From positions 1 through 44,804 of the forward strand of contig JAUIGE010000048.1 of the NCBI GenBank assembly GCA_030430205.1: a stretch of 44,804 bases of DNA. The letters are read 5' to 3'. Shown piece after piece: positions 1 through 44,804 of this stretch (its first letter is position 1; each line of letters opens with the position of its first letter). Made by a program: the position numbers and the translations under genes. Below the pieces are notes generated by a model that had not been told where the DNA came from, did not search any database, and saw nothing but the letters and a program-made list of their open reading frames with translations. Source of the stretch: Bacteroidia bacterium (GTDB taxonomy: Bacteria; Bacteroidota; Bacteroidia; J057).

Positions 1-30
1 CAAAATCCCGAAAAAATTTACCATGGCAAT

Positions 31-78
31 ACACAGCGCATCTCAGTTTCTCGCTGCCATCAGCCGACACAGCGCATC
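31..78. repeat. 12-nt direct repeat at left edge
   Basis: The 12-mer ACACAGCGCATC occurs at 31-42 and again at 67-78, exactly 36 nt apart. No convincing coding frame covers the first 123 nt, and I see no other recognisable signal there. The repeat may be chance or the remnant of an intergenic repeat element that continues to the left of the window. Confidence 0.4.
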
Positions 79-123
79 ACACCACCCAAAATACCTCGGG
101 TTTGGATGCTCTCCGACAGGCTG

Positions 124-172
124 CTAGTCTCTTATCTCTTATCTCTTGTCTCGCCTCTCGCTTCCCGCCTCC
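124..172. repeat. Degenerate heptanucleotide tandem array (locus A)
   Basis: Seven consecutive 7-nt units read CTAGTCT, CTTATCT, CTTATCT, CTTGTCT, CGCCTCT, CGCTTCC, CGCCTCC on the plus strand. The core units differ by an A/G transition at the fourth base, and the right-hand units decay. The array ends 3 nt from the stop codon of the minus-strand DUF2797 gene, so it lies in that gene's 3' region. No inverted partner array is visible in the window, although one could lie to the left. Confidence 0.7.
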
Positions 173-175
173 CTC

Positions 176-973
176 CTACACCCCCCACTCCACCCAATAA
201 CCCGTATGCTTCCGAATATTCATTACACGCATATCATCAAAGATGAGATATTGGCCTTTTATGCCAACCAGTGTGGCTTCGCCTTCCGGGACTTTGTCCA
301 GGTTGATGCTTTTTACTTTCAGTGGAAATTGCTGGACGGGATAATTGATAGACCAGATGTCATTATTTTCTGAATAATACTGCTGGAATTCAGGTGCCAG
401 CAAAGCTTTGGCTTTTTCCTTTTCAGCGAGTAAATCAATATGCGTAGCGATTTCATTCTTCAGCATACGCTGCCAGTTGGTCTTGTCAGACAAATGGTCT
501 TTGAGGGCGACTTCTATGTCGCCAGCAAGCTTGCGGTAAGGCGTTTCAGCCAATTTAATGGCCTGGGAAGCTCCCTGATCTATCCATCGGGTAGGCACCT
601 GATCTTTGCGTGTGACGCCTACTTTGAGACCGCTGGAAAGGGCCAGATAGACCACATGCGGCTGCACATGGTGCTTTTTTTCCCACTCAGGGTCTCGGCC
701 TCCGCCTACATGTCCTTCGCATTGCTCGGGATTGATGATGCAAGGCGAGCTTTCAGGAGCATCCCGAAAACAGGGAAAACAGAAACCCTGACCAAAAGAC
801 TTATTGGTCTTCTTACCACAGGATTTGCAATTGATCCGGCCTTCATATTTCCATGAAAGGGGCTTGCCAATCAGGGCGTTCATGTCCACTTCTTCTTCCC
901 CTAAGCTAAGCCTGTATTGTACAGGCTCGCCATATTGGGTGAGCATTTTTTTTAAATTTCCTGAAAATTCCAT
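176..973 (-). CDS. DUF2797 family protein
   Basis: The 265-residue protein matches the DUF2797 family by eye. It has a Cys-rich, likely zinc-binding cluster near residues 50-90: CKSCGKK, then CFPCF, then a Cys before the NPEQCEGH segment. This is followed by the conserved HVVYLALSSGLKVGVTR core and the RWIDQGA motif. The family occurs in several bacterial phyla and its function is unknown; the TRK...RWIDQGA segment is reminiscent of GIY-YIG-like folds, but this is inference. It is the last gene of a probable minus-strand operon (rhomboid, lipoprotein, DUF2797) with gaps of 23 and 14 nt. A heptanucleotide array follows its stop codon. Confidence 0.8.
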   Translation of the reverse strand: MEFSGNLKKMLTQYGEPVQYRLSLGEEEVDMNALIGKPLSWKYEGRINCKSCGKKTNKSFGQGFCFPCFRDAPESSPCIINPEQCEGHVGGGRDPEWEKKHHVQPHVVYLALSSGLKVGVTRKDQVPTRWIDQGASQAIKLAETPYRKLAGDIEVALKDHLSDKTNWQRMLKNEIATHIDLLAEKEKAKALLAPEFQQYYSENNDIWSINYPVQQFPLKVKSINLDKVPEGEATLVGIKGQYLIFDDMRVMNIRKHTGYWVEWGV

Positions 974-987
974 GATGATTTATTGGC

Positions 988-1437
988 TTATTCTTTCTCT
1001 TCGTCAATAGGGAGAAAATACATGCGTTGGGAGGAGCTGATAAGGAGGAGGGTATCGCCGTGAATGGCGTAATGATCGGCGGCGTGAAAACCCTCCAAAA
1101 ACAATGGAGCGGTCTCTTTATCACAGCACATCTCCGTACATGCCGCATATTCCGGCAGGCTGATCCGCTGCTCAGCCTCTTTTTGGTACTCACCAAAACA
1201 GCTATTCACATCCAGGTGAATGACAAATCGGTTTTCCGTTTCGAAAAAGAGGGTATATGCCTTGCCTCCCTCAGGGATGGCTGGGCGATTGATCCAGACC
1301 CAGCCTCTTTCGCTTTCCAATTCAAAATTGGGGGCGGGAATAGCTGCTGTTTTTTTGGTGCCCTGACAGGCACAAAAAACAAGTGCTAACAAAAGAGGGA
1401 AAAAATATTTTTTTGCTGGGAAAATAAGTTGATGCAT
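988..1437 (-). CDS. Small predicted lipoprotein of unknown function
   Basis: This 149-residue protein starts with a basic N-terminus and a hydrophobic stretch ending in LVFCAC, where the second Cys is a plausible lipidation site. The mature part has no domain I recognise. It includes two Cys pairs (ACTEMCCDKE near residue 100) that might bind metal or form disulfides. It sits 23 nt after the rhomboid gene and 14 nt before the DUF2797 gene on the same strand, so it is probably co-transcribed with both. No function can be assigned. Confidence 0.7.
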   Translation of the reverse strand: MHQLIFPAKKYFFPLLLALVFCACQGTKKTAAIPAPNFELESERGWVWINRPAIPEGGKAYTLFFETENRFVIHLDVNSCFGEYQKEAEQRISLPEYAACTEMCCDKETAPLFLEGFHAADHYAIHGDTLLLISSSQRMYFLPIDEEKE

Positions 1438-1460
1438 GATTCACATTATGAAACACAATG

Positions 1461-2390
1461 TTAATCAATTTCTCTCGAAAGTTCTTCCAGGCGCTCTCTT
1501 TCCTGCCTGCTCAGCTGGTCATAGCCGATTTCCTGGACTTTGTCCAGCAATTGATTCAGCTCATCTTCCTTGCTAAGTGGGGCTTTGGAATGCGGGGGAT
1601 TAAAGGGAATGATTTTTCCTTTACTGACTGAAACGGATTCCTTCTTTTTGCTGGTAGGAGCTGAGCGCTTGCTCCTTTTTGTCTGGGATCGAAAGCGGGG
1701 ACGGCCTAAAGAATAGGAAGTCGGTATCATCAGGAAAGCGGGGCGGGTAACGACGAGGTAGAGGAAAATGGCTGTTGGCAACAACAAAACGGCCACCACC
1801 CAAGCATGGGTGCTCAAAACCTCTGGCCGTATCAGGACGGCCATCATAATCCCAGCTATCGCACCTCCGAGGTGCGCTTCATGTCCGATATTATCGGACT
1901 GGGATTTGATCCCATAGATGGAATAGGCTATATAAATCAAGCCGAAAACAACACCGGGAATAAACCAGATTTGGATAGAAGGAGCCAAAACAATCAAAGC
2001 GTAGATCAGGCCGTTGACGCCACCGGAAGCTCCGACTGCGTGGTAGTCACCATGGTTTCGATGGATATACAGGGCCAGAAGGTTACCGCCCAGCATGCTG
2101 CCAAAATATATCAATAGATAATTGGCGATAGCTTTAAAGGCTGTCATTCCCAAAAAGACAGATCCCAAAGATTCGGAAAACATGTAGAGGACGATCATAT
2201 TGAATCCCAGGTGGATCCAATTGGCATGCAGGAAGCCAGAGGTAAAGAGTCGTTCATATTGCTTACCAAGCAAAACTCCATCTATCTCAAACTTATACCT
2301 CCGCTGAATGGCGGGATCGTTTAGACCTAAATAGGTGGTCCAAATAGTCAGGATCGCTATAATAAAACCGGTGATTTCAATTGTATTCAT
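1461..2390 (-). CDS. Rhomboid family intramembrane serine protease
   Basis: This 309-residue multi-pass membrane protein carries the rhomboid signature. The HxxxN motif is WIHLGFN (His60, Asn64), the nucleophile lies in GASGGVNG (Ser122), and the catalytic His is in GHEAHLGG (His173). The catalytic dyad therefore appears intact. Rhomboids cleave transmembrane substrates within the inner membrane; the substrate here is unknown. The core ends near residue 225. A long soluble tail follows, rich in Arg, Lys and Ser (residues 230-260), then an acidic stretch near the C-terminus; the family does not require this tail. It is probably the first gene of an operon with the next lipoprotein and DUF2797 genes. 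A terminator for the upstream small gene lies 40 nt before its start. Confidence 0.93.
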   Translation of the reverse strand: MNTIEITGFIIAILTIWTTYLGLNDPAIQRRYKFEIDGVLLGKQYERLFTSGFLHANWIHLGFNMIVLYMFSESLGSVFLGMTAFKAIANYLLIYFGSMLGGNLLALYIHRNHGDYHAVGASGGVNGLIYALIVLAPSIQIWFIPGVVFGLIYIAYSIYGIKSQSDNIGHEAHLGGAIAGIMMAVLIRPEVLSTHAWVVAVLLLPTAIFLYLVVTRPAFLMIPTSYSLGRPRFRSQTKRSKRSAPTSKKKESVSVSKGKIIPFNPPHSKAPLSKEDELNQLLDKVQEIGYDQLSRQERERLEELSREID

Positions 2391-2429
2391 TACTTTCTAT
2401 AAACGAATCCTATGCCTAAAATGGTTTAT

Positions 2430-2468
2430 AAAAAAACAAACACGCAGAACTCCAAAAAGTTCTGCGTG
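2430..2468 (-). terminator. Rho-independent terminator of the 57-codon gene
   Basis: An 11-bp perfect stem (CACGCAGAACT at 2441-2451 pairing with AGTTCTGCGTG at 2458-2468) encloses a 6-nt loop. On the minus strand it is followed by a T tract, seen as the A run at 2431-2436. It lies 28 nt beyond the stop codon of the small basic protein gene and before the rhomboid gene, separating the two transcription units. Confidence 0.88.
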
Positions 2469-2495
2469 CCATATAACTCAAGACTATATGAATTA

Positions 2496-2669
2496 TCAAC
2501 CTTGTGCGGCCTTGACTTTTGATTCCAGAGAGCGGATAACGTCGAGGTTGGATTGCTCAATTGAAGTTTTTAATCCTTTGGTAACAGGATTTGTCTTCAA
2601 TTTAAAGTTTCTCACTTTCGCACGAGATTTTATTCTTAATCCTTTGGTTGTAAACTTCTTGCCAGCCAT
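2496..2669 (-). CDS. Small basic protein, 57 residues, possibly ribosome-associated
   Basis: This short frame encodes a soluble protein with about 11 Lys and 5 Arg, beginning MAGKKFTTKGLRIKSRAK and ending SLESKVKAAQG. There is no signal peptide or membrane segment. It is a monocistronic unit: a near-consensus promoter lies 30 nt upstream and a strong hairpin terminator follows the stop, which argues for a real, well-expressed gene. The KGLRIKSRAK and NPVTKGLKT segments look like RNA-binding basic loops of small ribosomal proteins, but I do not recognise a named family. A Bacteroidota-specific ribosomal or nucleoid-associated role is a guess. Confidence 0.75.
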   Translation of the reverse strand: MAGKKFTTKGLRIKSRAKVRNFKLKTNPVTKGLKTSIEQSNLDVIRSLESKVKAAQG

Positions 2670-2698
2670 AATATTCTGCTATTTTTCTTTTGAGCTTG

Positions 2699-2730
2699 CA
2701 AATGTAGCAAGCCAAGGCTGAATAAGCAAA
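2699..2730 (-). promoter_or_regulatory. Bacteroidota-type promoter of the 57-codon gene
   Basis: On the minus strand TTTG (2730-2727) is followed after exactly 20 nt by TACATTTG (2706-2699). This matches the Bacteroidota primary sigma consensus TTTG-N19-20-TAnnTTTG. Transcription would begin near 2692 and leave a leader of about 20 nt. It is the best promoter match I found in the window. Confidence 0.82.
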
Positions 2731-2737
2731 AATAATT

Positions 2738-4174
2738 CTACTTCAATATCAGCTTTTCGACCTGACGCTGGCGATCATTGAAGACTTCAACCATATACAC
2801 CCCTGCTGGCAGATCACCCATATTCAGTTGGTAATTATCCAGGCGTGTCTGATCATGAGAGATCATCCTTCCATTTTGGTCCAAAACGCGGATGTTAAAC
2901 AACTGATGCTCTGAGTTGGTAAAGCGTACCCTGGCCACATTTTGGGCTGGATTGGGATAAACATCCATCGGCAATCGGTTGTGGATACCTGAAAGCCCGT
3001 TGGGAGCATTTGCAGGATCGAAAGGATCAGACCATTTCAGTTCATGAGCCGGGACGGTATCCGTCAGCGTTTTCAGGAATGCGACCATGGCATTCTTTTG
3101 TGTTTGCGTCAGGTTCAGCTGCCTGGGCGGCACAGAAGGATTGGGCAGAGAATTCTGCCTCAGAGCTGCTCCCAGGTTGGGGTGATTTTTCACCCCAGAG
3201 TTATAATGTTCGATGACTTCTTCGAGGGTCTCGAAGCGGCCATCGTGCATATAAGGCGCTGTAAGCGCGATATTGCGCAGGCTTGCCGCAGCAAACATGC
3301 CATAATCTCCGGGATTGTTGGTTTGCTCCCCTACCCCTTTGTCTGCATAGTTGAGGTCGAGCCCATTGTTTTGGGGCGATGGCATCACAAACAAATCCGA
3401 AGTATGGCAACTGCTACAATGGGTTAAAAACAGGGATTTACCCAGGTTTTCTTCCGTTGTAAAGTTGGGAAAAGCGTCACTTATTTGCTGCACACTTTCA
3501 CGTCCATGGTCATACTTCGACTGGAAAGAGACAATTGAAATCACAAATTGAGTAATGGCATTGGCTGCTTTTTCAGCGGTGATCTGACGGCTGCCAAAGG
3601 CATCCTCAAAAAGCTCTGGGTAAAAGGATGTGGCCTCTAAACGGGCGACCATGGTATCCTTTGAAAGGCCCATTTCGATAGAGCTTTCCAAAGCCAGGAA
3701 AATCTGGTCGTCCATGCCATTGGCTCTTCTGTCCCACAGAAAGCCGGAAAAGCGCCCAAATTTAGCGTTGACAATTCCTAAGGAATTTCTATCTGTAACA
3801 TCTCCATCAAAGCCCTCGCTGAAGTCTACTTTATCAGCGAATCCCAATTTGGAATCATGGCAACTTGCGCATGAGACAGTCCTGTTTTTAGACAATTGGG
3901 TATCATAGAACAATACCCTACCGAGGGTAGCGCCTCTGTTGTTGACGGCCGGGCCGCCACCACCTGAAGGAGGGGAAGGTGAGTATTGGGTATTACTCAC
4001 AGGATTGTTGATCAAAAATAAAGGTGAATCAACATTCATGTAATCATAGGTGACACTAGGAAGGTAGGGTTCATTCCCGGAGGTAATTCTTTGGGTTTGC
4101 TGGATGGATGGCAAAGCTGCCAAAGAAAAGAATACTGCCCCAAGGATGACAATGAAAAGTTTTTGTGGTTTCAT
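2738..4174 (-). CDS. Secreted di-heme cytochrome c peroxidase family protein with T9SS sorting domain
   Basis: The 478-residue protein has an N-terminal signal peptide (hydrophobic to about residue 21). Two c-type heme sites follow: CASCH (102-106) and CSSCH (253-257). The spacing and the segments LGRVLFYDTQLS, GFAD and APYMHDGRF are typical of the CcpA/MauG superfamily. Such enzymes reduce peroxide or oxidise protein or organic substrates in the periplasm or at the cell surface. Residues 405-478 form a T9SS type A sorting domain (MDVYPNPAQN, LPAGVYMVEV, final EKLILK), so the protein is probably exported across the outer membrane and anchored. A Gly/Pro/Ser linker lies at about residues 65-78. 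It is transcribed alone, downstream of another T9SS cargo gene and separated from it by a terminator. Confidence 0.92.
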   Translation of the reverse strand: MKPQKLFIVILGAVFFSLAALPSIQQTQRITSGNEPYLPSVTYDYMNVDSPLFLINNPVSNTQYSPSPPSGGGGPAVNNRGATLGRVLFYDTQLSKNRTVSCASCHDSKLGFADKVDFSEGFDGDVTDRNSLGIVNAKFGRFSGFLWDRRANGMDDQIFLALESSIEMGLSKDTMVARLEATSFYPELFEDAFGSRQITAEKAANAITQFVISIVSFQSKYDHGRESVQQISDAFPNFTTEENLGKSLFLTHCSSCHTSDLFVMPSPQNNGLDLNYADKGVGEQTNNPGDYGMFAAASLRNIALTAPYMHDGRFETLEEVIEHYNSGVKNHPNLGAALRQNSLPNPSVPPRQLNLTQTQKNAMVAFLKTLTDTVPAHELKWSDPFDPANAPNGLSGIHNRLPMDVYPNPAQNVARVRFTNSEHQLFNIRVLDQNGRMISHDQTRLDNYQLNMGDLPAGVYMVEVFNDRQRQVEKLILK

Positions 4175-4284
4175 TGGCCTGGCAAAATTAAAGGGTGAAA
4201 AAAAAATAAAAAGGGGATCAGCCCAGTTGCTTTAGTCTGTAATTATAAATATAACGATTCCCACCGACATTTCGCTGCTTTAAA

Positions 4285-4320
4285 GCAAAAAAGTCGCACC
4301 TCCAAAGGAGATACGACTTT
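4285..4320 (-). terminator. Probable terminator after the T9SS cargo gene
   Basis: AAGTCG at 4291-4296 pairs with CGACTT at 4314-4319, with inner pairing CCTCC/GGAG and small bulges. On the minus strand the hairpin is followed by a run of T (the A run at 4287-4292). It lies just beyond the stop codon of the 4341-5471 gene. Confidence 0.7.
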
Positions 4321-4340
4321 CAGAAATGTTGTGATTAACA

Positions 4341-5471
4341 TTACTGCTTCATCATTTTGAGCACTTTGCTCCTTGCTTGTGTGCCTTGTACAAGACACTC
4401 CATAAAGTAGCAACCCGGACTCAAATGGCTTACATCCAGGCTAAAATTATTTAGCTGATTTGCCTCTAGCCAGAGACGATGTTGAGCGATTTGCTGACCT
4501 TGCATATTTGTCAACTGCAAGCTTATCCAGGATGATTGAGGATTGTGTATTTCTATATGAAGCTTGTCTCCCATGGGATTGGGAAAGCCTGTTATGGTCA
4601 TTGAAATGTCCGAAGTCCCCTGCAACTCAACAGCTGGCGAATAGCTGTGATGACCGTTTTGATCTACTTGCCGGATACGGTAAACCGTATTTTCACCTAC
4701 ACCAGTCTCGTCCAGATAGGCATAGTTTACTTTTGCATTTGAATGCCCGGCAGCTATGACTTGTGCTATGGAACTAAAATCTCCTCCATTTTGCTGCTTT
4801 TCCACTTCAAAATAAGCTGAATTGCTTTCTCTTGCTGTCGTCCAATTAAGGAGTGTTTTGCCTGCCTCCAGGCTTTCGACAGAAATATCTGCCCATTCCA
4901 CTGCAAATGGAGTCATCCTATAGGGAGCCTCCCGAAAGGGTGCGGTCAAATAAAATTGCTCATTTTGCATCAAAGGACCATGCAAACTGAGGGCAAGTGT
5001 AACAGAAGGATTAAGAATTTCCAGTTTTATATGGTACAAGGCTGTAGGGGTAGGCCGCATCTCAGTATGTGCCTGTGGGCCTGGAGTTACAAACAAGAAA
5101 TTCGATGCCCAACTTACTGCAAATCGGGAAGCGGTATTGTCGTAAATATTGACGGTTGAATATTTGGGGCCGATATTCGGCACGGAGTCATTCAGCAATG
5201 TCAGATGCGTAACCTGTACGCGGTTATTTGCAGCCACATTTGAGCCAAAGGCAGCGGAGTTATAATTCAGATACAGTTGTCCACGACTGTGGAAAGAACC
5301 CGTATTCGAAACGACCGCATAGACATCAAATTCATAGAAATTTCCATTCACCTGAGGATTATGAATAAAAAACATGATGGAGGGCTGTGCGCTTTGCCCA
5401 GATAATGCATGAGGAGCAAAAACCAAAAGAAGAAGCACGGGAATACAAATAGATGCGAAGATGTGTTTCAT
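4341..5471 (-). CDS. T9SS-exported protein with cohesin-like N-terminal region
   Basis: The start is placed at the ATG giving MKHIFASICIPVLLLL, a clear signal peptide ending near LSGQ; a longer in-frame extension would bury it. The 376-residue product has a beta-rich N-terminal half (segments FYEFDVYAVV and LYLNYNSAAF) like the cohesin-type domains of Bacteroidota surface proteins. A middle segment WTTARESNSAYFEVEKQ is typical of proteins that precede T9SS tails. The C-terminal type A sorting domain runs from TGFPNPMGDK to the final KVLKMMKQ. It is likely a surface-exposed or secreted protein of unknown ligand. A terminator follows the gene. Confidence 0.85.
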   Translation of the reverse strand: MKHIFASICIPVLLLLVFAPHALSGQSAQPSIMFFIHNPQVNGNFYEFDVYAVVSNTGSFHSRGQLYLNYNSAAFGSNVAANNRVQVTHLTLLNDSVPNIGPKYSTVNIYDNTASRFAVSWASNFLFVTPGPQAHTEMRPTPTALYHIKLEILNPSVTLALSLHGPLMQNEQFYLTAPFREAPYRMTPFAVEWADISVESLEAGKTLLNWTTARESNSAYFEVEKQQNGGDFSSIAQVIAAGHSNAKVNYAYLDETGVGENTVYRIRQVDQNGHHSYSPAVELQGTSDISMTITGFPNPMGDKLHIEIHNPQSSWISLQLTNMQGQQIAQHRLWLEANQLNNFSLDVSHLSPGCYFMECLVQGTQARSKVLKMMKQ

Positions 5472-6055
5472 TAGCGTATTAATAATGCACAAATAATATT
5501 TTTGGTCGCCATACAATTCATCTGTTTCTTACATTTTTACATGGCATTATTCAACGGATTGGATTTTATTTCTCACGATACAAATGTAGAAATAAAAAAA
5601 GAAAAAAATGAATGGTAATACCATATAAATCTTTCTTATGGAGCAAATGGGGCATTTTGTCCTCAAAATTGGACAATGTGTTTCTAATAAAAAGCAAACC
5701 CATTCCAAAGCAATATCAGCCAGTATATTCCTACCTAACATTACCCTTTAGAATAGACAAAATGCATTTATTTCACCCATGAATGGATACCAGGTCAATG
5801 GCATCAACATCAGAGGGGAGTTGTATAAGGGGGGAGTGTGTGTATGTGTCTTTAGGCTTAAAGGGCCGGCTAAATAGCAGACAAAAAAGAAAGTAACAGC
5901 AGGAAAAGAAAAAAGAAAAGCAAGTGACCAAAATGGCGGAAAGCCAATAAAGAGATTTATTCATCGTACAGATTGAGAATTTTGTATTTGCTTTGATTCA
6001 AAAAAAGTACCAAAATCTCGTGTATCTTTGCCCGGGAATTTATTTGAATAATTTT
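5472..6055. other. Divergent intergenic region without a supported gene
   Basis: About 580 nt separate two divergent genes. A TACATTTG box on the minus strand (5588-5581) could be the -10-like element of the T9SS gene, leaving a leader of roughly 100 nt. For the plus-strand gene there is a TATCTTTG box at 6023. Two minus-strand frames of just over 60 codons (5547-5741 and 5773-5964) are rich in Phe, Cys and Ser from A/T-rich tracts and show no convincing coding signature. Nothing else was recognised. Confidence 0.55.
6023..6030 (+). promoter_or_regulatory. -7 promoter element TATCTTTG
   Basis: The sequence matches TAnnTTTG exactly and lies 25 nt before the ATG at 6056. The nearest upstream TTTG is about 27 nt away, longer than usual, so only the -7 half is a good match. 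Its position inside a possible 5' extension of the frame supports the internal start at 6056. Confidence 0.5.
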
Positions 6056-7357
6056 ATGCGCATAAAAACACTATTTCTAACACTCCTCATCTGCTTTGCA
6101 GCCCAATCTATGCTGGGGCAGGAAGAACCAGATATCAACCAATTTGTAGCGGTAGATTTTCCGCCGGAGCCGATTAATATGAATGAAATCAAAACGGCCA
6201 TTGGGTATCCCCAGGCTGCGATTGATTCCAATATTTTTGGCGTAGTTGTCGTGAGGGTTTTGGTGGATGAAAAAGGCGCGTATGTTAAGCACAAAATCAT
6301 TAAATCGCCTAGCTCAGTACTATCAGACGCAGTTTCTGCCAAGCTCAGCGCGCTGAGCTTTACCCCTGCTATGGTGGGCTCCAAAGCCATCAAATTCTGG
6401 GTAAATGTACCTTTCCACTTTCGGCTGACTGAGCGCTCCAAAACGGATCAAACCTATATAGAAGAGGTCGTTGCCGCTTATTCGAAAAAAATCGAAGAGA
6501 AACCTGAGGACTATACCCTTTACCTCCAAAGAGGGGTCCAATACAGCAATGCGGAAAATTTTGACAAGGCCATTGAAGATTTTGACAAAAGCATTTCCCT
6601 CAACCCCAAAAAGAATAAAAAGAAGTCCAGGGACTACTTCTACCTCTTCTTTGCCCAGCTGCACAGAGGCAAAGCCTACAATTATAAAGGGGAATGGGAA
6701 TTGGCAAAGGCCAATTTTAACGCAGCTTTCCAGACATTTGATGAAATCAAAGTGGTGGACAGCCTGATGGAGCAGGTGCTCCCCAATATCTACATCGAGC
6801 GAGGGCTCGCCTACGCCCGATTGGATATGTACAGCGAAGCGCTTGGGGATTACAAAACCGCCATTGCAAAAGACAATGAAAATGCATGTTTGGTCCACGG
6901 TTTCATCTACGATCTGGCGATAAGTAAAAAGGATTACCCTTTGATTGTCAGCTCATTGGATGAGCTTATTGCCTGCGAACCAGGCAATCTGGCTTATACC
7001 CTCCACTACAATCGGGGATACTACAAAATAAGAGCCGGCCAATATGAGAGCGCCCTAAAGGACCTCGATACCGTCGCCAGACAGTCCAATAATATTTACC
7101 TGAAACTGGGGGCCATCAACCAAAGAGCAGAAGCGTTTCGCCTCATGGGCAAAACGACCGAAGCCCTGGCAGAAACCCAGAAAGCCATGGAAATCAACCT
7201 CCTGCATCCATCTGCTTATTTTTTCAGGGGAAAAATTCAAAAAGATTTGGGAAAGCATGAAGATGCCTGTGCTGACTTTGAAAAAGCCATTGCCTATGGC
7301 CTGGAAGGAGATGATTTGGTGGAATTGGAGGCTTTGAAAGGGGAGATTTGTAAGTAA
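6056..7357 (+). CDS. Secreted TonB-C-terminal-like domain plus TPR protein
   Basis: The chosen start gives MRIKTLFLTLLICFAAQSML, a signal peptide. A TonB C-terminal-like domain follows (mature residues about 20-125): YPQAAIDSNIFGVVVVRVLV, LSFTPAMVGSKAIKFWVNVP and FHFRL. The rest, to residue 433, consists of TPR-type helical repeats such as ENFDKAIEDFDKSISLNP, EALGDYKTAIAKDNENA and EDACADFEKAIAYGLEG. Standard TonB proteins have the receptor-contacting domain last, after a membrane anchor and Pro-rich linker. Here the domain is first and no inner-membrane anchor or linker is visible. A periplasmic adaptor or scaffold role is inferred; energy transduction itself is doubtful. Convergent with the next gene across a 9-nt gap. 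Confidence 0.85.
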   Translation: MRIKTLFLTLLICFAAQSMLGQEEPDINQFVAVDFPPEPINMNEIKTAIGYPQAAIDSNIFGVVVVRVLVDEKGAYVKHKIIKSPSSVLSDAVSAKLSALSFTPAMVGSKAIKFWVNVPFHFRLTERSKTDQTYIEEVVAAYSKKIEEKPEDYTLYLQRGVQYSNAENFDKAIEDFDKSISLNPKKNKKKSRDYFYLFFAQLHRGKAYNYKGEWELAKANFNAAFQTFDEIKVVDSLMEQVLPNIYIERGLAYARLDMYSEALGDYKTAIAKDNENACLVHGFIYDLAISKKDYPLIVSSLDELIACEPGNLAYTLHYNRGYYKIRAGQYESALKDLDTVARQSNNIYLKLGAINQRAEAFRLMGKTTEALAETQKAMEINLLHPSAYFFRGKIQKDLGKHEDACADFEKAIAYGLEGDDLVELEALKGEICK

Positions 7358-7366
7358 CAATTACGC

Positions 7367-8296
7367 CTATATCAACCGAAACAGCAAATAAACCACAAGT
7401 CCTCCCAGGGCTATTTGCCACATTTTGATGCCTTTTTTCTTTTCATCAAAAACAGCCTGAATGTCTTCGATGCCGAAAGAGTCATCGGCAGAGACTTTCA
7501 GAAGCTGATCCAGCACATACTGCAGCCGACCGGCTGTTTCTGTATTGATATTGAGTTTGAGTCCTTGTCTGAGGACATACTTGGCGAGCTTTGCCCGCTG
7601 GTAGGTATTGAAGAGGGCCAGCGCCAGGCTTTCCAATGCTTTGGCATAGGCGTTGACCAGCCCTTCAAAAGGGCCGGGGAGGACGTTGAGCAGATGGATC
7701 CAGTTTTCATCCGATGCTTCCTGGACCTCTGGTCCAGGTGCCTGGTTGCCGTGTTGCATGCTCAGAGCGAGGCGTTTTACGCCTTCCAACTCAAGCTGCA
7801 ATTGCTTGTAGCCATCTTCATAACAGGCTTGCTGCTGCTGCAATGGCAACCACAGAGGCTGGCTGACCAGCAGCCTGATTCCTTCCTCATTTCTTTCCTT
7901 GAAGAATTTCAGAAAAAGTTCATTGAAGCGAAAAGCGTAAAATGGGGCGAGAAAAGCCCGAAAGCCTTCGTCTTTCTCCACCTGACTGAGCATCTCCGCA
8001 TATTTTTTCTCCTGAAAAATAGTCGGGTCTGCCTCCTCCAAAAAAGCCAATAAGGCAGGCATTTTTACCAGCTTCTCATGCTGCGTTTTCACTTCCTCAC
8101 TTTCCAGCCTTTCAAAAAAAGCGAGCACTTCTGACTTCCCCAGTTGTTGGGTACCCAACTGAATAGCAGCTGCCTCATTGAGTTCAAACTCGGCCATGAG
8201 CTCTTTTTGGGCCTTGCGCAAAAGGGTAGAATCCAGGCCCGTTTCTGGCGAGATGCCTGGCAAATGGTAGGGGTTTATATAAGGATAAGGTGTCAT
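7367..8296 (-). CDS. Tail-anchored helical protein of unknown function
   Basis: The 309-residue protein is almost entirely helical and charged, without a signal peptide. It ends in a single hydrophobic segment, MWQIALGGLVVYLLFRLI, at the extreme C-terminus, which looks like a tail anchor with the bulk of the protein in the cytoplasm. Segments such as KLVKMPALLAFLEEADPTIF and LLNVLPGPFEGLVNAY do not match any family I recognise. It faces the TPR gene across 9 nt and is divergent from the alkaline phosphatase gene by 88 nt. No function is proposed. Confidence 0.75.
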   Translation of the reverse strand: MTPYPYINPYHLPGISPETGLDSTLLRKAQKELMAEFELNEAAAIQLGTQQLGKSEVLAFFERLESEEVKTQHEKLVKMPALLAFLEEADPTIFQEKKYAEMLSQVEKDEGFRAFLAPFYAFRFNELFLKFFKERNEEGIRLLVSQPLWLPLQQQQACYEDGYKQLQLELEGVKRLALSMQHGNQAPGPEVQEASDENWIHLLNVLPGPFEGLVNAYAKALESLALALFNTYQRAKLAKYVLRQGLKLNINTETAGRLQYVLDQLLKVSADDSFGIEDIQAVFDEKKKGIKMWQIALGGLVVYLLFRLI

Positions 8297-8384
8297 AAAA
8301 TCGTTTTCATTCGTTTACAAGATACTATTTCTTGTGTATTCATAGCGTGATTTGTAGTTTACGGTTTCGAACAACCCAAAGAAC

Positions 8385-9479
8385 ATGACCAAAAAGCCGG
8401 TAATTATATTGGTAGCACTTATGCTGCCCTTTATTCAGTCGTTCCATAAATTGGAGCCTCAGCAGGAGAAGCCAAAAAATATCATTTTGATGATAGGAGA
8501 TGGCATGGGCTTATCCCAGATTTCGGCAGCGCTCATTGCCAATGGCAACAAACTCAATATGGAGCGTTTCAGGCATATCGGTCTTGTCAAGACTTTTGCT
8601 GCTGACAACCTGGTGACCAAATCCGGAGCGGCAGCCACAGCCTTTGCCTCGGGAACCAAGACCAAAAATGGCTTTATAGGCCTCACCCAAAGCCGAAAAC
8701 CGCTTCATAGCATACTGGAAATCGCACACCAGCGAGGCCTTGGCACGGGCCTGGTCGTAACCTCTTACATTCAACATGCTACTCCGGCAAGTTTTTATGC
8801 CCATGTCCCGGACAGATATGATTATGAAGGAATCACCCTGGACTTGCTCAATGGCTCGGTAGATATTGCAGTAGGCGGCGGCAGGAAGTTTTTTGAAAAA
8901 AGAAAAGATGAGCTCTCCCTGCTCGATTCTCTTGAGAAAAGAGGCTACGAAATTTTCAATTCGCTGAGCAAAGCCGAAAAAAAATCGAATAGCGGAAGAA
9001 TGATGGTAATCGCCAATCATGACCACATGCCTCCCATGCATGCAGGCAGGGGCAAATACCTCAGCAAGGCAGCTGAATTTACCATAGACAAGCTCAAAAA
9101 GAACGAAAATGGCTTTTTTCTGCTGGTAGAAGGCTCTCAGATAGACTGGGGCGGACACGCCAATGATAAAGAGTATATCATCAATGAATTGATTGATTTT
9201 GACAGGGCCATAGGCCGTGTGCTTGATTTTGCGGAGGCTGATGGCAATACGCTGGTGATCGTCACTGCCGATCATGAAACAGGCGGATTTTCCGTGGAGG
9301 GCGGATCGCTCCAAAACTTCGAAGTCATCGGTGACTTCACCTCTGCCGAGCATACCGCGACCATGGTGCCGCTTTTTGCTTTTGGTCCCGGCTCCGAAGC
9401 TTTTACGGGAATTTTTGACAATACTGATATTTTCAGGAAAATGATGGCTGCTTATGCTTTTGAGCTGGAAAAGCCCTGA
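8385..9479 (+). CDS. Alkaline phosphatase
   Basis: This 364-residue protein shows the alkaline phosphatase fold and metal-site motifs. They are ILMIGDGMG (Asp39), the nucleophile segment TKSGAAATAFASG (Ser80), HAGRGKYLSKAAEFTIDKL, LVEGSQIDWGGHAND, VTADHETGGF and EHTATMVPLFAFGPG. It hydrolyses phosphomonoesters using two zinc ions and a magnesium ion. The Asp normally preceding the nucleophile Ser is Lys79 here. The N-terminal hydrophobic stretch (residues 5-20) is a probable signal peptide, so the enzyme should act in the periplasm. It ends 2 nt from the end of the convergent MerR gene. Monomeric Bacteroidota enzymes of this type are often somewhat longer, so some crown loops may be missing. 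Confidence 0.93.
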   Translation: MTKKPVIILVALMLPFIQSFHKLEPQQEKPKNIILMIGDGMGLSQISAALIANGNKLNMERFRHIGLVKTFAADNLVTKSGAAATAFASGTKTKNGFIGLTQSRKPLHSILEIAHQRGLGTGLVVTSYIQHATPASFYAHVPDRYDYEGITLDLLNGSVDIAVGGGRKFFEKRKDELSLLDSLEKRGYEIFNSLSKAEKKSNSGRMMVIANHDHMPPMHAGRGKYLSKAAEFTIDKLKKNENGFFLLVEGSQIDWGGHANDKEYIINELIDFDRAIGRVLDFAEADGNTLVIVTADHETGGFSVEGGSLQNFEVIGDFTSAEHTATMVPLFAFGPGSEAFTGIFDNTDIFRKMMAAYAFELEKP

Positions 9480-9481
9480 TT

Positions 9482-10372
9482 TTAGGCCTGATTCAGGCCA
9501 TCAATAAACCCGACCATTTCCGGAACGTCCCTGATGAGATTTACCCCCTGAGGAACCACCTCAGGCCTCGAAAGCACCTGATATCCGGAAACCAATACCT
9601 GGGCCGAAGGGTAAGCGTCTACCAATTCCTGGAGGTAGTTTTCCAGGCCATCCTGGTTTGGGAAACTGGTAAAAACCGTAAAGTAATAATCGGGCTTGTA
9701 TACTTCATGAACCGTCTGTAGATCGCTCATAGGCAAATTTTGCCCTAAATAAACAACCTGATGCTGTCTTGATTTCAGGAGAAAAGCTGTAAAAAGCAAG
9801 CTCAACTCATGCAGCTCGCCTTCGGGTAAAAACAGCACAAATTTCTTCGCATCGGGATGGGGTTCACGGATCTGTCCATCAATGGCCACAATTAGTTTTT
9901 GGCGTATCAGCTGGGAGATAAAATGCTCATGGGCCGGGTTGATATTGCCCGTTTGCCAAAGGATTCCTATTTGCTGGAGGAAAGGATACAGGATGCAGAG
10001 CATCGTTTTCTCAAAACCAAATTGCAATACATTGGTAGAAATGATTTTCTCAAAGCGGTTTTCATCCAAATTTACCATCGCTATCACCAGGGCATTTACC
10101 TGATTGGGAAAATCCAAATTCGTATTGCTAATCTGAATTACCGTATCAGATATTTCTTCCTCTTCCATCTCGGCGATGCGGGATATCTTGTAGTTGTTTT
10201 TGTTGAGAAGGGAAATATTCATGATGAGACGCAAATCGTCATCATTGTAAAACCGGATGCGGCTGGCTGTTCGCTTGGGCTGAATAATATTATAGCGTTG
10301 CTCCCAAATCCTGAGTGTATGGGCTTTAATGCCAGATAATTGTTCCAGTTCCTTAATAGAATATGTTCCCAC
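9482..10372 (-). CDS. MerR-type regulator with cobalamin-binding domain (CarH/LitR-like)
   Basis: Residues 1-70 form a MerR winged helix (YSIKELEQLSGIKAHTLRIW, then RYNIIQPKR). Residues 90-165 match the helical cap of CarH-type photoreceptors and residues 175-290 the Rossmann-like B12 domain. The W-x9-EH motif that cradles adenosylcobalamin is intact (Trp139, Glu149, His150), and the lower axial ligand motif E-x-H is present (Glu186, His188 in EGELHELS). In this family adenosylcobalamin drives tetramer formation and DNA binding, and light breaks the Co-C bond to release repression. The residue after Trp139 is Gln140, where Thermus CarH has the His that ligates cobalt after illumination. No carotenoid genes are adjacent, so the regulon is unknown. 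Confidence 0.9.
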   Translation of the reverse strand: MGTYSIKELEQLSGIKAHTLRIWEQRYNIIQPKRTASRIRFYNDDDLRLIMNISLLNKNNYKISRIAEMEEEEISDTVIQISNTNLDFPNQVNALVIAMVNLDENRFEKIISTNVLQFGFEKTMLCILYPFLQQIGILWQTGNINPAHEHFISQLIRQKLIVAIDGQIREPHPDAKKFVLFLPEGELHELSLLFTAFLLKSRQHQVVYLGQNLPMSDLQTVHEVYKPDYYFTVFTSFPNQDGLENYLQELVDAYPSAQVLVSGYQVLSRPEVVPQGVNLIRDVPEMVGFIDGLNQA

Positions 10373-10505
10373 AAATATTAAAAATTAGGTTTCTCCTTTC
10401 ATCGAATCCAAAAGAATGCTAACCCCCCTCTGGTGAGAAATGTTTCCAAAATAGATAGTTTTTTCCATTCATATAGAATTCTCATTCAATTTTACCTAAA
10501 ATGGC

Positions 10506-10513
10506 TATCTTTG
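10506..10513 (+). promoter_or_regulatory. -7 promoter element TATCTTTG
   Basis: Exact match to TAnnTTTG, 35 nt before the ATG of the lipoprotein gene at 10549. A clear TTTG at the expected distance upstream is not visible, so this is a half-match promoter. Confidence 0.5.
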
Positions 10514-10548
10514 ACAATTTAGATCATATCGCAGCCAATTAACCATTT

Positions 10549-11607
10549 ATGCATAGATCCCATTTCCCATTTCTGCCTATTATCCTCAGCCTCCTCTTTT
10601 TCGCCTGCGAACCCACCACCCAGCAACAGGAAAACCCGCCTCAGACGGATTCTACAGACTTGCCTTTGGATACGGTGGCCGCAGACCCTTCACTTTCAGA
10701 TGAAGCCACAGCGGCCCAGGAGGCTATAGTGGCCAGATTGCGCCAATATTATGATGATCTGGAAAACAAACAATTGGACGAAAGCCAGTATTTCGCGCCG
10801 GTTGTGGAGGTATTTTATTCGCAAAAAAACCAAAGCAGGGAGAAAATCGGGCAAATAATCCGAAGCGGTTTTGAAAATATCATAGAACGTAAGATCACCA
10901 TGGATGAGCGTTCCTACCGGTTTTCCCAATCCGGAGATCAGTATGTGCTGGAATTTGAAGGCTTTACCAGGATCAGGCGAAAAGGCGAAAACGGAGAGAA
11001 AACGGAAAGTTTCAACAACCGCTTTGTCTTCAACAGCGACTATCAAATCATCGAATACGGACCTGCCCTGCAGGCCAAAAATATGGAACGAATGGCAGCG
11101 CCTCAGGAGGCTGCTGTTGCGGATATCTCCCGCTTTTTACAAGCGCTCAGCGAGCTCGACTTCGAGCAGGCAGACAGCTACATCCACCCGGAGCTGAAGC
11201 TCCGGTTTATCACGCGCCCTGGCGCCTATGATGTGATCTATGAGCTTACCAGCCTCAAAGAGGTCATTGAATTCAGTACCTGGATGAAAGACGCTTTCCA
11301 GGCAATGGATTGCGAAATAGCCCTGGAGGCCATGCCCCAATACGACTGCGAGGACTTTAGCAAAGAAGGTTGCTTCCTCGATGAAGTCAAAGAATTTGAC
11401 AGGCTCGTCAGCAATATGCAGGCCCTCAGCGAAGCTGAGCTTAATTCCTTCACCCAGGGACAGATGAATGATGCTGTTGAAGTACAGCAGGCCGTTCAGC
11501 TTCAGTTTGCCAATACATCCCAGACTACTGCCATGTTTTTTGGAAATATTGACGGCAAATGGTATTTGCTGATCATCGACAAAGCCCTGTACGATTGCTC
11601 TGCATGA
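10549..11607 (+). CDS. Predicted lipoprotein of unknown function
   Basis: A 352-residue protein with a lipoprotein signal peptide ending LSLLFFACEP (lipidated Cys at about residue 20). A Thr/Gln/Asp-rich linker follows to about residue 55. Residues 60-170 (LRQYYDDLENKQLDES, RSGFENIIERKITM, RFVFNSDYQIIEYGPA) look like an NTF2-like alpha/beta domain. A second similar segment (FLQALSELDFEQADSYIHPE) begins near residue 195, so two tandem NTF2-like folds are possible. Such domains often bind small molecules or cell wall pieces, but no specific role can be given. The M16 peptidase lipoprotein gene follows after 52 nt on the same strand, so the two may be co-transcribed. Confidence 0.75.
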   Translation: MHRSHFPFLPIILSLLFFACEPTTQQQENPPQTDSTDLPLDTVAADPSLSDEATAAQEAIVARLRQYYDDLENKQLDESQYFAPVVEVFYSQKNQSREKIGQIIRSGFENIIERKITMDERSYRFSQSGDQYVLEFEGFTRIRRKGENGEKTESFNNRFVFNSDYQIIEYGPALQAKNMERMAAPQEAAVADISRFLQALSELDFEQADSYIHPELKLRFITRPGAYDVIYELTSLKEVIEFSTWMKDAFQAMDCEIALEAMPQYDCEDFSKEGCFLDEVKEFDRLVSNMQALSEAELNSFTQGQMNDAVEVQQAVQLQFANTSQTTAMFFGNIDGKWYLLIIDKALYDCSA

Positions 11608-11659
11608 GTCATTTTTTAGCTTTTTATTTCAACCATCTGTCAATACATTTTTAAATTTT

Positions 11660-14512
11660 ATGATAAGAAAATTCTATTTGCCAGCTATTACAGCCGTTTT
11701 AGCTATTGGTTTGTTTTGGGGCTGCAAAAGCACCCAGGACGTGAGCAGCAGCTCCCCTACCCCCTCTATTCCCAACCCAGTCCCTTTTGACTCCGACGCC
11801 CGCATGGGCGTGCTGGAAAATGGCATGCGCTACTACATTCGCCAGAATGGAAAACCTGAGAATTATGCCGAGCTACGCCTGGCAGTCAATGCAGGATCTA
11901 TCCTGGAAGAGGACGACCAGCAGGGACTCGCCCACTTCGTGGAGCACATGTGCTTCAATGGAACCCAAAATTTCCCCAAAAATGAACTGGTGGATTATCT
12001 TGAATCTATAGGCACAAAATTCGGTGCGCACCTCAACGCCTACACTTCTTTTGATGAGACTGTGTATATGCTTCGCGTTCCCACCGACTCTGCCGAGCAG
12101 TTTGAAACCGGGATGCAAATCATGGAAGACTGGGCCCATAATGTGAGTTTTGATGGGGAAGAAATAGATAAAGAACGCGGCGTGGTCATAGAGGAATGGC
12201 GCCTGCGCCTGGGTGCTTCCAACCGCATGAGCCAAAAGACATTTCCTGTCACTTTTTACAACTCTCAGTATGCGAATCGCTTGCCCATCGGCAAGGAGGA
12301 AATCCTCAAAAACTTTGACCATGAAGCACTTAGGCGCTATTACAAAGATTGGTATCGTCCCGATCTGATGGCACTTGTGGCAGTAGGTGATTTTGACCCG
12401 GATGAGGTGGAGAAAATGATCAAGGAGAAATTTGGCCGTATCCCAAAAGCTGTCTCTCCGAAAGAAAGGACCGAGTTCGAAATACCCGATCATGCCGACA
12501 CCAAGGTAGCCATCGTAACCGATCAGGAAGCGACCCGCAGCACAGTTGAAATTCAGTACAAGCACCCTGCACAAAAAATCAACAACCTGGACGACTATCG
12601 CTCCTCCATAGTCTCCCGCCTTTGCAATATGATGCTGGACGCAAGGCTTGAAGAACTGACCAAATCTGCCGCTCCGCCATTTTCCTTTGCCTTTACAGGC
12701 TATGGAAGCATGGTTAAGAATAAGGATTCTTACTCTACCACCGCCTTTGTGCCTTCAGGCGGACACATGAAAGCGCTCGGCGCTTTGGTAGAGGAAAATG
12801 AGCGCGCCGCGCGCTTTGGTTTTACCGAGTCAGAACTCGAAAGAGCCAGGCGCAGCTACCTCTCACAGCTCGAAAGAGCTGTCAATGAAAAAGACAAGAC
12901 GGAGTCTTCCCGTCTGGTATGGCGCTATGTGCGCCATTATCTGAATGGCAGCCCTGCCATCTCCACAGAGGATCAGGATAAACTTGCACAGCAATTTTTG
13001 CCGACCATAACACTCCCCGAAGCCAACCAGCGAATCAAGAGCTGGATCATAGATGAAAACCGCGTCGTGGTGATGCAGGGACCTGAAAAAGAAGGCATTG
13101 AAATGCCTTCAGAAGCAGATGTGCTCAAGCTCATCAACTCCGTCGAGCAGCTCGAACTCAGCGCCTATGAGGACGAAGTGATTCGTGAACCTCTGTTTGG
13201 AGACCGCCCGGATGCAGCTAAGGTGCTCACGGAAAAAGAAGTCGAAAAGCTCGGAATAACCGAAATAGTATTTGAAAATGGCGTCCGTGTCATTCTCAAG
13301 CCTACCGACTTCCAAAACGATCAAATCAGCCTCGCGGCATTTAGTCCTGGCGGACACTCGACTGTCCCCGATGCGCAGTATCAGTCTGCGACCCTGGCTT
13401 CTTCCATCATTGGCAGCTCGGGCCTGGGGCCTTATGATGCCACACAGCTGGAGAAATTCCTTTCAGATAAAAACATCCGCCTGCGGCCCTACATCTCTGA
13501 ACTGGAAGAAGGTTTCCAGGGATCCTCCTCTGTAAAAGATCAGGAAATCTTTTTGCAGATGCTCAACCTGTATTTCACCGCTCCCCGCAAAGACAAAACA
13601 GCCTTTGATGCCATGATGGGAATGCAGCGGACATTTATGGAGAATATGCTTTCCAACCCCTCCACCTACTTCAATGCAGAACGCACCAAATATATGTATA
13701 GCGATCACCCTCGCCGCCAGTTTCCCAGCATGGAAAGCATGGACCAGGTGAAGCTCGATGAAGCCTATTCCATCTATTTGGATCGTTTTTCAGACATCAG
13801 TGATTTCACTTTTATCTTCGTGGGCAATATGGACAAAGCGGAATTCACTTCGCTTTTGGCTGCTTATCTGGGCTCTATTCCCACCAAAAAGCGGGAAGAA
13901 AGCTGGAAAGATGTGGGCGTAAAAATCAAGCCCGGTGTTCATGAGCAAAAAATCTATAAAGGCCGCGAGCCGAAAAGCTCCGTTTACATGATGTTTCATG
14001 GCGATATGGAGTGGAACCTGCAAAACCGCTATGACCTCAATGCGATGGTGCAGGTGCTGCGGATCATGTTGCGCGAGTCATTGCGGGAGGAAAAAGGAGG
14101 CGTGTATGGCGTCAGTGTAAATGCCTCTCCCCAGCGCATCCCTTCACAGAAATATACCATCACCGTGTCTTTTGGCTGCGCGCCAGAAAATGCAGAGGAG
14201 CTGATCAAAACAGCCAGGATGGATATCGAAAAGCTTCAGAAAGAAGGGGCATCTGAAAAAAACCTGCAAAAGGTGAAAGAAACCCAACGCAAAGAGATCG
14301 AAGTGGGCCAAAAGCAAAATGACTACTGGCTCAGGCAGTTGAATTTCATGTATGAAAACGGGCTGGAACCTTCTGCCATGGATTTGGATGCCAAAGACAG
14401 CAAGATTGAAAAGCTCAGCGCTGAGGACATCCGCAAAGCAGCTTTGAAATACCTCGATGGTGAAAACTATATGCAGTTTTTGCTGTATCCGGAGACCAAA
14501 CCGGCGGATTAG
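11660..14512 (+). CDS. M16 family zinc metallopeptidase, lipoprotein
   Basis: This 950-residue protein has a lipoprotein signal (IGLFWGCKS, Cys22). The inverted zinc motif is HFVEH (His92, Glu95, His96), and the third ligand is in KERGVVIEEW (about Glu172). The length and the four repeated alpha/beta domains fit the large PqqL-like M16 peptidases. A catalytic N-terminal half pairs with a degenerate C-terminal half beginning near residue 540 (VEKLGITEIVFENGVRVILK). These enzymes degrade peptides or small proteins, here probably at the periplasmic face of a membrane. The signature RESLREEKGGVYGVSV of the last domain is present. The gene ends just before an octanucleotide array and is convergent with a small secreted protein gene. 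Confidence 0.94.
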   Translation: MIRKFYLPAITAVLAIGLFWGCKSTQDVSSSSPTPSIPNPVPFDSDARMGVLENGMRYYIRQNGKPENYAELRLAVNAGSILEEDDQQGLAHFVEHMCFNGTQNFPKNELVDYLESIGTKFGAHLNAYTSFDETVYMLRVPTDSAEQFETGMQIMEDWAHNVSFDGEEIDKERGVVIEEWRLRLGASNRMSQKTFPVTFYNSQYANRLPIGKEEILKNFDHEALRRYYKDWYRPDLMALVAVGDFDPDEVEKMIKEKFGRIPKAVSPKERTEFEIPDHADTKVAIVTDQEATRSTVEIQYKHPAQKINNLDDYRSSIVSRLCNMMLDARLEELTKSAAPPFSFAFTGYGSMVKNKDSYSTTAFVPSGGHMKALGALVEENERAARFGFTESELERARRSYLSQLERAVNEKDKTESSRLVWRYVRHYLNGSPAISTEDQDKLAQQFLPTITLPEANQRIKSWIIDENRVVVMQGPEKEGIEMPSEADVLKLINSVEQLELSAYEDEVIREPLFGDRPDAAKVLTEKEVEKLGITEIVFENGVRVILKPTDFQNDQISLAAFSPGGHSTVPDAQYQSATLASSIIGSSGLGPYDATQLEKFLSDKNIRLRPYISELEEGFQGSSSVKDQEIFLQMLNLYFTAPRKDKTAFDAMMGMQRTFMENMLSNPSTYFNAERTKYMYSDHPRRQFPSMESMDQVKLDEAYSIYLDRFSDISDFTFIFVGNMDKAEFTSLLAAYLGSIPTKKREESWKDVGVKIKPGVHEQKIYKGREPKSSVYMMFHGDMEWNLQNRYDLNAMVQVLRIMLRESLREEKGGVYGVSVNASPQRIPSQKYTITVSFGCAPENAEELIKTARMDIEKLQKEGASEKNLQKVKETQRKEIEVGQKQNDYWLRQLNFMYENGLEPSAMDLDAKDSKIEKLSAEDIRKAALKYLDGENYMQFLLYPETKPAD

Positions 14513-14514
14513 GA

Positions 14515-14585
14515 GGATGTGCAGATTTGCAGATTAGAGGATGTGAAGATGTGAGGATGATTGCTTTATTCTATTCTGCGAATCT
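14515..14585. repeat. Octanucleotide tandem array with inverted partner (locus B)
   Basis: Six units of 8 nt run from 14515 to 14562: GGATGTGC, AGATTTGC, AGATTAGA, GGATGTGA, AGATGTGA, GGATGATT. After 7 nt, positions 14570-14585 carry on the opposite strand two units in the same period, AGATTCGC and AGAATAGA. These match units two and three with two mismatches in 16. The whole can fold as a hairpin between two convergent genes. The inverted part overlaps the last codons of the minus-strand gene. Confidence 0.72.
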
Positions 14586-15002
14586 GAACTTCAGTTTGAT
14601 GGAGGTAACGGCCCCGCCGCGCTCATGGCGCAGAAAGGCGGGGTCGTTTTCGCCTATCTGAAACCAGAATGCGATGGGCGAGCGCCTTTCTATTTCCAAC
14701 TCTTTTCTACACAAAAAAGAAAGATATCCCGGATCGGGATTGATAAACACCGGCTGATAGGCCTGCTGCGCAAGTGGCAGGCCTAACTGCTTGATGGGGG
14801 AAGTATTTTGTACAGGAAAAAAGGAAGCATCCCGCTGAAAAGAAGCAGTAGAAAAAGGACTTTTTTGCCTGCTCAATTGCAGAGAAAATGTGGATAAATC
14901 CTGAGCAAATCCCCAAATCACAAAGCATTTCAAAAAAAGGAAGATAAAAACGCTTTTTATTGGGTAATTCCTTCTAAATGAGGCTTTTCTTACTTTCATC
15001 AC
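14571..15002 (-). CDS. Small secreted protein of unknown function
   Basis: This 143-residue protein has a basic N-terminus and a signal-peptide-like stretch (SVFIFLFLKCFVIWGFAQ). The C-terminal half, with LSFLCRKELEIERRSPIAFW and GGAVTSIKLKFRF, resembles short secreted proteins of Bacteroidota that carry a CxxE..EK/R motif and end in an aromatic beta strand. I cannot name the family. Its final codons coincide with the inverted arm of an 8-nt repeat array, so the terminal Ala-Glu may be repeat-derived. It is divergent from gyrA by about 145 nt. Confidence 0.65.
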   Translation of the reverse strand: MMKVRKASFRRNYPIKSVFIFLFLKCFVIWGFAQDLSTFSLQLSRQKSPFSTASFQRDASFFPVQNTSPIKQLGLPLAQQAYQPVFINPDPGYLSFLCRKELEIERRSPIAFWFQIGENDPAFLRHERGGAVTSIKLKFRFAE

Positions 15003-15148
15003 ATCAAAGATTTAGTTAATTTGCCAGCTTAAATTTATAGGAAAAATTGACATTTGCAGGGTTTTTAAGTTGGAAGAAAATCAGCTTTCTGCCCCCTCAG
15101 GTGCTCAAGATAACAAACCGTAAACCTATCGAACTTTTTAGCTAAGTT

Positions 15149-17698
15149 ATGGAAGAAAAAGAGCTGCAATCGGGAGGGAATATTGTCACCCGAGTGATAG
15201 AGGAAGAAATGAAGAACGCCTACATAGACTATTCTATGTCGGTAATTGTTTCCCGCGCCCTTCCCGACGTGAGAGACGGGCTGAAGCCTGTACACCGTCG
15301 TGTGTTATACGGGATGACTGATTTGGGACTTGCCTCCAATCGTCCCCACAAAAAGTCAGCGAGAATCGTCGGGGAAGTTTTGGGAAAATACCACCCCCAT
15401 GGAGACACCGCCGTCTATGACACCATGGTACGCATGGCTCAGGACTGGTCCCTGCGCTATCCTCTGGTCGATGGCCAGGGAAACTTTGGCTCCATTGACG
15501 GCGACAACCCCGCCGCCATGCGTTATACCGAGGCCCGCTTACAGAAAGTGGCTGAGGACATGATCGCCGATATTGACAAAAATACAGTCGATTTCAGAAG
15601 TAACTTTGACGACTCCCTACAGGAGCCGACTGTCCTGCCAGCTGCGCTGCCCAACCTGCTGATCAACGGCTCCAGCGGTATCGCCGTCGGTATGGCGACC
15701 AATATGCCGCCCCACAACCTCAATGAGGTTATTGATGGCATCCATGCCTATATTGACAATCCCGAGATCGAGACACTCGAACTCATGGAGCATATCAAAG
15801 GGCCCGATTTCCCTACTGCGGGCCTGATCTACGGTACGACCGGCATATACAGCGCCTACACCACCGGCAAAGGCCGGGTCGTGATGCGCGCACGCGCCGA
15901 GATCGAGACCATGAAAAATGACCGTGAGCGCATCATTATCACGGAGATCCCTTATCAGGTAAACAAATCCAAAGTGATCGCTCATATCAGCCACCTGGCT
16001 GGCGAAAAGCGACTGGAAGGCATCTCCGATGCCCGTGACGAGTCCGACCGTAACGGTATGCGCATCGTCGTGGAGGTCAAAAAAGATGCAAACGCCAATG
16101 TCGTTTTAAATAAACTCTTCCAGCTTACACAGCTGCAATCTTCCTTCAGCATCAACAATGTGGCCCTGGTCAAAGGCCGCCCGCTTACCCTTACCCTCAA
16201 GGAGATGATCCACCACTTCGTGGAGCACCGCCATGAGGTGATCGTGCGCCGTACGGAGTACGACCTGGAAGAAGCACGCCGCCGTGCCCATATACTCGAA
16301 GGCTTGCTCATCGCCCTGGATAACCTGGACGAGGTCATCAAGCTGATTCGCGCTTCGCGCACCGTAGATGCCGCCAAAAGCGGCCTGATGGAGCGCTTTG
16401 AGCTGAGCGAAGTACAGGCCAAGGCCATCCTCGACATGCGCCTGCAAAAGCTGACAGGACTCGAAAGAGAGAAAGTCCAGCAGCAGTACAACGAGCTTAT
16501 GGAGCGCATTGCCTACTACGAATCCATCCTGGGAGACGAAGTCCTGCGCATGCAAATCATCAAAGATGAATTGCAAAACATGAAGGACAAGTATGGTGAT
16601 GACAGAAGAACCGAGATCACATACGCCGAAGGCGAAATCACCATAGAGGACCTGATTGAGAACAAGGAGATGATTATCACCATCTCTCATACCGGCTATA
16701 TCAAGCGGACTGACGGGGATGAATACCGCGTACAGGCACGCGGAGGCACCGGATTCAAAGGTGCAGGCACCAAGGATGAAGACTTTGTGGAGCATATCTT
16801 CACGGCCATGAGCCACAACTATATGCTCTTTTTCACAGAGCGCGGTCGTTGCTTTTGGATGCGGGTGCATGAGATTCCCAAAGGAGACAGGACCTACAAA
16901 GGTCGCGCGATCCAAAATATCATCCAGCTGGATAGTGACGACAAGGTAAAAGCTTACCTGAATGTCCCTACCCTGAGCGATGATGACTTCCTCGACAGCC
17001 ATTTTATCATGATGGCCACCAAAAAAGGCCAGGTGAAAAAGACTTCTCTCCGCGCTTATAGCCGCGTGCGTGTGAATGGCATCAACGCCATTACCATCAA
17101 TGAAGGGGATGATTTGCTGGAAGCCAAGCTTACAGATGGCAATAGCGAGATCATGCTCGCAGGCCGCTCCGGCATGGCTGTTCGCTTTCATGAAAGCCAG
17201 GTGCGGGAAATGGGCCGTACGGCCGCCGGGGTGAGAGGCATTCGCCTCTCGGACAAAGGAGACGACGAAGTCGTGGGTATGGTCATTGTCCCCAATGATG
17301 AAAGCAACTTGCTCGTTGTTTCTGAAAAAGGCTACGGAAAACAAACCAATATCTCCGAGTATCGCATCACCAACAGAGGTGGTAAAGGGGTGAAAACCCT
17401 GAATGTTTCCGCCAAAACAGGTAAACTGCTTGCAATCAAGCAAGTCGAAAAAGATGATGATGTGATGATCATTACAAGAAATGGCATCACAATTCGTATG
17501 AGTGTTGACGGAATCAGTGAGTTGGGCAGAAATACACAAGGCGTGCGCCTTATTCGCCTAAAATCCGACGATGAAATCGCCTCCGTTGCCAGAGTTGCAG
17601 AAAATGAGGATGAAGAAGATGAAAGGGATGAGAATGTAAGCTCCACTGATGGCAATGATGTGACCTCTACAGATAACGAAGGTCAGAATGAGGAATAA
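15149..17698 (+). CDS. gyrA: DNA gyrase subunit A
   Basis: The 849-residue protein is a full-length type IIA topoisomerase A subunit. It starts with the conserved [18 protein letters not shown] segment. The active-site Tyr is Tyr126 in AAMRYTE, which makes the transient DNA break. The segment [12 protein letters not shown] near residue 530 is the GyrA box region that wraps DNA, favouring gyrase over topoisomerase IV. The C-terminal beta-pinwheel covers about residues 515-820. A very acidic tail ([13 protein letters not shown]) ends the protein, as is common in gyrases. At the two classical quinolone-resistance positions the residues are Thr87 (E. coli Ser83) and Asp91 (Asp87). Thr at the first position is natural in some genera, so resistance cannot be inferred. 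gyrB is not in the window. Confidence 0.98.
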
Positions 17699-17749
17699 AC
17701 ACACATAATTGCTACTTTAACTTAACTAAATATTGTAAATCTTAAATCA

Positions 17750-19012
17750 ATGAGAAAAATAGGTATTCTACTGGTAATGGTCCTGATTTGTGCAGGCCTT
17801 ACTGCACAAAATTCAAAAATCACTACGGGTGTATTGAGTATCCAGGACAGGGATTATGAAGCTGCAATTGAGCAGCTTAGCATCGGCTTGTCCGATTTAA
17901 GCATCTTAAAGGAAAAAAATATTCCTAAAGGCTACATCAACTTAGCCATCGCTTATCAGAATGCATCCACCGCAGAAGCTACCAGGGATAAATATCCGGA
18001 TGGTTTATTGGCCGCTTATGATGCGTATAAAAAAGCTTATGAGCACAAGGGAGTTGCCGATAAAACCACGCTCAAAGCGATGGAAAACACCACCCTTTTC
18101 CTCAAAAACGCCATTTACAACGAAGCCGCCACAGCATATAATGATGGCTCCAATGGCACCGATGAGATAGCCAACAAGGAGAAGTTTATCAAAGCAAGCA
18201 AGCTTTTTAAAGCTGCCTGCGAACTGGATAAGGGTGATTATAACGCCCGCGTTATGCAAGGCTATTCCAACCTCATGTTGAAGGATACAACTTCTGCCCT
18301 CGCTTCTCTGAAAGAAGCCATCACCATGTACCAAAACCTGGAGACCAAGCCTGAAACTCCCGATGCCAATATCGGTTCTGCTTTTATCCAGTCTTCTCTC
18401 CTCAATATGTACCAGGGCAATGTGCGTGAAGCGCTCGATCTGGTTTCCATGGGCAAAAAGATCTATGCAGGAGAAACAGAAGGGGAAAAGAAAACCACAG
18501 AAAACCTGGATCGCGTAGCGCTGGCTATTTACAGCCAAAACCCCAGCCTGTTCCAGGAAGCGCGCAAAAGCTTCGAAGATGCCATCAAGGCCAATCCTGA
18601 AGATGTAGAAATCAAAATGGCTTATGCTGGCTTGCTTTCTCAGCGTGAAGAAAAAGAAGACAAGGACTATAGCTTAACGCTTTATAAGCAAATACTCGAA
18701 ACCGATGCTGCCAACTACCAGGCCAACGCCAATGTAGGGGTATTCTTCATCAATGAAGCTGCAGCCCTGAGTACACAAATGATGTCTGACAATACCTCCG
18801 AGGAGCAGGTAGCTGCCCTCGAAAAAGGCATTGTTGACAACCTCAGAAGCGCTTATCCCTACATCCTAAAAGCACACGAAGCCCGACCAGACTTCCTGGA
18901 GTGGGTAAACCAGCTCGTAAACATCACTTCCTATGTGCCCGAGCACATGGCAGAAATGAAAAAGTGGACCGACCTGCAAAGAGAGCTTGTGGCTAAAGGC
19001 TCTAAGAATTAA
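17750..19012 (+). CDS. Secreted TPR-repeat protein, paralogue 1
   Basis: The 420-residue protein has a signal peptide (IGILLVMVLICAGLTAQ) and then helical repeats. The first is DYEAAIEQLSIGLSDLSIL followed by KGYINLAIAYQNASTAE. It is clearly paralogous to the gene at 21528: both open with a repeat of the form Y-E/D-A-I-x-x-L-x-x-G-L-x-D-L-S-x-L, share ALYNEAA-type segments, and close with a TSYVPEH/STYVPAY segment before KWxxL. It is likely a periplasmic or outer-membrane-associated scaffold. It lies 51 nt after gyrA and may have its own promoter. A strong terminator follows the gene. Confidence 0.85.
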   Translation: MRKIGILLVMVLICAGLTAQNSKITTGVLSIQDRDYEAAIEQLSIGLSDLSILKEKNIPKGYINLAIAYQNASTAEATRDKYPDGLLAAYDAYKKAYEHKGVADKTTLKAMENTTLFLKNAIYNEAATAYNDGSNGTDEIANKEKFIKASKLFKAACELDKGDYNARVMQGYSNLMLKDTTSALASLKEAITMYQNLETKPETPDANIGSAFIQSSLLNMYQGNVREALDLVSMGKKIYAGETEGEKKTTENLDRVALAIYSQNPSLFQEARKSFEDAIKANPEDVEIKMAYAGLLSQREEKEDKDYSLTLYKQILETDAANYQANANVGVFFINEAAALSTQMMSDNTSEEQVAALEKGIVDNLRSAYPYILKAHEARPDFLEWVNQLVNITSYVPEHMAEMKKWTDLQRELVAKGSKN

Positions 19013-19056
19013 AAGATTGTAAATAGCGGCTCAGCCTGCTATTTTTTGAAGATAGG

Positions 19057-19092
19057 ATGAGGACGGAAATTTTTTCTGTCCTCATTTTTTTT
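19057..19092 (+). terminator. Strong Rho-independent terminator
   Basis: ATGAGGAC at 19057-19064 pairs with GTCCTCAT at 19078-19085. The stem extends inward through GGAAA/TTTCT with one wobble pair, giving about 13 bp. Eight consecutive T residues follow (19085-19092). It ends the TPR gene unit. Confidence 0.88.
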
Positions 19093-19153
19093 GTGGTTTT
19101 TTGGGGGAAATAGTTTGCCATTAATTTGATATTACCGAAAAAAAAATGGTCTT

Positions 19154-19918
19154 ATGCAAAGGTTCACCTATTTACAGGACGAATTGGCAGCCATATTTCC
19201 CCTCGCAGAGCCTTCCTACCATGCCTTCCTGCTTCATGAGCTAGATATACAGCGCAGGACCATCGTGCATCATTATCTTAGCCAGCAGACAGACAGCGCT
19301 GCAATCAGCTTTTTGCAGAATGATACTTCCCATATAGCCAGAATGATTGAGGTGCCTCTTCTCTTGGCGGCGGAGCGTCTGCCAGAGGCCCAAACGGTCC
19401 TCGATGCATTTGTACCCCAAAGCAATGACTCTACCCAGCTTCAATTTAAAGCATATTATGACCTGATCCTGCAAATACGGGAAGATGGAGGAGAACTTGC
19501 AGATATGACAGAAAGTGAAGAAAATCAATTACTAGCCATAGCCGCTCAAAACCAAAAATACAGTGGCAATGCGCAAAGCCTGCTTTATCAGGTATTTGGG
19601 AATGAGTTCCCTGTCATCATTGATCCTAATCCGATAGATGGTTCACGACTAGCCGGAGCGAATATCTTCGAAAAAAGGATTAAATGTTATCCAAATCCTG
19701 CACAACAAAATATAATAGTAGAGTTAGTAGACGACATTCCCATTACAAGTTTATTGATCGTTGATCTGTTAGGCAGGGAACTAATGAAGAAAACTATTTT
19801 TCCGTCTGTCGGGAAAGTTCAACTGGACATTAGTGCTTTAAATTCAGGTATCTATTGGGTACTTGGATTGGACTCCAAGGGACAATTACTTGAAATGGAG
19901 AAATTTGTTCACAATTAA
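19154..19918 (+). CDS. C-terminal remnant of a T9SS cargo protein
   Basis: The 254-residue frame starts at an ATG with no signal peptide; an in-frame stop lies at 19127-19129. Residues 1-155 are a helical region rich in Ala, Gln and Glu (ELDIQRRTIVHHYLSQQ, LLAIAAQNQKYSGNAQ, SLLYQVFGNEFPV). This resembles the segment that normally precedes the tail of large Saprospirales surface proteins. Residues 175-254 form a type A sorting domain (CYPNPAQQNIIVEL, LNSGIYWVLGLDSKGQLLE). A T9SS tail without a Sec signal cannot reach the periplasm, so this is best read as a 5'-truncated remnant with a still-open frame. Its tail is close in sequence to that of the next gene. It lies between two TPR paralogues. 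Confidence 0.7.
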   Translation: MQRFTYLQDELAAIFPLAEPSYHAFLLHELDIQRRTIVHHYLSQQTDSAAISFLQNDTSHIARMIEVPLLLAAERLPEAQTVLDAFVPQSNDSTQLQFKAYYDLILQIREDGGELADMTESEENQLLAIAAQNQKYSGNAQSLLYQVFGNEFPVIIDPNPIDGSRLAGANIFEKRIKCYPNPAQQNIIVELVDDIPITSLLIVDLLGRELMKKTIFPSVGKVQLDISALNSGIYWVLGLDSKGQLLEMEKFVHN

Positions 19919-19925
19919 CCAACCG

Positions 19926-19966
19926 ATATCCCGGTCTTAATCCACAAAAGGCCGGGATTAATTTTT
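19926..19966 (+). terminator. Probable terminator after the T9SS remnant
   Basis: ATCCCGG at 19928-19934 pairs with CCGGGAT at 19952-19958. The stem extends by one G-T and one C-G pair, and five T residues follow at 19962-19966. It lies immediately before the ATG of the next gene at 19972, so that gene's promoter must be within or just upstream of this hairpin. Confidence 0.7.
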
Positions 19967-19971
19967 CACAC

Positions 19972-21450
19972 ATGAAATATTTACTGTTTTTTATAAGCAT
20001 CCACGCCTTCATTTCAGGTTTTTCTCAGACGTTCTCTTATACCTTCAATTATGGGATCGATTTTGATTACGGGGCTGAATCGGCTGGCATTGTTGAGGAA
20101 TGGAATGGAGGTTACATCTTGATAGGAGGGGGAAATGTTTGGGGTACAGATTTATTTAGAGCTTTGAAACTGGTACATCTTTCTGATTCAGGAAAAGTGA
20201 TTTGGAAGAAGTATATGGGACGAGACGAAGAAGCCTGGTGGTCAGGCGGTGGCAGTAGCAACAGTTCCTTCTGGGATATGGAAGGCAATTTTATTGTAGG
20301 TGGTTCTGTTAGTAATGCCAACAATGAAAGTGATGGCTTGATTTATAAATTTGATCAGAATTTTGATACGCTCTGGACCCTAAGGCTGGACAATTCCCGT
20401 TGGGATATTTTTTATGGAGCCTGTTTGGCTCCTGATAGCAATTATCTTTTTATAGGGTCTACTATTTTTCCTGTCGGCACATCGAAAAATTTTTGGTTGG
20501 TTAAAGTAAGTCCAACAGGACAACTTATCTGGCAGAAAACCTATGACTCATTTAAAGACGACAGGGGCATCTCTGTCCAGATTGCCCCTGATAGTGGTTT
20601 GTTTATATCAGGGACATCTTATACCTCTACAGAAAGCGGTGGTTGGCTAATTAAGACTGATAGGTATGGGAAAAAAATGTGGGATCGGGATTATTTTCAT
20701 AAGAATCCCAGTTGTGGAATAGTAATGAATCCCACACAGGATGGGAATTATATTATGGCTCATTGTGAAGGGATTCAGTATGAACCCGGTCATCATGATC
20801 CAGTAGCAGTTATTGCAAAGATAACACCCGAAGCTCAAACCATTTGGAAGTGTTATTTTTCTGAAGAAAGAGAAACAAGTATCGCCCATGTAAAAGAAAT
20901 CTGGGATCATTATTACCTGGTGACAGGCATAAAAAGGCAAGTAGTCCTCAATATTGTTTCCCCTTGGGCAGCCCTGGTAGACAGCGCAGGCCATCTCGTA
21001 TGGGAACATGAATACAGCCTGGGACAAGGAGGCGGCTACCTGTATGACGGAATCGCAACTGCTGATAGTGGCATCTTTCTTACAGGATCAGTTACCAGTT
21101 TTGACTCCGTCGGCCACAATAGCGACTTCTGGGCCCTCAAAGTCGGCCCTAATGGCTGCCTGACTGAAAATTGCAGCCTGAATGCCCTGGAAGCTGCAGC
21201 GCCAAAAAGCTGGAAGCTTTACCCAAATCCTGCTCGGGATATGCTGTGGGTAGAAGTACCACAAAATAGAAGGGTATATTCATTCAAAATTATTGATCTG
21301 CTCGGAAGGGAAATCCTTAGGGAAGACCTATTGCCTCAAATCAATACACATCAACTGAATATTTCCACTTTAACATCGGGCATCTATTGGCTTGTCGCTT
21401 TGGATGCTGAAGGTCAGCTACTTACAAGTGAGAAATTTTTTCGCAAATAA
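19972..21450 (+). CDS. T9SS-exported beta-propeller protein
   Basis: This 492-residue protein has a signal peptide (YLLFFISIHAFISGFSQ). It carries repeated blades of the form G-G-x-I/F-I-x-G-S...D-G-x-I/L-x-K-x-D...W-x-K-x-Y, for example GLIYKFDQNFDTLWTLRLD and FWLVKVSPTGQLIWQKTYD. These are typical of PQQ-like or delta-60-type propellers in Bacteroidota surface proteins. The type A sorting domain runs from KLYPNPARDMLWVEV to the end (LTSGIYWLVALDAEGQLLTS). It should be secreted across the outer membrane and anchored; the ligand is unknown. The gene looks more A/T-rich than the flanking TPR genes. Confidence 0.85.
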   Translation: MKYLLFFISIHAFISGFSQTFSYTFNYGIDFDYGAESAGIVEEWNGGYILIGGGNVWGTDLFRALKLVHLSDSGKVIWKKYMGRDEEAWWSGGGSSNSSFWDMEGNFIVGGSVSNANNESDGLIYKFDQNFDTLWTLRLDNSRWDIFYGACLAPDSNYLFIGSTIFPVGTSKNFWLVKVSPTGQLIWQKTYDSFKDDRGISVQIAPDSGLFISGTSYTSTESGGWLIKTDRYGKKMWDRDYFHKNPSCGIVMNPTQDGNYIMAHCEGIQYEPGHHDPVAVIAKITPEAQTIWKCYFSEERETSIAHVKEIWDHYYLVTGIKRQVVLNIVSPWAALVDSAGHLVWEHEYSLGQGGGYLYDGIATADSGIFLTGSVTSFDSVGHNSDFWALKVGPNGCLTENCSLNALEAAAPKSWKLYPNPARDMLWVEVPQNRRVYSFKIIDLLGREILREDLLPQINTHQLNISTLTSGIYWLVALDAEGQLLTSEKFFRK

Positions 21451-21527
21451 AAGCCTCCTCCCTATTCATTTTTAAAGCGCAGTTTGTTTAACTTGATTGC
21501 TTGCTTACACCAAAGTATAAGAACCAC

Positions 21528-22706
21528 ATGAAAGCAATCATTTTTTTCCTCCTACTTTCTCTCTCCCTCTCTCCCCTCTTCGCCCAGTATGACGACATCT
21601 ACCGAGGCGTGCAAAGAAGCCATAAGGGCTATTATGATGAGGCCATTGCGGACCTGGAAAAAGGGCTGAAAGACCTGAGTGTATTGTCCGAAAGAGACAA
21701 GGCCAAGGCCTATACATACCTTGCGATTGCCTACCTGCATGCTGGCACCGATGGCAGCATGAAAGGAAAATTCAACAAGCCTCTGTTGCGGTCCCTCACT
21801 GCCATGAACAAAGCCGAAGCGGCAGATACAGAAAAAAGCTACCAACAAAACATCAGCTCCATGAAGCCTTTGCTGCAAATCGCTTTGTATAATGAAGCGG
21901 CCATCGCTTACAACGACAAAAAATACACAAGCTGCCAGAGCCATGCGGAGGCCAGCGTTCTACTGGATGAAACAGACCACACTGCCATCGCTTTGCTGGG
22001 CTTGGCTTTATTGGCTCAAAATAAAGAGAAGGAAGCTGCGCCGCAGCTGGAGAAAGCCATCACTGCCTTTTTGTCTTCCAACAAAAAAGCGAATGCCGAA
22101 ATCGCGGCAGCCTTCACCCAAACAGCCGCACTGCGGCTGAAAAAAGGCGACGCCCAGGGCGCGCAACAACTCGCCCAGCAAGGCCTGAGCCGCCTTCAGG
22201 CTTATCCCGACGCCATGAGCGGCCTCACGATGGTTGACCTCATCGCCTACGAAAAAAGCCCCAATCCGCTCAGCAGAGGCCGCGAGGCCTTCGAAGCAGC
22301 CATCAAAGCCTATCCCAAAAAGCTGGATATCCAGCGCACCTACGCCGCTTTGCTCATCGCCCAGGGCGATGAAAAAGACCAGGCCAAAGGCTATGGCATC
22401 TTTCAGCAAATACAAATGCGCTACCCCGATGATTATGAAGCCAATGCCTACCTGGCAAATATGCATGTGAAAGAAGCGCAGCAAATCCAGCAAAAGCTGG
22501 ACCCCAGCCTGGGCGACAAACAGTACCTGGAAATTGAAAAGCAGGTGATAGCGCAGCTCGCCAAGGCTTATCCTTTTGTCAAAAAGGCTTACGACAAGCA
22601 GCCCGATGATCCCCAATGGCTACAGCAATTGGTGAGTATCTCTACCTATGTGCCTGCTTATCAGGCAGAAAAAGGCAAATGGGAAAATGCGTTGAATAAT
22701 CTTTAA
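21528..22706 (+). CDS. Secreted TPR-repeat protein, paralogue 2
   Basis: The start is the ATG giving MKAIIFFLLLSLSLSPLFAQ, a signal peptide; the longer frame needs a TTG start and would hide it. The 392-residue product is a helical-repeat protein paralogous to the one at 17750, sharing the order of repeats and the closing VSISTYVPAYQAEKGKW segment. The two copies flank a T9SS remnant and a T9SS propeller gene. The stop codon overlaps by 4 nt the stop of the convergent Wzi-like gene through the shared TTAA. Confidence 0.85.
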   Translation: MKAIIFFLLLSLSLSPLFAQYDDIYRGVQRSHKGYYDEAIADLEKGLKDLSVLSERDKAKAYTYLAIAYLHAGTDGSMKGKFNKPLLRSLTAMNKAEAADTEKSYQQNISSMKPLLQIALYNEAAIAYNDKKYTSCQSHAEASVLLDETDHTAIALLGLALLAQNKEKEAAPQLEKAITAFLSSNKKANAEIAAAFTQTAALRLKKGDAQGAQQLAQQGLSRLQAYPDAMSGLTMVDLIAYEKSPNPLSRGREAFEAAIKAYPKKLDIQRTYAALLIAQGDEKDQAKGYGIFQQIQMRYPDDYEANAYLANMHVKEAQQIQQKLDPSLGDKQYLEIEKQVIAQLAKAYPFVKKAYDKQPDDPQWLQQLVSISTYVPAYQAEKGKWENALNNL

Positions 22707-24367
22707 AAGCGGACTTCATTGGTCGCGAGGTTGCCTCGCAGGCCACCCAGCATTTGCAGGGAGCGAATGCCATTTTCCACCCGATAGCGGCCTTCGGCCT
22801 CCAGGTATATATCCGTATCACCCAGCTGGTAGCTGAGGCGACCATATAGCTGCGTCACCTGCAGGGCGAAGCCCTGCCCCAGCTGCGGAAAATCGCTTGC
22901 GCGATGGAATTGGTCAGAGACGCGCACATCGCCGCCATAGTTCAGGCCGCCTTCATCCAGCCCCTGGAGCATCTGCGAAAAGCGCATATAGACATTCCAG
23001 GAAGGAAAAGGATGATAACGCAGGATCATCGTGACATCCTGTAGGTTCGCGCCATTCGAATGTCCCAGAAACTGCCCAAAATGCGTATAGTTGGTGGAAC
23101 TGTTGAAATGCTGGTAAACGTGCGGGCGAATCCTGTTGTACTCTGCCTGTAGGTCCAGCGTCTCTACGCCAAAAAGATCTAAAGCTTTCACGCCTGCCTG
23201 AAGCCCCAATTTGGTTCCCCAATAGCTGCTATTCTGCCGAAGCTGTGACACATTCAGGTCATCTATCAGCAATTGTCCATAGAGCTGAGCACGGCGCCAA
23301 AGGTTGATTTTACCTGAAAATCCGAGTATGCTGTTATCAGGACTTCCCAGACTTTGCTCTACCGAGCGGTAAAAAATGATCGGATTGAGGTATTGCAATT
23401 CAAACCCTCTTTCTCCCGTCGGAAGCTGAGATCCGTAGATAACGGACTCAAAAACGCCCAATGAAAGCCAATGTGCAGGCTTATAGGACAGATAATGCAT
23501 CGCAAGGTATTTGCGGGGATGGGTGCCGAGCACATCGGGTTTGTTGGGGATAAAATCAATCAGTTGTGCAAAATAATTGGTGTATTCCAATTTCCAGATA
23601 CGCGTCTGAAGCTGAAGCATCAGCTGATTGGCAGCATAATCCGAAAAAAGCAGGCTTTGAAATCCCTGCCCCAAAAAGGCCTTGTCATGCCCAAATTTGA
23701 TCCGCATGCCCTCCCAGGGCTTATAGGTGAGGTAAGCACTGCTATGGAAATAGTCAAAAATGGATTGAGGAACATTTTCCTTCACAGAAGTTTCGCCATA
23801 CAAATTTCGCACATCATCATAGCGATTTTGCACATACTGCTGATGCCGAAGCTGGTTGTCATATATTTCTGAATAAAAGCCCAGCTTGTCAAAAAGGGTT
23901 CCCCGCAGAACCAGCCCCCGCGAATTGGTAAACAGATTTTGCCGGAGGCCCTCTCCCGTATATTGATGCTGCTCCGCTCCCAGTTGGAAACGGAAAGCCG
24001 GATTTACAAACAGGCGAAAACGCGCTTCATTCACCTGGTAAAAATCTCTTCCATTTCGATAGAAATAACGAAAAATGCCTTTCCCAAGGCTATCCGCTGC
24101 ATAGCTGTCATCCAGTTGAAAGCGTGCCCTATCGTACCAGAGTCGCTCTGTATAGCTCATTTCAGATACGAAACTGCGGTCCAGCACATGTGCCAGGTAG
24201 TCTCTCCCAAAGGGTTTCAGATCGGTATGAATGACCTCTTCCGTATATGCCCGAATGTCTAATCTATCCACAAAATGATAGAGATCATGTTGCAAAGGCA
24301 GGTCGCTGTCCTGAGCTGAAAGGCTGCAAAGCAGGAAGAGTATGGGGAGTGGGAGAAGACGTTTCAT
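22703..24367 (-). CDS. Capsule assembly Wzi-like outer-membrane beta-barrel protein
   Basis: The start is set at the ATG encoding MKRLLPLPILFLLCSLSAQ, a signal peptide. The longer frame only adds residues translated from an adjacent heptanucleotide array. The 554-residue protein is built of amphipathic beta strands with aromatic girdles. It shows segments typical of Bacteroidota Wzi/capsule assembly proteins: YLTYKPWEGMRIKFGHDKAF, FSDYAANQLMLQLQTRIWKL and FELQYLNPIIFYRSVEQ. Wzi-type proteins bind surface polysaccharide at the outer membrane, though most Bacteroidota homologues are untested. It is downstream of folA on the same strand, with the heptad array filling most of the 139-nt gap, ending 9 nt before this ATG. 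Confidence 0.82.
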   Translation of the reverse strand: MKRLLPLPILFLLCSLSAQDSDLPLQHDLYHFVDRLDIRAYTEEVIHTDLKPFGRDYLAHVLDRSFVSEMSYTERLWYDRARFQLDDSYAADSLGKGIFRYFYRNGRDFYQVNEARFRLFVNPAFRFQLGAEQHQYTGEGLRQNLFTNSRGLVLRGTLFDKLGFYSEIYDNQLRHQQYVQNRYDDVRNLYGETSVKENVPQSIFDYFHSSAYLTYKPWEGMRIKFGHDKAFLGQGFQSLLFSDYAANQLMLQLQTRIWKLEYTNYFAQLIDFIPNKPDVLGTHPRKYLAMHYLSYKPAHWLSLGVFESVIYGSQLPTGERGFELQYLNPIIFYRSVEQSLGSPDNSILGFSGKINLWRRAQLYGQLLIDDLNVSQLRQNSSYWGTKLGLQAGVKALDLFGVETLDLQAEYNRIRPHVYQHFNSSTNYTHFGQFLGHSNGANLQDVTMILRYHPFPSWNVYMRFSQMLQGLDEGGLNYGGDVRVSDQFHRASDFPQLGQGFALQVTQLYGRLSYQLGDTDIYLEAEGRYRVENGIRSLQMLGGLRGNLATNEVRF

Positions 24368-24376
24368 ATGAAATTG

Positions 24377-24504
24377 GTTTCGGGTTTCGGGTTTTGGGTT
24401 TCGGGTTTTGGGTTTCGGGTTTTGGGTTTCGGGTTTTGGGTTTTGGGTTTTGGGATTCGATTCAGCGCACAGAACACGAAACTCCAAACTCGAAACCCGA
24501 AACT
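24377..24504. repeat. Heptanucleotide array (GTTTYGG)11 with inverted 4-unit partner (locus C)
   Basis: Eleven perfect 7-nt units cover 24377-24453 on the plus strand. The fifth base reads C, C, T, C, T, C, T, C, T, T, T. A 23-nt spacer follows, then four units of the same family on the other strand, also in strict 7-nt steps: CGAAACT, CCAAACT, CGAAACC, CGAAACT (24477-24504). The G-rich strand holds eleven GGG runs with 4-nt TTTY spacers, a canonical G-quadruplex motif close to the plant telomere unit TTTAGGG. It fills the gap between the folA stop and the start of the Wzi-like gene. Confidence 0.93.
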
Positions 24505-24506
24505 TC

Positions 24507-25019
24507 CTAACCCTTCTTCAAAGTTACATAAGTATAGGCAAATTCATTTTTCTCATCCGCCTGATTGGACGCTACATCTGTGATCTGCCAGGCATCGCTT
24601 TCGGGCAGCGGAAAGGAGACATCTCCGTCAATCTCGGCATGTACACGGGTGAAATAGATGGTATCTATCAGGTCTTTATCAATGCTTTCAGCGAAAAGCC
24701 CGGCACCGCCTATAATGAAGGCTTGCGCCTCCCCTTTACAAGCTGCCAGGGCAGCTTCCAGACTACCATACAACTCTATGCCTTCGGCATGAAAGGCCGC
24801 ATTGCGGGAGATAACGATATTGCGCCTTTTGGGCAGAGGCCTGCCCAGGGACTCAAAAGTCTTGCGGCCCATGATGATGGGATGGCCCGTGGTCAGCTGC
24901 TTAAATCGCTTCAGATCGGCTGAAAGCCGCCAGGGAATGTCATTATCCTTTCCAATAACGTCATTTTCTGATGCTGCATAAATCAAGGATAGAATCGGTC
25001 TGTTTTCTGTATCTTTCAT
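24507..25019 (-). CDS. folA: Dihydrofolate reductase
   Basis: The 170-residue protein has all the hallmarks of dihydrofolate reductase. It contains LIYAASENDVIGKDNDIPWR (substrate and Met20-loop region, with Asp in NDIPWR as the acid residue), GHPIIMGRKTFESLGRPLP and RRNIVISR (NADPH binding), and AFIIGGAGLF. It reduces dihydrofolate to tetrahydrofolate with NADPH for thymidylate and purine synthesis. thyA, often adjacent, is not present. The stop codon abuts the inverted arm of the heptad array, and the gene may be co-transcribed with the Wzi-like gene through that array. Confidence 0.97.
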   Translation of the reverse strand: MKDTENRPILSLIYAASENDVIGKDNDIPWRLSADLKRFKQLTTGHPIIMGRKTFESLGRPLPKRRNIVISRNAAFHAEGIELYGSLEAALAACKGEAQAFIIGGAGLFAESIDKDLIDTIYFTRVHAEIDGDVSFPLPESDAWQITDVASNQADEKNEFAYTYVTLKKG

Positions 25020-25109
25020 TCAAAACAATTTTTATGGCGCAAAAAACAAAAGTTTTTGAAATGTTTCCATGAAATAGCATATTGCTGCCAGGGATGTACC
25101 TGAAACATC

Positions 25110-25967
25110 ATGCAATATCAAACTTTAGAAAAATTCCCACCCCTGCTTTTGCTCGAAACTTTCAATCAGGCTTTTTCCGACTACATCAATCCGACCCCGG
25201 CCTTAAGTGAAAAAGTTTTTGACTGGAAAATACAAAGAGATGGTACAGATAGCAGTTTATCCGTAGGCATGTTTGGCCCGGAAGGAGAATTATGGGGCCT
25301 GATCCTGCACGCTCCTGGCGAGTGGAAAGGGAAAAAAGCCGTTTATAATGGCGGTACGGGCATCATCCCCGCACAACGCGGGAAAAAAGGTGCCATCGGC
25401 ATGTATGATTTTATTTTGCCGATATTGAAAGAAAAAGGCGTCGAAGGCAGCATCCTCGAATGTATCATAGGCAATGATGTCGCTTTGAAGCTGTACCAAA
25501 AAATAGGCTTTCAACTGGAACGTGAGCTGATTTGCTATATGGGCAAGTTGCCCCAATCCTATTTCCCGCCAGAAAATGTCTATTGGAAAATGCTCGACCA
25601 GTTGGACTGGCCTTATCTTCAATCCTTTTGGGATTGCCTTCCCAGCTGGCAAAACAGCATCCATGCGGTAGACAGGGTGAGCTGGAGCTATGAAAAATTG
25701 GGCATTTTTGAGGAGGGAAAACTGGTCGGCTACGGGATCATCAATCCCCTCAATGGCTACATCCCACAATTTGGCATACATCCGGAGCACAGGCGAAAGG
25801 GACTCGGAAAATTTCTATTTTCGCTTTTACAAAGCCGCACCGAGCGCCAACTTGCGCTGATCAACATTGACAAAGATTCTCCTTCTATTCCAGCCTTTGC
25901 CGAAGCCTTGGAATTGGGAGAAAGCTTGCGCCAGCATGAGCTTTGGTTGCCTTTTGATGAAAAATGA
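25110..25967 (+). CDS. Tandem GNAT-family N-acetyltransferase
   Basis: This 285-residue protein contains two GNAT-like halves. The first has the acetyl-CoA loop in GTGIIPAQRGKKGAIGMYDF (residues 87-106) followed by NDVALKLYQKIGF, the typical last helix-strand. The second has QFGIHPEHRRKGLGKFLFSL near residue 230. Both halves therefore keep the pyrophosphate-binding R/Q-x-x-G-x-G/A pattern, the first in weaker form. The substrate cannot be told. It overlaps the following ferredoxin-like gene by 4 nt (ATGA), which indicates translational coupling. It is divergent from folA. Confidence 0.85.
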   Translation: MQYQTLEKFPPLLLLETFNQAFSDYINPTPALSEKVFDWKIQRDGTDSSLSVGMFGPEGELWGLILHAPGEWKGKKAVYNGGTGIIPAQRGKKGAIGMYDFILPILKEKGVEGSILECIIGNDVALKLYQKIGFQLERELICYMGKLPQSYFPPENVYWKMLDQLDWPYLQSFWDCLPSWQNSIHAVDRVSWSYEKLGIFEEGKLVGYGIINPLNGYIPQFGIHPEHRRKGLGKFLFSLLQSRTERQLALINIDKDSPSIPAFAEALELGESLRQHELWLPFDEK

Positions 25968-26302
25968 AAAAGAACAAATCCATCATCCTTGTTTGCACCA
26001 GCGACCAGCCCAAACAGGCTGGGGAAAAGGGCTGTCTGAGCAAAGAATCCCGGGAGGTTTTGGCCCTTTTTCAACAGAAAAAGGAACTCGAAGCAGAGGA
26101 TGAAAGCCTGATAAGGGTGAAGGAAAGCATCTGCATGAACAATTGTGCGAATGCAATTTGCGTGCGGATTTTCCCCGGAAACTCCCTGTATGAGCATATT
26201 CAGCTCTCAGATGTAGAGGAGCTTTGGGAATCTCACATCCAAAAAAACCAGGAGGTAAAACACCTCCTGGCTCCAAAAATAAATCGTTTTATGGGGTTCT
26301 GA
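25964..26302 (+). CDS. Thioredoxin-like [2Fe-2S] ferredoxin
   Basis: The 112-residue protein has four Cys in the thioredoxin-like ferredoxin layout: Cys11, Cys24, Cys57 and Cys61 (SICMNNCANAICVRIFPGN), with Cys66 as an extra. The tail HIQLSDVEELWESHI is typical of this family. These proteins carry a [2Fe-2S] cluster for electron transfer, often with unknown partners. Its ATG overlaps the stop of the acetyltransferase gene. The end of the gene contains, on the other strand, the terminator of trxB. Its stop codon directly abuts the trxB stop with no spacer. Confidence 0.88.
   Translation: MKKNKSIILVCTSDQPKQAGEKGCLSKESREVLALFQQKKELEAEDESLIRVKESICMNNCANAICVRIFPGNSLYEHIQLSDVEELWESHIQKNQEVKHLLAPKINRFMGF
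26241..26270 (-). terminator. trxB terminator embedded in the ferredoxin coding sequence
   Basis: CCAGGAGGT at 26248-26256 pairs perfectly with ACCTCCTGG at 26262-26270 around a 5-nt loop. On the minus strand seven T residues follow (A run 26241-26247). It lies 33-62 nt beyond the trxB stop but inside the 3' end of the convergent ferredoxin gene. Confidence 0.85.
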
Positions 26303-27283
26303 TTAGCCTGCGGCTACTTCAGCTTCTTCATCTTCTCTGGCTGCCAGCCAGCGCTCGGCGTCCAAGGCTGCCATGCAGCCTGTCCCGGCGGCAGTCACCG
26401 CCTGGCGGTAGACATGATCCTGGGCATCGCCCGAGGCAAATACGCCTTCGATGCGCGTACGCGTACTGTCCGGCTGGGTGATCAGGTAGCCTGTGGCATC
26501 CATGTCCAACTGTCCCTTGAAGATGTCAGTATTGGGCTTGTGGCCGATAGCCACAAAAAATCCCTTTACAGGAAACTCTTGCTTTTCGCCGGTCTGGTTG
26601 TTGACCACGCGCACAGCGCCTACATTTCCATCCTCTCCACCCAATATTTCTTCTGTTTCTGTATTCCAGTGAACCTGGATATGGGGGTTGTTCAATACCC
26701 GTTTTTGCATGATTTTGGAAGCGCGCATCTCGTCGCGGCGCACGATGAGGTGCACCACCGGACAAAGCTTTGCCAGATAAAGGGCTTCTTCAGCGGCCGT
26801 ATCTCCTGCGCCTACTACAGCGACGGGTTTTTCCTTAAAGAAATATCCATCACAAACAGCACAGGCACTTACGCCTCTGTATTGAAATTCTTTTTCAGAA
26901 GGCAGGCCCAGCCATTTGGCGGATGCTCCCGTGGAGATGATCACCGTATCAGCGGTATATTCGGTCTCATCCTCCAGCCACAGGCGCTTGGGCTGAGCTT
27001 CCAGGTCTACTTTGGTGACCGTATCATATTTGATCTCGGTGCCAAAGCGCTCCGCCTGCAGGCGGAAGTCTTCCATCATCTGGGGGCCGGTCACGGCCTT
27101 GGGATAGCCCGGATAGTTTTCCACATCTGTGGTAATCATCAACTGACCTCCGGGCTCAGGGCCGGCGATCACGAGGGGTTTCATCTCAGCGCGTGCTGCA
27201 TAGATAGCAGCCGTATAGCCTGCTGGGCCAGAACCAATGATGATGGTTTTGTAATGTCTTTCTTGTCCGTTACTCGCACTCAT
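26303..27283 (-). CDS. trxB: Thioredoxin-disulfide reductase
   Basis: The 326-residue flavoprotein has the FAD motif IIIGSGPAGYTAAIYAARA, the redox pair CAVC (Cys141 and Cys144), the NADPH motif VVGAGDTAAEEALYLA and the C-terminal GVFASGDAQDHVYRQ FAD site. It transfers electrons from NADPH to thioredoxin in the cytoplasm. The length is typical, with a short acidic tail. It follows the NYN-LOTUS gene by 15 nt on the same strand, so the two are likely one transcript. Confidence 0.97.
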   Translation of the reverse strand: MSASNGQERHYKTIIIGSGPAGYTAAIYAARAEMKPLVIAGPEPGGQLMITTDVENYPGYPKAVTGPQMMEDFRLQAERFGTEIKYDTVTKVDLEAQPKRLWLEDETEYTADTVIISTGASAKWLGLPSEKEFQYRGVSACAVCDGYFFKEKPVAVVGAGDTAAEEALYLAKLCPVVHLIVRRDEMRASKIMQKRVLNNPHIQVHWNTETEEILGGEDGNVGAVRVVNNQTGEKQEFPVKGFFVAIGHKPNTDIFKGQLDMDATGYLITQPDSTRTRIEGVFASGDAQDHVYRQAVTAAGTGCMAALDAERWLAAREDEEAEVAAG

Positions 27284-27298
27284 ATGCTCAATAATTGC

Positions 27299-28828
27299 TT
27301 AGGAATGAATTTTTTCAGAATCCTTTTGGGGTAGAGCAAACAACAGATCAAGGATATCACCACTTGAAAGGCTTTCAAATTGTTGGCTTAATTCCTTGCC
27401 TATGGCTTCGATATAGGCTTCATCCAGCTTGTCTGGGCGGTCATATCCCGCTTTTAGCTGAAATAAAGGCGATGAAGCCTGCGGTTCACTCTCTACCTGT
27501 ACAAAAAGATCGTTTTGATGCAGCAAATGTACATATTTTTCAAATAGGTAATCGTCAGCTATCAGACCAGTATGAATCTGTAAGTAGGCTTTCATCTGCG
27601 GGAGGGTCATGCCCTTGTATCGTTGCATGCCTTCCAGCAAATTGGCACCCATTTGCAGGCGATCACTTAGTTCGAACTGGAATAACAAATGTTCGTCCAG
27701 ATAGGTTTTTGCTTCATTTTTGGCAGGATTTTCTGCCTTTATGACATCTAAGCGCTTATTTTTTTCTTTAAAATGGACATATAAGGTATAGCCGTCTTCG
27801 GTAATTTCATCGATGAGGTCTCCCACCAGATCTTCTACAAACTGTTTGAAAAAGCGGTATCCCAGTTTTTTCTCTGAAAAAGTGGGGTCCAGTTTGGTGA
27901 GCAGCGGTTTAAAGCGCGCCATAGGAAGGGGATGGTCCTGCTTACGCCGGGCAATCAATTGCTTAACCAGCTCGCGTGCAGCCTCAAAATCAGGGCTATT
28001 TTTGGCGACCTTTTGAGGGCTATTTTCTTCTTTTTTCTCTTTTTGTATTTTCTTGACTATGACCCACCATTGCTGGTCTTTTTTTTCCAAATCTTCTATC
28101 AGGTCGCCTTTGTAAGCTTTGATAAATTTTTTGAATTTGATGAATCCATAAGATTCTTCCGAAAAAGCAGGATCAAACTTCAGGATATCCTGCTTGAGTT
28201 CCGAAAGAGCGATGACGTCTTTGTCGTTTTTTCGCTCTGCGAGGTAGCGCTGCAAAAAGGCTTTGCCATTCCTGTAATTGGAAGATACGTGCTGCTCAGC
28301 TTGTCCATTTCGGTTTCCCTGAGGCTGATGGGGCCGTGGGCTTTTTTGCGGGCCCAAAAGTTCCTTTAATGGCTTAAATTCTGAGCAATAATGCTTGATC
28401 ATATCACTCACACTGTGCTCAAAACTGAGCAAAATCACCTCGGTATTCCGTTGCTGCATGTGCTGGATCAAAGGGATGAAGTCAGAATCTCCCGAGCCAA
28501 TCAAAACAATATCGGGTTTGGGTTCTTCATGCAAATGCTCCATCACATCTATGACCAGACGCATGTCTGATCCATTTTTCCCCAGTAGATTGGTTTCAGG
28601 CAAATGAATGAGCTCGAAGCCATTCATGAGCAATTCTTTTTGGTACAAGGAAAATTTTTTCTTGGACCAATCTGCATACACTTTTTTGATTTTAGGAGTC
28701 CCTTTGGTCCTGGCAAACTGAATTATAGGCTCTATTTTCAATGGCATTTCTATCCCCCGATAGGCTTCCAGGGCAGAAATGGCAAGATTTTCAAAATCTA
28801 AATATATCGCTACATTCTTTTCTTCCAC
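27299..28828 (-). CDS. NYN-domain ribonuclease-like protein with LOTUS/OST-HTH domains
   Basis: Residues 1-155 form a LabA-like NYN (PIN-related) domain. The acidic metal-binding set is visible: Asp11 in IYLDFENL, Asp88 and Asp94 in NGSDMRLVIDVM, Asp114 and Asp116 in GSGDSDFIPLI. A Pro/Gln/Asn-rich linker follows. Two LOTUS (OST-HTH) domains lie at about 184-257 (FLQRYLAERKNDKD, FIKFKKFIKAY) and 281-353 (LVKQLIARRKQDHPLP, FFKQFVEDLVGDLID). The last 130 residues are helical and unassigned. In other bacteria NYN-LOTUS proteins are thought to bind and cut RNA; LOTUS domains of this type bind G-rich RNA in some cases. The start codon is GTG. It is probably co-transcribed with trxB. Confidence 0.9.
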   Translation of the reverse strand: MEEKNVAIYLDFENLAISALEAYRGIEMPLKIEPIIQFARTKGTPKIKKVYADWSKKKFSLYQKELLMNGFELIHLPETNLLGKNGSDMRLVIDVMEHLHEEPKPDIVLIGSGDSDFIPLIQHMQQRNTEVILLSFEHSVSDMIKHYCSEFKPLKELLGPQKSPRPHQPQGNRNGQAEQHVSSNYRNGKAFLQRYLAERKNDKDVIALSELKQDILKFDPAFSEESYGFIKFKKFIKAYKGDLIEDLEKKDQQWWVIVKKIQKEKKEENSPQKVAKNSPDFEAARELVKQLIARRKQDHPLPMARFKPLLTKLDPTFSEKKLGYRFFKQFVEDLVGDLIDEITEDGYTLYVHFKEKNKRLDVIKAENPAKNEAKTYLDEHLLFQFELSDRLQMGANLLEGMQRYKGMTLPQMKAYLQIHTGLIADDYLFEKYVHLLHQNDLFVQVESEPQASSPLFQLKAGYDRPDKLDEAYIEAIGKELSQQFESLSSGDILDLLFALPQKDSEKIHS

Positions 28829-28987
28829 AAATAAATTCGATTTCGGAGCAAAAAAACGAAAGCTAAAGCTTCTGGGTTACTGAAGTATTTGACCTTCGAA
28901 AAAATTAAGCAAACAGGATGCTTTCATTAAGGCTCGGCAAAAATAGCGCCTAAAATCGCGATTGTGGATAGAATTATGGAAAGAGGT

Positions 28988-30136
28988 CTAAACGAGGCTT
29001 TTTTGGTTCACAATTTTTGTCAATTCCGAAACCGCATAATCAATTTCTTCCTTGGTATTCTGAGGTCCGAAAGAGAAGCGAACGGAGTTCATACATCGGG
29101 AAGCAGGATGCCCGAGGGCATTCAGGACATGAGATCCCTGGTTTGCGCCTGAATTGCAGGCCGAGCCGCCGGAAGCCGAAATTCCGGCCAGGTCCAGCAT
29201 AAAGGTCAGCATGGCATCGCCTTCGCCGCAGGGAGGAGCGACATTGAGTACCGTAGGCAAGGAATTTTCAATGTCTGTATTTCCATTAAAAGCTACACCT
29301 GGAATATGGCTTTCCAATTGCGCCTTCATATAGCGTTTCAACTCTTTGAGGTGTGTGGTCTTTTTTTCCAGATTCTCCACACATTTTTTCAGGGCGTAAG
29401 CCATTCCGATGATGGAAACGATATTTTCCGTTCCGGCGCGGTGGTTGCGCTCCTGCCCTCCCCCATGGATCATGCTGGGAATCTTTTTATCGTTGCGCAT
29501 AAAAAGAAATCCGACGCCCTTGGGGCCGTAAAACTTATGTGCCGAAGCAACCAGAAAATCTACGGGTATCTTTTGCAGATCATAGGCAAAATGCCCCATG
29601 GTCTGAACTGTATCTGAGTGAAAATGCGCGCCATGCGCTTTGCATAGATGGCCGATGGCCTCGATATCGTGCAGGGTTCCGATTTCATTGTTGCCGTGCA
29701 TGAGGCACACAAGTGCATTGGGATGCGCCTGAAGCAGGCTTTCCAGCTCTTTCAGGTCGATTTCGCCCTTGTCATTCACCTTCAGCCAATGTGCTTGTAT
29801 CAAGCCCTCTTTTTCCAATTCCTCTATTGAATGGCCCACCGCATGATGCTCGGTATGAGCAGAAATAATGTGTTTGATACCATAACCTTTTACAGCCCCT
29901 CTGATGGCCATATTATCGGCCTCCGTGCCTCCGCTGGTGAAGCAAATCTCTCCAGGCGAACAATTGAGCAGGTTTGCGATGGTTCTGCGCGACTCCTCAA
30001 TCACCGCCCGCAAGGCGCGGCCATGTGCATGGGTTGAAGAGGGATTGCCGACCCAATCGCAGTAATAAGGCTTCATGTGCTCAAAAACATGGGGGTCCAT
30101 GGGCGCTGAAGCAGCATTATCAAAATAAACTTTCAT
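28988..30136 (-). CDS. Cysteine desulfurase (NifS/IscS-like)
   Basis: The 382-residue PLP enzyme starts with MKVYFDNAASAPMDP, the usual N-terminus of the family; the longer frame would run through the promoter. PLP-binding features are FTSGGTEADN, TEHHAV, NNEIGTL and the lysine in ASAHKFYGPKGVG (Lys201). The catalytic Cys327 is in SGGSACNSG. The enzyme takes sulfur from cysteine as a persulfide for iron-sulfur clusters or tRNA thiolation. No iscU, iscR or suf genes are adjacent, so the acceptor is unclear. The Cys loop is of the longer class I type. Confidence 0.95.
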   Translation of the reverse strand: MKVYFDNAASAPMDPHVFEHMKPYYCDWVGNPSSTHAHGRALRAVIEESRRTIANLLNCSPGEICFTSGGTEADNMAIRGAVKGYGIKHIISAHTEHHAVGHSIEELEKEGLIQAHWLKVNDKGEIDLKELESLLQAHPNALVCLMHGNNEIGTLHDIEAIGHLCKAHGAHFHSDTVQTMGHFAYDLQKIPVDFLVASAHKFYGPKGVGFLFMRNDKKIPSMIHGGGQERNHRAGTENIVSIIGMAYALKKCVENLEKKTTHLKELKRYMKAQLESHIPGVAFNGNTDIENSLPTVLNVAPPCGEGDAMLTFMLDLAGISASGGSACNSGANQGSHVLNALGHPASRCMNSVRFSFGPQNTKEEIDYAVSELTKIVNQKSLV

Positions 30137-30159
30137 ATTTATAAAGTTATTATTTGCCG

Positions 30160-30191
30160 CAAAATACGCCAATAAAATGTCAGTTCGCAAA
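30160..30191 (-). promoter_or_regulatory. Candidate promoter of the cysteine desulfurase gene
   Basis: On the minus strand TTTG (30191-30188) is followed after 20 nt by GTATTTTG (30167-30160), which reads as TATTTTG if the spacer is 21 nt. The start codon lies 23 nt further on. The -7 box is imperfect, so the call is moderate. Its location supports the ATG at 30136 as start. Confidence 0.45.
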
Positions 30192-30224
30192 TTGAACAAA
30201 AGGAGCTTGCTGGCAATTATAAGA

Positions 30225-30268
30225 AACCAAAACCGAGCATGCCAGAGTAATACTCGACAAGCTCGGTT
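30225..30268 (-). terminator. Candidate terminator after the metallophosphoesterase gene
   Basis: AACCGAGC at 30231-30238 and GCTCGGTT at 30261-30268 form an 8-bp perfect stem. The 22-nt loop itself holds a small GAGT/ACTC hairpin. On the minus strand only four T residues follow, so it may be a weak terminator or another RNA structure. Confidence 0.45.
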
Positions 30269-30328
30269 ATCTTCTGCCTTGAAGAAAGCAGGAAAAAGCT
30301 GTTAAGCTGAAGTTAATAGGTCTCGTGA

Positions 30329-32743
30329 TTAGCCATAAACGATGCGTGTGGAATAATACAGATTATGGTTGCTGTTTCCCCGGTACAATAGCAAGGAGTA
30401 ATATGCCCCTTCCAGAATACAAGGCACATGACCCGTTTGCGGCAAATTGGTTGGGCTAACCATGGTGCGAATGCCACCCGTCCAGTTGGATGTGCCTGCC
30501 AGGTTATATATTGCCCATCGTATGTAATTGTCGTCGTCAACATAGAACAATTCTACGAATTGGTTATTTGCACACATTGCAAGGCTCTTTGAAGTCGTAG
30601 GAATATTCGTTCCCACTGCATGACCATTTGCTATTATCCCCATGGAGTTCCAGTTATCCCCCGTATCTCCGGTGATAAAGGTCAGATTTTTGCTGTTATT
30701 ACAAACTGTAATAAATAAGCTTGAGTCATTTGAAGCAATCGCCGGGCAAACTTTGTGGTAACTTTTCAGGGTACTGCCATTCACCGTTTTACTTCCATGA
30801 TAATTCCAGGTAGTACCATCATAGTTGAGCCATCTAACGGTCTGATCATCCCCATCATGTAGGTACAGCAAATACACTTTCCCATTAAAAACCGTCATGG
30901 AAGGGCCGTAATTTGACTGGATGTTCGGGCTCGTCAAGATGGAATCCTCGAGTTTGCCATTTGAACTCCAGGTCTCGGTGCCGGGATCATATACACACCA
31001 GTACAAGTCGGTAGCTCCTTTCAGTTTATACACCATGAGCAGTTGGCCGTTGAAATTGACCATAGCAGGGTTTTGATCTGTCTTAATACTGCTCCCAATA
31101 GCGGCAGGGGTATTCTTGGTTAGTTTAGAACCCTCAACACTGGCATTATCCCAGTAAATTTTTCCAGAATCATCCCTGTTTTGGTAAGCCAAATAAAGGC
31201 TGTCACCAATCAATGCAGCACATGGTCCGTAGTCAGAATTGTAACTTTTTGATCCGTTTCTGTTCCAAAGGCCTGTGGGTCGCATAACAGGGTTGGTGAT
31301 GGTCTCCGTCACAAGTGCGGTTAATCTCAAACCACTTGAAGGAGCTGCATATTCCATATCCCAGCTGGGGAAACTATAGTAGGTGATTGTGGGGTTATTT
31401 GCACCATTCATCTGGAGAATAGCACCCACATGCGGATAATACTGGTCTGAATCATGAGAAGAAGGACTATAGTTATTGGGGCTAACCTGCACGTTGTTGC
31501 TGTTATAGGGAATCAGCGGATAATTAATGGCGTAGGGGTCATCGGAGATCGCTTCTTCATAGGAGCTACTCCCAACCAAGCGCCCCATATTCAAGCCCAT
31601 CAGCCCATTTTCAAACAAGGCAAAGCTATGCTCATGTCCCCAAAACCATGCGGCAATATGGTTCCCCATAAAATTGCCAAAATAACTATACAAGTAGGGA
31701 TTGGCACAGTCTTCACCAAAAGGGTCAGAATTCATATATTCAGCAGATCGTGAAAACAATTGGTGATGTGTCAGCATGATGGTTTTACCACCAAATTGTT
31801 GCAATTTGTCCTGGGCCCAGCTTACATCCAAATGGCTTTTCAGGTCCGGTGCCGGAGGTTCCATATAGGTAGTATAATTTCCACTGTCGTTGTAGCCGGT
31901 ATCCAAGCCAAGAAATTGCCAGCGATTGTCATCGGTACGCAAACAAAAATAACTGGCACTTTGAACAGCTGAAACAGATCCTGGCACATGGGAATTCAGC
32001 TTGTCAATTAAATAGAAGTATCCGTCACCAAAATCGTAATACTCATGGTTTCCAGGGATGGTGAAAACGGGTCCCGTGTAGCCGAGCGTGTTTCTGATGA
32101 CGTTGTAAAAATTATTATCCACTTCGGTTTGGGTCCCTGCATAATAAATATCTCCCAAATGAATGATGCAAGCCGGGGGGGTTGTTCCACACTGGGCCAG
32201 CAATTGCCTCAACAATTCTGTTGCATCGGCACAACTTGTGCCCCAGTCACCAAGCAAAATGATCTTGCCTGTTGAAGGCATTTTCCAATCGATTACGCTC
32301 TTGTTGGGGTCATAATTCCCATGGCTGTCCACTGGATCCCGGTATTGAAATGTTTCGGTTGTAAACCATTCGAGCGAGTATTGCATAATTGCTTCCCAAA
32401 CCCAGCGGTGAACATTATCTGTACTATAGGGCCAGTCATCTACGCTATCCAAAATCATTTCGTGGGTAAAAGCTATTCCACTTTCCAACTTGGGGATGAC
32501 ATTAGAAAATTGTTGGGAAGTATAAGCATTAAAGTTAACGGACTCTGGAGCTTCTTTGTCCGGCATGGGGACCTTTTTGCTCTTTGCCGCAGCTTTGATG
32601 TGTTGATAGACGCCCTGCATCTGGGGCATTCGTCTGATCTCTGAAATGTGTAGATCAGGATACATTTGGCGAAGCACACTTTCTACGGTGCTTTGCCACC
32701 TCGAGAGCCTTGCATCTCGAATGGTTGCAATGGGTGTTGCCAT
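30329..32743 (-). CDS. Metallophosphoesterase fused to a C-terminal lectin-like beta-propeller
   Basis: From the ATG at 32743 the product has 804 residues. A calcineurin-type phosphoesterase domain carries GDWG (165-168), GDIYYAG (197-203), GNHEYY (231-236), THHQLF (His326 region) and WGHEH (369-372), so both metal sites look complete. Residues about 481-804 form repeats such as NPAMVNFNGQLLMVYKLKG and GPSMTVFNGKVYLLYLHDG. These resemble the propeller lectins and glycosidase-like propellers that bind sugars. No T9SS tail is present. A TTG start at 32830 would add 29 residues with a Phe/Thr-rich hydrophobic stretch, so export cannot be excluded. Substrate unknown; purple-acid-like or nucleotide phosphatase activity is possible. 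Base composition looks more A/T-rich than the neighbours. Confidence 0.85.
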   Translation of the reverse strand: MATPIATIRDARLSRWQSTVESVLRQMYPDLHISEIRRMPQMQGVYQHIKAAAKSKKVPMPDKEAPESVNFNAYTSQQFSNVIPKLESGIAFTHEMILDSVDDWPYSTDNVHRWVWEAIMQYSLEWFTTETFQYRDPVDSHGNYDPNKSVIDWKMPSTGKIILLGDWGTSCADATELLRQLLAQCGTTPPACIIHLGDIYYAGTQTEVDNNFYNVIRNTLGYTGPVFTIPGNHEYYDFGDGYFYLIDKLNSHVPGSVSAVQSASYFCLRTDDNRWQFLGLDTGYNDSGNYTTYMEPPAPDLKSHLDVSWAQDKLQQFGGKTIMLTHHQLFSRSAEYMNSDPFGEDCANPYLYSYFGNFMGNHIAAWFWGHEHSFALFENGLMGLNMGRLVGSSSYEEAISDDPYAINYPLIPYNSNNVQVSPNNYSPSSHDSDQYYPHVGAILQMNGANNPTITYYSFPSWDMEYAAPSSGLRLTALVTETITNPVMRPTGLWNRNGSKSYNSDYGPCAALIGDSLYLAYQNRDDSGKIYWDNASVEGSKLTKNTPAAIGSSIKTDQNPAMVNFNGQLLMVYKLKGATDLYWCVYDPGTETWSSNGKLEDSILTSPNIQSNYGPSMTVFNGKVYLLYLHDGDDQTVRWLNYDGTTWNYHGSKTVNGSTLKSYHKVCPAIASNDSSLFITVCNNSKNLTFITGDTGDNWNSMGIIANGHAVGTNIPTTSKSLAMCANNQFVELFYVDDDNYIRWAIYNLAGTSNWTGGIRTMVSPTNLPQTGHVPCILEGAYYSLLLYRGNSNHNLYYSTRIVYG

Positions 32744-33209
32744 AAGATAGTGATGATTAAAGGTGAAGGTGAAAGTGAAAAAAAATAACACCCAAAACAC
32801 ATTCCACAATTTGTATATTTCCTTATTCAAACTTTATCCTTTGCCCACATTTAAAATTCACACCTTAGATGTCTTTGAAAATCGAAGAAAATGCTCATTT
32901 TCAAGCAGGAAAAAATTTAGCACTGTCAACCCCTAACATCTTTTGAGGGGCTTTTACTCTCGCTTTCTTTTCTCAAGTGGGTGTAAGTATTTACCAAAAT
33001 TTGTTTCTACAGATCAACACATTTTTACTTTCACTTTTCAAAACTTCTATTACTGTTTTACAATCCATCTTTCCTAAGTCTGGTTTTAAGTTCATTTTTT
33101 GAAGCAAAAAAGATAGATGCCAAAACCAGGCAAGATGCAGCCATGCAGCCTTAAGCAGCCTTATCTGCTTTTATGAGGTCAATTCCCATTGAATTGGAGA
33201 GATATTTGC
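32744..33209. other. Divergent intergenic region
   Basis: About 465 nt separate the metallophosphoesterase and cystathionine beta-synthase genes. Near the left end a 6-nt pattern AGGTGA, AGGTGA, AAGTGA precedes an A run (32761-32780). Around 33135-33160 the hexamer GCAGCC occurs three times within 24 nt. A weak CCCCT/AGGGG hairpin lies near 32930-32950. I see no coding frame and no RNA gene here. A promoter for the right-hand gene is listed separately. Confidence 0.5.
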
Positions 33210-33217
33210 TACTTTTG
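33189..33217 (+). promoter_or_regulatory. Promoter of the cystathionine beta-synthase gene
   Basis: TTG at 33189-33191 is followed after 18 nt by TACTTTTG at 33210-33217, an exact TAnnTTTG box. The start codon is at 33244, giving a short leader of about 20 nt. Confidence 0.65.
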
Positions 33218-33243
33218 CCGAAATTTTATTCAGACACACGCGC

Positions 33244-34617
33244 ATGTATTACAACAACATCATTGAAACAATCGGGAATACACCTTTAGTCAAGCTAAAT
33301 GCAACTGCAGATCACCTGAAAAGCACGATTTTGGCGAAGGTAGAATACTTCAATCCAGGCAATAGTGTCAAGGACCGCATGGCCCTTAAGATGATTGAAG
33401 AAGCAGAAAAGAAGGGTTTACTTAAACCTGGCGGGACCATCATCGAAGGTACTTCCGGCAATACAGGTATGGGATTGGCTTTGGCCGCGGCTGTCAAAGG
33501 CTACCGCTGTATTTTCACCATGGCTGATAAGCAATCACAGGAAAAAATTGACATCCTGAGAGCCGTAGGCGCAGAAGTTATCGTCTGTCCGACCAGCGTT
33601 GCACCAGAAGATCCCCGATCTTATTATTCGGTTGCAAGAACCCTGGCCAAGGAGATTCCCAACTCCATTTATATGAATCAATATGACAACCCTGCCAATA
33701 CAGTGGCTCATATTGAGACGACCGGACCGGAGATATGGGAGCAGACAGAAGGCAAAATCACCCACCTGGTGGCGGGTATGGGAACCTGTGGCACGATTTG
33801 CGGCATAGGCACCTACCTCAAAGAGCAAAATCCCGATATCAAGATTATCGGTGTCGATACCTATGGTTCGGTATTCAAAAAACTGCATGAGACGGGTGTT
33901 TTTGACGAAAAAGAAATCTACCCTTACCTGACAGAAGGCATAGGCGAAGACATCGTGCCGGACAACTGCAATATGGAGGTGATAGACCATATCATCAAGG
34001 TGACAGACAAAGACGCTGCGCTCATGACGCGCAAACTCGCGCGCCTGGAAGGCCTTTTTGTGGGCTGGTCCTGCGGATCAGCTGTGCAGGGCGCATTGGA
34101 ATACGCCTACAGCCAGCAGCTCGGCAAAGACGACCTCATGGTCGTGATCCTGCCTGACCACGGCACACGCTACCTCGGCAAGGTCTATAACGACAACTGG
34201 ATGAGCGACCACAATTTCCTTGATAAGGAAACCCAGCTGACAGCCAAACAGATCCTGGGGATGAAGGAAAAGCCAGCAGTTATGGTCTATATGGACAAAA
34301 ACCAGAAGCTTTCTGAAGCCTTGAAAATCATGCGCCAGCAGGGTATCTCACAGATTCCTGTGAAAGAGAATGGCGAAATCATCGGCAGCCTGACCGAGAG
34401 CCGCGTTTTGAACGCAGTGCTGGACGATCCTGCCCTGAAAGAATCAGCGGTTTCTTCCGTGATGAGTGATCCGCTTCCTTTCGTTTTACCTTCCACAAGG
34501 ATTGAGATAATTTCGAAATTGATCAACCAGGAAAATCCCGCAGTGCTCGTACAGGGTGAAAAGGGTGAAGTAGATATTATCACCAAATTTGACCTGATAA
34601 ATGTACTGGCAAACTGA
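33244..34617 (+). CDS. Cystathionine beta-synthase (PLP enzyme with CBS domain pair)
   Basis: The 457-residue protein begins with IIETIGNTPLVKLN and carries the PLP lysine in GNSVKDRMA (Lys43), the substrate loop EGTSGNTGMG and the phosphate loop GTCGT (180-184). Residues about 335-455 form two CBS domains (MRQQGISQIPVKENGEIIGS, VSSVMSDPLPFVLP) that usually sense adenosyl compounds. This layout fits cystathionine beta-synthase, which joins serine and homocysteine; a cysteine synthase with CBS domains is the alternative. The usual partner, cystathionine gamma-lyase, is not next to it. It has its own promoter. Confidence 0.92.
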   Translation: MYYNNIIETIGNTPLVKLNATADHLKSTILAKVEYFNPGNSVKDRMALKMIEEAEKKGLLKPGGTIIEGTSGNTGMGLALAAAVKGYRCIFTMADKQSQEKIDILRAVGAEVIVCPTSVAPEDPRSYYSVARTLAKEIPNSIYMNQYDNPANTVAHIETTGPEIWEQTEGKITHLVAGMGTCGTICGIGTYLKEQNPDIKIIGVDTYGSVFKKLHETGVFDEKEIYPYLTEGIGEDIVPDNCNMEVIDHIIKVTDKDAALMTRKLARLEGLFVGWSCGSAVQGALEYAYSQQLGKDDLMVVILPDHGTRYLGKVYNDNWMSDHNFLDKETQLTAKQILGMKEKPAVMVYMDKNQKLSEALKIMRQQGISQIPVKENGEIIGSLTESRVLNAVLDDPALKESAVSSVMSDPLPFVLPSTRIEIISKLINQENPAVLVQGEKGEVDIITKFDLINVLAN

Positions 34618-34644
34618 TGATGTGCGGGGAAACAAAAAAAATCC

Positions 34645-34652
34645 TATTTTTG
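34645..34652 (+). promoter_or_regulatory. -7 promoter element TATTTTTG
   Basis: Exact TAnnTTTG match, 26 nt before the ATG at 34679. No TTG lies at the usual distance upstream. Its position between the preceding stop and this ATG supports a separate promoter and the internal start. Confidence 0.5.
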
Positions 34653-34678
34653 GGAAATTCTCGCCAATAACTCAGTTT

Positions 34679-35431
34679 ATGAAGAAAATCTACCTCGTAT
34701 TATTGTTCCTCCCCTATTTGATCAGTTGTGAAGAGGCTGTAGATCCTGAAGTCAAAGCACTGCAGGACAGGCAGGCGGCTTTTGCCTCCTTTTCGCCGGC
34801 TTTTGAGGCTATGGCGATAGATACGCTCACAGCTTTTGCCTGCGAAACTGCCACCTACGGACCTCACCTCAGCGAGCCTTTTTCTGATGTGTTGATCAGC
34901 GACAGCCTGATTCAGGCTAGTTTCAGTGCTGATTTGCTCGATCAGGCGGGTTTTATGAGAACAGATGAGTCTGGCAACAGCAGCTTCGCTGTAGATAATG
35001 AATATTATGCTCTGGGGCGTTTCCCCTATTCAGCAGGTTATGATGCCTACCTGATCGGTGCCTTTGAAAATGAAAGCATGTACAGTACGCATCTCTTTTT
35101 GTATGGTAAAAATGCCGGAGATTTCACCTATACCCACACCCTCAACTTCCTGATGGAAGGAGGCGCTTTCAGCTCTTCACGTCAGGCCTGGTTGTACGAT
35201 TTTGATGGGGATAATATCCGCGATGTCGTCTACATGATCAATGTCAAAGCTGATAACGAAATGGGAGAAAGGGAAAGTTTCATCACAGACAGCATGCGGG
35301 CCGAAGTATGGACAGGCAATGGCTTTTCTGTAAAAAGAATTGAGGACACCTATGGGCTTCGTGCTACCTTAAATGGAGAGGAAGGAGAAAGCGGAGAAAG
35401 CACCGGAGGAGATATTTCCGAATTTTTCTAA
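34679..35431 (+). CDS. Predicted lipoprotein of unknown function
   Basis: The chosen ATG gives MKKIYLVLLFLPYLISCEEA, a lipoprotein signal with lipidated Cys17; the longer frame would overlap the preceding gene and mask it. The 250-residue product has alternating beta segments (YALGRFPYSAGYDAYLIGAF, STHLFLYGKNAGDFTYTHTL) and an Asp-rich motif DFDGDNIRDVVYM. The latter looks like a calcium-binding FG-GAP-type repeat. An acidic Gly/Glu/Ser tail follows. No family was recognised. The glutaryl-CoA dehydrogenase gene follows after 8 nt and may be co-transcribed, although a functional link is not obvious. Confidence 0.75.
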   Translation: MKKIYLVLLFLPYLISCEEAVDPEVKALQDRQAAFASFSPAFEAMAIDTLTAFACETATYGPHLSEPFSDVLISDSLIQASFSADLLDQAGFMRTDESGNSSFAVDNEYYALGRFPYSAGYDAYLIGAFENESMYSTHLFLYGKNAGDFTYTHTLNFLMEGGAFSSSRQAWLYDFDGDNIRDVVYMINVKADNEMGERESFITDSMRAEVWTGNGFSVKRIEDTYGLRATLNGEEGESGESTGGDISEFF

Positions 35432-35439
35432 AAAAAATT

Positions 35440-36651
35440 ATGATTTCACACAGCGCCAAAGTCGCCCACAAATACGAAGCTCCAGACTATTATATGCTGG
35501 ATGACCTGATGACCGAAGAGCAACTGCTCATCCGGCAGACGGTCCGTGACTGGCTCAACCAGCACGCCGCGCCCCATATCAACGATTGGGCCCAGGAAAA
35601 CCACTGCCCTACTCACCTGATTCAGGGTTTTGGGGAATTGGGCCTGTTTGGTCCTTTCGTAGACGAAAAATACGGTGGGCCCGGCCTCGATTATATGACC
35701 TATGGCATCATGATGCAGGAAGTGGAGCGGATAGACTCCGGGCTTCGCTCCATGGTATCTGTGCAGGGGTCCCTGGTGATGTATCCTATCTATGCCTATG
35801 GCTCCGAGGAGCAAAAGATGAAATACCTGCCCAAACTCGCCACCGGCGAGTGGATGGGCTGCTTCGGGCTCACCGAGCCCAATCACGGCTCCAACCCGGG
35901 CGGGATGGAAACCTACTTCACCGATGAAGGAGATCACTACCTGCTCAACGGTGCCAAAACCTGGATTTCCAATTCTCCTTTTTCACAGATCGCTGTGGTT
36001 TGGGCAAAGCTGCGCAAGCCAGGAGAAGAAAAAGAGCGCATCTATGGCCTGATCGTAGAGCGCGGCATGGAAGGCTTCAGCACGCCTGAAATCCACAACA
36101 AATGGTCGCTGCGCGCCTCTACTACCGGAGAGCTCGTCTTTGACAATGTCAAAGTGCCGAAAGAGAACCTTTTGCCGGGCAAAAGCGGTTTGGGCGCCCC
36201 CCTGGGCTGCCTCGACTCTGCCCGTTATGGCATTTCCTGGGGCGCTGTAGGCGCAGCCATGGACTGCTATTATACCGCATTGAACTATGCGATGGAGCGC
36301 CAGCAGTTTGGCAAGCCGATCGCCGGCTTCCAGCTGCAGCAGAAAAAACTCGCGGAGATGCTCACCGAGATCACCAAAGGCCAGCTATTGGCCTTCCGCC
36401 TCGGCCAGCTCAAAAACGCTGGCAAAGCCACCACCGCACAGGTCTCCATGGCCAAGCGCAACAATGTCGATATGGCATTGAAGATCGCGCGCGAAGCGCG
36501 GCAGGTGCTCGGAGGCATGGGCATCACAGGCGATTACCCCATCATGCGCCACATGATGAACCTGGAATCTGTGATTACCTATGAAGGAACGCATGACATT
36601 CACCTGTTGATAACAGGGATGGATGTAACGGGGATTCAGGCGTTTCGGTAG
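35440..36651 (+). CDS. gcdH: Glutaryl-CoA dehydrogenase
   Basis: The 403-residue flavoprotein follows the acyl-CoA dehydrogenase plan and is closest to glutaryl-CoA dehydrogenase. Diagnostic segments are GLRSMVSVQGSLVMYPIYAY, GCFGLTEPNHGSNPGGMET, WISNSPFSQIAVVWAK and MNLESVITYEGTHDIH. The last contains the catalytic base Glu382. The enzyme oxidises and decarboxylates glutaryl-CoA to crotonyl-CoA in lysine and tryptophan breakdown. The Arg in GLRSM matches the residue that binds the glutaryl carboxylate in the human enzyme, so I prefer this over short-chain dehydrogenases. It follows the lipoprotein gene by 8 nt. A triple hairpin region ends the unit. Confidence 0.95.
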   Translation: MISHSAKVAHKYEAPDYYMLDDLMTEEQLLIRQTVRDWLNQHAAPHINDWAQENHCPTHLIQGFGELGLFGPFVDEKYGGPGLDYMTYGIMMQEVERIDSGLRSMVSVQGSLVMYPIYAYGSEEQKMKYLPKLATGEWMGCFGLTEPNHGSNPGGMETYFTDEGDHYLLNGAKTWISNSPFSQIAVVWAKLRKPGEEKERIYGLIVERGMEGFSTPEIHNKWSLRASTTGELVFDNVKVPKENLLPGKSGLGAPLGCLDSARYGISWGAVGAAMDCYYTALNYAMERQQFGKPIAGFQLQQKKLAEMLTEITKGQLLAFRLGQLKNAGKATTAQVSMAKRNNVDMALKIAREARQVLGGMGITGDYPIMRHMMNLESVITYEGTHDIHLLITGMDVTGIQAFR

Positions 36652-36657
36652 AAAAAC

Positions 36658-36711
36658 AAAGCGATGAATCGCTTTACATCTCGTAGAGACGTATTATAAT
36701 ACGTCCCTACG
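36658..36711. repeat. Two consecutive palindromes downstream of gcdH
   Basis: First, AAAGCGAT and ATCGCTTT (36658-36675) form an 8-bp stem with a 2-nt centre. Second, 36682-36711 is a 30-nt palindrome with a single mismatch pair (A36687/C36706). Its 18-nt core, from GACGTATTA into TAATACGTC, is perfect. Short GTAGAGACGT-type palindromes of this kind are dispersed in many bacterial genomes, so this could be a small dispersed palindromic element. Confidence 0.75.
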
Positions 36712-36715
36712 ATTT

Positions 36716-36745
36716 TAAAACGCCATAGGCGTTTTATTTTTTTTT
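36716..36745 (+). terminator. Rho-independent terminator of gcdH
   Basis: TAAAACGCC (36716-36724) pairs with GGCGTTTTA (36728-36736) around a 3-nt ATA loop. Nine T residues follow (36737-36745). It is the third hairpin in a row after gcdH and lies 11 nt before the next start codon. Confidence 0.9.
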
Positions 36746-36756
36746 ACATTTCATGC

Positions 36757-37707
36757 ATGAAACCCTATTCACAATTCTTATATCAGGCTGGAACAGGCCG
36801 CAACAAATGGGCCCAATACGCGCTGCTTCTGGCGATAGCCTGGGGAGGATCCTTTTTGCTCAATAAGCTGGTCACCTTCTTTGTGAATCCGAATTTATTG
36901 GGTTCTGAGCTTTGGGGTTATGGAAATGTGGTAAGGCATGTGTCGGCTGTTGCTTTGCTAATCCTGCTGATGATGCGGATACATCAGCGGCCTTTTAGCA
37001 GCTTATTGACAAGCAGGCCTCAGCTTGATATGAACAGGCTGGCCTTTGGCCTGATCGTAAGTGCCGGGCTCCTTTTTGGGTTGGCGGCCCTGGGTATATG
37101 GCTGCTCTACGATATGCCCCTTATATGGGCATGGAATGGGGGGAAAAAAGGAAGCGAAATTTTAGGTCAACTGATTTTTTTTCCCATTTCCATTATTGCT
37201 TATGACCTATTTTTTAAATCCTATATCCTTCAGGGACTCACGCAGTGGCTTCGTAAGCCTTTGTCAGCCATATTGTTGACGACCCTTATCATCTGGTTAG
37301 TGGGCCATTCCTACCTGTTGTGGGGGTTTTTTAGTGGAAATTTAGGAGGTGTGGAGTGGAGTTGGTTTTTCAATTCTTATATTTTTGTCACCTTTTTCCT
37401 GCTTATACTGGTCGTCCTGGATGAAGGCATTGAGCTTGCGCTCAGTTTCTCTCTGGGCCAGGTGCTGTACGCCTGCCTCATAGACCAGGAGGCGATGAGG
37501 TCCCGGGTTGCGGGTATGGAGAGCGCCTGGAGTGATGACATGGTCTATTTTTTCTCCTACGGCTGGGGCCGCATTCTCGTCATCATTCTCTTCCTGCTCA
37601 TCGTCTCACGACGCTTTAAGCTGCGTGATCGCAGCATCCTCTCGGTCCCGATTCCACCTGCGGTGGATGAGCAATTTGATCTGATAGATCAGATTGGGCA
37701 AAAATAA
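36757..37707 (+). CDS. CPBP/CAAX-protease-like membrane protein, probably catalytically degenerate
   Basis: The 316-residue protein has about seven or eight membrane segments. Its layout resembles the CPBP (ABI, CAAX-like) family: a motif-1-like helix before SYILQGLTQWL, a motif-2-like LVGHSYLLWGFF and a motif-3-like segment near SFSLGQVLYA. The EExxxR signature expected in the first motif reads YDLFFKS, so the paired Glu and the Arg are missing, and the protein is unlikely to be an active protease. It is followed by the MBOAT gene. An unrelated multi-pass family remains possible. Confidence 0.6.
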   Translation: MKPYSQFLYQAGTGRNKWAQYALLLAIAWGGSFLLNKLVTFFVNPNLLGSELWGYGNVVRHVSAVALLILLMMRIHQRPFSSLLTSRPQLDMNRLAFGLIVSAGLLFGLAALGIWLLYDMPLIWAWNGGKKGSEILGQLIFFPISIIAYDLFFKSYILQGLTQWLRKPLSAILLTTLIIWLVGHSYLLWGFFSGNLGGVEWSWFFNSYIFVTFFLLILVVLDEGIELALSFSLGQVLYACLIDQEAMRSRVAGMESAWSDDMVYFFSYGWGRILVIILFLLIVSRRFKLRDRSILSVPIPPAVDEQFDLIDQIGQK

Positions 37708-37795
37708 AACGGAGCCTCTTGCTTTTCATAAATGGCCATTTTCATCGGCAATTGATTATCCTATTTTGTTAATTTGCGCCTTAATTTGCCTTTTT

Positions 37796-39196
37796 ATGCT
37801 ATTCAATTCCTTAGACTATCTCATATTTCTGCCCACAGTCTTTATAATATACTGGATATTTCATAAAAAAAATCAAGCCCAAAATGTCCTCCTATTAGTA
37901 TCTAGTTATGTCTTTTATGCATGGTGGGATTGGCGGTTTTTGTCCTTAATCATTTTTAGTTCGTGCGTAGATTATATAGTAGGGAAGAAGATATTTGCTA
38001 CGGATAAGGACTCCCAAAGAAGAAACTGGCTTTTGCTCAGCTTAGCGGCGAATTTAGGCCTGTTAATCACATTCAAATATTTTAATTTTTTTACGGAATC
38101 CTTTGCCACTTCCATGAGTTTATTGGGATGGGAGGTTGACCCCATCACCTTAAAACTAATTCTCCCAGTAGGCATCAGCTTTTATACTTTTCAAACCCTT
38201 AGTTATACCATTGATATATATAGAAAGCAGCTAAAGCCTTCAAAAGATCTCGTTGCATTTTTTACCTATGTCAGCTTTTTTCCCCAATTGGTAGCCGGGC
38301 CTATTGAAAGAGCCAGCAACCTCCTGCCACAGATTGAAAATAAAAGAACTTTTAGATTCATTCAGTTTAAAGAAGGGCTTTTTCAAATTTCAATAGGTTT
38401 TTTTAGAAAAATCGTTATTGCAGATAACCTGGGAGTTTATGTGGATTTGGTATATGGCAATCCTGAAATTCACCACTCACTTACGCTCATTATTGCCACT
38501 GTCTTTTATGCCTTCCAAATCTATTATGATTTTGCTGGCTATTCTGATATTGCCATTGGCAGTGCCAAGTTATTTGGCTTTTCATTTAACCAAAATTTTG
38601 ATCTACCCTACTTTTCAAAATCCCTAACCATATTCTGGAGAAAATGGCATAAATCGCTTTCTTTTTGGTTGAGGGACTATTTATATATTTCACTTGGAGG
38701 AAATAGAAAAGGGAATCTGATCACCTATAGAAACTTAATGCTCACGATGCTACTGGGTGGCTTGTGGCATGGAAGTTCCTGGAATTTTATCATTTGGGGA
38801 GGAATTCACGGGATTGGACTTGCCATAGAACGCCTGTTCTTTTCCAGAAGCAAAAGGAAAAACCTGGGTGTATTAGGGTATCTTTCAACCTTCAGCATTG
38901 TATTATTTGCCTGGATCTTTTTCAGGGCCGCCGATCTGGATAGCGCTTTTCAGATTATACAAAATATTGTACGATTTGATCTTTCAATCCCCTTCATGGA
39001 GGATTTCTATAAGTTGGCTATCATCTTATTTATTGGCTTTTGTTTTGATTTATTTATTTATCGAATAAAAAAGCCTCTAGAAAGTTTAGGAGGAGAGATA
39101 AAGACGGTTCCGCTCGCATTTATTCTTGCTGTGATAATCATCCTGATTTCTTTACTCTATTCTACATCAGAGAATTTTATTTATTTCCAGTTTTAA
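37796..39196 (+). CDS. MBOAT family O-acyltransferase (AlgI-like)
   Basis: The start at 37796 gives MLFNSLDYLIFLPTVFIIYW, the classic N-terminus of this family; a 34-codon longer frame would overlap the preceding gene. The 466-residue multi-pass protein contains FLPVGISFYTFQTLSYTID-like, VAGPIERASNLLPQI, YDFAGYSDIAIGSAKLFGF and WRKWHKSLSFWLRDYLYI motifs. The catalytic His325 is in GGLWHGSSW. These enzymes move acyl groups across the inner membrane onto exported polysaccharides, as in alginate acetylation. The next gene encodes an SGNH-type partner, and the pair is more A/T-rich than its surroundings, hinting at acquisition by transfer. Confidence 0.93.
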   Translation: MLFNSLDYLIFLPTVFIIYWIFHKKNQAQNVLLLVSSYVFYAWWDWRFLSLIIFSSCVDYIVGKKIFATDKDSQRRNWLLLSLAANLGLLITFKYFNFFTESFATSMSLLGWEVDPITLKLILPVGISFYTFQTLSYTIDIYRKQLKPSKDLVAFFTYVSFFPQLVAGPIERASNLLPQIENKRTFRFIQFKEGLFQISIGFFRKIVIADNLGVYVDLVYGNPEIHHSLTLIIATVFYAFQIYYDFAGYSDIAIGSAKLFGFSFNQNFDLPYFSKSLTIFWRKWHKSLSFWLRDYLYISLGGNRKGNLITYRNLMLTMLLGGLWHGSSWNFIIWGGIHGIGLAIERLFFSRSKRKNLGVLGYLSTFSIVLFAWIFFRAADLDSAFQIIQNIVRFDLSIPFMEDFYKLAIILFIGFCFDLFIYRIKKPLESLGGEIKTVPLAFILAVIIILISLLYSTSENFIYFQF

Positions 39197-39214
39197 TAAA
39201 AAAAGGTAAAGGCT

Positions 39215-40135
39215 ATGAAAAATGCCCTAAAACTTATCCTGCTTATTTTCATTTTCTCATTTCTGTTAGACAAAGCAGTCTATTGGACAATTAGAAAAAT
39301 GGGTGATCAGGTATATAGTGGCGAAGCGGTTGGCAAGTTAAACCATTACCTTTTGTTGAAGGATTCAGTGGATATAATCATTTTTGGAAGTTCCAGGACC
39401 AATCATCATCTACAACTTGATTATTTTCCTTCTTCAACCTTTAATATGGGCGTGGATGGTACAGCCCTTGTGTATTGCAAAGCGCTCATCAAGCTTTTAC
39501 CCCCAAAGAAGCCCCAACGGGTAATTTTGCATGTAGATACCAGGCTTGCATTCGATCCTGAGTACACGGGTTTCGACATTGAGCCTTTAAAAATAAAGTA
39601 CCACCAAATTCCCGCTTTGAGGAGAGAGATTGATCAACACCTTGCTATCAATCCCTTACAAAAATTGTATTGGACTCTCGATTATAATGGCATCACTTTG
39701 GGATTAGTGAAAAATTACCTTCAGCCAAAATACAACTACCAAACCTACGATGGCTATGATCCTCTCTTTCCTAATCAGGTTCAAAAAGAAATTTTTAAGG
39801 GAATACTCAAGCAAGTAGATTCTACCCAGTGTGAGGACAGCCTCCGCTTAAGTCCGACTTTCAGAAATTCTTTTGAGGAGATTCAGTCCTTTTGTCAGGA
39901 AAATAACAAAACCCTGGTAGTCTTTACCTCTCCTCTTTATCGAGACCCTTGTCTTGAGGATAACAAATTATTTGCCGAGGAATTATCCAAAATGGGCATT
40001 ACCTATTATGACTTTTCCACTTTGTTTGGAGAAAATAGCTCCCTGGATTATTGGAAAGATTTACGCCATCTCGCACATCCCGGAGCTGAAATATTTTCAA
40101 AAATATTTGCAGACACTTTAGGAATTAGTCTTTAG
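39215..40135 (+). CDS. SGNH/DltD-like partner of the MBOAT acyltransferase
   Basis: The 306-residue protein has one N-terminal membrane segment (LILLIFIFSFLLDKAVYW), leaving the rest in the periplasm. A hydrolase-like nucleophile motif IIIFGSSRTNHH (Ser60) and a C-terminal D-x-x-H (Asp282, His285 in KDLRHLAHPG) fit the SGNH fold. Proteins of this type (AlgX, AlgJ, DltD and relatives) take the acyl group delivered by an MBOAT protein and place it on the final polymer. It lies 18 nt after the MBOAT gene, so the two form a small operon. The polymer cannot be identified from the window. Confidence 0.82.
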   Translation: MKNALKLILLIFIFSFLLDKAVYWTIRKMGDQVYSGEAVGKLNHYLLLKDSVDIIIFGSSRTNHHLQLDYFPSSTFNMGVDGTALVYCKALIKLLPPKKPQRVILHVDTRLAFDPEYTGFDIEPLKIKYHQIPALRREIDQHLAINPLQKLYWTLDYNGITLGLVKNYLQPKYNYQTYDGYDPLFPNQVQKEIFKGILKQVDSTQCEDSLRLSPTFRNSFEEIQSFCQENNKTLVVFTSPLYRDPCLEDNKLFAEELSKMGITYYDFSTLFGENSSLDYWKDLRHLAHPGAEIFSKIFADTLGISL

Positions 40136-40158
40136 GCGGGTACAGTGGGCAGGTACTT

Positions 40159-40941
40159 TTATTTTGCGCGCTTCGCGTAGGCCACAAACCAGGGGTTCAG
40201 GAGATTTTCCTTATTGTATGCCAGCGGCGCGCCGCTTTCGTGCTGGATGACCGAGCCGCCTGCGGCTTCCAATACGGCCTGGGCCGCGGCAGTATCCCAC
40301 TCCATGGTGGGTGCGAGTCGTGGATATACATCGGCTTTGCCTTCTGCCAGCAGCATAAATTTCAGGCTGCTGCCCATGCTGACAGTCTGAGGCTCGTCCA
40401 GTTGGGCGATAAATTGCTGCACAGATTCGCTCATGTGTGAGCGGGAAGCGACGACCCGCAGGCCCTTTTGGGCCATGGATATGGATGGAGCCTTTATAGG
40501 CTCAGCCAGGCCGTCCCCTATCTGCCTGAAGGCTCCGCCTTCCAACGAACCATAGTATGTAACATCATTTACAGGCACATGCACCACGCCCATGATCGGC
40601 CGATTGCCTTCAATCAGGGCGATATTGACGGTGAATTCACCGTTGCGCTTGATAAATTCTTTGGTGCCATCCAAAGGATCTACCAGCCAGAATTGCTGCC
40701 AGTCGCGGCGGGTCTCATAAGGCAAATGCTTGCCTTCTTCGGAGAGGATAGGAATCTCGGGCCTCAGCGCCGAGAGGGCCGCTGCGATGTGCTCATGGGC
40801 AGCCTGATCTGCCAGGGTGAGCGGCGAATCATCTGCCTTATAATCTATATCCCCAAAAAGCGAAGGCTCATGATAGATGGCCAAAATACGCTTTCCTGCG
40901 CCTCTGGCGATTTCGACTATCTCCTGTATGGGCAATTTCAT
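40159..40941 (-). CDS. cysQ: 3'(2'),5'-bisphosphate nucleotidase
   Basis: The 260-residue protein belongs to the inositol monophosphatase superfamily and matches CysQ. Its metal-site motifs are SEEGKH, WLVDPLDGTKEF and MEWDTAAAQAVLEAAGG. It removes a phosphate from 3'-phosphoadenosine-5'-phosphate, a by-product of sulfate assimilation and of carrier-protein transfer. No sulfate-reduction genes are adjacent. It is divergent from the LOG gene, and each has a promoter-like sequence in the 104-nt gap. Confidence 0.94.
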   Translation of the reverse strand: MKLPIQEIVEIARGAGKRILAIYHEPSLFGDIDYKADDSPLTLADQAAHEHIAAALSALRPEIPILSEEGKHLPYETRRDWQQFWLVDPLDGTKEFIKRNGEFTVNIALIEGNRPIMGVVHVPVNDVTYYGSLEGGAFRQIGDGLAEPIKAPSISMAQKGLRVVASRSHMSESVQQFIAQLDEPQTVSMGSSLKFMLLAEGKADVYPRLAPTMEWDTAAAQAVLEAAGGSVIQHESGAPLAYNKENLLNPWFVAYAKRAK

Positions 40942-40966
40942 TTGAATGCTTATTTAGATGAAGCCG

Positions 40967-40998
40967 CAAAGGAAATCGGCATAGGAAGCAATGTCAAA
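40967..40998 (-). promoter_or_regulatory. Candidate promoter of cysQ
   Basis: On the minus strand TTTG (40998-40995) is followed after exactly 20 nt by TTCCTTTG (40974-40967), one base from TAnnTTTG. The ATG is 26 nt further on. It is paired with a divergent plus-strand element nearby. Confidence 0.55.
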
Positions 40999-41007
40999 TT
41001 TATTTCC

Positions 41008-41015
41008 TACATTTG
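41008..41015 (+). promoter_or_regulatory. -7 promoter element TACATTTG of the LOG gene
   Basis: Exact TAnnTTTG match 31 nt before the ATG at 41046. A longer reading frame opening with the TTG inside this box is therefore not the real start. Confidence 0.55.
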
Positions 41016-41045
41016 CGGCCTTTTCTCACATTAATTCTAGAGATC

Positions 41046-41753
41046 ATGAACGAGAAACAAAATACCTACTTTTCAGATCGACTCACCGAGTGGAAAAAAC
41101 GTACAGGCGGAGAATCCTGGACGATCTTCAAGGTTATGGCCGAGTTTGTAGAAGGCTTTGAGAAGATGTCTGAAATTGGTCCTTGTGTTTCTATTTTTGG
41201 TTCGGCCAGGACGCAACCTGGAACACAATATTATGAATTGGCGGTAGATGTGGCTGAAAAGCTCTCCAATGCCGGTTTTGGAATCATCACTGGCGGTGGG
41301 CCAGGCATCATGGAAGCAGGCAACAAAGGCGCAAAAGAGGCCGGAGCCCCTTCAGTGGGCCTGAATATTGACCTGCCATTTGAACAACACTCCAACCCCT
41401 GGATAGATAAAGACAAGTCTATTGACTTCAATTACTTTTTTATCCGCAAGGTGATGTTTGTCAAATTTGCCCAGGCATTTGTCGTGCTACCGGGAGGATT
41501 TGGTACACTCGATGAGCTTTTTGAATCCCTTACACTGATTCAAACACAAAAAATAGATCGTTTCCCCGTGGTGCTGGTAGGCCGCGAATTTTGGGGCGGG
41601 CTGATAGATTGGATAAAAAATACGCTTTTGGAGCAGTACGGCAACATTTCAGCGAAAGATTTGAATCTTTTTAGCCTGGTAGACACCTCCGAAGAGGTCG
41701 TCGAAGAGATCAATAAATTTTATACTTCTCATTTGCTAAAACCTAATTTTTAG
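41046..41753 (+). CDS. LOG family protein (TIGR00730-type Rossmann fold)
   Basis: The 235-residue cytoplasmic protein carries both signature motifs of the LOG family, GGGPGIMEAGNKGA and PGGFGTLDELFE. Members cleave nucleoside 5'-monophosphates to base and ribose phosphate, releasing cytokinin-like bases in plants and some bacteria. The older name lysine decarboxylase-like is misleading. The extra 40 residues at the N-terminus (TYFSDRLTEWKKRTGGESWT) are usual in the bacterial subgroup. The start was chosen at the first ATG after the promoter element. Confidence 0.92.
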   Translation: MNEKQNTYFSDRLTEWKKRTGGESWTIFKVMAEFVEGFEKMSEIGPCVSIFGSARTQPGTQYYELAVDVAEKLSNAGFGIITGGGPGIMEAGNKGAKEAGAPSVGLNIDLPFEQHSNPWIDKDKSIDFNYFFIRKVMFVKFAQAFVVLPGGFGTLDELFESLTLIQTQKIDRFPVVLVGREFWGGLIDWIKNTLLEQYGNISAKDLNLFSLVDTSEEVVEEINKFYTSHLLKPNF

Positions 41754-41920
41754 CCTTACGTAATACTGTTGGCACGTTTTTTAACGTTTTAGTATTCGTT
41801 TGCTTTCATTGAGTAAAAGAACCGGTTCCAAAAATAAGTGACGCCATTGTTTTATTCGGTCTAAAGTAAAAAAGCCAAACGGAGATTATCCTGAAACGCC
41901 AATTACGCCACAACACAGTC

Positions 41921-43024
41921 ATGTCAAAGTTATCCTATTTTATTGTGCCATTGTTAATCGTCATCGCAGGAGCCTCGATCCTGAGTAGCCGCGAGACGCC
42001 GCAAAACGCACAACTTAGTCAACTAAGTGGTCTGCACCGCATCTCAAATCACCTCACGGTTATCTCCGCTGAGTCTCCTGAAGACCTCAACTTCTGCGAA
42101 GAGCGGGTTCCTCTCGAAAATTTTGATGTGAAAGAGCGCATGGATCTGGAGCTACAAAAGAATGTTTATTACCATTCCTCCACTGTATTGCTCCTCAAGC
42201 GCCGCGGCCGTTACTACGAAACATTCACCCGTATCCTCAAAGAGCAGGGTATTCCCGAAGATATGTTCTTCCTTTCTGTTGCTGAAAGCGGGCTTTCAAA
42301 TGCCGTTTCGCCTGTAGGCGCCAAAGGCTTCTGGCAGTTTATGCCAGCTACCGCCAAGCACTATGGGCTGGAACTTTCCGGTACAGTGGACGAGCGCTTT
42401 CACCCTGAAAAAGCAACTTATGCCGCTACAGAATACCTCAAAGACGCCTACAGACGCTTTGGAGACTGGACGCTGGTAGCAGCTGCCTACAATATGGGTC
42501 CCGGTGGCGTGAGTCGCGCTATGCGCACACAGGAAGCAGACAGCTACTATGACCTCCACCTCAACAAGGAGACTTCAGCCTATGTTTTTCGCATCCTGGC
42601 TTTCAAAACGATCATGAGCACGCCTTATCGCTATGGCTTCAATGTAAGCGATACCTATGAGCCGATTCCTTATCGTGAAGTGGAGGTGACAGGAAATATT
42701 GCCAACCTCGCTGCTTATGCCAGGCAAAACGGATCCAATTACCGCATGCTGAAACTCCTCAACCCCTGGTTGATTTCAGATAATCTGGTAGGCGAAAAAG
42801 GCAAAACCTACAGCATTCGCTTTCCTTTAAATCCCGAATCAGTAAGGGCTTACGAAATGGAAATCGTTGACAGAAGGTCTAAAGAAGAGGAAGTAAAAGA
42901 AGTGGAAACAGAAATTTCTGTAGAAGCAGATTCTTTGGAAAGTGTAGAATCAGCTGATTCTGTTTCGCAGATTGCTGCCCCTGCTCAGACCAAAGATGCC
43001 GCCAGGGATACAGTAAAAAAATAA
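41921..43024 (+). CDS. Lytic murein transglycosylase (MltD-like SLT domain)
   Basis: The 367-residue protein has an N-terminal signal or anchor (YFIVPLLIVIAGASIL). Its SLT domain covers about residues 85-240, with catalytic Glu122 in FFLSVAESGLSNA. It also shows the GAKGFWQFMPATAKHYGL motif and AAAYNMGPGGVSRAM, all typical of family 1 transglycosylases. It cuts the peptidoglycan glycan chain to make anhydromuropeptides. Residues 255-310 resemble the region before LysM repeats in MltD, but no clear LysM is present. An acidic Glu/Ser/Val-rich tail closes the protein. It has its own terminator. Confidence 0.94.
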   Translation: MSKLSYFIVPLLIVIAGASILSSRETPQNAQLSQLSGLHRISNHLTVISAESPEDLNFCEERVPLENFDVKERMDLELQKNVYYHSSTVLLLKRRGRYYETFTRILKEQGIPEDMFFLSVAESGLSNAVSPVGAKGFWQFMPATAKHYGLELSGTVDERFHPEKATYAATEYLKDAYRRFGDWTLVAAAYNMGPGGVSRAMRTQEADSYYDLHLNKETSAYVFRILAFKTIMSTPYRYGFNVSDTYEPIPYREVEVTGNIANLAAYARQNGSNYRMLKLLNPWLISDNLVGEKGKTYSIRFPLNPESVRAYEMEIVDRRSKEEEVKEVETEISVEADSLESVESADSVSQIAAPAQTKDAARDTVKK

Positions 43025-43046
43025 CCTATTTGTTTCAGATAGCGTG

Positions 43047-43074
43047 AAGCCCGCCTTTTAGGTGGGCTTTTTTT
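43047..43074 (+). terminator. Rho-independent terminator of the transglycosylase gene
   Basis: AAGCCCGCC (43047-43055) pairs with GGTGGGCTT (43061-43069), nine pairs with one G-T, around a 5-nt loop. A run of seven T follows (43068-43074). Confidence 0.92.
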
Positions 43075-43146
43075 GTTGAGTTGTTTTCATGATTTTAGCA
43101 TGATTTTTCCACACAATAAACCCTTCATACAAAAACAATATCTTTT

Positions 43147-44409
43147 ATGGTAAAGAAATGGCACCTGATTTTTGGCATGTTGAGCCTCCTTTTTGTCTCA
43201 GGCTGTGGCAGCCTGGGCGTCATCCGCACGACCTTCAAAACCATGAAGTCGGGCGAAATGTCTGTGAAAAATTTTCGGCAGGAAATTCCTTTTACCTACA
43301 TCAAAACCATGATCGTGATAGAGGCAAGGCTAAATGATGAGGAAAAAGCCCGAAAATTTGTTTTGGATACCGGAGCATTGCTTTCCCTCAAAAAATCTGC
43401 CTTGCCTGAGACAGGCATCCGAAAAATAGGAGAGCTGCCTGTGGCAAGCGCCAACAGCCAGGTCGGTTACCTGGATGCCATGGTTTTGGATAAAATCAGC
43501 ATAGGAGATGTGGTTGTGGAAAATATTGGTTTGGCTGTGGTCAATGATGACAGCATGTCCGCTGAAAATCCCGTACTAGGCTGCTTCTTTGAGCAGGTTG
43601 ATGGGCTCATCGGCTCCAATGTCATGCGATATGCGCGTTGGGAAATAGACCATCAAAGGCAAATCATCACCATCACAGACGATAAGGAGGCATTTCCTCC
43701 CGCGAGCAACAGCATCGTTGTTCCTTTCAAAAATACCCCGCAAGGCGTACCCATGGTAACAGGTACAATAAACGGCGGAAAAGAAAGCGCTTTCATCGTG
43801 GATACAGGATCAGGCGGCTACTTCCAGCTTCAAAGCAAATTGCTGGAAACACTGGAAAAAGACAGCGCTATCCGCAAAACAGAAATCGTGGGCGAAACGG
43901 CCAGCGGTGTCTTTGGGGCAGACAAGGGAAAAACCCTGATGGTAAAAGTGGATAGCATCCACTTACCCGGTATTCATCTCAACAAAGTCATCGCCGGCTC
44001 TATCAAAAGCCGCTTTAACCTTCTTGGAAATGCCTTTATGATCCATTACAACAGCGTTTTTGACTGGGAAAAAGAAAGTATCACCTTTACTCCCATTGAT
44101 AGCAGCTATCAACTGCCGCAGCAAATTGAAAGCTTTGGATTTGGCTTTGCCTACAGCGACAGCATGCAGGGATTGTATATCGCGTCCTTGTATTCCGAAA
44201 GCCAGGCGGCAAAAACCCACGGCATAGAAATAGATCTGCCGATCTACTCCATGGCGGGCAAGCCCACCCAAAACATCACCCACTCCCAATACTGTGAATT
44301 TCTCCTGCAATCCACTCCCGATAGCATTCAGCAAATGCCTTTGGAAGTCATGCAGGGTGATAGCTTGCGCAAGCTTTTGATTCAAAAAGAAAGCTTTTTG
44401 AAGGATTAG
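43147..44409 (+). CDS. Lipoprotein with two retropepsin-like aspartyl protease domains and a PDZ-like tail
   Basis: The 420-residue protein has a lipoprotein signal (LLFVSGCGS, Cys20). Two pepsin-like half sites are visible: FVLDTGALLS (Asp74) and FIVDTGSGG (Asp219). They are followed by the paired segments VDGLIGSNVMR and FNLLGNAFM, which match the second loop of each retropepsin domain. Residues about 325-400 look like a PDZ domain (GLYIASLYSESQAAKTHGIE). Single retropepsin-PDZ proteins are common in Bacteroidota; both copies in one chain could form an internal dimer, as in pepsin. Envelope location is likely; the substrate is unknown. Confidence 0.85.
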   Translation: MVKKWHLIFGMLSLLFVSGCGSLGVIRTTFKTMKSGEMSVKNFRQEIPFTYIKTMIVIEARLNDEEKARKFVLDTGALLSLKKSALPETGIRKIGELPVASANSQVGYLDAMVLDKISIGDVVVENIGLAVVNDDSMSAENPVLGCFFEQVDGLIGSNVMRYARWEIDHQRQIITITDDKEAFPPASNSIVVPFKNTPQGVPMVTGTINGGKESAFIVDTGSGGYFQLQSKLLETLEKDSAIRKTEIVGETASGVFGADKGKTLMVKVDSIHLPGIHLNKVIAGSIKSRFNLLGNAFMIHYNSVFDWEKESITFTPIDSSYQLPQQIESFGFGFAYSDSMQGLYIASLYSESQAAKTHGIEIDLPIYSMAGKPTQNITHSQYCEFLLQSTPDSIQQMPLEVMQGDSLRKLLIQKESFLKD

Positions 44410-44546
44410 CAGATGTGCTCATCAAGGTCATTAAGCAAAGGAAACTTCTGGAGCGGATTAGGCGCAAGAGCCAGCCGCTGGGCCGAAATCCGCTCCAACG
44501 ATTCGTTTTATTGCTGCCAAAGGCAGCCTGCAAGGGAAAAATGAAG

Positions 44547-44685
44547 AAAATGGACAATTGAAAATGGAAAATTGACAATGTAAGACCATTCCCTCCATTA
44601 TCCATTGTCCATTATCCATTATCCATTGTCCATTATCCATTGTCCATTATCCATTGTCCATTATCCATTGTCCATTATCCATTAG
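44547..44685. repeat. Heptanucleotide array (CCATTRT)12-13 with inverted degenerate partner (locus D)
   Basis: Thirteen 7-nt units cover 44595-44685. Twelve are CCATTAT or CCATTGT, the sixth base reading A, G, A, A, G, A, G, A, G, A, G, A, and the last is CCATTAG. To the left, 44547-44581 holds five diverged units of the complementary strand in perfect 7-nt steps: AAAATGG, ACAATTG, AAAATGG, AAAATTG, ACAATGT. A 13-nt spacer separates the two. It lies between two convergent genes, beginning 138 nt after the aspartyl-protease stop. Apart from this array I see nothing in the gap from 44410 to 44712. Confidence 0.93.
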
Positions 44686-44712
44686 TCGTGTTCATTCAAA
44701 AGTCGAAGTATC

Positions 44713-44804
44713 TTACTTGATAATATCCTCTTTTAATCGTTCTTTGAAAAACTGTAATCCGACATCATCTTCTAGCAAAGCAAGCAAACAAATTTTTTCA
44801 AGTT
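44713..44804 (-). CDS. 3' end of a gene entering from the right edge
   Basis: On the minus strand an open frame comes in from the right edge and reads LEKICLLALLEDDVGLQFFK, then ERLKEDIIK and a TAA stop. The 29 visible residues look like a soluble amphipathic helical C-terminus with normal composition, so this is probably the end of a real gene convergent with the aspartyl-protease gene. Nothing can be said of its function. Confidence 0.55.
   Translation of the reverse strand, partial: LEKICLLALLEDDVGLQFFKERLKEDIIK

What the first reader, a model, noticed from the sequence alone, without database searches (positions are those of the whole stretch)
14515..14585. An octad version of the same inverted-array layout between convergent genes
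Six 8-nt units follow the stop of the M16 peptidase gene, and two 8-nt units on the opposite strand lie just beyond, matching with two mismatches in 16. The period has changed from 7 to 8, but the layout (main array, spacer, inverted minor array, convergent gene ends) is kept. The inverted part overlaps the final codons of the neighbouring gene.
Basis: partly seen in the sequence, partly recalled or inferred. Interest (0 to 1): 0.7.

Follow-up and report, generated by a model that had tools for sequence, protein, structure and literature searches.

The report
Octad repeat array between gene ends
Between two converging bacterial genes lies one copy of a short repeat array, of a sort scattered over this genome, that settles against gene ends; similar arrays are already known from other bacteria, and what they do is still unknown.

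Summary
An array of 8-nt units (GATKWGMR) runs from the stop codon of an M16 peptidase gene (TAG 14510-14512, itself in a GATTAG unit) to about 14563, and a 16-nt inverted match (14/16) lies at 14570-14585, over the last codons of the convergent gene. It is one of hundreds of copies: six array families (7-, 8- and 9-nt units) occupy 112 of 932 gene junctions in 1.28 Mb sampled. Inverted partners are common (65 of 158 arrays), the G-rich arm first in all 65. G-rich units mostly lie on the coding strand after stops, C-rich ones before starts (72:33 against 11:37). The same layout is published for G-rich heptads of Xanthomonas and Nostoc (PMC4692102); new here are the octad period, units without G-tracts and several families side by side. 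Positions are not shared with the sister species (2 of 53 orthologous ends, p 0.61) and arrays also sit in divergent junctions, so a dedicated bidirectional terminator is unlikely. The neighbour's C-terminus has about its normal length. Best reading: dispersed, slippage-prone, hairpin-forming repeats tolerated at gene edges, function unproven.

The parts
11660..14512 (+). M16 peptidase gene, 950 aa; its stop TAG (14510-14512) lies in an array-like GATTAG unit (14507-14512)
   Evidence: Pfam PF05193 and PF00675; sequence
14507..14563 (+). octad array (GATKWGMR)n, family E8, G-rich strand on the coding strand of the M16 gene
   Evidence: a related 22-base pattern has 418 hits in the genome (up to 3 mismatches, neighbours overlap) against 1 for the control
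14570..14585 (-). inverted minor arm, 14 of 16 to the reverse complement of 14523-14538; also codes the last residues and stop of the convergent gene
   Evidence: the RNA fold pairs 14522-14533 with 14575-14586
14571..15002 (-). small secreted-protein gene (signal-peptide-like N-terminus by eye), conserved C-terminal segment in the family
   Evidence: homologues in 7 of 12 other genomes of the family, E up to 0.01; no Pfam hit; C-termini
14607..14648 (+). GC-rich hairpin followed by a short T-run, candidate terminator of the M16 transcript, inside the small gene
   Evidence: and fold; not reported by the consensus scan

Best explanation
This is one copy of a population of dispersed short-unit tandem arrays (families of 7-, 8- and 9-nt units here, about 6-10 nt in the sister species). 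An array grows and shrinks by strand slippage and is homogenised and spread within the genome by an unidentified copying process. Copies survive in gene-flanking DNA and expand up to the coding limit, so that the edge unit often supplies the stop codon. Many copies carry an inverted minor array and can form a stem-loop with the G-rich arm 5' and the C-rich arm 3'. At this site the array is part of the 3' untranslated region of the M16 mRNA, ahead of a separate candidate terminator, and has no conserved duty there. Shown: sequence, dispersal, layout, strand rule, lack of positional conservation between the two species compared. Inferred: slippage, spreading, tolerance rather than function.
For: Dispersal: 202+216 hits of the octad pattern against 0+1 for the control; six families, 155 of 170 arrays intergenic where intergenic DNA is 107 of 1284 kb; in 485 kb TRF finds 40 intergenic rows of period 7 and 15 of period 8, against 1 and 6 in five rounds of Markov-shuffled intergenic DNA. 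Lineage-specific turnover: the sister species G001 is as rich in arrays (81 of 481 junctions against 143 of 932, TRF) but mostly of other units, while 160 kb each of G003 and G005 have next to none. No positional conservation: both 2, G000 only 6, G001 only 7, neither 38 of 53 orthologous 3' ends, Fisher p 0.61; one convergent pair has a 2-bp gap in G000 and a 143-bp, mostly array-filled gap in G001. Expansion to the coding limit: stops at E8 ends with the G-rich unit on the coding strand are TGA 27, TAG 21, TAA 10 against TAA 153, TAG 85, TGA 70 without arrays (loci partly picked by the pattern; unbiased sample 8, 5, 2); in two of six G435 loci an array fills the whole gap. Density falls conv > tandem > div per kb (27 in 11.5, 68 in 57.4, 17 in 32.4), as expected if promoters are hurt by them.
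Against: The strand rule (G-rich sense after stops, C-rich sense before starts: 72:33 against 11:37, p 2e-7) and the fixed arm order (65 of 65 in G000, both arms of a pair may count) are more regular than plain tolerance predicts. Fewer canonical terminators at array-bearing ends would fit a termination role. [quoted passage not shown] No copying enzyme was found.
Confidence: 0.6

Rival explanations
1. The array pair is a bidirectional terminator or 3'-end stabiliser: its RNA hairpin stops polymerase or exonucleases from both convergent genes.
For: Stable predicted fold of the junction (z -5.2, the GC-rich hairpin included); highest density in convergent junctions; terminator-like sites at 17 of 163 array ends against 127 of 597 array-less ends (operon-like gaps 33 of 242 apart), shuffles 30 of 400; transcripts of Xanthomonas start or stop at G4-capable repeats more often than at control repeats (PMC4692102, section 15 read).
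Against: Also in 17 of 155 divergent junctions and between the genes of one operon-like pair; no U-tract after the array hairpin here; some arrays are followed by an ordinary terminator hairpin (L002, L009, L012, L087, by eye); junctions not conserved. The comparison includes pattern-picked loci and short tandem gaps on the array side.
Confidence: 0.15
2. At this site only the array is an element; the inverted minor arm is the neighbour's own coding sequence that happens to resemble a unit.
For: The last codons TTCAGATTCGCAGAATAG align with TTCAGGTTGTGGGAGTGA of the G010 homologue at the same protein position; 13 of 835 unrelated 3' ends reach 13 of 16 by chance.
Against: Only 3 of 835 reach 14 of 16; 38 of 93 octad arrays have a two-unit inverted arm within 120 nt downstream, 2 of 93 upstream, controls 0 to 3; the stop of the small gene is again in a GATTAG-like position.
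Confidence: 0.3
3. The arrays are REPIN- or MITE-like elements moved by a transposase (for example a REP-associated tyrosine transposase).
For: Inverted pairs, dispersal, within-genome homogeneity.
Against: The loci of three Y1 transposase matches of G000 and three of G001 hold no array of the six families (TRF shows an octad array in L202 and a hexad array after another gene in L203); array-poor G003 has two such genes; arrays vary in length, and I saw no fixed ends, though I did not search for target duplications.
Confidence: 0.1
4. The arrays derive from a telomerase-like reverse transcriptase (as DRT10) that adds short templated repeats to DNA 3' ends; fold-back of the G-rich end gives the fixed arm order.
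For: Unit lengths and degenerate positions, G-rich-arm-first order; DRT10 makes 9-nt tandem-repeat cDNA (PMC12632851, part of the abstract and passages read).
Against: Only three RVT_1 matches in G000 (one below cut-off) and one in G001 for several array families each; none of the four loci holds an array, and a scan of their 3.2-3.6 kb with the G000 families gave only weak 12-14-nt near matches; opposite arm order in one G435 locus.
Confidence: 0.04

Closest known systems
GGGAATC and GGGGA(C/T)T heptad repeats of Xanthomonas and Nostoc (Rehm et al. 2015, PMC4692102; abstract, sections 14-16 and passages read)
   Same: Dispersed intergenic arrays, inverted convergent pairs (70 cases in Xcc, 75 in Xac; few in Nostoc), G-rich on the coding strand right after or over stop codons and on the non-coding strand before starts, under-represented between divergent genes.
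   Different: Here the period is 8 and the unit has no G-tract, so a G-quadruplex cannot be the common cause; several families with different periods coexist; positions are not conserved between the two species compared; phylum Bacteroidota.
TAACTGA heptad arrays of Beggiatoaceae, Cyanobacteria and a few Bacteroidetes (MacGregor 2015, PMC4679880; passages and section 12 read)
   Same: Intergenic heptad arrays, strand-biased, present in some Bacteroidetes junctions whose close relatives lack them.
   Different: Other unit, mostly placed before start codons in the Beggiatoaceae genome; only one indirect repeat reported there.
Cyanobacterial STRR (short tandemly repeated repetitive) heptanucleotide sequences (recalled; the term seen only in search listings)
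   Same: Degenerate heptad arrays in intergenic DNA.
   Different: Octad here; family membership not tested.
REPINs with RAYT transposases (PMC3116915, search listing only)
   Same: Dispersed inverted pairs between genes.
   Different: No tandem array in REPINs (recalled); transposase association not found here.

Membership tests
G-rich heptad repeats of the Rehm et al. type | unit of 7 nt of the type GGGNATC | tested here: not met
   unit is 8 nt, GATKWGMR
G-rich heptad repeats of the Rehm et al. type | G-tracts of three or more, able to form a G-quadruplex | tested here: not met
   no GGG in the array 14507-14563
G-rich heptad repeats of the Rehm et al. type | dispersed, over-represented in intergenic DNA | tested here: met
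   155 of 170 arrays intergenic
G-rich heptad repeats of the Rehm et al. type | inverted pairs in convergent order | tested here: met
   65 of 158 arrays, G-rich arm first in all 65; this site 14 of 16
G-rich heptad repeats of the Rehm et al. type | G-rich on the coding strand near stops, on the non-coding strand near starts | tested here: met
   72:33 against 11:37
G-rich heptad repeats of the Rehm et al. type | same gene context in related species | tested here: not met
   2 of 53 orthologous 3' ends have arrays in both, p 0.61; few pairs, and G000 and G001 share only about 64% identity in the M16 protein
intrinsic terminator | GC-rich stem directly followed by a U-tract | tested here: not met
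   array hairpin at 14522-14586 has no T-run after it
intrinsic terminator | transcripts end there | not testable with these tools
   no RNA data
REPIN/RAYT | cognate Y1 transposase flanked by the repeat | tested here: not met
   no family array in 6 of 6 loci of G000 and G001; the patterns are those of G000, and TRF found an octad array in the G001 locus L202 and a hexad array in the G000 locus L203, each next to another gene
DRT10-type reverse transcriptase product | reverse transcriptase with a neighbouring RNA holding the unit as template | tested here: inconclusive
   nothing convincing beside 3 of 3 G000 matches and 1 of 1 G001 match, by pattern scan with the G000 families only

The most novel reading that the evidence does not exclude
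Arrays of unrelated units with periods of about 6 to 10 nt obey one rule (G-rich arm first, C-rich arm second, edge unit merged with the stop codon) although several of the units (E8, C7, D7, F9 consensus) have no G-tract for a G-quadruplex. The rule would then come from how the arrays are made: a directional copying process, such as extension and fold-back of the 3' end of one strand, that acts at gene edges and creates new families in each lineage.
Probability: 0.1. Interest if true: 0.75.

Novelty: new variant of a known kind. Interest (0 to 1): 0.4.

Why it matters
The published account of this layout rests on G-quadruplex-capable heptads. Finding the same strand rule, inverted pairing and stop-codon overlap in octads and heptads without G-tracts, in another phylum and with several families in one genome, says that G-quadruplexes are not the general cause and that period 7 is not special. 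It makes the origin of short-unit arrays in bacteria testable by comparing strains. For annotation it matters that array units can supply stop codons and C-terminal tails.

Tried and rejected
Avoidance of divergent junctions: in the first 485 kb sample arrays were in 2 of 59 divergent junctions; in the 1.28 Mb sample it was 17 of 155, so I dropped the claim and kept only the density per kb.

C-terminus altered by the array at this site: not seen. One clear case elsewhere: the G000 protein in L106 ends PRLE-DERIGG, the tail read from array units, where its 81% identical G001 homologue ends PRLE-AKPWEKQVGEKKSK.

Y1 transposases and reverse transcriptases as makers: no array of the six families beside any of them. 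TRF did find an octad array (GAATGATG type) in the G001 locus L202 at about 1035-1083, some 400 nt from the transposase match, and a hexad array (AACTCA) right after another gene in the G000 locus L203 (644-692); such arrays are common in both genomes.

Arm order as a universal law: 5 of 35 G001 cases (four of one TTCAAG-like family) and the G435 locus L295 go the other way.

The phylum scan has its own noise: the control pattern also has hits in 6 of the 395 genomes (G000 1, G163 2, G279 2, G311 8, G422 9, G407 13), so single hits in a genome mean little.

None of their listings named a description of octad arrays of this kind in Bacteroidota; that covers only this library and these terms.

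Weaknesses: genes were called with a home-made hexamer caller, so some ends may be wrong, the more so for G435, G171, G181 and G154, where the G000 model was used; family patterns were written after seeing the data; the octad loci and most of 22 were picked by the pattern and enter, so only searches are free of that choice; the orthologue test has 53 usable of 60 pairs; not every G001 or G000 gene was compared, only those in the stretches taken.

Full report
What is there. The window is contig C59 of a 7.24 Mb Bacteroidota genome (G000; phylum inferred from the relatives named). After the stop codon of an M16 peptidase gene (11660-14512) an array of octads GATKWGMR runs to about 14563. The stop TAG is itself in a GATTAG unit (14507-14512). 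The period-8 match is 28 of 40, reached by 4 of 20,000 shuffles. At 14570-14585, on the opposite strand, 14 of 16 bases match the array; 3 of 835 array-less 3' ends do as well. The predicted RNA pairs 14522-14533 with 14575-14586, and a separate GC-rich hairpin (14607-14648) follows (the fold z-score of -5.2 includes that hairpin).

A genome-wide population. A 22-base octad pattern with up to 3 mismatches has 202+216 hits in the genome against 0+1 for its reversed control (neighbouring hits overlap). An unbiased look with Tandem Repeats Finder at 485 kb shows intergenic rows mostly of period 7 and its multiples and of period 8, which Markov-shuffled intergenic sequence (five rounds) hardly gives. 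I grouped them into families A7 (GGGTTTY), B7 (GCAGTNN), C7 (AGAGARN), D7 (TCCATTN), E8 (GATKWGMR) and F9 (AATCCTGNN). In 1.28 Mb there are 170 arrays of these families, 155 of them intergenic, in 27 of 161 convergent, 68 of 616 tandem and 17 of 155 divergent junctions. The first, smaller sample had 2 of 59 divergent and misled me for a while.

Layout. For octads, a two-unit inverted arm lies within 120 nt downstream in 38 of 93 arrays, upstream in 2 of 93, with controls 0 to 3 (loci partly picked by the pattern). Without any family pattern, 65 of 158 arrays of G000 and 35 of 84 of G001 have an inverted partner at 14/16 or better; the complement-only control gives 17 and 1 hits, the reversed control 1 and 2, the direct control 1 and 1. 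The G-rich arm is 5' in 65 of 65 and 30 of 35 (both arms of one pair can each count). In one locus of the distant genome G435 the order is reversed (L295, by eye). Relative to genes, the G-rich strand is the coding strand in 72 of 105 arrays at stops but 11 of 48 at starts (p 2e-7).

Stop codons. Ends with an adjacent octad array in the G-rich sense use TGA 27, TAG 21, TAA 10, whereas array-less ends use TAA 153, TAG 85, TGA 70 (octad loci partly picked by the pattern; in the unbiased sample TGA 8, TAG 5, TAA 2). The commonest array starts among these 58 lie 2 bases (12 cases) and 6 bases (7 cases) before the end of the stop codon, then 5 bases before it (5 cases) and 3 bases after it (5 cases); in the three overlapping phases the stop codon is part of the first unit. 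B7 ends in the G-rich sense use TAG in 18 of 19, A7 ends in the C-rich sense TAA in 12 of 14. In two of six G435 loci an array fills the whole gap between genes, and in L294 the stop TAA is part of a unit. So arrays reach into the end of the reading frame and often supply its stop. At the site in question this has not visibly changed the neighbour: six homologues with readable C-termini end within about two residues of ours (the seventh, from G003, was not picked up by my filter). In L106 an array does make the tail of a protein.

Evolution. In the same-genus genome G001, arrays with the same layout are as common (81 of 481 junctions against 143 of 932 by TRF), but mostly with other units (GTTYTAG, AATGATAG, TAATGGT, TTCAAG and others); in 160 kb each of G003 and G005, other genera of the family, there are next to none. 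The octad pattern (up to 1 mismatch) occurs in 32 of 395 genomes drawn from the phylum, ours included, with more than ten hits in five: G000 366, G435 31, G154 27, G181 21, G417 17; the control pattern rings in 6 of 395. Of 53 orthologous 3' ends with data in both G000 and G001, both have an array in 2, G000 alone in 6, G001 alone in 7, neither in 38. The M16 gene of G001 ends with an ordinary hairpin and no octad array (by eye). Conversely two junctions of this window with gaps of 2 and 9 bp hold arrays in G001.

Function. Terminator-like sites are at 17 of 163 array-bearing ends and at 127 of 597 array-less non-operon ends (33 of 242 in operon-like gaps); shuffles give 30 of 400. This leaves room for a role in 3'-end formation, but the divergent copies, one copy inside an operon-like pair, the missing U-tract and the lack of conservation speak against a dedicated terminator. 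I found no transposase or reverse transcriptase tied to the six families.

What is known. Rehm et al. 2015 (PMC4692102; abstract, sections 14-16 and passages read) describe heptad arrays GGGAATC / GGGGA(C/T)T in Xanthomonas and Nostoc with the same traits: dispersed, intergenic, paired as inverted repeats in the xanthomonads, on the coding strand within 50 bp of or over the stop codon and on the non-coding strand before start codons, rarer between divergent genes. They favour G-quadruplexes and could not identify a function. MacGregor 2015 (PMC4679880; passages and section 12 read) describes TAACTGA heptads, also in some Bacteroidetes. The present octads have no G-tract, so the shared layout must have another cause, at least here. 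That is the main addition, and the reason for calling this a new variant of a known kind.

Noticed in passing
24376-24504: Heptad array GGGTTTY x12 followed by an inverted minor array, between two genes on the minus strand; same layout, family A7.
   Followed up: yes
44546-44684: Heptad arrays of AATGGAC type followed by the inverted TCCATTR x13; family D7.
   Followed up: partly
128-177: Degenerate heptad array TCTCTTR running into the 3' end of the gene at 176-973 (-).
   Followed up: no
L196 1078-1269 (G000:C73): 29-nt period, 6.6 copies, with the palindrome GGCACTTGGAAGTGCC, next to a gene with a Y1 transposase match; looks like a REP- or CRISPR-like array.
   Followed up: no
L189 755-909 (G000:C1): 46-nt tandem repeat, 3.2 copies, after a Y1 transposase gene.
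   Followed up: no
L277 822-2259 (G000:C60) and L274 1297-2716 (G001:C35): Reverse transcriptase gene preceded by a small gene in both species; looks like the pair of diversity-generating retroelements (recalled resemblance).
   Followed up: no
L118 (G000:C31:23500-28300): An octad hairpin with a shared core repeated in tandem between two genes.
   Followed up: no
L153 1501-1650 (G417): About thirteen near-perfect GATGTGCA units between a stop codon and a bidirectional-terminator-like hairpin in another family of the phylum.
   Followed up: partly
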